Positions 1 through 33,488 of a stretch of DNA of 33,488 nucleotides are shown here, one piece after another. Each line of letters begins with the position of its first letter. Position 1 is the first letter of the stretch. A model generated the notes under the pieces. That model was not told the DNA's origin, did not search any database, and saw only the letters and a program-made list of their open reading frames with translations. The stretch spans positions 1,936-35,423 of the forward strand of contig PMKV01000138.1 of NCBI GenBank assembly GCA_003157875.1, given 5' to 3'. The position numbers were made by a program, and so were the translations under genes. This DNA is from Chloroflexota bacterium (GTDB lineage Bacteria; Chloroflexota; Limnocylindria; Limnocylindrales; CSP1-4).

Positions 1-667
1 CATGGGGCCGTGGGACCAGGGCGGACCATGGAGCCCCACCGGCATCGGCGGCATCAGCCGTTTCCTGCATCGCGTCTGGACTTCGGCCCTGGATCCGCAC
101 GGCGTGGACGCAGGCGATGCCGAGTCCGGTCTACTGCCCGCCCGGCAGGATGCCGCCGCGGCGGAGCGGGCGCTGCGCACGGCCGCCCAGCGAACCCTCC
201 AGACCGTCACCGAGAAGTACGCCGAGATGCGCTTCAACACCATGGTCGCTCATCTCATGGAGCTGTCGAACGTGCTCCAGCGCTACCGCGGCACCGAGAT
301 CGCCGGCGGTCCGGCATGGAACGAAGCCATCCGGCTGCTGCTGCTGATGCTCGCGCCGGCGGCGCCGCACATCGCCGAAGAGCTGTGGGCCCGGCTGGCC
401 GAGGCCCGCGGCGAGGAGTGGCAGTCGATCCACACCCGGCGCTGGCCCTCGGTCGACGAAGCGGCCGCGGCCGAAAAGGAACGCGAGATCCCGGTCCAGG
501 TCAACGGCAAGCTCCGCGACAAGGTCATGGTCCCGGTGGGCATCGCCGAAGCGGAGCTGGAGCGCCTCGTCCTGTCGCGGCCCAAGATCGTGGCCGCCCT
601 CGAGGGCAAGCCGCCCCTCAAGGTGATCCACGCCGGCGGGCGGCTGGTAAACATCGTCGTGCGGTAG
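1..667 (+). CDS. leuS: Leucyl-tRNA synthetase, C-terminal part (5' end outside window)
   Basis: Charges tRNA-Leu with leucine in the cytoplasm. The frame is open from the window edge. The first residues, GPWDQGGPWSPTGIGG, are the region after the class-I catalytic domain that is typical of bacterial LeuRS. The alpha-helical anticodon-binding domain follows (RFNTMVAHLMELSNVL, then APAAPHIAEELW), then the C-terminal domain that contacts the tRNA elbow (IPVQVNGKLRDKV). The protein ends in HAGGRLVNIVVR, the usual C-terminus of the family, so the 3' end is intact. The HIGH and KMSKS catalytic motifs and the editing domain must lie upstream of the window. The next gene is about 130 nt downstream and I see no clear terminator between them. 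Confidence 0.96.
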   Translation, partial: MGPWDQGGPWSPTGIGGISRFLHRVWTSALDPHGVDAGDAESGLLPARQDAAAAERALRTAAQRTLQTVTEKYAEMRFNTMVAHLMELSNVLQRYRGTEIAGGPAWNEAIRLLLLMLAPAAPHIAEELWARLAEARGEEWQSIHTRRWPSVDEAAAAEKEREIPVQVNGKLRDKVMVPVGIAEAELERLVLSRPKIVAALEGKPPLKVIHAGGRLVNIVVR

Positions 668-697
668 GGGCTGGCATTCTCCACGAGCGAGACTGTC

Positions 698-703
698 TAT
701 AGT
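698..703 (+). promoter_or_regulatory. Candidate -10 element (TATAGT) before the lipoprotein/membrane gene
   Basis: TATAGT is a near-consensus -10 hexamer in otherwise GC-rich DNA, just past the leuS stop. No convincing -35 is visible. A start here would give a leader of about 90 nt to the GTG at 799. Confidence 0.35.
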
Positions 704-798
704 TGGGAGTCGTAGGGAATGAGCCTTCGATGGCTGATTCGATGCGCGGGGGCGTCGGGCCGGCGGCAAGTGTCGTGGGCTTTGTGGGGAGGGCGGAA

Positions 799-2868
799 GT
801 GAGAAGCCGGGAGCTTCCCACAAGACGTCTACTCGTCTCAACGCTGCTGCTGAGCGTGTGCCTTGCTGCTTGCACGACCGCTGCCGCGGCAGGCTCTCAT
901 GAAGTCGGGCGGGTAAGCACCATCGTTGGCTCGGCTGCGAGCTCGATGTCTATTCCCCTTCGCGCCGCGAGACCTTTCCCGACAACCAGGTCAGTACTTG
1001 CCGACCCCGTGACCCCGCGGACGTTCGAAACCGTCAATTCTCTCGGCTTCAGCCCCGACGACGTCGTCTACGATCCTGGCTCCAATCACCTGTTCATCTC
1101 CGCTGCCGGTGCTGGACTTCCGTTCGACAACGGGATCTTCGAAACGACCGTCGACGGAGGGCTGGTCAGGCACATCCGGCTCGAAGATCTATCGCCCGGG
1201 TCGCCGTTCACAGGCGCATTGGGCTTCAGCATCACGCTCGCGACCAATGGGCCCAAGGCCGGCCACTTCTTCATGGTTGAGACGTTGGGACAGACGGGTG
1301 TGGTCCATGAGTTTGATGCTGATTGGAAGTGGGTCGACGCCTTCCCAGTCAAGTCGTCATACGAAGACGCACATCCTGGTGACGGCATCGCCTACAACCC
1401 AACCAGCATGGATCTCCTTGTCGCTGAAGAAGTGCATGGGGACCTGATCGAAGTCACAACAGGCGGAGTCCCGGTACGGTCGCTGCCGGATGTTCAGGTG
1501 CAAGGGATCACCTTCAGTCAATCGACGGGCACGTACTTCGGAGTCAATACCAACGATGAGCTCAGGGAGATCTCGACGGACGGCAAGGTCCTGCAGGTAA
1601 TCGACCTGACACCGTACGGAATCACGCGGCCGGTGGGCGTGGCAACCGACGGGACGCATCTATTCGTCGCGGATGAGGGTGACAGCGCCAACACCGGTGG
1701 TCATATCTACGTCATCAACATTCCGCCAACGGCGGCGCCTGCGCCAACGGCGGCACCGACGACATCGTCGTTCGCCGGTTCGGTGCCTACGCCCGCCCAG
1801 ATCACGCTCGATCCGGTCATCGTTGCCGAGAGCGCGGCCATCGCCGCCGGAGTTCTCATCTTCGTACCGTTCCCGGGCATCCTGTTCAATCGAACAATCG
1901 AGGAGAACTACGCCGAGATCTCCGAATGGGTTCGTCGCGCCAGACGACGTCTGGGCCGTCGCGGGCGGCTTGGGGCATTGCTGGGCTCCTTGCCGCCGTG
2001 GGCTCGTCGCAACCCGCGACCCTCACCGACGTCTACGCCTTCGGAACCGCCGCCTAGCGCGACAGATCCAGAGCCCGATCCGGGGACGCAAGGCAGTTTT
2101 TGGAGGTCGCCGCGCGGCATTGCCCTATTCCTGGCCGTGAGTACGCTCCTGTACGGCTTTCTGGACCCCACCTTTGGGCTCAACCTGAGGTCTCTGGCCA
2201 CGCTCGCCGGTGTCGCCATCGGTCTCGCGGTGACGTTGCTCGCGTTCTGCCTCCCGAGAGCGCTCTCATACCGTTCGAAAGCCATTCCGTTCTCCATCTC
2301 GGCGCTGCCAGCCGCTCTTCCGGTCGGGATCGCCTGCGTTCTGCTGACCCGGCTGACCAACTTCCAACCCGGGTACCTGTACGGGCTCATCGTCGCGGTC
2401 GTCGTCGCGCGCGAGGTGAGCGTCGCGGTGGAAGGCAAGGCGATGGCAATGGCGGCGACCAGCACTTTTGTCGTGGCGGTCGTGGCCTGGTTCGGCCTTC
2501 TCTGGGCGGACGGGCTCGGAACTGCCGGAGAAGAGCCCGGGTTGCCCATCATCGCCCTGCAGACGGCGTTCGTGATGGCCGTGGTGGCGGGCGTGGAACT
2601 GACCGCCTTTGGGATGCTGCCCCTGCGTTTTCTTCCCGGCGAGAGGGTCTACCGCTGGAATCGCCGCGTCTGGGCTGCACTCATCGGTCTTGGGTTGTTC
2701 GGATTCGCGCACGTGCTCATGAATCCCAGAGACGGATATATGGCCGACTCCAGCAGGACTCCCTTGATCACCATCGTCGGCCTCCTGATCTTCTTTGGGC
2801 TGAGCTCGGTCCTCTTCTGGGCCTACTTCCGGTTGCGGACCCGGCCTGTGGCGCCCGCAGCCGGTTAG
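799..2868 (+). CDS. Lipoprotein with beta-propeller-like ectodomain fused to a polytopic membrane domain
   Basis: Unrecognised family, 689 aa from the chosen GTG. That start has a purine-rich GGGGAGGGCGG just upstream and places a lipoprotein signal peptide exactly at the N-terminus: TRR, then LLVSTLLLSV, then lipobox LAAC with Cys25. The frame is open further upstream to a TTG at 703. Residues about 70-305 carry repeated hydrophobic-Asp/Gly segments (VVYDPGSNHLFIS, GIAYNPTSMDLLVAEE, GVATDGTHLFVADEG) resembling NHL or SMP-30-type propeller blades. A membrane segment lies near residue 345, followed by a basic stretch (RRARRRLGRRGRLG) and a Pro/Ser/Thr-rich linker near 405-430. About eight hydrophobic segments then run to the C-terminus, the first followed by DPTFGLN. 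Inferred role: an exported sensor or binding propeller tethered to a membrane module. Base composition is less GC-biased than that of the neighbours. Confidence 0.75.
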   Translation: MRSRELPTRRLLVSTLLLSVCLAACTTAAAAGSHEVGRVSTIVGSAASSMSIPLRAARPFPTTRSVLADPVTPRTFETVNSLGFSPDDVVYDPGSNHLFISAAGAGLPFDNGIFETTVDGGLVRHIRLEDLSPGSPFTGALGFSITLATNGPKAGHFFMVETLGQTGVVHEFDADWKWVDAFPVKSSYEDAHPGDGIAYNPTSMDLLVAEEVHGDLIEVTTGGVPVRSLPDVQVQGITFSQSTGTYFGVNTNDELREISTDGKVLQVIDLTPYGITRPVGVATDGTHLFVADEGDSANTGGHIYVINIPPTAAPAPTAAPTTSSFAGSVPTPAQITLDPVIVAESAAIAAGVLIFVPFPGILFNRTIEENYAEISEWVRRARRRLGRRGRLGALLGSLPPWARRNPRPSPTSTPSEPPPSATDPEPDPGTQGSFWRSPRGIALFLAVSTLLYGFLDPTFGLNLRSLATLAGVAIGLAVTLLAFCLPRALSYRSKAIPFSISALPAALPVGIACVLLTRLTNFQPGYLYGLIVAVVVAREVSVAVEGKAMAMAATSTFVVAVVAWFGLLWADGLGTAGEEPGLPIIALQTAFVMAVVAGVELTAFGMLPLRFLPGERVYRWNRRVWAALIGLGLFGFAHVLMNPRDGYMADSSRTPLITIVGLLIFFGLSSVLFWAYFRLRTRPVAPAAG

Positions 2869-2981
2869 CGCGATCGGTCGGGCGTCGCGAAGCGGGCAAG
2901 CGGTTCTGTCTCCCCGTCGTCCGTCTGCGGGTCGAACCTGCCAGGCTGGCGGGCGTTGATGGAGCCCTTCCCTCGCGGCCG

Positions 2982-2987
2982 TACAAT
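2982..2987 (+). promoter_or_regulatory. Candidate -10 element (TACAAT) for the 3030 gene
   Basis: TACAAT stands out in the GC-rich gap. It lies about 43 nt before the ATG at 3030, leaving a short leader that contains the AGGAGGAGG ribosome site. A TTGATG lies upstream, but the 20-nt spacing is too long for a standard -35. Confidence 0.4.
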
Positions 2988-3029
2988 CGGCGCAGTTCAG
3001 AAGTCGGGCACGCGCAGGAGGAGGCCGTC

Positions 3030-4463
3030 ATGGAGCCAGGCAAGGTCACCCAACCGACCGCGTCGGGCGGGGCGCCCGCAGACGGCGCGGCGCCAGCCGC
3101 CCCGGCGGCGGCAGCAGGCACGAAGGCCGCGGCCCACTCGAAGGTCGAAGACTACGATGCCGCGATCGCGAGGGTCGTGGAGTCGGCCCAGCGGTTGGGC
3201 GTCGAGCTCGACGAGCGCGAGGCGCGGGAATGGGTCGAGGCCATGGCCAACGAGGAGGCCGGCGGCGACCTCCTGATCGACGTCAACACCGGCGTCTACG
3301 GCCACCGCGTGTCGATGCTCGACTTCGCGCCGGGCGACCTGGCCCGATTCCGCGAGATGGGCAAGATCGTCGGCTTCGACGACCGCCCGCCCAACGTCCT
3401 GACGGCGCTGTCGATCTCCGGTTCCGCCGCCCAGAGCAAGATCAACACCTTCCCGGCCGACTGCGACTTCTTCGAGCGGATCAACATCAAGGCCGACACG
3501 CGCGAGGAGGCCTGCGCGATCCTGGGCGACATGATTCGCGAGAAGGCTCTCGCGACCGCCAGCGGGCCGGGCCACAAGTTGTGGGAGGTCAAGTTCGGCC
3601 AGCATCCGGTCGAGGCCAAGAAGGGCGGCAAGCCGGTCGGCGTGAAGTCGCCGATGTCATGGACGCCGGACGAGGTCCGAGCCGGCCAGATGGAGGTCGA
3701 GCTGCTCGACGGCAGCAAAGCCGTCTACACCTGGGCCGACGCGACCCGCGACCCCGGCTGGTGCAAGATCGACTGGGTCATCTCGGACTCGTCGCGCGGC
3801 AAGCTGGCCAACGCGAGCAACGTCCTCGACACGACGTGGGAGGCGCCGGACGGCAAGATCGTCCCGCTCGACGGCTTCCTGGACCCCTACTTCCAGGAGG
3901 TCTACCTCGACACCGAGTCGATCCCGATCTTCTCCAAGCTCGTGAAGGAGCTCTCGGCCGACACGGTCGATGACTACGTCGAGGCGCTCGAACACGAAGT
4001 CTGGAAGTACAGCGTCGAGCATCCCAGCTTCGGCAAGGTCGCGCGGCGCCTCTACAACGTCTTCCGGATGAACGGCCACTACGCCGAGGCGGCCTTCATC
4101 CGAGAGCTATTCGACGAGCCGATCACGGCGCTTTACCAGGTGGCGGCGCTGATCCAGACGCTCAACGATGCCGCCGGCTCGGGCGACGACTTCGACGCAG
4201 AGACGATGACCGAACAGGTCGACAAGCTGATCATGTCGGCCATCCAGGCGCTCGACGGGCCCGAGGAGGCCGAGATGGTCGGCCACCTGCTCAAGCTGCG
4301 CAACTCGATCCAGGCCCACGGCGCCGAGGCGGACCGCGCCGAGGACATGGACGACGTCCAGACCGCGGCCATGAAGGCGGTCAACGACTACTTCGAGCGG
4401 GCGTTGCGCTCGGTTCCCGAGATCGACGCCTACCTCAAGGAGATCGTCGCTCGCGCGCCATAG
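3030..4463 (+). CDS. Unrecognised protein with nucleotidyltransferase-like signature
   Basis: 477 aa. The ATG at 3030 has a strong AGGAGGAGG site 6-8 nt upstream. The reading frame continues far upstream only as a shadow of the previous gene. Residues 10-35 are Ala/Pro-rich and disordered; the rest looks globular and soluble. Residues 130-147 read SGSAAQ-SKINTF-PADCDF. This fits the hG[GS]-x(9-13)-Dh[DE]h signature of the DNA polymerase beta-like nucleotidyltransferase superfamily (G131, S132, D144, D146). KIDWV (D248) could supply the third carboxylate. The C-terminal third (about 300-475) is mostly helical, with FLDPYFQEVYL, FGKVARRLYNVFRM and a glutamate-rich tail. I do not recognise the family. 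The architecture is compatible with an NTase core plus helical domain, as in template-independent polymerases, but that is inference from one motif. It is flanked by the membrane gene and the comEA cluster and has its own -10 candidate. Confidence 0.75.
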   Translation: MEPGKVTQPTASGGAPADGAAPAAPAAAAGTKAAAHSKVEDYDAAIARVVESAQRLGVELDEREAREWVEAMANEEAGGDLLIDVNTGVYGHRVSMLDFAPGDLARFREMGKIVGFDDRPPNVLTALSISGSAAQSKINTFPADCDFFERINIKADTREEACAILGDMIREKALATASGPGHKLWEVKFGQHPVEAKKGGKPVGVKSPMSWTPDEVRAGQMEVELLDGSKAVYTWADATRDPGWCKIDWVISDSSRGKLANASNVLDTTWEAPDGKIVPLDGFLDPYFQEVYLDTESIPIFSKLVKELSADTVDDYVEALEHEVWKYSVEHPSFGKVARRLYNVFRMNGHYAEAAFIRELFDEPITALYQVAALIQTLNDAAGSGDDFDAETMTEQVDKLIMSAIQALDGPEEAEMVGHLLKLRNSIQAHGAEADRAEDMDDVQTAAMKAVNDYFERALRSVPEIDAYLKEIVARAP

Positions 4464-4597
4464 GGGCGGATGAGCAGCGACGACGGACACCGGCGCCGAA
4501 GCGAGGCGACTCCGACGCGGCGCCAACAAAGTTGGCGAAGCTAGGCGTCGCCGAGCGCAGGGGGTGGTGGCCGGCGACGCGTCGGGCGCAGGCGACA

Positions 4598-4641
4598 GAT
4601 GAGCGGCAGATAAGCGCGCGATAAGCCGCGGATGAGCGGCC
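4598..4641 (+). repeat. Four 11-bp direct repeats (GATRAGCSSSS) upstream of comEA
   Basis: Units start at 4598, 4609, 4620 and 4631: GATGAGCGGCA, GATAAGCGCGC, GATAAGCCGCG and GATGAGCGGCC. The 11-nt period puts each copy on nearly the same DNA face. A related GATGAGCAGCG occurs at 4469. The array ends just before a TAGCGT -10-like hexamer (4647-4652), so it covers the expected -35 position. A cooperative activator or repressor site is inferred; no regulator is known from this window. Confidence 0.5.
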
Positions 4642-4646
4642 TCCGA

Positions 4647-4652
4647 TAGCGT
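4647..4652 (+). promoter_or_regulatory. Candidate -10 element (TAGCGT) for the comEA-comEC cluster
   Basis: TANNNT-type hexamer 40 nt before the comEA ATG and directly downstream of the 11-bp repeat array. The -35 region would fall inside the array, consistent with regulated transcription. No -35 consensus is visible. Confidence 0.3.
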
Positions 4653-4692
4653 TCGCGACGAACCGCCGCGGAAGCTCAATCGGAGAAGAGGG

Positions 4693-5358
4693 ATGGGTAC
4701 GAGCGCGCCCTGGCGGACGCTTGAGGTGCCGGACGAAGGCGGGGACGCGGCGGTGCCGGGCCGGTCGAGACCCTCCGCGCCTCTGCTTATGCTCGCCGCC
4801 GCCGCGGTCCTGGTTCTGGGATCGCTCGCCGTAGCCGCCTTCGTCGAGTTGCGTTCCGGCGGGCAGGTCGACCTCATCTCGACGAACTCTGGCGCCGGCG
4901 GATCCGGGGCGCCGGCGTCGCCGTCGCTGCTCGTGGTCCAGGTTTCCGGCGCAGTGCTCCGGCCGGGTGTCTACTCGCTGCCGACCGGCTCGCGTGTCGA
5001 GGACGCCATCCGGGCGGCCGGCGGATACTCGACGGAAGTCGATCCGCGAGCGGCGGAGACAAAGCTCAACCTGGCGGCCAAGCTGCAGGACGCCCAGCTG
5101 GTCGTGGTTCCACGACGGGGCGACGCGGCGCCCGGGCCCTCGGGGGCCGCCACGACGACGACCCCGGGCGGCCCGCTCAACCTGAACACCGCCACGGCGG
5201 ATCAGCTCGACATACTGCCGGGAATTGGGCCGGCAACCGCGGCCAAGATCATCGCGTCGCGCGAGGAGCTGCCGTTCGCGGCCGTAGACGATCTCGTCAC
5301 GCGCAAGCTCGTCACCGCCTCCACCCTGGCCAAGTTCCGCGACAAGGTCACGGTCTAG
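4693..5358 (+). CDS. comEA: ComEA-like competence protein (SLBB + helix-hairpin-helix)
   Basis: 221 aa, ATG preceded by GAGAAGAGG. ComEA is the membrane-anchored DNA receptor that binds incoming double-stranded DNA during natural transformation. The protein shows a short cytoplasmic N-terminus and one transmembrane helix at about 31-51. A linker leads to an SLBB/beta-grasp domain at about 80-140 (VQVSGAVLRPGVYSLPTGSR). A Thr/Pro linker follows, then a C-terminal tandem helix-hairpin-helix domain at 162-221 (LNLNTATADQLDILPGIGP, then AAKII). LPGIGP at 175-180 is the DNA-backbone-binding hairpin. This is the full order of Gram-positive-type ComEA. comEC follows after 7 nt, so the two are almost certainly co-transcribed. 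Confidence 0.93.
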   Translation: MGTSAPWRTLEVPDEGGDAAVPGRSRPSAPLLMLAAAAVLVLGSLAVAAFVELRSGGQVDLISTNSGAGGSGAPASPSLLVVQVSGAVLRPGVYSLPTGSRVEDAIRAAGGYSTEVDPRAAETKLNLAAKLQDAQLVVVPRRGDAAPGPSGAATTTTPGGPLNLNTATADQLDILPGIGPATAAKIIASREELPFAAVDDLVTRKLVTASTLAKFRDKVTV

Positions 5359-5365
5359 AGAGCCG

Positions 5366-8023
5366 ATGCTTCCGCGACCCGGCTGGCTTGCCATTGGAGT
5401 GATCGTCGCGGCCGCTTCCGCGTCGTACGCGCCGTTGAGCGGCGACTCGGCGGCGGCGACGGCCGTGGCAGCGGCCGCGGCCGCAACCCTGGGAGTGGCG
5501 TCGTGCCTGGCTCGAACCGCCGGCCGCCGGACGCTGAGTGCCTCGCTCATGGTGGCTTCGGTGGGGGCGTCGCTCGTGGCGGCGCGGCTGGCGATCGGCC
5601 TCGTCTTCGGCAGCGGCGCAGCACCGCCCGAATCCACCTCGCTGCCACCCGGCACCGGTCCGTGGCCGGCCACGGTCGAAAGCGCCCACACGTCATCCGG
5701 CCAACAGCTCGCCACGATCGCGCTGACGGGGCGACCGCTGCGGTGCTCGGCGCAGATGCCGGCCTACCCGAGACTGATCGGAGGAGACACGATCTCCTGG
5801 TCGGGCCGAATCCGCCCGCTGACCGAGAGCGGCTACGACCTGTTCCTCGCCGCCCAGGGGATCGACGCGAGCTGCGAGGCCACCGCACTGACGATCGTCG
5901 CCCACGACGAATCGCCGGCCGGCCGGCTCGAGTCGCTGCGGCAGTCCTCCGGCGACACGCTTCAACGGGTCCTGCCCGAGCCGGAAGGCGGGCTGGCGGC
6001 CGCGATCCTGATCGGCCTGCGCGACAGGGTGGATCGTGGTCTGGCGGCCGATTTCACGACGGCCGGGGTCAGCCACATCGTGGCCATCTCAGGTTGGAAC
6101 ATCGCCATCGTCGCCGCGGCGGTGGCCGCCCTCCTGCGCGGGCACTTCAGCCGGCGGCGGCGGGCGACAGTCACGATCGTGGCGATCGTGGCCTACACGC
6201 TCTTTGCCGGCGCGTCGGCATCGGTGGTCCGCGCCGCGGTCATGGCCGGGGTGGCGATGGCAGCCGTGGAAAGCGGGCGCGGGTCGAGGGTCATCGTGGG
6301 TCTTGCCTGGGCGGTGGCGATCATGGTGGTCGTGGCTCCGGCCACGGTCGCCGACGTGGGCTTCCAGCTCTCGGCCGCCGCCACGGCCGGGCTGGTCGCG
6401 TGGGCGACGCCGCTCACGGACTGGCTGGCGGTACGCTTCCCGCGGCTCCCGTCGGTTCTGTGCGCGAGCCTGGGCGTGTCGCTGGCGGCGCAGGCGGCGA
6501 CGCTCCCCATCGCTTTGTTGACTTTCGGGCGGCTGGCCCTGATCGCGCCGGCGGCCAACCTGTTCGCCGTCCCGCTCGTCCCGCCGGCGATGGCATCGGG
6601 CGCCGTTGCCTTCGGGGCGGGCTGGCTCGCGACTCTGGGGGCGCCGAGCTGGGTCGGCGGCATCGTGGCCATGCCGGCAGCTCTGCTGCTGGCGGCACTC
6701 GTTGCGGTCGTGCGACTTGCCGCCGCCGTCCCGGGCGCCAACGAAACCCTACCCTTCCCGGCCAACGTGGCCGCGGCAGCCGCGGCGACGGGACTGCTTC
6801 TGCTCATGAACAGAGGGCTCTCGAAGAGCGGTGGGCCGAAGGGCCGCGAGCGCGCCGCGCCGGCGGCGGGCGGCAGGTCGACGACTCCGCGACTCCGACC
6901 GCGGTACCGCTGGGCTCTCGCGGGCGCCGCATTGCTCGTAGTCCTCGCCGGTTCCGTGGTCGCGGCGAGACCCGACGGCAGCGTCCACGTGATCGTCATG
7001 GACGTCGGCCAGGGTGACTCGATTCTGCTGGAAGGTGACCGCGGCGGGCGGATCCTCGTCGACGGCGGTCCGGACCCGAATGTTCTGATGGCGGACCTGG
7101 ACGGGTACATACCGACGTGGGACCGGAGGCTCGACGCGATCGTCCTGACCCACCCGCACGACGACCATGTCGCCGGTCTGGTCGCCGTCGTCGAGCGATA
7201 TCAAGTCGGGCGGGCCTTCGAGTCCGGCTGGTCCGTCGACACGCCGGCCTATCGAGCCTGGAGGGCTGCCCTCGCCGCGCGGGGCCTCACGCCCGAACGC
7301 CTTGCCACGGGCGAGACGCTGAGACTCGACGACGCCACGCTGCGGGTCTTGTGGCCCGACGACGGCACCGTCCGCCCGAACGACCTGGATCCAAACGCCA
7401 CTTCGAACCGCCAGACCAACGACGCGTCGATCGTCCTGCTCGGCGAATACGAGGGCCGTCGATTCCTGCTCACCGGCGACGTCGAGGATGACGTCGACCC
7501 GATCCTGCTCAGCCGCGGACTGCCGACGCTCGACATGCTCAAGGTGGCTCACCACGGCAGCGCGACCGCTTCGTCGGACGTGCTTCTCGCGACCGTGGCG
7601 CCGGGCGTCGCCGTCGTTTCGGTCGGCGCCAACAACCCTTATGGCCATCCAAACGCGGCCACCATGGCCCGGCTGCGGGCCCATTCGCCGCACGTCTACC
7701 GAACCGACCAGAACGGCACCGTGGAAACGACGTTCGATCGCGGGGCCGTGACGGTGACCTCGTCGCGGGCAAACCGGGCCTCGGGCACGGTCTCGTTGCG
7801 GGCGGCGGGAGCCCCGCCACTCGGGCTCCTGTACGATGCCGTCGATGTCCGTCCCGAGCCGTCGAGAGAGCGCGGCCTTACTTCTTTCGCTCGAACCCCC
7901 GACCTGGCACCTGCGCCACTCACGGGCCGTCGCCGAGACGGCAGCCTGGCTGGCCCATCGGGCGGTTACGGTTGGTCGATCGGTCGATCGCCGCCTCGTC
8001 GAGGCGGCCGCGCTGCTGCATGA
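5366..8023 (+). CDS. comEC: ComEC DNA-uptake channel with metallo-beta-lactamase domain
   Basis: 885 aa. Forms the inner-membrane channel that passes single-stranded DNA into the cell. Domains in order: N-terminal hydrophobic segments and a DUF4131/OB-like region (about 1-190); the multi-helix Competence domain (about 200-480), with the family hallmark GVSHIVAISGWNIAIVAA; a basic linker and one more membrane helix (about 505-530); and a metallo-beta-lactamase-like domain (about 540-790). That last domain has MDVGQGDSILLEGDRG, the HxHxDH site THPHDDH near residue 595, and LKVAHHGS. All expected zinc ligands are present, so the nuclease-like domain looks active. The last 60 or so codons (RERGLTSFART to the stop) are low-complexity, show no family similarity and overlap the next gene out of frame. 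The natural stop may simply have drifted downstream. Confidence 0.95.
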   Translation: MLPRPGWLAIGVIVAAASASYAPLSGDSAAATAVAAAAAATLGVASCLARTAGRRTLSASLMVASVGASLVAARLAIGLVFGSGAAPPESTSLPPGTGPWPATVESAHTSSGQQLATIALTGRPLRCSAQMPAYPRLIGGDTISWSGRIRPLTESGYDLFLAAQGIDASCEATALTIVAHDESPAGRLESLRQSSGDTLQRVLPEPEGGLAAAILIGLRDRVDRGLAADFTTAGVSHIVAISGWNIAIVAAAVAALLRGHFSRRRRATVTIVAIVAYTLFAGASASVVRAAVMAGVAMAAVESGRGSRVIVGLAWAVAIMVVVAPATVADVGFQLSAAATAGLVAWATPLTDWLAVRFPRLPSVLCASLGVSLAAQAATLPIALLTFGRLALIAPAANLFAVPLVPPAMASGAVAFGAGWLATLGAPSWVGGIVAMPAALLLAALVAVVRLAAAVPGANETLPFPANVAAAAAATGLLLLMNRGLSKSGGPKGRERAAPAAGGRSTTPRLRPRYRWALAGAALLVVLAGSVVAARPDGSVHVIVMDVGQGDSILLEGDRGGRILVDGGPDPNVLMADLDGYIPTWDRRLDAIVLTHPHDDHVAGLVAVVERYQVGRAFESGWSVDTPAYRAWRAALAARGLTPERLATGETLRLDDATLRVLWPDDGTVRPNDLDPNATSNRQTNDASIVLLGEYEGRRFLLTGDVEDDVDPILLSRGLPTLDMLKVAHHGSATASSDVLLATVAPGVAVVSVGANNPYGHPNAATMARLRAHSPHVYRTDQNGTVETTFDRGAVTVTSSRANRASGTVSLRAAGAPPLGLLYDAVDVRPEPSRERGLTSFARTPDLAPAPLTGRRRDGSLAGPSGGYGWSIGRSPPRRGGRAAA
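7832..7837 (+). promoter_or_regulatory. -10 element TACGAT for leaderless HD-domain gene
   Basis: TACGAT lies inside the comEC coding sequence, exactly 7 nt (GCCGTCG) before the ATG at 7845. Transcription would begin at or next to the A of that ATG, giving a leaderless mRNA. The same geometry recurs at several other genes here. Confidence 0.5.
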
Positions 8024-8477
8024 CGTCGACAAGCTCGACCGGGTGAAGCCGCTCGTGAAGGGTCTCGCTCACGGCGAAGGCTCGGCCGCGTGGCTGGCGG
8101 GTCAGGGCTACCCGGAGCTTGGTCCGGCAATCGTCGGGCATCCGGTGACACGCCTGGCCCACGGAGCCTGGTTCGATCGCTGGTTCGCCGATGCTTCGGT
8201 CGAGGCGCTGGTCGTCGCCTACGCGGACAAGCGGGCCGGACAGCGCCTCGAGTCCATGGCGGAACGGTTCGCGTCGTGGGAACGCCGCTACCCACCGACC
8301 GAACGAGCCGCCCACCCACGCGGAACCTGGACGGCGGAGACTATGGTGGCCGTCCGGCTTCGCGCGGAGGCGCTCGAGCAGCGGATCTGCGAGCTGGCCG
8401 GCGTGACCCCGAGCCAGGTTCGACGTCTGACATGGACCGGCCGGGCCCTCGCCGCGGCTAGGGAAGGGCGTCGCTGA
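7845..8477 (+). CDS. HD-domain phosphohydrolase-like protein (HDIG/YqeK-type)
   Basis: 210 aa from the ATG at 7845, chosen because TACGAT sits 7 nt upstream. An in-frame ATG at 7836 overlaps that hexamer. The protein has the HD metal site: WHLRHS (His22/His25), LLHDVDK (His59-Asp60) and a later His in IVGHPVTRLAHG. HD proteins hydrolyse phosphoesters of nucleotides; the substrate here is unknown. VAYADKRAGQRLESMAERF matches the C-terminal Asp-bearing helix of HD hydrolases. The first 179 nt overlap the end of comEC in another frame. The stop TGA shares its A with the ATG of holA, so translation of holA is probably coupled. The YqeK assignment (diadenosine tetraphosphatase) is tentative. Confidence 0.85.
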   Translation: MSVPSRRESAALLLSLEPPTWHLRHSRAVAETAAWLAHRAVTVGRSVDRRLVEAAALLHDVDKLDRVKPLVKGLAHGEGSAAWLAGQGYPELGPAIVGHPVTRLAHGAWFDRWFADASVEALVVAYADKRAGQRLESMAERFASWERRYPPTERAAHPRGTWTAETMVAVRLRAEALEQRICELAGVTPSQVRRLTWTGRALAAAREGRR

Positions 8478-9508
8478 TGCCCGCGACCGCGCCCCTCGGC
8501 TACTACTGGGGCGACGATTCGTATGGCGTCAACCACGCCCCCGATGCGCTGGCCGCTCGGCTGGCGGGCGATGGGCAGCCGCTGGATCGCGTGCGGCTGA
8601 GTGGCGCCACCACGTCCTCCGCGGAAATCGCCGAGAAGGTGGCGACGGCCACGCTCTTCGGCGGCGGCACGCTCGTGGTCGTGACCGAGCCGGCACCGCT
8701 CGTCGCCACCAAACCCCTGGCGGCGAGCCTGACCGAGGCCCTCGCCGCAGTGGCCCCGGGGAATGGCCTCGCCTTCCTGGATGCCGTCGACGGCACGGCC
8801 CGCCGCCCTGCCTCCCTCGAGACCCTGCGCAAGGCCGTGGCCGAAGCCGGCGGCGACGTGCGCCAGTTCGTGGCTCCCACTCGCGATCAGATGGCCCGCT
8901 GGATCGGCGACCGGGCCCGCGAACGTGACATCCGCATCGCCCCCGCCGCCGCCGCCCTGCTCGCGGAGCGCGTGGGGGCCAACGTCCGTGAACGCGACGT
9001 CGACCGACGCCGCCAGGGTGAGCTTGCGGTGGCCGAGCTGGAGAAGCTGGCCCTGTACCGCCTCGACGGCCAGATCGGCCCCGACGACGTCAAGGCACTC
9101 GTCGCCGATGCCGTCCCGGGATCCACATGGGCATTCCTCGATGCCGTGGGCATGCGGCACGCGGCGGAGGCGGCGGAGCTGGCGGACCGCCTCGAGGACG
9201 TGCCCGCTCCGCTTCTCATCACCCACCTCCACCGGCGCATCAGAGGGCTGATCGAAGTCGCCGATCTGCTGGCCGCCGGGACTCCGGCCCGCGAGCTGGT
9301 TCGCATCCTCAAGCTGAACCCCTACGTGGCCGAGAAGCTGGCCCAGCAAGCCCGGACATGGGCGCTGCCCGAGCTCGACGCGGCGCTGGCCGGACTCCTG
9401 GAACTCGACGCCACGCTCAAAGGCCACGCCGGCGGTGGAGATCTCCGCCGCCGCACCGCGGTCAGCCTCTGGATCGCCGAACGCGTCCGGCGGCCGAGCG
9501 AGCGCTAG
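8477..9508 (+). CDS. holA: DNA polymerase III, delta subunit
   Basis: 343 aa. HolA opens the sliding clamp as part of the clamp-loader complex during replication. The sequence has the delta layout. An N-terminal degenerate AAA+ domain comes first, with no Walker A motif, as expected for delta (GYYWGDDSYGV at the start, LFGGGTLVVVTEP in the middle). Next is a lid-like helical part (ELAVAELEKLALY), then a C-terminal collar domain (ITHLHRRIRGLIEVADLL, then PYVAEKLAQQARTW). Length is normal. comEA-comEC-holA is a widely conserved neighbourhood, which strengthens the call. An Arg/Gln insertion (ERDVDRRRQGELAVAE) replaces the usual loop but keeps the frame. It ends 15 nt before the stop of the convergent SH3-like gene, with no obvious hairpin between. 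Confidence 0.92.
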   Translation: MPATAPLGYYWGDDSYGVNHAPDALAARLAGDGQPLDRVRLSGATTSSAEIAEKVATATLFGGGTLVVVTEPAPLVATKPLAASLTEALAAVAPGNGLAFLDAVDGTARRPASLETLRKAVAEAGGDVRQFVAPTRDQMARWIGDRARERDIRIAPAAAALLAERVGANVRERDVDRRRQGELAVAELEKLALYRLDGQIGPDDVKALVADAVPGSTWAFLDAVGMRHAAEAAELADRLEDVPAPLLITHLHRRIRGLIEVADLLAAGTPARELVRILKLNPYVAEKLAQQARTWALPELDAALAGLLELDATLKGHAGGGDLRRRTAVSLWIAERVRRPSER

Positions 9509-9523
9509 GCTCCGGGGATCAGA

Positions 9524-10447
9524 TCAGGCTCGCCCGACCAGCCGGCGACCGTCGACCCAGCCGCGCCAGCCGTTAACGGCCCGGACGAAGGCCCAATCGC
9601 CCGCGACGGCGTCGATCACGACACCGAGTCCGGCGCTCAGAGCGGCCTGAGGCGGGCGCGTCGGATCCGGGTAATCCCAGGCCTGGAGACCGCCGGCAGG
9701 CACGAAGTGCGTGGGCGACCATGCTATCGAGGCGAGCGGCGGAGTCGCGGGCGGTTGAGCGGCGGGCAGTTGAGCCTCGGGTAGCTGGGCCGCGGGCCAC
9801 TGGGCGGCGGGCTGGGGTGAGGGCCCGGGCCCGGATGCAGGCGTCGATGCCGCCGGCTGCGTCGGTTGTGCGACGGCGGCGGCTGGTTGGGGGTCGGGCG
9901 CGACGGGAGCCGGCTCGGGTTCGGCGGCAGGTTTGGGCTCGGGTTCGGCGGCGCCCTTGGGCTCCGGTTGGGCAGCTGCGGCAGGCTCGGGTTCGGCGAC
10001 GGAATCCGTGCCTTCGTCGAGGTCGCCGCCACCGAGTTCGAGGATCGAACCGAGTCGCCCACGGACCGTATCGACGGTGGAAAGCGTCCTCGCGTCGCGT
10101 GGACCGATCACGTGCTCGACTCTCCCCATCAGATCCATGTCGCCTGATAGCCAGCTCCAGGCAACCGACGTCAGGTCCGGATCGTTGTGGAGCGCTTCGA
10201 TGTAGGCGCGGGTCCGGCCCAATCGAGTGGGCGCCTCCTGCGCCACGCGGATCCAGGCCGCATGGCGTTCCTCGGCGCAGGAGCCGGCGAGTCGAATGGC
10301 CAACGACATGTAGTCCGGGTCCGGCTTGGGGAGTTCGCGGCGGATGAAGGCTCGTGCGAGCGGCTCCCAACCGGCCGCGCCCACGCCGACGTACCACGGA
10401 ATATCGGCTGACTTCGCTGCCCGGGCATTCTCATCCACTGGCGCCAT
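9524..10447 (-). CDS. Unknown protein with Pro/Glu/Ala-rich linker and C-terminal SH3-like domain
   Basis: 307 aa. I recognise no family for the N-terminal 130 residues, which look alpha-helical and soluble (WYVGVGAAGWEPLARAF, AIRLAGSCAEERHAAW, RTRAYIEALHN). Residues about 150-235 are a low-complexity linker built from EPEP, AQPEPK and QLPAAQ repeats. The last 60 residues (GLQAWDYPDPTRPP, then VIDAVAGDWAFVRAVNGWRGWVDGRRL) fit a bacterial SH3 fold, with the alternating hydrophobics and GW pairs usual for SH3b. No signal peptide or membrane segment is visible, which is unusual for SH3b proteins because most act on cell wall. The ATG lies after GGGGATCG, a weak ribosome site. The long reading frame on the opposite strand is a shadow. 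Confidence 0.72.
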   Translation of the reverse strand: MAPVDENARAAKSADIPWYVGVGAAGWEPLARAFIRRELPKPDPDYMSLAIRLAGSCAEERHAAWIRVAQEAPTRLGRTRAYIEALHNDPDLTSVAWSWLSGDMDLMGRVEHVIGPRDARTLSTVDTVRGRLGSILELGGGDLDEGTDSVAEPEPAAAAQPEPKGAAEPEPKPAAEPEPAPVAPDPQPAAAVAQPTQPAASTPASGPGPSPQPAAQWPAAQLPEAQLPAAQPPATPPLASIAWSPTHFVPAGGLQAWDYPDPTRPPQAALSAGLGVVIDAVAGDWAFVRAVNGWRGWVDGRRLVGRA

Positions 10448-10560
10448 CGGCGATCCCCAAACTCGACCCGTAATGCTGTCGCTGGGCGACGAACCGCCGC
10501 CGCCTTTCCGCTTCTAATTGTCGCGCCCCAGAAGGCCCGCCGCGCGCCACCGACGCGGTC

Positions 10561-10962
10561 CTAGCCGGGACCGCCGGCCGGGTCACCGTCGGGCAACTCG
10601 GACGCCACGATCGGCACGTCGGACCTGGCCCGCAGATGGAAAGCCACGCCGTAGACCTCCCCCATCGGATCCTGGCGCGGCGCAGCCGTCATTCGCCAAT
10701 CCTCGCCCAAGAGCTGGATCCACCGGGCGAGCGGCTTGCCCTTGACGAGGACCGCGTCCAGCAGCGCAAAGGCGCTGGGGGGCAGATCGACGAGACTCTC
10801 GCGCGCGGGCAAGCCGACCGCCACCGGCCCGAAGGCGGCGACGAAGGCCGGGTTGCCGTACACGACGAGGTGCCCTGGACCGCGGCAGAAGCCGGCCGGA
10901 CGTCTGGCGGCGGAGCCGCCGTCTGGAATGGGGACCGATGCGGTCCGATCGAGATCGCTCAC
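10561..10962 (-). CDS. Small PAS-like domain protein
   Basis: 133 aa from a GTG start. Residues about 28-112 follow the PAS pattern: a beta strand and turn (GHLVVYGNPAFVAAFG), a helix pair (PARESLVDLPPSAFALLDAVL), then WIQLLGEDWRMTAAPRQD and a closing strand GEVYGVAFHLRA. There is no output domain, so it would be a stand-alone ligand-binding or interaction module. The GTG is preferred over a TTG at 11001 because CACAAT lies exactly 7 nt upstream, an imperfect version of the leaderless -10 seen elsewhere. The extra upstream residues also look non-conserved. It follows the zinc-finger gene on the same strand. Ligand and partner unknown. Confidence 0.6.
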   Translation of the reverse strand: MSDLDRTASVPIPDGGSAARRPAGFCRGPGHLVVYGNPAFVAAFGPVAVGLPARESLVDLPPSAFALLDAVLVKGKPLARWIQLLGEDWRMTAAPRQDPMGEVYGVAFHLRARSDVPIVASELPDGDPAGGPG

Positions 10963-11014
10963 GGACCCGATTGTGCGCCGACCACGCAAGCACGCGGACA
11001 ACCGGCGAACGACC

Positions 11015-11269
11015 TCAGTCGGCGCTTGACCAGGCCTGTTCCTGGACGACGAGGTCGCTCTCGATGGCGAAGACGCAGCGGCCCTGCCCGAGATCGAGCA
11101 GTTCGATCAGCTCGGGGTCGATGTAAAGCTGATGGCAGTCTTCACACAGGCCGCCCGGGATGCCGAAGCAGAGTCGCTCGCTTCGGTCTGGCAGTCGGAA
11201 CGTGGTGTCGAAACGCGTGCTTACCAGGCGCCTTCCGCAGCGTGGGCAGCGTTCGCGGGCCCGAGTCAT
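11015..11269 (-). CDS. Small zinc-finger protein (YgiT/MqsA-type N-terminal finger)
   Basis: 84 aa. The protein is essentially one zinc site: CPRCG near the N-terminus and CEDCH about 35 residues later, separated by strands (STRFDTTFRLPDRSERLCFGIP). That is the spacing of the YgiT/MqsA-type zinc finger. A C-terminal helix follows (PELIELLDLGQ). There is no helix-turn-helix domain and no MqsR-like toxin next to it, so it is not a complete MqsA antitoxin. Stand-alone fingers of this type are common and of unknown role. Transcribed toward the PAS-like gene 52 nt away, so they may share a message. No strong ribosome site is visible before the ATG. Confidence 0.68.
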   Translation of the reverse strand: MTRARERCPRCGRRLVSTRFDTTFRLPDRSERLCFGIPGGLCEDCHQLYIDPELIELLDLGQGRCVFAIESDLVVQEQAWSSAD

Positions 11270-11504
11270 CGCATCCGACCTCAGACATGGCGGCCATTCG
11301 ACCGCTCCAATGTTGGAGATCCTATGCGCGGGCCTTCGCGGGGCATATGACTCACTCGTACCGCCTCAACGGTACTCGGGCGGTAGTCTCGATGGAGGGG
11401 TCCAGGGGTGGGATGCGTACTAATCCGAACGCAGCGTGCGTGCAGTCACCACCCCAGTGCGTCCTGTCACCACCGTCCGGAGAACCGCGTGGCCGCCCTC
11501 CTGA

Positions 11505-11510
11505 TAGCCT
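11505..11510 (+). promoter_or_regulatory. -10 element TAGCCT for leaderless DMT transporter gene
   Basis: TAGCCT followed by exactly 7 nt (TCCCCGG) and then the ATG at 11518. There is no Shine-Dalgarno site, consistent with a leaderless mRNA. The -35 region has no recognisable consensus. Confidence 0.5.
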
Positions 11511-11517
11511 TCCCCGG

Positions 11518-12486
11518 ATGGATCGCCGTCGCATCGTTGGCATTGGGCTGGGAGCACTCGCGGGCGCCGCTTACGGCACCGGGCCGCTCTTCTTCAAGGC
11601 GTTCGTGTACCCCGCCGGCGTGGACTGGATCGCCATGCTGGTATGGCGCTTCGCCTTCGCCACTCTCGTCAGCTGGATCTGGATGCTCGCCCAGCCACGT
11701 GCGAGAGCTGCGCTGCGGGAGCTGGACCGTCGAACGGTCGGCCGGCTGCTCTTCACCGGCGCCTTCTTCATCGTCAACGCCAGCGTCTACTACGCCGCCA
11801 TCGAGCGCATCGACATCTCGCTCGTGGCCCTGCTCATGAGTACCTACCCGGCCCTGGTCGCGGTGGTCTCGCTCCGACTCGGGTACAGGTTCGAGGGCAA
11901 GCTGGCGTGGGGATCGCTGGGCATCGTCCTCCTCGGGACGGTCCTGACCGTCGGCGGGATCAATTCCAACACCAACCAGGGCGGGATCATCCTGGCGCTG
12001 CTCTCCCCGGTCGCATATGCCGTGTACATCATGCTGACGGCCTGGATGGCCGGCGAACGGCCCGGACAGACCGCCGATATGCGATCCAAAGGCAAGGGCG
12101 CCGAAGTGCCGCCGGCCGTTGCCGGGGCGATCATGATGACCGGGACCTGGATCGCCACTCTGGTTGTCGGGGTGATCGCCAGCGAACCGCTACTGCCGAC
12201 GCAGATCCCAGCGAACGCGTGGCCGGGCCTGATCGGGATCGGCATATTCGCGGCCGCGGTCGCGATCCAGGCGTTCTACGCGTCGGCCGCCAGAATCGGA
12301 GCCGCCCAGGCATCGCTGATGGCCACGGTCGAGCCGATCGTGGTGATCTTCCTGGGCATCACGTTCCTCAACGAAGCTTTCACGCCGATCCGGGTCGTTG
12401 GAGCGGCCGTAGTTCTGGCGGGGGTGCTGCTGGCCCAATTCGCCACTCCCTCTGAATCCCGGCCCGTCGTACTCGAGGAGCCATAG
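11518..12486 (+). CDS. DMT-superfamily (EamA) membrane transporter
   Basis: 322 aa, about ten hydrophobic helices in two EamA-type repeats. The first repeat starts with GALAGAAYGTGPLFFK and ends with VVSLRLGYRFEGKLAWGSLG then GTVLTVGG. The second includes LALLSPVAYAVYIMLTA and AIQAFYASAARIGAAQ then MATVEPIVVIFLG, the conserved end-of-repeat motif (EP followed by a helix, then LNEAFTPIRVVGAAVVLAGV). These proteins export or exchange small metabolites such as amino acids or purines; the substrate cannot be told from sequence. A charged cytoplasmic loop (RPGQTADMRSKGKGAEV) separates the halves and is longer than usual. The start is fixed by the -10 at 11505. It is divergent from the zinc-finger/PAS genes, with about 250 nt between. 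Confidence 0.9.
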   Translation: MDRRRIVGIGLGALAGAAYGTGPLFFKAFVYPAGVDWIAMLVWRFAFATLVSWIWMLAQPRARAALRELDRRTVGRLLFTGAFFIVNASVYYAAIERIDISLVALLMSTYPALVAVVSLRLGYRFEGKLAWGSLGIVLLGTVLTVGGINSNTNQGGIILALLSPVAYAVYIMLTAWMAGERPGQTADMRSKGKGAEVPPAVAGAIMMTGTWIATLVVGVIASEPLLPTQIPANAWPGLIGIGIFAAAVAIQAFYASAARIGAAQASLMATVEPIVVIFLGITFLNEAFTPIRVVGAAVVLAGVLLAQFATPSESRPVVLEEP

Positions 12487-12622
12487 GCCGGTGCGCACCC
12501 GAAACAACCCGGTGCGCGCGCGAACCGCCCCAGGTCAAGTCCCACATTCCTCCCGGAAGCCGCTACGCTTCCGACCTACACAGCCGGCGTGTTGCGCGGC
12601 CGCCACGGAGTAACACCAGCCA

Positions 12623-13123
12623 ATGGCAACTCTCTACGCCCAGGTCGAACGGCTCCGAACCGCCCGAGACAATCTGGTCCGAATGCGCAGCCGACTCGAG
12701 CTGAGCGCCCTGCCGCCCGACGACCTGCCGCGCCGCCGTGAATGGGTCGGGCGCGAAGTGATCGCTCACATCGACGAGATGCTCGCGTACTGGCTGGGCG
12801 AGATCGAGCGGGTCATCGCCGGGCCGGTCGAGCCCGTCCCATTCGGGCGCGAGGAAACCGATCTGATTCGTCTTCTGACCGTCGACCGCGATCGAACGCT
12901 GCCGGTCTCGGAGCTGTACGGACGCCTCGACAATTCGCTCGAGCGCGTTCTTCGCCGACTGCTCGAACTCGACGAGCGTCAGGTGGCCCGACGCGGCCTG
13001 CACAAGAAGCGGGGCGAGATGACGGTCAGGCAGATCGTCGACACCATGCTGGCCGGGCACATCGAGGAGCACTGCCGGCAGATGGCGACCGTGCTCGACG
13101 CCGAGCGTGCCGTACGGGCTTGA
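12623..13123 (+). CDS. DinB-like metal-binding protein
   Basis: 166 aa. Fits the DinB/YfiT-like four-helix bundle. A first helix (LYAQVERLRTARDNLV) precedes a metal-ligand His in VIAHIDEMLAYWL (His49). The end helix carries a pair of histidines in MLAGHIEEHCRQM (His146, His150), giving the three-His site of the superfamily. DinB-like enzymes include thiol-dependent S-transferases for bacillithiol or mycothiol and maleylpyruvate isomerases; the activity here is unknown. The protein is soluble. GGAG lies about 12 nt before the ATG. The GyrI-like gene follows 55 nt downstream on the same strand. Confidence 0.75.
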   Translation: MATLYAQVERLRTARDNLVRMRSRLELSALPPDDLPRRREWVGREVIAHIDEMLAYWLGEIERVIAGPVEPVPFGREETDLIRLLTVDRDRTLPVSELYGRLDNSLERVLRRLLELDERQVARRGLHKKRGEMTVRQIVDTMLAGHIEEHCRQMATVLDAERAVRA

Positions 13124-13178
13124 CTCTCACCCTGGGCGAGACGGTAGAACGGACGCCAACGCCGCAGGAGGGATAGCA

Positions 13179-13841
13179 ATGGCCACCGGAACGACCGTCA
13201 CCCGCCCGACGACCCCGGCCCCCGATCGCAAGAAGCAATTGGCTCCCTTGTACCGCCCGCCTCGCGAGCCGGTCTTCGTCGACGTGCCGGAAGTGAGCTA
13301 CCTGATGATCGACGGCAAGGGCGCCCCGGACGAGGGGGCCGAGTACCCGACCACCGACTTCCAGCAGGCCTTCGCCGCGCTCTTTCCGGTCATCTACACG
13401 ATCAAGTTCGCCCTCAAGCCCGCCGGCGTGGTCGTGCCGCTCATGCCCCTCGAGGCTCTCTGGTTCACCGAATCCGACGGCGGCTTCGACATGAGAGTCC
13501 CGATGCAGCAGTGGGGCTGGCGGGTTCTGATGGCCGCGTCCGACGACGTGACGCCGGCCGTCTTCGCCGGCGCGGTAGCCGAGGTTCGCCGCAAGAAGGG
13601 CGACTCGGACCATCTGCGCCGGCTGCGCCTCGAACGCTGGCGCGAAGGCCGAAGCGCTCAGGTGATGCACATCGGGCCCTACAGCGCGGAACGGCCGACC
13701 ATCGAACGGCTCCACGCCTTCATCGCCGCCGAGGGTTGCAAGCCACGCGGCGCCCACCACGAGATCTATCTGGGCGACCCGCGGCGAGCCGATCCGGCCA
13801 AGCTCAAGACGGTCCTGCGCCAGCCGGTGACCGAGGGCTGA
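13179..13841 (+). CDS. GyrI-like small-molecule-binding domain protein
   Basis: 220 aa, ATG preceded by AGGAGGG at 13166. Resembles stand-alone GyrI-like proteins (SOUL/GyrI/BmrR ligand-binding fold): RPPREPVFVDVPEVSYLMIDGKGAP at the N-terminus, the central AALFPVIYTIKFALK, PLEALWFTE, and a second half-barrel (AQVMHIGPYSAERPTIERLHAFI then HHEIYLGDPRR). HIGPY and the final HEIYLGDP are the usual signature of this subgroup. No DNA-binding domain is attached, so it is not a BmrR-like regulator. Related proteins bind or hydrolyse cytotoxic small molecules, but the ligand here is unknown. It ends about 40 nt before the end of the convergent proline dehydrogenase gene. Confidence 0.85.
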   Translation: MATGTTVTRPTTPAPDRKKQLAPLYRPPREPVFVDVPEVSYLMIDGKGAPDEGAEYPTTDFQQAFAALFPVIYTIKFALKPAGVVVPLMPLEALWFTESDGGFDMRVPMQQWGWRVLMAASDDVTPAVFAGAVAEVRRKKGDSDHLRRLRLERWREGRSAQVMHIGPYSAERPTIERLHAFIAAEGCKPRGAHHEIYLGDPRRADPAKLKTVLRQPVTEG

Positions 13842-13883
13842 CGGCGCAGCAGGCGGGCGGCGGGACGCGCCTGGAACGTCCCG

Positions 13884-14858
13884 CTATCGGCCCCGGAGGC
13901 GTCGGCCTTCTTCCTTCAACACGGCCCGCAGCATGAAGCCGACGTTGGCCGGTCTCTCGGCCAGTCGTCGCATGAAGTACGGATACCACTCCTGCCCGAA
14001 CGGGACGTAGATGCGAACCGTGTAGCCCCGCGCCACGAGGGCTCTCTGCAGGTCGCGCCGGACGCCGTAGAGCATCTGGAATTCGAAGCGGTCGCGGCCG
14101 ATCCCCTCGCCCTCGACGATCTCGATCGCTCTGGCGATCAGCCGGGGGTCGTGCGTGGCGATGGCCGGGGACGCGTCCGCCATAAGCAGCCTCTCCATGA
14201 GGCGGGCGTAATTGGCATCTACAGCCGCCTTGGTCCGGTAGGCCACGCTGGCCGGTTCGTCGTACGCGCCCTTGCAGAGCCGGACCCGGCCGCCGGCCGC
14301 GATGATCGCGTCCACGTCCGCCGAGCTGCGCCGCAGGGCCGATTGGATCACCACGCCGACGCCCGGATAGGCCGCATACGCCGCGCGCCAGGTGTCGAGA
14401 GTGGCTTCGGTACGGGTGTTGTCCTCCATGTCGATACGGACGAAGCCACTCACGCCCCGGACCGCCTCGACGATCCGCATGACGTTGGCCCGGCACAGGT
14501 CGCGATCGATCTCCAGACCCATCTGCGTCAGCTTGACGCTGACGTTCGGGTCGAGCCTTCGCTCGGATAGGGCGGCGATTGTCGCGAGATATCGATCGAC
14601 CGCCGCTGAGGCATGCTCTGGAGACGTCACCGATTCGCCCAGGACGTCGACCGTCGTCCGGAAGCCGGCACCCGCCAGCACGCCGATCGCCGGCAGCGCC
14701 TCATCGAGCGATTCGCCGGCGACGAAGCGCGCCACCACCGGGCGGGTGAGGGGGCTGCGAACGGCGAGGCGGGCCAGCGATCGCCGGTGCGACAGCGAGA
14801 TCAGCAGCGAACGCATCGTCCGTTGCGGTGCCAGCCGGACGTTCTCGGCGAAACCCAT
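13884..14858 (-). CDS. Proline dehydrogenase
   Basis: 324 aa, ATG with AGGAGG eight nt upstream. Oxidises L-proline to pyrroline-5-carboxylate with FAD, the first step of proline catabolism. The sequence shows the beta/alpha-barrel: TTVDVLGESV, VSVKLTQMGLEID, VRIDMEDN, VGVVIQSALRRS, VRLCKGAYDEP, PAIATHDPRL. It closes with FEFQMLYGVRRDLQ and the substrate-binding YFMRRLAERPAN helix (two Arg plus Glu). Length is that of the monofunctional, Gram-positive-type enzyme. The start lies 3 nt after the stop of the thioredoxin-like gene, so the two are translationally coupled. The biosynthetic counterpart, proC, lies 8 kb away at 23073. The paired P5C dehydrogenase is not in the window. Confidence 0.95.
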   Translation of the reverse strand: MGFAENVRLAPQRTMRSLLISLSHRRSLARLAVRSPLTRPVVARFVAGESLDEALPAIGVLAGAGFRTTVDVLGESVTSPEHASAAVDRYLATIAALSERRLDPNVSVKLTQMGLEIDRDLCRANVMRIVEAVRGVSGFVRIDMEDNTRTEATLDTWRAAYAAYPGVGVVIQSALRRSSADVDAIIAAGGRVRLCKGAYDEPASVAYRTKAAVDANYARLMERLLMADASPAIATHDPRLIARAIEIVEGEGIGRDRFEFQMLYGVRRDLQRALVARGYTVRIYVPFGQEWYPYFMRRLAERPANVGFMLRAVLKEEGRRLRGR

Positions 14859-14861
14859 CGT

Positions 14862-15347
14862 TCAGCCCTCCTGAGGCTTCCCTTCGGATCCAGCAGAGGA
14901 ATCGGTCGGGCCGCTGTCGGGCGGGAGCCCGGCGGCATCGGCGGCCCGGGCCGGATCGGCGGCATCGGCGGCCCGGGCGAACTCGGCGACCTTGGCTGCT
15001 TCTTCGCGCTGGAAGGCCTCGAGTCGACCGCGTCGGTGGGCGTCGATGGCCGCCCGAATCGATTCGACCGGCGGTGAGCCCAGCGGCCGACCATCGGCGT
15101 CGCGATAGATCCGGCAGCCGAGCGCGACCGGCAACTCGGGTTGCGAGACGACGTCGTCACCGTTGATGCGGATCGTCGGCGAACCCCGGAATCCCAGGAA
15201 CTCGGCGTCGTCCTGGCTCGAGACGAAGATCACCTGGACCGGGACCTCGATGATCCCTCTGCCGAGGACGCCCTCCAGGTCGCGGAGCGCCGTCTCCAGG
15301 TGAGGACAATCCTCCACCGCCAGCAACTCCACGTGCAGATCCGCCAC
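14862..15347 (-). CDS. Thioredoxin-like protein without a CxxC site, Ala/Asp-rich tail
   Basis: 161 aa from a GTG. The first 105 residues look like a small thioredoxin-fold domain: a strand HVELLAVEDCPHLE, a helix, IEVPVQVIFVSSQDD, and the cis-Pro region GFRGSPTIRINGDDVV. GSPTIRINGDD is typical of small thioredoxin-like proteins, some of them linked to mercury genes. Only one cysteine sits at the N-terminal active-site position (ECCP is reduced to EDCPH), so ordinary dithiol chemistry is not possible. The C-terminal 50 residues are a charged helix plus AADAADP repeats. It is upstream of, and coupled to, proline dehydrogenase, but a functional link is unproven. The start is supported by TAGGCT six nt upstream. 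Confidence 0.7.
   Translation of the reverse strand: MADLHVELLAVEDCPHLETALRDLEGVLGRGIIEVPVQVIFVSSQDDAEFLGFRGSPTIRINGDDVVSQPELPVALGCRIYRDADGRPLGSPPVESIRAAIDAHRRGRLEAFQREEAAKVAEFARAADAADPARAADAAGLPPDSGPTDSSAGSEGKPQEG
14931..14990. repeat. Short GC-rich tandem repeat in the thioredoxin-like gene
   Basis: GGCGGCATCGGCGGCCCGGGC-type units occur about twice in a row and encode the AADAADPARAADAAG tail. Low complexity inside a coding region, prone to length change. Confidence 0.5.
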
Positions 15348-15353
15348 ACCCTG

Positions 15354-15359
15354 AGCCTA
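15354..15359 (-). promoter_or_regulatory. -10 element TAGGCT for leaderless thioredoxin-like gene
   Basis: On the minus strand TAGGCT is followed by 6 nt (CAGGGT) and then the GTG at 15347. It is divergent from the -10 at 15425, so this 90-nt gap is a two-way promoter region. Confidence 0.45.
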
Positions 15360-15424
15360 CATCGGGTGGGAGAAAGAGGCGCGGGCGGGAGTGAGCGTCT
15401 CCGGAACACTCTCACACTGCCGGA

Positions 15425-15430
15425 TAGCAT
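15425..15430 (+). promoter_or_regulatory. -10 element TAGCAT before the caspase/CHAT-like remnant
   Basis: TAGCAT followed by exactly 7 nt (CAAGCTC) and the ATG at 15438, the same geometry as the leaderless genes. This is the main reason to think the short gene may be expressed from that ATG. Confidence 0.4.
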
Positions 15431-15437
15431 CAAGCTC

Positions 15438-15743
15438 ATGATCTTCGGTGGTTGCAACACCGCGACCTCCTACCTTGGCCGTGGGAACGACTACACACTT
15501 CCGCGCGTTGCTGTCTTCAGCAAGGGAGTCGACGCCGCAGTCGGCTGGACAGCTGTGGTCGGCTGGCCGGAAATGGACACCTGGACCCAGGCGTTCTTCC
15601 AGTACAACGGAACATTCTTCAACTCTGCTGTCTATGCGGAGAACCAAACGATGGCGATGTACGGTACCTATAGCGGCACGGACAGCTCGGTTTGGTACGG
15701 CAATTGGAATCTCTACGTCCGACCCGCGGGCTACGGTAACTGA
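15438..15743 (+). pseudogene. C-terminal remnant of a caspase/CHAT-like domain protein
   Basis: 101 aa from the ATG at 15438. The frame is open upstream, but that stretch overlaps the divergent gene. The start LMIFGGCNTATS resembles the strand-Cys-x-[TE] end of the CHAT/caspase-fold catalytic core (compare the ACETG of CHAT proteins). FSKGVDAAVGWTAVVGW matches the following helix-strand. The rest (TWTQAFFQYNGTFFN to the C-terminus) is Tyr/Trp-rich and ends with NWNLYVRPAGYGN. The half that should carry the catalytic His is missing, so I read it as a truncated gene. A small intact gene cannot be excluded, since a -10 element sits correctly in front of it. It is followed 11 nt later by the secreted PepSY gene, presumably on the same transcript. 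Codons are clearly less GC-rich than in neighbouring core genes. Confidence 0.5.
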
Positions 15744-15754
15744 GGGGCAATTCG

Positions 15755-16654
15755 ATGAAGAAGAAGCGATTCACGCAAATGGCGGCGGTGGGCGTTGTCG
15801 GCTCCGCCCTTGTGCTCCTGTTGGCAGGGGCGGCCATGGCAGGCACTAAGCCTCAGGCTCCCGCCGTTCCCGCCGATCCATATCGCGCCGTGAAAGTCAC
15901 TCCGGCCTCAGCCATCGCTGCGGTCCGGGCCATGGTCGAGCGGCCATTGCCACAGAACGGGGCCGCTAATGTTGCCGCAAGGGCTCAGGTGGCCGAGGTT
16001 CAGACATCTGACCTGAAGGCGAACGCGCCAATCGATGGCAAGGTCTTCCGCTTCTATGATGTTGAGGGAGCCGACGTCTCTGCGGCCGTCGATGCCCATG
16101 ACGGGCACGTCGCGCAGCTACTGGTGATGTCGCGGATCCCGAAAGTGAGGACAGACGCGACCATCAACGACCAGCAGGCACTGGACATCGCCTCGTCTTA
16201 CCTAGTTGATCAGGGGATCGCGGTGGACGGGATGACTGCCCAGGTCAAGCTGGATGACCGGGGCGCTGCCTTGGTCTACTCCGTCAGCTGGCAACGATCC
16301 GTCAATGGAGCTCTAGTCCCAGACTCACGTCTGGTGCAGCTCGATGCGGGGACCGGAGTGATCTTCAACGTTCACAACATCAGTCGCCCATATTCGGATC
16401 CGCCTACGGCTGTGGTCGCTCGCGACCAAGCGATCTCGGTGGCCCAGGACACGGCGACCAAGTCCGTTGGGCGAAAGTCGGCGACCTACAAGCTCATCGA
16501 CGCGTCATTGCAGGTCACGTTCGATAGCCAGGGTACTCAGGGGTTGGTCTGGCAGGTCAAGCTGTATGCAGCCGACCTGGCCAACTCCACCGGGTACTTC
16601 GAAGTGACCGTGGATGCCATGACTGGATCCGCATCGGTGACAGGCCGAGGCTAG
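15755..16654 (+). CDS. Secreted PepSY-like domain protein
   Basis: 299 aa, ATG after GAGGGGCAATTCG. The N-terminus is a signal peptide: basic MKKKRF, a hydrophobic core GVVGSALVLLLAG, and a likely cleavage at AAMA/GT (about residue 29). The mature part contains two or three PepSY-like alpha-beta units. A segment VFRFYDVEGADVSAAVDAHDGHV is followed by INDQQALDIASSYLVDQG, then LVQLDAGTGVIFNVHN and ARDQAISVAQDTATKS. It ends with a last strand WQVKLY, then YFEVTVDAMTGSAS. Repeated V-D-A-x-[TD]-G motifs are the PepSY hallmark. PepSY domains act as intramolecular inhibitors or chaperones of proteases. Placed right behind a caspase/CHAT-like remnant, it may have been its secreted partner; this is inference. 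It ends at the hairpin at 16667. Confidence 0.75.
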   Translation: MKKKRFTQMAAVGVVGSALVLLLAGAAMAGTKPQAPAVPADPYRAVKVTPASAIAAVRAMVERPLPQNGAANVAARAQVAEVQTSDLKANAPIDGKVFRFYDVEGADVSAAVDAHDGHVAQLLVMSRIPKVRTDATINDQQALDIASSYLVDQGIAVDGMTAQVKLDDRGAALVYSVSWQRSVNGALVPDSRLVQLDAGTGVIFNVHNISRPYSDPPTAVVARDQAISVAQDTATKSVGRKSATYKLIDASLQVTFDSQGTQGLVWQVKLYAADLANSTGYFEVTVDAMTGSASVTGRG

Positions 16655-16658
16655 TTTT

Positions 16659-16760
16659 GGGATTTGGATGCTCGGTCTGGCTCTGCCCGGCCGAGCATCT
16701 CAACTTGTGCTTGCGACAACGGGCACAGAGACTGTCACCGGAGCAGCGTTCGCGAACTCG
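16659..16760 (-). repeat. Inverted copy A: 3' end of the PCu(A)C-like gene plus hairpin
   Basis: On the minus strand this encodes FANAAPVTVSVPVVAST-S, a stop and a hairpin. It is nearly identical to the end of the gene at 17501-18193, which lies on the other strand (copy B, 18135-18234). By hand I count 8 mismatches in about 95 aligned positions, 6 of them inside the hairpin. No further homology to that gene continues beyond about 16762. Confidence 0.85.
16667..16699. terminator. Hairpin A between the PepSY gene and copy A
   Basis: A 15-bp stem with one mismatch (GATGCTCGGTCTGGC pairing with GCCCGGCCGAGCATC) and loop TCT. It lies 12 nt after the PepSY stop and, on the other strand, directly after the stop of the copy A remnant. 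It could terminate from both sides. No T-run follows. Confidence 0.55.
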
Positions 16761-17017
16761 TAACGACGAACAGGCCGGCCGGGCCGACCTCGCCTTACCG
16801 CCCCGCCCATTCGGCAATCAACACCTGGGAACGCGGACGGTGCATCAGCTCCTGCGTCGTACGTGCGAGGCGCTCGACAGTTCCTGCTGACGCTCCGCGT
16901 CCGACGGAGGTTGAGAGCCTGCGCGCTGGGTCTGCCTGCGCCATCTGAGTTCGGTTTCCTGGCCTGCAACGGTGGGCCGCCCTCGGACGTTAGACCAGTA
17001 GGAGGCGTACCTGGCCG

Positions 17018-17511
17018 ATGGAAACAACTGGGGCAACAGCTGAGGCTACCGACCTGGGCACTGCCTTCCGCGACCATATGCCTTGGCTACATCGACGCAT
17101 AGCTCTGATCGTGGGGGATCCAGAGGAAGCGTCAGACATCGTCCAGGAGGTGTTCCTTCGCGCCATGTCACGATGGCCTCTCGGCTCTCGAGATGACGTT
17201 GCGCGTTGGTGCTCAACCGTTGGCATCCGGCTCGCCATTGATGAGATCCGCCGCCGGCGGAGGTGGGGGTTCCTCCACCTAGAGAGACGCACGCTGAATG
17301 GGCGCTCGACGTCGACCCTGATCTTTGGCGGGCGAGCGAGAGCCTGAAGCCGGCCGTCCGCGCTGCCCTGATATTGACGACGCTGGACGGCTACAGCCAG
17401 GAAGAGGTCGCCCTCGCGCTCGGAGTGCCGCGCGGCACGGTCGCCAGTTGGCTATCTCGAGCCCGGACGCAACTCCGAACAGTAGTGGGGAGCAGCTCGG
17501 ATGGAAGATGA
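17018..17511 (+). pseudogene. ECF sigma factor gene with a -1 frameshift
   Basis: The first part (ATG 17018, GGAGG 12 nt upstream) gives sigma region 2: LGTAFRDHMPWLHRRIALIVGD, then EASDIVQEVFLRAM and the -10-binding DEIRRRRRWGF. After about Leu88 (17279-17281) the frame runs out. Frame -1 then supplies the rest: RETHAEWALDVDPDLW and region 4, AALILTTLDGYSQEEVALALG, then PRGTVASWLSRARTQLR, the helix-turn-helix that reads the -35. Joined by one missing base near 17281 (CCTAGAGAG), the two halves give about 164 aa, a normal ECF length. As written the gene cannot make a full protein without frameshifting. A sequencing error, a true mutation or recoding are all possible. The stop overlaps the start of the next gene by 11 nt, as in sigma/anti-sigma pairs. 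Confidence 0.85.
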
Positions 17512-18193
17512 CTTCAATGAACGCCTGACGAGGCGACTCAGGGCGCTGGATGCAGCGGTGCCTCGACCCTTGATCAAGGAGGAGGGGGTTCTGTCGGGAA
17601 CTCGATCGACCCGTGTCACAAGCCGATTTCCACTCGGACTCGTCGCCGGCGTGGTGGCCATTATCGCTGTGGTCGCAGTGGCATCGATGACACTGCGCAC
17701 CTCCTCGAGCGTCGGAGCGAATGAGTCCACGGCGCCGACAGAATCCGCAGCCAACGCATCGTCTCCCGTTGCGGGGATGGTCATCACCAACGTCCAGGCG
17801 ATTCCATTCGCAGGCAGCGGCAATCCGGTTAGCGTCGTCGCGACCATTCAGAACCAGACCGGCGTTGACGACAAGCTCATCGGGGCTTCCTCGCCCAGCG
17901 CCACGAGCGGAGGACTGTACGGAACAAGCGGAGGCACTCAGGCCTCGACAGATGCGAGTGGAATGGGAAGTCTGCGCCCGACAGATGCGAGCGGAATGGG
18001 CAACTTGCGCCCGATGCCATGGTGGCTGATTACGAATGGTCAAACGATCCAGCTTCGGCGGGGCGACGGCGAGATCGTCCTGAACGGGCTCGCTGCTCCC
18101 CTCACGCCTGGAGACCACGTCCAGGTAACGTTCAAGTTCGCGAACGCTGCTCCCGTGACAGTCTCTGTGCCCGTTGTCGCAAGCGCAAGTTGA
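17501..18193 (+). CDS. Membrane-anchored PCu(A)C-like protein, putative sigma partner
   Basis: 230 aa. A cytoplasmic N-terminus (about 1-44, RLTRRLRALDAAV) leads to one transmembrane helix (45-63) and a Ser/Thr/Ala linker. An extracytoplasmic PCu(A)C-type domain occupies about 92-226: ITNVQAIPFAGSGNPVSVVATI, VDDKLIGASSPSA, then TIQLRRGDGEIVLNGLAAPLTPGD and APVTVSVPVV. PCu(A)C proteins deliver Cu(I) to cytochrome oxidase using His and Met ligands. Here the first His (normally ELHE) reads GLYG and the HxM motif (GGYHLML) reads GDGEIVL, so the classical site is gone. Only Met residues in the repeated GMG/MPW stretch remain. The N-terminus, membrane helix and overlap with the sigma factor gene suggest an anti-sigma or sensor role; that is inference. 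The gene has island-like codon use. Confidence 0.8.
   Translation: MEDDFNERLTRRLRALDAAVPRPLIKEEGVLSGTRSTRVTSRFPLGLVAGVVAIIAVVAVASMTLRTSSSVGANESTAPTESAANASSPVAGMVITNVQAIPFAGSGNPVSVVATIQNQTGVDDKLIGASSPSATSGGLYGTSGGTQASTDASGMGSLRPTDASGMGNLRPMPWWLITNGQTIQLRRGDGEIVLNGLAAPLTPGDHVQVTFKFANAAPVTVSVPVVASAS
17948..18013 (+). repeat. Tandem 33-bp repeat in the PCu(A)C-like gene
   Basis: Two in-frame units, 17948-17980 and 17981-18013, with 5 mismatches, encoding TDASGMGSLRP and TDASGMGNLRP. It duplicates the Met-containing segment that aligns with the second copper-ligand region of PCu(A)C proteins. Confidence 0.9.
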
Positions 18194-18234
18194 GATGCTC
18201 CGTCGGGCACAGCCCGGCGGAGCATCCAAATCCC
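18135..18234 (+). repeat. Inverted copy B: end of the PCu(A)C-like gene plus hairpin
   Basis: Partner of copy A (16659-16760) in opposite orientation. It covers the last 18 codons, the stop and the hairpin. The two copies enclose about 1.4 kb with the sigma factor and PCu(A)C-like genes. Confidence 0.85.
18194..18226 (+). terminator. Hairpin B directly after the PCu(A)C-like stop
   Basis: A 15-bp stem with one G-T pair (GATGCTCCGTCGGGC pairing with GCCCGGCGGAGCATC) and loop ACA, starting at the base after TGA. No T-run follows. Compared with hairpin A, stem position 8 and its partner have both changed, keeping the pair. Confidence 0.65.
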
Positions 18235-18259
18235 CAACGCCTGGAAGGTTTTCGGCGGA

Positions 18260-19504
18260 TTGCCGAGATTCGTTGGTTATGTGTGTCTGGACCTGCGGCT
18301 GGCGCCCGGTCAACATCAGCCAATGACATACGGCATGGTTCCAAGTTGGATCCCGAGGGATGACGGTGGGCAACGCGGGGTAAACGTCCGCCGGCGACCA
18401 ATCACTGGTTCCGGATTTCACCTGGCCGGGCACGATCACTCCGCCGAGCAGATCGACTACATCAAAGAAGGCGCGGCCGCCTTGGGTCCGGTTGCCTACT
18501 CGCTCCTTCGTGCAGAGACCTTTTCGCTATACGAGCATCGCGGTAAGCGGTTGGGTTCGACGCTCGATTGGCTCATGAAACTGAGCACTCGTGCCGAGAA
18601 GGTCAGCCGCTTGGACGAGGAGGGGTCGCGAAAACTCTTTCGCCAGAACGCTCCTCTCTACGTCTGGGACCTCGTGGGCTTCGTCTACGAGACATGCGAA
18701 CACCTGGCCTGCGTCTTCAATTCATTGCGCCGCTTCCGGGCAGGCGAGGTCACCGATCTGGGCGCGACGATGCTCGGCTTCGATGAGCCCGCGTTTGAAG
18801 TCTTCTCCTCGCCGGAGTTCGAGGACTTGGCTTGGTGGCGGACCGAGTTGGGGTCGATCCCCGACGGGACGCGGTTCGCTCTCCTCACGCCGCGCCAGCA
18901 GGACCTAATGATCGAGTCATCTGAAGTGCTCGAGAAACGTCTTGTGCTGGCCCTATCGACTGTGCGGGTCATTTACACGAAAGACCTGCACAGGTTGGCG
19001 ATCAGGAGGCGGCATGCCGTGTCCTTGTTGGACCCCGAACGAGCCCTGGCGTGGGTTTCTTCAGACCCCGAGGAGGCGAAGAGCGACGTTCGCGTCATGG
19101 AGAACGGGGCCCTCGCGGTGGCGGACACAGATGGCAGAAACGGGCCGGTCGTCGAACTCATCCTTCCGCTGACCCGGGCACTCATCAACGACCTCTTCGG
19201 TTGCGTAAAGCAGGCCAGGTGGCTGGTTCACGCTCTAGCCGGGGCGGCCGTTAGTCGCGTCGAGAACCCATCGCACCTAGCATTTTCATTCGACGACGAC
19301 GTGCCGTTGGGGAGTCGCGACGTGGCGGAGTGGGATGGACTGCTTTGCGCGTACACCGGGCTAGATCCTGCCGTGCTGGCGACACAACGGGCGGCACGGA
19401 GCCGCATGGAAGCCACCATCGAGGCCGCGGAGCGGCCGAATGCTGGGCTGAATCGGGCGCAGAGACGAGAGGAGTCGCGAAGAGCCACGCACCGCAAACG
19501 CTGA
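18260..19504 (+). CDS. Protein of unknown function with basic C-terminal tail
   Basis: I do not recognise this family. 414 aa from a TTG with GGAAGG about 12 nt upstream; in-frame ATGs at 18322 and 18337 are alternatives, so the start is uncertain. The protein looks soluble and largely helical (STLDWLMKLSTRAEKVSRL, YVWDLVGFVYETCEHLACVFNSL, LTPRQQDLMIESSEVLEKRLVL, LTRALINDLFGCVKQARWLVHAL). It ends with a basic NRAQRREESRRATHRKR tail. No signal peptide or membrane helix is seen. The helical repeats around ETCEHLACVFN loosely recall HEPN-type bundles, but no RxxxxH motif supports that. Codon use is of the island type. It is the last gene of the island and converges with the 19704 gene, leaving 199 nt in which I see only the hairpin at 19691. 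Confidence 0.6.
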   Translation: MPRFVGYVCLDLRLAPGQHQPMTYGMVPSWIPRDDGGQRGVNVRRRPITGSGFHLAGHDHSAEQIDYIKEGAAALGPVAYSLLRAETFSLYEHRGKRLGSTLDWLMKLSTRAEKVSRLDEEGSRKLFRQNAPLYVWDLVGFVYETCEHLACVFNSLRRFRAGEVTDLGATMLGFDEPAFEVFSSPEFEDLAWWRTELGSIPDGTRFALLTPRQQDLMIESSEVLEKRLVLALSTVRVIYTKDLHRLAIRRRHAVSLLDPERALAWVSSDPEEAKSDVRVMENGALAVADTDGRNGPVVELILPLTRALINDLFGCVKQARWLVHALAGAAVSRVENPSHLAFSFDDDVPLGSRDVAEWDGLLCAYTGLDPAVLATQRAARSRMEATIEAAERPNAGLNRAQRREESRRATHRKR

Positions 19505-19690
19505 CCGACTATCGCGCCTCGCCCACCCGGGTCGTCGCCGGTGAGGCAGGCAGGCCAATGGCCAACAGAGGCACATCGCGGCCGTGGGCCGGCATCGAAT
19601 ACCCGAGCGCATTTGGCCTGACTCTTGACGAACTGGCTCGTCGGGCGAATTGGCGGGTGCGTCACGAGGACCGGCGCTCCCTAGTAACCA

Positions 19691-19714
19691 CCGAGGAGCA
19701 CTGCTACTCCTCGG
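19691..19714 (-). terminator. Hairpin overlapping the stop of the 19704 gene
   Basis: CCGAGGAG pairs with CTCCTCGG (8 bp) around an 8-nt loop that contains the stop codon. Possible terminator for the reverse operon; no T-run. Confidence 0.35.
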
Positions 19715-20120
19715 CGCCGGTGGCGCGCAGCCAGGGCTCGATCAGCAGGGCATGGGTGGGCGCGTCCAAACGCGAGCCGAGAGAGATCGCCAGGGCCGCG
19801 TCGACTATGGCCTCGCCAGCCTCGTTCTTGACCTGCTGCCAGGTGAAGTCGTCGTTCATCTGGTATGGGATGGTGTTGGTGCCGCGCGTGATCCAACTCA
19901 TCGCCTTGGCCCGAACTCTGTCGATCTCTCTGGTCCATCCATTCCGAGCGGCGACGGCTCGAACCGTCGTCCAGGCGTCCGCGTGGGCATCGCGGCTCGT
20001 CGCGTACCAGGCCGCCCGCATGCTCAGGAGCTGGGCCTGGTTCATCCGGTCGAGCTTCTCGAAGAAGAGATCCATCTCGTCGGTGTCGAGGAGATTGACT
20101 TCCCTTCGCCGTCGCCACAT
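19704..20120 (-). CDS. Small protein of unknown function downstream of the S9 peptidase
   Basis: 138 aa, ATG with AGGAGG upstream. Soluble, mostly helical, no family recognised. It has DTDEMDLFFEKLDRMNQAQLLSMRAAWYATSRDAHADAW-type helices (in sequence order), then VRAVAARNGWTREIDRVR and DAALAISLGSRLDAP. The aromatic/Arg pattern (WTTVRAVAARNGW) is reminiscent of small uncharacterised actinobacterial and Chloroflexota proteins. It starts 12 nt after the S9 peptidase stop on the same strand, so the two are very likely co-transcribed. Base composition is that of the core genome, unlike its island neighbour. Confidence 0.7.
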   Translation of the reverse strand: MWRRRREVNLLDTDEMDLFFEKLDRMNQAQLLSMRAAWYATSRDAHADAWTTVRAVAARNGWTREIDRVRAKAMSWITRGTNTIPYQMNDDFTWQQVKNEAGEAIVDAALAISLGSRLDAPTHALLIEPWLRATGAEE

Positions 20121-20132
20121 CGTCTGGCCCTC

Positions 20133-22208
20133 CTACTCCGCCTCGTCGACCTGGTCGAGGAGATGGCGCCGCAGGAAGTCGAGGCAGCGCTTCCAGGCGT
20201 CGCGACGGTTCTCGCGCTTCTTTAGGCCGTGGGGCTCGTCGTCGTACCAGTGGACCCGGTAGTGCTTGCCTTCGATCTCGAGCGCCTCGACGATCCGCTC
20301 GGTCATCAGCGGCGAGACGCGCTTGTCCCTACGGCCGTGGAGGATCAGCAGCGGCGCCTCGATGGCCTCGGCCCGATACAGCGGCGAACCGCGCCGGTAG
20401 GCCGGGGCGGCCTCCGGGTCGTCGGGATTGCCCATCATCCGCTCCAGGTCGATCCGGCCGGGGCGGTCGCCGTGGCGGTAGCTCTCGGCGATCTCGGAGT
20501 CGCCGTACAGATCGATGCCGGCCCGCCATAGCGACGGCTCTTCCGTCAGAACGCTCAGGGTCATGTAACCGCCATACGAAGCCCCGTAGTGGGCGAGACG
20601 GCCGTCGCACCAGGGCTGGACGGCGGCCCAATGAGCGGCGTCGAGGACGTCGAAGGCATCGGCGTGGCCCCACTCGCCCCGATTGGCCCAGCGGAACTCA
20701 CGGCCGTAGCCGGTCGAGCCGCGGAAGTCCACCGAGAGGAAGGCCATCCCCGCTTCAACCACGAGCTGGCGGAAGGGCAGCCAGTCGCGGAGGGCCTGAT
20801 GGGTCGGGCCGCCGTGGGAATGGAGAACGCAGGGAACGCGCGTGGCTTCCTCCCCCAGGGCCGCGGCGGGCAGGTACAGCGTGCCTTCGATCGTCAGCCC
20901 GTCTCGGGCCTCAACGGCAACCCGAGTTCCGGCGGCGAAGCGGTCGGAGTCGACCACGATCGGCAGGGAGTGGGTCAACTGGCGCGGCTTGACTCCCTCG
21001 GCCGCCATCTCCGGCATGGGCAGCAGCCACAGGTCGTCGGGGCTGTGATCGCTCGACCCGACGGCCAGCACGGCCGACGAATCGGGCAGCCAGGCCGCGG
21101 CGATCCACACGCCGTCGAACGGGTTGATGACCGCCGGATGAGTGCCTCCAGTCGCGGCCCTGCCGGCCGAGAGCCCGTCGCCGCCCGAACGCCCGTCGCC
21201 GCCGAGCCCGTCGCCGCCCGAACGCCCGTCGCCGCCGGCCGAGAGCCCGTCGCCGCCGAGCCCGTCGCCGCCCGGCAACTCGGCCACCACCAGATCGACC
21301 AGGCCGTCGTGGATCTCGACGTGGACGAAGCGCTCACCGTCCGGCGACGGCAGCGGAACGTAGCCCCAGCCGCCGCTCGGCTCGCCGTGCTCGCGCCGCC
21401 CGCCGGTGAGGATGCTGCGCTCCCGACCATCGGCCGAGATGCGAACGGCCTGGAACCAGCCGTCCGCGTCGGAGATCATCAGCAGCCCCGATCCGTCCGG
21501 CAGCCAGCGGGGTCCCGTCTCCCAGGCCGACTCGCCCGCAACCAGGCGCTCCCGGCCCGTGGCGACGTCCACGATGTGGATCTGCGAGGTCAGCAGATCC
21601 GGCAGACGCTGTGACGACACGGCGATGCGGCGGCCGTCCGGCGACCATGCGAAGGCGTCGATATCGACGCCGGGGGCGGTGAGCGGTGTGGGCTCAGGCG
21701 AGCGCGGCCGGGTCGCCGGACGGCCGCGGCGCGGCACCGGCGCATCCACGACCCACAGCTGATCCCAGCCCCGGCGACGCGACACGAACGCGATCTGATG
21801 TCCGTCCGCGCACCACCGCGGCGAGCGGTTGCCGGCCGGATGCTGCGTCACGAGAGCTTGATGAGAGCCCTCGACGTCGATCATCCAGATGGCCTCTTCC
21901 CGGACGAAGGCGATGCGGCGGCCGTCGGGCGACCACTGGGGATCGGCCGCGGACTTCTCGGTGGCGGTCAGCTGCTCGGGATAGCCGCCCCGAACCGGCA
22001 TCAGGAAGATCTGGCGGGCGCCCGCGGCTTCCGCCGTGAAAGCCAGGCGACGACCGTCGGGCGAGAGACGGAACTCCCGCGGCGATTCGATGGCCGCCGC
22101 CTGCTCGACGGTCAGGCCGTCGCGAGAGATCCGGCGAACCCGACCGTTCTCGGCCGCCCCACGCGCCGGGTCGGCGACCGCCCGCCCGGGAACCACTAAT
22201 CGCCCCAC
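20133..22208 (-). CDS. S9-family serine peptidase (acylaminoacyl/dipeptidyl peptidase-like)
   Basis: 691 aa from a GTG that overlaps the end of the upstream gene by 13 nt; a GTG at 22196 is an alternative start. Cleaves short peptides from the N-terminus, probably in the cytoplasm, as there is no signal peptide. Residues about 40-410 form a WD/TolB-like propeller with repeated SPDGRRIAF units (LSPDGRRLAF, WSPDGRRIAF, WSPDGRRIAVS). Residues about 430-690 are the alpha/beta-hydrolase domain: HGGP at 465-468, nucleophile GASYGGYM (Ser544), Asp628 in HGRRDKRVS and His660 in DDEPHG. All catalytic residues are present. A 40-residue Gly/Asp/Ser low-complexity stretch (about 313-355) interrupts one propeller blade and is not a family feature. 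It sits in a reverse run with LmbE and proC. Confidence 0.93.
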   Translation of the reverse strand: MGRLVVPGRAVADPARGAAENGRVRRISRDGLTVEQAAAIESPREFRLSPDGRRLAFTAEAAGARQIFLMPVRGGYPEQLTATEKSAADPQWSPDGRRIAFVREEAIWMIDVEGSHQALVTQHPAGNRSPRWCADGHQIAFVSRRRGWDQLWVVDAPVPRRGRPATRPRSPEPTPLTAPGVDIDAFAWSPDGRRIAVSSQRLPDLLTSQIHIVDVATGRERLVAGESAWETGPRWLPDGSGLLMISDADGWFQAVRISADGRERSILTGGRREHGEPSGGWGYVPLPSPDGERFVHVEIHDGLVDLVVAELPGGDGLGGDGLSAGGDGRSGGDGLGGDGRSGGDGLSAGRAATGGTHPAVINPFDGVWIAAAWLPDSSAVLAVGSSDHSPDDLWLLPMPEMAAEGVKPRQLTHSLPIVVDSDRFAAGTRVAVEARDGLTIEGTLYLPAAALGEEATRVPCVLHSHGGPTHQALRDWLPFRQLVVEAGMAFLSVDFRGSTGYGREFRWANRGEWGHADAFDVLDAAHWAAVQPWCDGRLAHYGASYGGYMTLSVLTEEPSLWRAGIDLYGDSEIAESYRHGDRPGRIDLERMMGNPDDPEAAPAYRRGSPLYRAEAIEAPLLILHGRRDKRVSPLMTERIVEALEIEGKHYRVHWYDDEPHGLKKRENRRDAWKRCLDFLRRHLLDQVDEAE
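21164..21276. repeat. GC-rich tandem repeat inside the S9 peptidase propeller
   Basis: Repeats built from GCCCGTCGCCGCC with alternating spacers. On the minus strand they encode GGDGLGGDG, GGDGRSGGDG and similar units. Probably an expanded surface loop that varies in length between strains. Confidence 0.7.
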
Positions 22209-23104
22209 GTGAGGGCGACGAACCGGTCCTCCATCTCGCCCGGGGTCGGGGCAGGGTCGACACGAACGAACGTCTCGCGCCCGAACATCTGCTCCAGTTG
22301 CGCCCGCTGCTCGGGATCGTCCCAGCGACGACCGCGCATCTGGCTGTCGTGGCAGGCCAGGGCCGCAACCTTGCGTTCGATGACGGCGGTGATCGGCACG
22401 ACCGTGGTGATCTCCTCGTCGGGTCGAGCCAGCTTCTGGAAAGCCTCGGCCTGGCGGAGGTCATCCTCGCTCGGCGGCGTGTCGTCGCCGGCGCGGTGCC
22501 GTTCCTCGGCCATCGCGGCCTGCATCGCCGCTACGGCGGAACGCGGCATAGCCTGGTGGTAGAGCGCAACCGGGCCGCCGAGCTCCCCCGCCGCCCGCCG
22601 GTAAGCGGCCGTGGCCGTGGCCGAGCACGCGGTGTGGTCGGGGTGGCCGTACACACCGCCCGGATCGAAGGTGACGATGACCGCCGGCCGCAGCCGCCGG
22701 ATGACGGCGAGGATCCGGTCCACTACCTCATCCTGGGGGGCGCGGGCGAGCGAGCCTTCGGGGGCGCCCCAGCCCTCCATGCCCGAGTCGCGATAACCGA
22801 GGAAGATCGGCTCGGCGACACCCAACTCGCTGCAGGCGCAGGCCAGCTCGTTTCGTCTGATCTCGGGATCGAGCGAGTGGTCGACGTCCATCTCGCCGGG
22901 TCGTCCGCCCTGGTCGCCGTTGGTCATGCACAGAACCCAGACCGGATTACCGGCGGCCGCGGCCAGGGCCATCACGCCGCCGGCGCCGTAGCTCTCGTCG
23001 TCGGGGTGGGCGAAGATCGCGAGCAGGCCCTTGGGCGTCACGGGAGTCGTCGAGCCGATCTCGGGGGCCACGTCAGTGGCCGGACCGCCGGGCGGTCGAT
23101 GCAC
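22196..23104 (-). CDS. LmbE/PIG-L-type N-acetylglucosaminyl deacetylase
   Basis: 302 aa. Zinc-dependent deacetylase family that includes MshB and Mca of mycothiol metabolism and GlcNAc-PI deacetylase. The metal motif AHPDDE is at 32-37 (His33, Asp36) and the third ligand is in GHPDH (154-157). The strand pattern LLAIFAHPDDESYGAGG, then LCMTNGDQG, IFLGYRDSGMEGW and VIVTFDPGGVYGHPDHTA is that of the family core. The ALACHDSQMRG segment near the C-terminus is seen in Mca-like proteins. The substrate is uncertain: mycothiol conjugates if the organism makes that thiol, otherwise another N-acetyl sugar. The ATG at 23104 overlaps the end of proC; a GTG at 23071, just past the proC stop, is a plausible alternative start. 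Confidence 0.9.
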   Translation of the reverse strand: MHRPPGGPATDVAPEIGSTTPVTPKGLLAIFAHPDDESYGAGGVMALAAAAGNPVWVLCMTNGDQGGRPGEMDVDHSLDPEIRRNELACACSELGVAEPIFLGYRDSGMEGWGAPEGSLARAPQDEVVDRILAVIRRLRPAVIVTFDPGGVYGHPDHTACSATATAAYRRAAGELGGPVALYHQAMPRSAVAAMQAAMAEERHRAGDDTPPSEDDLRQAEAFQKLARPDEEITTVVPITAVIERKVAALACHDSQMRGRRWDDPEQRAQLEQMFGRETFVRVDPAPTPGEMEDRFVALTWGD

Positions 23105-24017
23105 CGGGGCCGGCGCTGCCGGCCGTCTTGCCGGCCGCGAGCCTGCCGTCCGTGCCCCCGGCAGCCTGGCCCTCGTTCAGGCCGAGGCCCTTCTCGAGGT
23201 CTGCCCCCAACTCGACCGTTCGCCGGTACGAGGCCCACACCGCCTCCGACAGGACGGTTCGGAGCCGGCCGGACTCGAGCTCGTGGATGGCCGCGGCGCT
23301 GGTTCCGCCCGGCGAGGTGACCATGTTGCGCAGCACAGCCGGGTGCTGGGCCGTGGCCTTGGCGAAGGCCGTGCTGCCCTCGAGCGTTTCGATAACCAGG
23401 TCGTGGGCGATATGGCGTGGGAAGCCGAGGTGAACCGCGGCGTCGATCAGCGCCTCCATGACCAGGAAGACATATGCCGGACCGGTGCCGCTGACCGCGG
23501 TCGCCATCTCGACGAATCGCTCGTCCTCTACCTGGAGGTCGGTGCCGAGGGCGCGCAGCAGGACCCGCGCCTGGTCGCACTGCAACTCGGTCACTTCCGG
23601 TGTGGCGTACCAGACCGTCACGCCACGACCTATCTGGGCGGGTGTGTTCGGCATGCTGCGGACGACTTCGCGGTGCTCGAGGAGGCTGGTCAACACGTTG
23701 CAGTTGGCGCCGGCAACGATCGAAACGACCAGCTGCTCGGGCCGCAGACGGCCACCCAATTCGTGCCCGACCTTGGTCAGCGTCTGCGGCTTGACCGACA
23801 GCAGGATCACGTCCGCGTCGCTGGCGGCTTCCAGGTTCGAGGCGACCATTCGCACGCCGTACTGGCCGGTCAGCTCCTCACGCCGTTCGGGCCGCGGCTC
23901 GCTTCCGACGATCCGATCGGGGCCGACGAGCTTGCCTCGGAGCAGCCCGGCAATGATCGACTCGGCCATGACTCCGGAGCCGATTGTGGCGACGGTTCGG
24001 TTCGAAAGGGGCGACAT
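23073..24017 (-). CDS. proC: Pyrroline-5-carboxylate reductase
   Basis: 314 aa. Reduces pyrroline-5-carboxylate to proline with NAD(P)H, the last step of proline synthesis. The N-terminal Rossmann motif TIGSGVMAES (11-20) is followed by DVILLSVKPQTL, VVSIVAGAN, then VVRSMPNTPAQIGRG. The C-terminal dimerisation domain has AVSGTGPAYVFL and the family signature TSPGGTSAAAIHELE (234-248). The family usually ends near residue 270. Here about 35 extra low-complexity residues follow (NEGQAAGGTDGRLAAG to the end), probably read-through into spacer. The ATG has no ribosome site, but TATACT ends 7 nt upstream, indicating a leaderless transcript. Confidence 0.95.
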   Translation of the reverse strand: MSPLSNRTVATIGSGVMAESIIAGLLRGKLVGPDRIVGSEPRPERREELTGQYGVRMVASNLEAASDADVILLSVKPQTLTKVGHELGGRLRPEQLVVSIVAGANCNVLTSLLEHREVVRSMPNTPAQIGRGVTVWYATPEVTELQCDQARVLLRALGTDLQVEDERFVEMATAVSGTGPAYVFLVMEALIDAAVHLGFPRHIAHDLVIETLEGSTAFAKATAQHPAVLRNMVTSPGGTSAAAIHELESGRLRTVLSEAVWASYRRTVELGADLEKGLGLNEGQAAGGTDGRLAAGKTAGSAGPGASTARRSGH

Positions 24018-24024
24018 GTCGGCG

Positions 24025-24030
24025 AGTATA
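24025..24030 (-). promoter_or_regulatory. -10 element TATACT for leaderless proC
   Basis: On the minus strand TATACT, then CGCCGAC (7 nt), then the ATG at 24017. The best -10 match in the window, and there is no ribosome site. The -35 position reads CTTCCT, not a consensus. Confidence 0.6.
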
Positions 24031-24120
24031 GGCGCGGTTGCGGGCGCAGGAAGGCCAGTTTCGCGCGCAATTGCACCCCTTGGGCGCGACCCGACGCGGA
24101 GTGGATTCGCGGTGGAAGGG

Positions 24121-24194
24121 CCCCAGACAGACGAGAGCCGGTCGCCTGGGGGAGGAGGAGCGACCGGCTGTTTGTTCTCGTCTTGGCTCTGGGA
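24121..24194. ncRNA. Structured-RNA-like element with long bulged hairpin
   Basis: Three stacked stems can be drawn: CCCAGA (24122-24127) with TCTGGG (24188-24193); GACGAG (24130-24135) with CTCGTC (24177-24182); and AGCCGGTCGC (24136-24145) with GCGACCGGCT (24160-24169). A 7-nt bulge GTTTGTT (24170-24176) sits on one side only. The 14-nt apical loop is CTGGGGGAGGAGGA on the plus strand and a C-rich TCCTCCTCCCCCAG on the minus strand. On the minus strand the loop would be an anti-Shine-Dalgarno sequence, as in several CU-rich-loop small RNAs. A second purine-rich run follows at 24190-24210. Strand is not decided: the minus strand is the transcription direction of both neighbours. It could also act as a terminator or a leader element of proC. 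Confidence 0.5.
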
Positions 24195-24306
24195 GGAGAG
24201 GGAGGAGGAGCTGACGCGAATATTCGTTTCGCCGGCTGAACTTATCCTGAAGATAGAGTGGACGTTCGGTGGAGCCGCCGCGAAGATTCTGCGGACCCGC
24301 CCGACG

Positions 24307-25011
24307 TCAGGCCCCGCGGCGAGCGGACCCGAGGAGGAAGAAGCGACCGGTCGTGGCGACTTCTATCTGCCCGAAGCCGGCTCGCCGTAGCGCCGAGTCG
24401 AGTGCGGCCGGCTCGTAGTAGACCTTCCTGACGCGGAAGCTCGAGCCATCGTCCAGGCGGCGCACCTGGAGATCGTCCTCCGGCGGTCGATGGTCCGATG
24501 CGCCCGAATCCGGATCATGCCGGGAATCGATGAAGGCGAACAGCCCACCGCGAACCAGCCAGCGAGCCACCAGCGCCACGAACTCATCGAGTCGCGAGCG
24601 ATCGACATGGCTCAGCCAGAAGCCGGCGAAGACACCGTCGACTGACTGATCCGGCTCGGCCCAGGCATCGCGGACTCCAACCTCCGCGTCGAGACCCGCG
24701 GCCGTGAGCCTGATTCGGGCCCTGTCGAGGGTCTCCGCCGACGCGTCGTAGAGGGTGAGTGCGCTCCGTCTCGCGAGCGACGTCGACCACCATCCGGTGC
24801 CGGCAGCCAGCTCGACAACACGGCCGTGGAATGGGCGACCCTCGAGCCACGTCGCCGCAGCGTCGAGGTCGTGCCGCCATTCCTCGTCGGCGGACCGGCC
24901 GTGCGAATAGCGGCCGCGGCGGAGATACCAATCGTCGTACTCACCGGCCCGGGCCGCGTAGTAGCGGACCATCTCGGAGTCGATCTCGTCGCGGGGTTCG
25001 GTCGGGGACAT
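24307..25011 (-). CDS. Class I SAM-dependent methyltransferase
   Basis: 234 aa, ATG with GAAGGCGAG upstream. The SAM-binding motif I VVELAAGTGWWS (about 65-76) is clear, followed by LTLYDASAETLDRAR (motif II acidic residue), VGVRDAWAEP and the post-motif GVFAGFWLSHVD. Later come LVRGGLFAFIDSRHDPDSG and a C-terminal strand pair ending FGQIEVATTGRFF. The N-terminal YYAARAGEYDDWYLRRGRY is the substrate-side helix common in small-molecule methyltransferases of this size. Substrate unknown. It begins 9 nt after the stop of the BtuF-like gene on the same strand, so co-transcription is likely. Downstream, 290 nt including the RNA-like element separate it from proC. Confidence 0.88.
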   Translation of the reverse strand: MSPTEPRDEIDSEMVRYYAARAGEYDDWYLRRGRYSHGRSADEEWRHDLDAAATWLEGRPFHGRVVELAAGTGWWSTSLARRSALTLYDASAETLDRARIRLTAAGLDAEVGVRDAWAEPDQSVDGVFAGFWLSHVDRSRLDEFVALVARWLVRGGLFAFIDSRHDPDSGASDHRPPEDDLQVRRLDDGSSFRVRKVYYEPAALDSALRRAGFGQIEVATTGRFFLLGSARRGA

Positions 25012-25020
25012 CTCTCGCCT

Positions 25021-25980
25021 TCAGTCCACCAGCGGGGTCCAGCTGTCGGGCGGCGAGGTGTCGACGAAACCTTCGGGATCGAAGATCTCCGCCAGCATCC
25101 CGACGCCGTCGACGACCCGCGGCCCCGGTCGATAGAAGTAGACCGGCTCGACGAAGAAGACCTGGGCGCGCCGCACCGCCGTGAGCTCTTCCCAGAACGC
25201 CGGCCTCGCCAGCTTGCGCCAGACCGCCTGGGCTCCGAGCAGCGTCAGCCCTGCCGGCGCGAAGAGCAGCATCTCCGGGTCGACATCCGCGATCGCCTCC
25301 CAGGTGGTCGGGGAGGCCGGTTCACCCTCGCGGCCGAGCAGGTCCCAGCCGCCGGCCCGACGAACCTGTTGCGGCACCCATCGACCGCCGGCCAAAAGCG
25401 GATCCAGCCCCTCCAGGACCACGACGCGCTTGGGTCGTAGACCCTGATCGTGGCGGGCCAAGACCCCTTGCTCGAACTCGCCGATGTCCTCGCGCAGGGC
25501 CTCCACCAGCTCGATGGCATCGTCCTCGGACTCGGTCATCGCCCCGATCGTCGTGATCGAGTGGAAGATCCCCTCCAGGGTTATGGGATCCAGAACGACG
25601 ATGGTGGGACTGGGCTCGACCGCGACCAGCGCCGCTTCCAGCTCTCGCGGTCCGGGCCCGGATCCGCGGTCGCAGGCGATGATCAGATCGGGCGCGGCGG
25701 ACAGCAGCGCGGCGCGATCGAGTTGGCTTGGCCCCAGCTCATCGTCGGGGCTGGATTCCATGGGCGAGGGGTCCCGACCGGGGGTTGCTGCCTGGGCGGC
25801 GTGGCCGGCGCCGCCGGCCGAGTGGCCCCACCCGGCGCCGCCGGCGGGCCTGGTGACGACCGCCACTCCCTCGATCTCGGGCGGGTAGTCGCAGCGATGG
25901 CTGACGCCGACCAGCTTGTCGTTGAGCCCGAGGGCGCAGATGATCTCGGTCGCGGACGGAAGCAGGGAAACGATTCTCAT
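25021..25980 (-). CDS. Cobalamin-binding-protein-like (BtuF family) protein without signal peptide
   Basis: 319 aa. Resembles the periplasmic binding protein fold of BtuF: MRIVSLLPSATEIICALGLND, LVGVSHRCDYPPE, the long-helix connector and the C-terminal lobe (DPEMLLFAPAGLTL, RRAQVFFVEPVYFYRPGPRVVDG). The protein begins directly with the first strand. There is no signal peptide or lipobox, so as read it is cytoplasmic. Such signal-less members are common and their role (corrinoid handling or another ligand) is not settled. Residues about 45-75 are a low-complexity Gly/Ala insertion (GGAGWGHSAGGAGHAAQ). No permease or ATPase genes adjoin it. The start is supported by TAGACT six nt upstream. Confidence 0.85.
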   Translation of the reverse strand: MRIVSLLPSATEIICALGLNDKLVGVSHRCDYPPEIEGVAVVTRPAGGAGWGHSAGGAGHAAQAATPGRDPSPMESSPDDELGPSQLDRAALLSAAPDLIIACDRGSGPGPRELEAALVAVEPSPTIVVLDPITLEGIFHSITTIGAMTESEDDAIELVEALREDIGEFEQGVLARHDQGLRPKRVVVLEGLDPLLAGGRWVPQQVRRAGGWDLLGREGEPASPTTWEAIADVDPEMLLFAPAGLTLLGAQAVWRKLARPAFWEELTAVRRAQVFFVEPVYFYRPGPRVVDGVGMLAEIFDPEGFVDTSPPDSWTPLVD

Positions 25981-25986
25981 CGACCA

Positions 25987-25992
25987 AGTCTA
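25987..25992 (-). promoter_or_regulatory. -10 element TAGACT for leaderless BtuF-like gene
   Basis: On the minus strand TAGACT, 6 nt (TGGTCG), then the ATG at 25980. No ribosome site. Confidence 0.45.
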
Positions 25993-26045
25993 GACTGCGC
26001 CGCTTGAGCGCCACGATCCCCCGCCTGTAGTGCCCGGGAATCGAA

Positions 26046-26071
26046 AGCGCCCGGCCGATGGGCCGGGCGCT
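26046..26071 (-). terminator. fdxA: Terminator of the ferredoxin gene
   Basis: AGCGCCCGGCC pairs with GGCCGGGCGCT (11 bp, 4-nt loop). On the minus strand it is followed by TTTCGATTC and lies 20 nt after the fdxA stop. Confidence 0.75.
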
Positions 26072-26090
26072 CGCCGTTGTTCTTGGAGCG

Positions 26091-26378
26091 TCAGGCCGGC
26101 TTGGCGGCGTTGACCTTGGCGCGAGCAGCGTCCTTGTCCGTGAACCACAGAGCGTTGATCTCCGTGTAGGCGGCCCACTGGGCGGGCAGCGCATCCTCGG
26201 CGAAGATCGCGTTGACGGGGCACTCGGGCTCGCAGGCGCCGCAATCGATGCACTCGTTCGGATCGATGAACAGGGTGCGGTCGGTGCCCTCATCGAAGTG
26301 AATGCAGTCGACCGGGCAGACTGACACACACGCCTGGTCCATCGTGTCGACGCAGGGCTCGGCGATTATGTAGGCCAT
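26091..26378 (-). CDS. fdxA: Seven-iron ferredoxin (3Fe-4S / 4Fe-4S)
   Basis: 95 aa, ATG preceded by AGGAGA. Small electron carrier. Cysteines at 9, 17, 21 and 25 ([18 protein letters not shown]) and at 43, 46, 49 and 53 ([11 protein letters not shown]) follow the FdxA pattern with its wide first gap. In this pattern the first cluster is a [3Fe-4S] site using C9, C17 and C53, and the second is a [4Fe-4S] site. [18 protein letters not shown] is typical, with N41 in place of the usual Asp. The C-terminal extension ([15 protein letters not shown]) is also typical. It serves as electron donor to P450s or other reductases; no partner is adjacent. The gene is monocistronic with a clear terminator, preceded by the YHS gene on the same strand. 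Confidence 0.95.
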
Positions 26379-26436
26379 CGGGCTTCTCCTGGAGTCGTGA
26401 ATTGGTCAACAGGCTGGAGGCCCAGCGGCACTCCCA

Positions 26437-26453
26437 ACGCTCGGTCTGAGCGT
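26437..26453. terminator. Small hairpin between the YHS and ferredoxin genes
   Basis: ACGCTC pairs with GAGCGT around GGTCT. A short 6-bp stem with no T-run, lying 50 nt after the YHS stop on the minus strand. Weak terminator candidate. Confidence 0.3.
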
Positions 26454-26501
26454 ACCACGCACGCGCCCTCCGGGCGGTGCCGACCTTGCGAGCCCGCCGT
26501 G

Positions 26502-26669
26502 CTACATGTGCGGCTCATAGTCGGGATCTAGGTACTTCTCCGGATCGTCCTCGAATTCGAGCTTGCAGCCCCGGCTGCAGAAGTAGTACTTCTCGCCTTC
26601 GTACTCGAAATGGAGGTCCGTCGTCGTGTCGACCTCCATCCCGCACACGGGATCAGTCGCGCTTGCCAT
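26502..26669 (-). CDS. YHS-domain small protein
   Basis: 55 aa from the ATG at 26669, which has AAGGAG eight nt upstream; the open frame extends further but without a ribosome site. The protein is almost exactly one YHS domain: DPVCGMEVD at the start, the aromatic strand HFEYEGEKYYFCSRGCKLEFEDDPEKYL, and cysteines at 9, 31 and 35. YHS domains accompany metal-handling proteins such as copper ATPases and bind metal through these cysteines. No partner ATPase lies nearby. It is divergent from the DksA/TraR-like gene, 118 nt away. Confidence 0.88.
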   Translation of the reverse strand: MASATDPVCGMEVDTTTDLHFEYEGEKYYFCSRGCKLEFEDDPEKYLDPDYEPHM

Positions 26670-26774
26670 CGTGCTCCTTCTCTGACGCCAGAACGCTGCG
26701 TCGATACTAAGCCTTGGAGTGCGCCCTCGCCGCAGGCAGTGTCCGATCGTCACGCACCACCCCATCGAGCGGCG

Positions 26775-26780
26775 TACGAT
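26775..26780 (+). promoter_or_regulatory. -10 element TACGAT for leaderless DksA/TraR-like gene
   Basis: TACGAT, then GCGCGCC (7 nt), then the ATG at 26788. The hexamer and spacing are identical in kind to the HD-domain gene at 7832. Confidence 0.5.
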
Positions 26781-26787
26781 GCGCGCC

Positions 26788-27120
26788 ATGGACGCTCAGC
26801 TGATCGAGAACGCGCGGCAGACGCTCGCCGACGAGCGCGACCGACTACGCCTCGAACTGTCCGAGGAGGTCGAGCATCCTCGAGTCGCGCACGGCGCCCA
26901 AACGGCCGCCGCCACCGAGGTCACCGAGAGCCAGCGCGGCCAGCAGCTGCGCGAGCGCGAGGAGGTGCACCTCGTAGCGATAGAGGCGGCGTTGAAGCGC
27001 ATCGACGCCGGCACGTTCGGGACGTGCTCGGTCTGCGGCAAGCCGATCGCGCCGGAGCGACTCGAAGCCCTGCCCTGGGCCACCGATTGCATCGACTGCC
27101 ACTCCAAGAAGCGCCGCTGA
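26788..27120 (+). CDS. DksA/TraR-type zinc finger protein
   Basis: 110 aa. A coiled-coil-forming helical N-terminal half (LIENARQTLADERDRLRLEL, then REREEVHLVAIEAALKRID) precedes the C4 zinc finger C80-x2-C83 and C101-x2-C104 (GTFGTCSVCGKPI, DCIDCHSKKRR). TGxFGxCxxCGxxI is the family signature. DksA binds in the RNA polymerase secondary channel, but the acidic DxxDxA loop of true DksA is not evident. A general DksA/TraR-family regulator or the YteA-like type is therefore safer. The start is fixed by the leaderless -10; an in-frame ATG at 26779 would overlap it. The GNAT gene follows after 24 nt. Confidence 0.88.
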   Translation: MDAQLIENARQTLADERDRLRLELSEEVEHPRVAHGAQTAAATEVTESQRGQQLREREEVHLVAIEAALKRIDAGTFGTCSVCGKPIAPERLEALPWATDCIDCHSKKRR

Positions 27121-27144
27121 CAGCGGTGCGCTGAGGGTCAACTC

Positions 27145-27606
27145 GTGGTCACCGTTCGGCGGCTCGGCCGGTCCGACGCCGATTCCGTCGCCGACGCGCT
27201 CTTCGAGCTGGTAGCTCGGTTCGCCACCTCGTTCGCCCCGGAGCGGTCCGCATTCGAGGTGTCACTTCGCGCCGTGCTGGCCGACGACTCGGCCTGGCTG
27301 GGGGTCGCCCACGAGGAGGACGGCGGTGACGAAGCCGCCGATCGACCGGTCCCGCTCGCCGGCTACTGTCTCGGTTTCGACCACCCGGCCTTCTATGCCA
27401 ACGGCCGCGTAGCGTGGGTCGAGGAGATCATGGTCCGCGAGGATCTGCAGGGAGGAGGCGTCGGCCGCTCGATGATGGCCGCCTTCGAGGAATGGGCGGC
27501 GGTGCGCGACGATCGCCTCGTCGGTCTGGCGACCCGGCGCGCGGCCCCGTTCTACGCGGCTCTCGGCTACGAGGATTCAGCCGCCTACTTTCGCAAGCTG
27601 CTCTAG
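27145..27606 (+). CDS. GNAT-family N-acetyltransferase
   Basis: 153 aa from a GTG with GAGGGT upstream. GNAT core: N-terminal strand and helix (VTVRRLGRSDADSVADAL), VPLAGYCLGFDH strand, then AWVEEIMVREDLQGGGVGRSMMAAFEEWA. That segment holds beta4 and the acetyl-CoA pyrophosphate loop (QxxGxG-type, QGGGVG). The family end FYAALGYEDSAAYFRKLL follows. Acetylates a small molecule or protein amine; substrate unknown. Its TAG and the TAG of the convergent gene overlap in a shared CTAG, leaving no room for a terminator. Confidence 0.9.
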   Translation: MVTVRRLGRSDADSVADALFELVARFATSFAPERSAFEVSLRAVLADDSAWLGVAHEEDGGDEAADRPVPLAGYCLGFDHPAFYANGRVAWVEEIMVREDLQGGGVGRSMMAAFEEWAAVRDDRLVGLATRRAAPFYAALGYEDSAAYFRKLL

Positions 27607-28637
27607 GACTGCTCCCGTTCGGCGGCTTCGGCGGCTTCCAAGACGCTCAGAGCCGCCAGGCTCACCAGCGGGTTGCCGCGGCGCTTCCCCGCCGGACCCC
27701 AATCGGCGAAGCTGCAGCGGCTGCCGATCCGGTCGAGCGTTCGGGCGTTCGGGTCTTCGAGCGGGAAGCCGCCGTCCGACAGCCGCTTCGACTCGAGGAG
27801 CGCCAGGGCGTCGGCGCATCTCTGGTCGCCGATCCGCCCCATCTCAACCATGACCTGCAGGGCGTACAGCACGTCGTAGAACTGGATCGGGTAGTGGATC
27901 CGGTCCACGGCGCCGCCCCAGTCCGGCTCGATCAGCGAGCCATCGCGTTGCCGTCACAACAGCCGGCGCGACAGCATCAACTCGGCCGCCCGATCCGCGG
28001 CCCGGATCGCCGGTTCATAGCCGTGACGTTGCCCGTATGCCCAAAGACCGCGAGCCGGTATGGCCGTCTCCTGGAATGACGACGCCACGGTCTCTCGCCG
28101 CTTGTCGCAGTTCCAGCCGCCGTCGGGCCACTGCCAGCCGACCAGGCGATCGACCAGCTCGACCGTGCGCTCGTTCTCGAGCCCGAGCCGCACCGAGTAC
28201 CAGATCGCGTTGCCCTCCTGCGACGCGCAGCGCCTGACGCGATCCTCCCCGCCCCGGTAGACCGTCGTCCCGGGCGCGCTCAGGTGGGCCCTGGAGAAGA
28301 GCCAGTCGTCGATCCTCCGGCGCAGCGGCGCCAGGGAGTCGTCGCCGGGCGGGTAGTCGATCAGGGCCAGGCAGACCAGCGTCCAGTGGGGCCCCTGCCA
28401 CTTGCGGTAGACGTTTCTGTCTTCGAGCAGTTCGAGGCCCCGAAGCAGCGATCTCGCCATCGGCGAATCGGCTATTCGGGCGCGAAGAGCCTCGGGTCGG
28501 GCCGCCTCGGCGGCGGTCGCGGGCGCCGCCGGCGTCTCGGGCGTCGCGGCGCCGAGCAGACTCGCCCGATATGCCAGCACAGGATCCGTCGATTCGGCCA
28601 GCCGTCGGACGAAGGCCGACGACGTTGAGGTGCTCAT
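27603..28637 (-). pseudogene. Terpene-cyclase/prenyltransferase-like alpha/alpha-barrel gene with in-frame TGA
   Basis: Reads as one frame of 344 codons interrupted at codon 228 by TGA (27954-27956). Before it: RSLLRGLELLEDRNVYRKW, WTLVCLALIDYPPG, RRCASQEGNAIWYSVRLGL, then WQWPDGGWNCDKR and SSFQETAIPARGLWAY up to SRRLL. After it, in the same frame: RQRDGSLIEPDWGGAVDRIHYP, then QFYDVLYALQVMVEMGRI and LPDGGF-like LSDGGFPLED. The repeated helix pairs and DGGWNCD recall squalene-cyclase/prenyltransferase barrels. The stop sits where a tryptophan (TGG) would fit. TGA is used normally as a stop elsewhere here, so recoding is unlikely. A nonsense mutation or base error is more likely. Function of the intact form is not known. 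The start ATG 28637 lacks a ribosome site; upstream in-frame alternatives exist. Confidence 0.75.
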
Positions 28638-28858
28638 CGAGCTGGCTACTGCAGCCAATTTCCTCCCTCGAGCGCGCGGCAACGAGATGGCGGGTATGTG
28701 ATGCGGGCCGCCGTCGCCACAACGCGGCCGCGCGGATACGTATTCGGCCCTGTTGCGTGCACGCCCCGGGGGTCTCGATAATCCCCTTCAGCACCGCGGC
28801 GCAAGAGGCGCATAGTTCGGGGGTGTCCTGGCTACTGGCTGCGATGAAGGTGGCCGAG

Positions 28859-29923
28859 ATGCACAGCTCGTCTGCCTGCTCTCGGTGCGGTGCGGTTGTG
28901 GTCGCGGACGCCGGGTGGTGCGGTCAATGCGGGCTGCCACGCGGAGCCTCGGCCGCCCAGGGGAGTGCGCCCGCCGAGCCAGGCCGCGCGCAAGGGCCGC
29001 GAAGCTCCCAGCCTGCCCCCACCGCATCCGGGCCATTCGGCCAGACATGTTCAGCCTGTGGCGCCGCTCTCGCGGCCGGGGACTACTGGTGCCACAGGTG
29101 CGGACAGTCGCGCATCGCTCTGGAGGTCAGACCGGCAACGCCGTCGGCAGCTCATCTGCGGGTCGGTGCGCTCCGGCCATCGCGCCGGCTGTCGCTGTCC
29201 GCGACGGCCGCGATCGGCGCGGTCCTGGCCTTCTCTATGCTCGTGTTTGCCGCGATGGATGGCTACGGGACGATCAGCTCCGGCGGCGGTCCCGGCGGAT
29301 CGCCCACGGCCATTCTCGTGGGTGCCGCCGCGGGTTCCGGATCCGCGAGTGTTCTGAACCCCGGAACCGACGGTGCCACCTCGGCCGTCCCCACGATCGC
29401 TGGCGCTTCTGGCGCTTCTGGCGCTTCGGGTGCCGGCTCCACCCCCGCTGGACCGACGAATCCGTCGACAACGCCGGGTCCGGCAGGGGGAACGCCGACG
29501 AACAACCCGGCGACGAATACCCCGGCGACGAATACCCCGGCCGCGAACACCCCGGCCGCGAATACCCCGGCTGCGGCTACCCCCGCCCCAATCGATACTT
29601 CGGACCCTGTCGATACTCCGGACCCGGCCGCGCCCGCCCTCGACATCACGAGCCTGCCGGCATCGGTTGCCGCCAACGAGAGCGTGACGTTGACGGCCGT
29701 CACAGCGCCCAATGCATCGTGCAAGGTGAAGGCGAAGTTCAGCGGGGGAAAGGCGTCATTGGCCCCCGGGCTCTCGAAGAAGCAGACCGCCGACACCGCA
29801 GGCAGCGTCTCGTGGACGTGGATCGTGGACTCCGACGCCCAGCCGGGCACCGGAACAGTCACGGTCAGCTGCAACTCGAAAGGACACGGCGTCAGCAAGA
29901 GCAAGGTGTTCGTGGTCGTCTAG
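28859..29923 (+). CDS. Zinc-ribbon, single-TM protein with repeat linker and Ig-like C-terminus
   Basis: 354 aa from ATG 28859 (AAGGTGG upstream); ATG 28844 is an in-frame alternative. Order of parts: a zinc ribbon (CSRCG and CGQCG), a Pro/Ala linker, a second ribbon (CSACG and CHRCG) at about 65-90, and one transmembrane helix at about 120-140 (LSATAAIGAVLAFSMLVFA). A long Ser/Gly/Thr/Pro linker with tandem ATNTP-type repeats follows. The C-terminus is a beta-rich domain of about 90 residues (ITSLPASVAANESVTLTAVTAPNA-type, then SWTWIVDSDAQPGTGTVTV) that looks Ig- or invasin-like. The ribbons would face the cytoplasm and the Ig-like domain the outside. Possibly a sensor or surface-attachment protein; no known family fits the whole. 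The two ribbons resemble double zinc-ribbon modules. Confidence 0.8.
   Translation: MHSSSACSRCGAVVVADAGWCGQCGLPRGASAAQGSAPAEPGRAQGPRSSQPAPTASGPFGQTCSACGAALAAGDYWCHRCGQSRIALEVRPATPSAAHLRVGALRPSRRLSLSATAAIGAVLAFSMLVFAAMDGYGTISSGGGPGGSPTAILVGAAAGSGSASVLNPGTDGATSAVPTIAGASGASGASGAGSTPAGPTNPSTTPGPAGGTPTNNPATNTPATNTPAANTPAANTPAAATPAPIDTSDPVDTPDPAAPALDITSLPASVAANESVTLTAVTAPNASCKVKAKFSGGKASLAPGLSKKQTADTAGSVSWTWIVDSDAQPGTGTVTVSCNSKGHGVSKSKVFVVV
29401..29427 (+). repeat. Three 9-bp repeats (TGGCGCTTC) in the linker
   Basis: Three nearly exact units encoding GAS/GAS/GAS within the extracytoplasmic linker. Confidence 0.8.
29511..29585 (+). repeat. Five 15-bp repeats encoding ATNTP-type units
   Basis: Units at 29511, 29526, 29541, 29556 and 29571 (first two identical, CGACGAATACCCCGG). 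They translate to ATNTP, ATNTP, AANTP, AANTP, AAATP. Likely length-variable stalk. Confidence 0.9.
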
Positions 29924-29962
29924 CGCGCGGCCGCCTTCTGGCCTGTATCTCGCGAGAACCAC

Positions 29963-29988
29963 GAAACCCGGCCGAGTGGCCGGGTTTC
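29963..29988 (+). terminator. Terminator after the zinc-ribbon surface protein gene
   Basis: GAAACCCGGCC pairs with GGCCGGGTTTC (11 bp, loop GAGT), 40 nt after the stop. Same sequence type as the hairpins at 31119 and 33437. Confidence 0.8.
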
Positions 29989-30053
29989 GCGCTTGCTACC
30001 CACATCGCGAGCCCGCAGGCGGCTCCGCGACGCTCGAACTCGTGCCGCGCTGA

Positions 30054-31085
<1,032 letters not shown>

Positions 31086-31118
31086 CCGGGCCTGGGCCGG
31101 CGACACCTCCGGACACGA

Positions 31119-31140
31119 AACCCGGCCACAGGGCCGGGTT
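31119..31140. terminator. Terminator after the aldo/keto reductase gene
   Basis: AACCCGGCC pairs with GGCCGGGTT (9 bp, loop ACAG). On the minus strand it lies 15 nt past the tRNA fragment's CCA. It is repeated with altered but still pairing bases at 33437. Confidence 0.75.
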
Positions 31141-31146
31141 CCAGAA

Positions 31147-31169
31147 ATCGGCATTGGTTGCGGGGGACG
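31147..31169. repeat. Direct repeat, left copy (tRNA 3' end and flank)
   Basis: 23 nt identical to 33466-33488 at the window edge. Similarity continues leftward through the adjoining terminator hairpin (31114 onward versus 33433 onward), apart from changes within the stem and loop. Confidence 0.9.
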
Positions 31170-31197
31170 GATTCGAACCGCCGACCTTCGGGTTATG
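31155..31197 (-). tRNA. 3' half of an initiator-type tRNA(Met, CAT), truncated
   Basis: On the minus strand the sequence runs CATAACCCGA (anticodon and 3' side of its stem), GGCGGTTCGAATCCGTC (T arm with TTCGAAT loop) and CCCCGCA-A-CCA. An A at position 72 is the mark of bacterial initiator tRNA. The 5' half is absent: no matching CGCGGGG, D arm or TCGGG strand is found upstream, and U33 is missing. Only 43 nt remain, starting at the anticodon. Not a functional tRNA; best read as an attachment-site or duplication remnant. Confidence 0.75.
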
Positions 31198-31472
31198 CGT
31201 CAGGCCCTGGCCCTCTCTCGTGGTCCCGACGGGTCCTCTCAAGGCCGCTGCCGTCGGTGAATCGAAGCTCCCGAGAGACTCGTCGGGACTGGCCGCGACG
31301 GTTGGTTTCTTTCCTCATGTTGCCTGGCGTGTTACCTGAGCGCCCGCTCCATGGAAGCCGCAGGTCGCTCGGCCGACTCCTCTCGAGAGTGGGCAGAACA
31401 TGCTCAAGCCCAGCCTCTGCTGTCGGCGAGGCATGGTTCGAGATGTGCCAACCGCGCATTCCGCCCAGCGAA

Positions 31473-32840
31473 TCACCCGAAGATGGTTGTTAGGATCAGG
31501 CCCATGGCCGCCAGGCCCATCACGATCGTGGTCACCCAGCCGAGGACATTCAGAAGACGACCGTTGGTCTGTTGGCCCATCGCCGCACGATCGTTGCACA
31601 CGATCATTACCAGGAAGACGAGCGGCACGGCGATGATGCCGTTGAGCACCGCGCTCAGGACGAGGGCCGTGATGGGATTGATGCCAAGGAAGTTGATCGC
31701 CACTCCGACAAGCGTCGCCGCGACGATGACAAGGTAGAACTGCGGCGCCCGAGTGATCTTGTGATCGAGCCCGGACCGCCAGCCGAAGGCTTCGGAGACG
31801 CCGTATGCCGCAGAGCCCGTGAGGACGGGCACGGCCAGTACTCCAGCGCCGATGAGCCCGATGGCAAGCAAGAAGGCGGACGCATCGCCGGCCAGCGGGC
31901 GCAATGCCTGGGCTGCTTCAGTTGCCGAAGTTACATCGTGCTTGCCCGCCACGAACAGAGTGGCACCCGTAGTGAGGATGATGAAGTAGGCCACGATCTC
32001 GGAGAAGATCATCCCCGCCATCGTGTCCCACAGTGCGTACTTGAGTTCGAACCGAGTGGCCCCCTGGCGGTGCCTTAGCGTGCGCCGACCGATGCTGATC
32101 TGTTCCTCCACTTCCTGGCTCGCCTGCCAGAAGAAGAGATACGGCGAGATCGTCGTGCCGAGCAGCGCGACGAGAATGCCGATGTATGCCGGGTCGAGAG
32201 AGATGGTCGGCACCAGTGATCCAAGCAGGACCTTGACCAGGTCCGGCCGTGCGAAGAGGGCCGCCCCAATGTACGCAAGCAGAGCCAGCGACAACCACTT
32301 GAAGACTTTGTCGATAAGGCGATAGCCTCCGAAGACCTGAAGCCCGATGATTCCCAGGCTGACCGGCACTACGAAGACGAGGTCCGAGATCGGCGGCACC
32401 AGCAGGTTCATGGCCGCCGCGATTGCTCCGATGTCCGCTCCGGCGTTTAGCGTGTTGGCGATGACCAGGCCGATCACCGCGGGATAGAGGGCCCGGTGGT
32501 AGTGCTCGCGGAGCACGCCTGCCAGCCCCTTGCCGGTCACCAGGCCGATCTTCGCGCACATGTATTGGACGGCCGTCTGCATGGGCAGCATCGCGATGGT
32601 CGTCCAGAGTGTGGCAAAGCCATACTGCGCGCCGGCCTGGGCGTAGGTCCCGATACCCGAGGGATCGTCGTCGGACGCCCCGGTTATGAGGCCCGGACCA
32701 AGGGCTTTGCCGAGACGTCGGAACGCGTTTGGTTCGGCCCGCAACTCGGCCGTCTTGGGGTCGACGGGGCGTTCCGGATCCACACTCGGCTCACCAGAGC
32801 CAGTCGTTTCGCGCTTCTTGGACCTTGATGCGGTCCCCAC
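31473..32840 (-). CDS. NRAMP-family (SLC11-like) divalent metal transporter, divergent motifs
   Basis: 455 aa from the GTG at 32840, chosen for AAAAGGAG five nt upstream; the frame extends to 32957 without a ribosome site. About 11 transmembrane helices. TM1 holds GASDDDPSGIGTY, where canonical NRAMPs have DPGN. The metal-site asparagine is replaced (D59, P60, S61, G62). TM6 has TTISPYLFFWQASQEVEEQ instead of the canonical MPH motif, so the metal-coordinating Met is a Ser and the His a Tyr. Helices such as LLVPPISDLVFVVPVSLGI and VLTGSAAYGVSEAFGW are otherwise NRAMP-like. Loss of the soft Met ligand is what distinguishes NRAMP-related Mg2+ transporters from Mn/Fe ones, so a Mg2+-like substrate is possible but unproven. 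A hydrophilic N-terminal tail of 40 residues precedes TM1. It lies inside the direct repeats. Confidence 0.9.
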   Translation of the reverse strand: MGTASRSKKRETTGSGEPSVDPERPVDPKTAELRAEPNAFRRLGKALGPGLITGASDDDPSGIGTYAQAGAQYGFATLWTTIAMLPMQTAVQYMCAKIGLVTGKGLAGVLREHYHRALYPAVIGLVIANTLNAGADIGAIAAAMNLLVPPISDLVFVVPVSLGIIGLQVFGGYRLIDKVFKWLSLALLAYIGAALFARPDLVKVLLGSLVPTISLDPAYIGILVALLGTTISPYLFFWQASQEVEEQISIGRRTLRHRQGATRFELKYALWDTMAGMIFSEIVAYFIILTTGATLFVAGKHDVTSATEAAQALRPLAGDASAFLLAIGLIGAGVLAVPVLTGSAAYGVSEAFGWRSGLDHKITRAPQFYLVIVAATLVGVAINFLGINPITALVLSAVLNGIIAVPLVFLVMIVCNDRAAMGQQTNGRLLNVLGWVTTIVMGLAAMGLILTTIFG

Positions 32841-33235
32841 GTCCACTCCTTTTGTTCCCGAACCGATGGAGCCGCGCCGCAGCGACCGGATCAGCGTAGC
32901 GCCGGCGCCACCCGATCGGCACTTCTGACGGCCTGATCCCGGCAGGTGCGCGGCCACTCAGGGAGGGTTCTCCATCCTGGCGACAGGCCCACTCAGAACC
33001 CAGACTCAGAAGAGTTCATCGACATTGACGACTACGTGCTCAGGCACGGCTAACAGGAGTATCGAGATGACCGGCGACCGGTCGCAGCAGGGCGTGGGCA
33101 ACGTGCGGGACGCCGCCAGACCGCGCTGACAGGGAGACCCAACGACGCGAACGCGCCTCTTACGGCGCTCACCCGGAGCACTTGAGGCTGGTCGTGCTCG
33201 TCCCCAATTCTTATCCAATGGGAGGTAACGCCGTT
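32841..33235. other. 395-nt region upstream of the NRAMP and GlsB genes
   Basis: Divergent promoter region with a short CsbD-like remnant (33067-33129) and a perfect 12-bp palindrome GCGACCGGTCGC (33074-33085) inside it. No other gene is supported. Confidence 0.6.
33067..33129 (+). pseudogene. CsbD-like remnant, 20 codons
   Basis: ATG with AGGAG 7 nt upstream, encoding MTGDRSQQGVGNVRDAARPR and a stop. TGDRSQQ followed by G-x-V-x-D-A-A matches the GDRSxQAEGKxxxAAG stretch of CsbD-family stress proteins. The rest of that 50-70 aa family is missing. CsbD and GlsB/YeaQ genes often occur together, which fits the gene 100 nt downstream. Whether the short peptide is made is unknown. Confidence 0.45.
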
Positions 33236-33418
33236 ATGGGCATCATCGCGTGGATCGTCCTCGGGGCGATCGCCGGCTTCGTCACCAACCTCATCACGGG
33301 CGGCTCGGAAGGCGTCATCGCCACGATCCTCCTCGGCATCGTCGGTGCCGTCGTCGGGGGCTACCTGGCCGGCACGGTCCTAAAGGTCGCCGACGTGTTG
33401 CTGGCCCACGGTCCATAA
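33236..33418 (+). CDS. Short GlsB/YeaQ/YmgE-family membrane protein
   Basis: 60 aa, ATG with GGAGGT nine nt upstream. The first helix MGIIAWIVLGAIAGFVTNLI and second helix ATILLGIVGAVVGGYLAG are typical of the transglycosylase-associated (GlsB/YeaQ/YmgE) family, small glycine-rich membrane proteins linked to stress. Family members usually have about 80 residues and a third helix. Here a polar ending (KVADVLLAHGP) replaces it, so the protein may be truncated or a short variant. Lies between a CsbD-like remnant and a terminator. Confidence 0.85.
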   Translation: MGIIAWIVLGAIAGFVTNLITGGSEGVIATILLGIVGAVVGGYLAGTVLKVADVLLAHGP

Positions 33419-33436
33419 GGGAAGGCTCGAAACACG

Positions 33437-33460
33437 AAACCCGGTCCTTCGACCGGGTTT
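33437..33460. terminator. Terminator between GlsB-like gene and tRNA end
   Basis: AAACCCGGTC pairs with GACCGGGTTT (10 bp, loop CTTC). It can serve the GlsB-like gene on the plus strand and the tRNA on the minus strand. Confidence 0.8.
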
Positions 33461-33465
33461 CAGTT

Positions 33466-33488
33466 ATCGGCATTGGTTGCGGGGGACG
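33466..33488. repeat. Direct repeat, right copy (at window edge)
   Basis: Identical to 31147-31169; the window ends inside it, so its full length cannot be seen. Confidence 0.9.
33474..33488 (-). tRNA. 3' end of a tRNA (probably initiator Met), cut by window edge
   Basis: On the minus strand CGTCCCCCGCAACCA, the same acceptor 3' strand, A72/A73 and encoded CCA as the fragment at 31155. Only 15 nt are visible; whether the rest is intact lies outside the window. Confidence 0.5.

Follow-up and report, generated by a model that had tools for sequence, protein, structure and literature searches.

The window, a 33,488-nt stretch of a Chloroflexota draft genome, holds on the minus strand, upstream of proC, what is probably a small-RNA gene in its own right: it would be activated by an OmpR/PhoB-type regulator together with htrA and macA, and its CU-rich segments would pair with Shine-Dalgarno (SD) sites and lower translation. 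Both the small-RNA assignment and the regulon shared with htrA and macA are well supported, and the conservation, the strand, the inner stems and the promoter architecture of the element likewise emerge from sequence analysis. The genomes compared are all metagenome-derived drafts, that of the window measuring 3.06 Mb; those of the genus are Chloroflexi MAGs, mostly from fen. The element and its surroundings are laid out as follows.

24307-25011, minus strand: methyltransferase gene (Pfam Methyltransf_25), the upstream neighbour in the window.
24236-24251, minus strand: direct repeat TTCAGGATAAGTTCAG with an 11-bp period, a predicted OmpR/PhoB-type activator site.
24219-24224, minus strand: predicted -10 box AATATT, about 10 nt past the repeat.
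24121-24212, minus strand: predicted small RNA of about 90 nt, its start inferred from the -10 box and its 3' part formed by the hairpin.
24191-24210, minus strand: 5' CU-rich tract CTCCTCCTCCCTCTCCTCCC, a candidate anti-SD seed.
24130-24182, minus strand: the whole bulged hairpin; over 20 sequences, pairing holds in 98.8% of cells.
24130-24135 with 24177-24182, minus strand: second inner stem of 6 bp, GACGAG/CTCGTC.
24170-24176, minus strand: one-sided bulge of 7 nt, adjoining the 10-bp stem.
24136-24145 with 24160-24169, minus strand: inner stem of 10 bp, AGCCGGTCGC/GCGACCGGCT.
24146-24159, minus strand: CU-rich hairpin loop of 14 nt, TCCTCCTCCCCCAG, the second candidate anti-SD seed.
24122-24127 with 24188-24193, minus strand: outer 6-bp stem of the preliminary description, which appears in the window fold and is not supported by comparison.
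24025-24030, minus strand: TATACT, the predicted proC -10 box, of leaderless type, 7 nt before the ATG.
23073-24017, minus strand: proC, pyrroline-5-carboxylate reductase (Pfam P5CR_dimer and F420_oxidored), the downstream neighbour.

The element was found in one genus. A BLAST search with positions 24018-24306 gave a strong match in 19 of the 20 other genus genomes and in no other genus, and the conserved block covers 24118-24251. The preliminary description had named a lack of conservation or covariation in related genomes, together with a missing transcript, as grounds against its proposal of a structured RNA, and on conservation and covariation the proposal was not refuted: the covariance model R1, built from 20 loci with the genome G014 left out, matches 21 of 21 genus genomes, with E-values of 2e-23 to 3.2e-15 that rest on a shortened calibration. 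The held-out genome is matched at 78.3 bits, and there, too, proC lies downstream. Beyond the genus, 86 further family genomes and a phylum sample of 201 genomes, into which some members of the family and the genus also fall, yielded no convincing homologue; the family and phylum matches to R1 are weak (E >= 8e-4), and matches of similar strength also occur at sibling loci within the genus. In a pattern scan of 85,000 species, hairpins of Streptomyces, Nonomuraea and others came up besides those of the genus; they look unrelated and were set aside as ordinary hairpins whose stem happens to be similar. One MAG carries slightly different alleles of the element on two contigs (L036 and L039), probably through a mixture of strains.

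The hairpin belongs to the minus strand. Read in that direction, positions 24210-24105 fold with a minimum free energy of -39.3 kcal/mol (z = -3.75), a stability reached by 0 of 200 shuffled sequences, whereas the plus-strand fold is ordinary (z = -0.89; 39 of 200 shuffles are as stable). An RNA from the plus strand with a GGAGG loop, offered as the other option in the preliminary description, was rejected because its fold does not beat the shuffles. The second purine run reported on that strand is real; it lies at 24191-24210, where the minus strand reads as the CU-rich tract given above.

Three stems had been drawn over the hairpin, with a 7-nt one-sided bulge and a 14-nt loop. All of these can be placed at their coordinates, and the inner 10-bp and 6-bp stems stand: among 20 genomes 98.8% of their cells are paired, against at most 45% in slid controls. 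Two-sided changes are found at 3 pairs (6 cells in the 20 sequences), a modest covariation because the primary sequence of the stems is nearly invariant. The outer stem, on the other hand, was rejected as a conserved feature: when its arms were swapped between species, the cognate arms were no more stable than the swapped ones (p = 0.44). Its appearance in the fold is probably a side effect, the 5' side being CU-rich and the 3' side opposite it G-rich.

The predicted RNA holds two pyrimidine-rich segments, the 5' CU tract and the hairpin loop, both complementary to SD sites of the GGAGG type. The tract is CU-rich in all 20 loci, variable in length, and mostly unpaired or loosely paired in the folds; the loop carries CCTCCC or a near C-rich variant in nearly all loci.

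Upstream of the RNA stands its own promoter. The repeat TTCAGGAnnnnTTCAG (TTCAGGA-N4-TTCAG), a direct repeat of 11 bp, ends ten bases before the -10 box, and the succession of TTCAGnnnnnnTTCAG, 10 bases and an AT-rich -10 hexamer keeps an identical register in 20 of 20 aligned loci. The predicted RNA start falls near a conserved TCAG just before the CU tract. Together with the presence of the element in 21 of 21 genus genomes, this dedicated promoter of fixed spacing supports the earlier view of a small RNA and not only a terminator, now assigned to the minus strand. In its sequence the element has what a trans-acting anti-SD small RNA should have, namely a promoter of its own, a discrete conserved RNA and no single co-conserved gene upstream. 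It stands before proC throughout the genus, while the upstream neighbour differs by species: a methyltransferase in 9 of 20 loci, the end of a BtuF-like gene in several others.

It is unlikely that the hairpin is merely the terminator or a 3'-UTR hairpin of the upstream gene, its CU-rich loop being incidental. A strong GC hairpin downstream of a same-strand gene does fit this reading, and behind a Streptomyces gene the stem recurs with a tail resembling CTCGTCTGTC, an off-target pattern match from which the stem may double as the terminator of the small RNA itself. An intrinsic terminator, however, joins a GC hairpin to a U-run, and here the U-run is missing: a scan for loops of 3-8 nt over 23900-24450 returned 0 terminator-like sites, and no T-run is visible by eye near the hairpin, just as had been remarked from the letters. 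Moreover, the upstream gene varies by species whereas the element keeps with proC, a dedicated conserved promoter separates that gene from the hairpin, and the loop and the CU tract are conserved although a terminator needs neither.

Transcripts from the TTCAG promoter might instead read through the hairpin into proC, making the element a 5' leader or attenuator, as the preliminary description also allowed. Synteny with proC across the genus and the distance from hairpin to ATG, about 110 nt in the window, speak for such an arrangement, which we nevertheless regard as improbable. What makes a leader less likely is a conserved TATACT promoter belonging to proC itself, whose position 7 nt ahead of the ATG suggests leaderless transcription; GCCTATACTCGCC(G/C)xCATG at the proC start is nearly invariant across loci. 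Also against a leader, the spacer from hairpin to proC differs between loci both in length and, outside the GCCTATACTCGCC shortly ahead of the ATG, in sequence, and stress genes use the same type of promoter. A small RNA combined with some read-through transcription of proC would be compatible with the weak terminator tail and with the shared strand; we hold this combination to be quite improbable. That the element acts as DNA, as a regulator site or an extruded cruciform, is hardly credible: the near-invariant inner stem would also suit a protein-binding inverted repeat, but the strand-specific fold, the one-sided bulge, the compensatory changes and a promoter directed into the hairpin all favour RNA.

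The predicted small RNA shares its promoter type with a small set of genes. The repeat TTCAGGAnnnnTTCAG occurs in 1-5 copies per genus genome, and the reversed control pattern in 0. Among 46 distinct sites, 16 precede the small RNA and proC, 10 htrA, 9 macA, 2 an arylsulfotransferase gene and 1 degP, whose product has a PDZ domain; the 8 others include one second allele of the small RNA at a contig end and one site outside the genus. The MacA/HlyD-like adaptor was named from its sequence features and its position before MacB-like genes, Pfam giving no match. A -10-like hexamer lies at equal distance in most assigned sites, reading TAnAAC/CATACA at the same spacing from the repeat in the htrA and macA promoters. 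With one mismatch allowed, similar boxes are found in the window's genome ahead of three HtrA-type ORFs, at distances of 75, 111 and 86 nt, and ahead of one MacA-type ORF, at 103 nt.

In three genomes (G002, G005 and G011) the htrA-macA-macB cluster runs on into a two-component system, with genes for a histidine kinase and for a response regulator of the OmpR family; the regulator gene of G002 lies at L091:11612-12283. The response regulator carries the Response_reg and Trans_reg_C domains, is found in 21 of 21 genus genomes and is nearest, among solved structures, to PhoP, PrrA and BasR, all members of the OmpR/PhoB family. The sites of this family are usually direct repeats of 11-bp period just upstream of the -10 box. 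Judging from this gene neighbourhood, the regulator encoded in the cluster probably binds the TTCAGGA repeat. CpxR, MprA and CssR are OmpR-family regulators of envelope-stress regulons with HtrA-type proteases, and the likeness to them lies in the direct-repeat activator site ahead of the -10 box and in these proteases. The present set differs in its box, TTCAGGA-N4-TTCAG, in a regulon that includes a small RNA with anti-SD segments, and in that its regulator is putative. A literature search for an MprA box to set against TTCAG gave nothing usable.

We propose the following mechanism. An OmpR/PhoB-family regulator, probably that of the cluster running from htrA through macA and macB to the response regulator and the histidine kinase, would bind TTCAGGA-N4-TTCAG upstream of a weak -10 box and switch on the small RNA together with the HtrA proteases and the MacA-type efflux adaptor, genes of the sort that usually answer envelope or secretion stress. 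The resulting RNA of about 90 nt, with its CU-rich 5' tract and a strong terminal hairpin bearing a CU-rich loop, would pair through tract and loop with purine-rich SD sites of the AGGGAGGA type, and the pairing would reduce the translation of a subset of mRNAs under htrA-inducing stress. As the RNA is conserved in 21 genomes and has an HtrA-type promoter, it probably blocks translation upon envelope damage; by analogy with known RNAs, we infer a translational repression of SD-bearing mRNAs during the stress that induces htrA. The identity of the regulator, the inducing signal, the pairing, its targets, the direction of regulation and the exact ends of the RNA are predictions of this model.

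Partner sites are at hand. A genome has about 9 occurrences of the pattern AGGGAGGA-N2-10-ATG and about 2 of the reversed control, which means that strong SD partner sites exist; the candidate genes picked out by eye behind it are cydB, an ABC permease, substrate-binding lipoproteins, rpsD and purA. Many genes in the genome are without an obvious SD (crude hits 27/94, against 13 in the control), and the target pool is therefore narrower.

No Rfam family reaches its gathering score in the window. The best-scoring model at the element is ar14 (RF02344, Alphaproteobacteria), found at 11 of 20 loci with E up to 5; it scores 28.4 bits in the window and 39.2 at best in the genus, below its cut-off of 58.8. 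The analogy drawn earlier with CU-rich-loop RNAs is a good one, and this sub-threshold model is the closest. In the ar14 model the loops read CCUCCUCCC, and a GC hairpin at the end carries the last one; the window loop TCCTCCTCCCCCAG contains this motif in the same place, while its relatives mostly keep CCTCCC only. The first stable hairpin of ar14, with the same loop motif, is by contrast absent or weak in the element, the CU tract being mostly unpaired. The ar14 RNA comes from a different phylum, and convergence is as likely as homology.

Other RNAs of this kind are known. The CcsR1-4/cuckoo RNAs of Alphaproteobacteria are described as stress-linked RNAs with CCUCCUCCC loops and anti-SD motifs (PMC10253847, PMC3927594), and in Rhizobiales RNAs such loops are described as anti-SD elements (PMC3927594). 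The CcsR1 model gives 14.8 bits at the element, below its cut-off of 65.3. CcsR RNAs share a transcript with a DUF1127 gene, made from an RpoH promoter; the element, unlike them, stands alone next to proC behind an OmpR-type site, and around it lie genes for ProC, a methyltransferase and a BtuF-like protein, not for DUF1127. With 6C/B11 (RF01066, Actinobacteria) it shares a C-rich hairpin loop, which in B11 is proven to pair near ribosome sites (PMC12395582); in that RNA of a GC-rich bacterium without Hfq, the C-rich loop in the terminator hairpin was identified by experiment as the repression seed (PMC12395582). The 6C model, with a cut-off of 47 bits, does not match the element even with E raised to 10.

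We file the element, which would work like ar14, CcsR and 6C, as a new family within a type of RNA already known. A literature search for Limnocylindria and small RNA returned no paper, and in a looser search no Chloroflexi paper surfaced. The element would add a small-RNA family from an uncultivated soil lineage, whose promoter, probable regulator and co-regulated genes could all be recognised in the sequence. This family would be a further case of stress-induced anti-SD RNA beside those of Alphaproteobacteria and Actinobacteria, and with such a further lineage the question of convergence versus common origin becomes testable.

The same genomes hold sibling candidates. One, RNA B, was found with R1: its stem, GCCGG(T/C)CGC, has the same core as that of the window RNA, its loop is CCCCCTCC with hardly any variation, its tails are richer in T, and its promoter reads TTCAGC-N5-(A)TCAG with a -10 box at the same spacing. 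Its own model gives a strong match in 11 of 21 genus genomes (E <= 7e-10). A third C-rich RNA, 6C-like, with two C-rich loops and a terminator, lies at another locus in most genus genomes.

C81, 788-882, in the window's genome (G000; L138, L224): RNA B, with further loci L131, L133-L137, L140 and L141.
C169, 41550-41619, in the window's genome (G000; L025): 6C-like RNA, 43.1 bits against a cut-off of 47 (47.1 in G010), among loci L021-L030.

It is conceivable, at somewhat less than even chances, that the window RNA, RNA B and possibly the 6C-like RNA make up a lineage-specific set with CU-rich or C-rich loops, the first two sharing with htrA and macA the control of a single OmpR-family envelope-stress system. 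If true, the set would have evolved independently and would correspond to the small RNAs that other bacteria use in envelope stress.

Elsewhere in the window no tRNA was found, and two pairs of repeats were noticed. Positions 16656-16758 and 18135-18237 form a 103-nt inverted repeat whose arms are 91% complementary and separated by 1376 nt; it may represent a mobile element or paired genes. Positions 31113-31169 and 33432-33488 form a 57-nt direct repeat (84%) with GAAACCCGG..CCGGGTTTC hairpins, each followed by an identical ATCGGCATTGGTTGCGGGGGACG.
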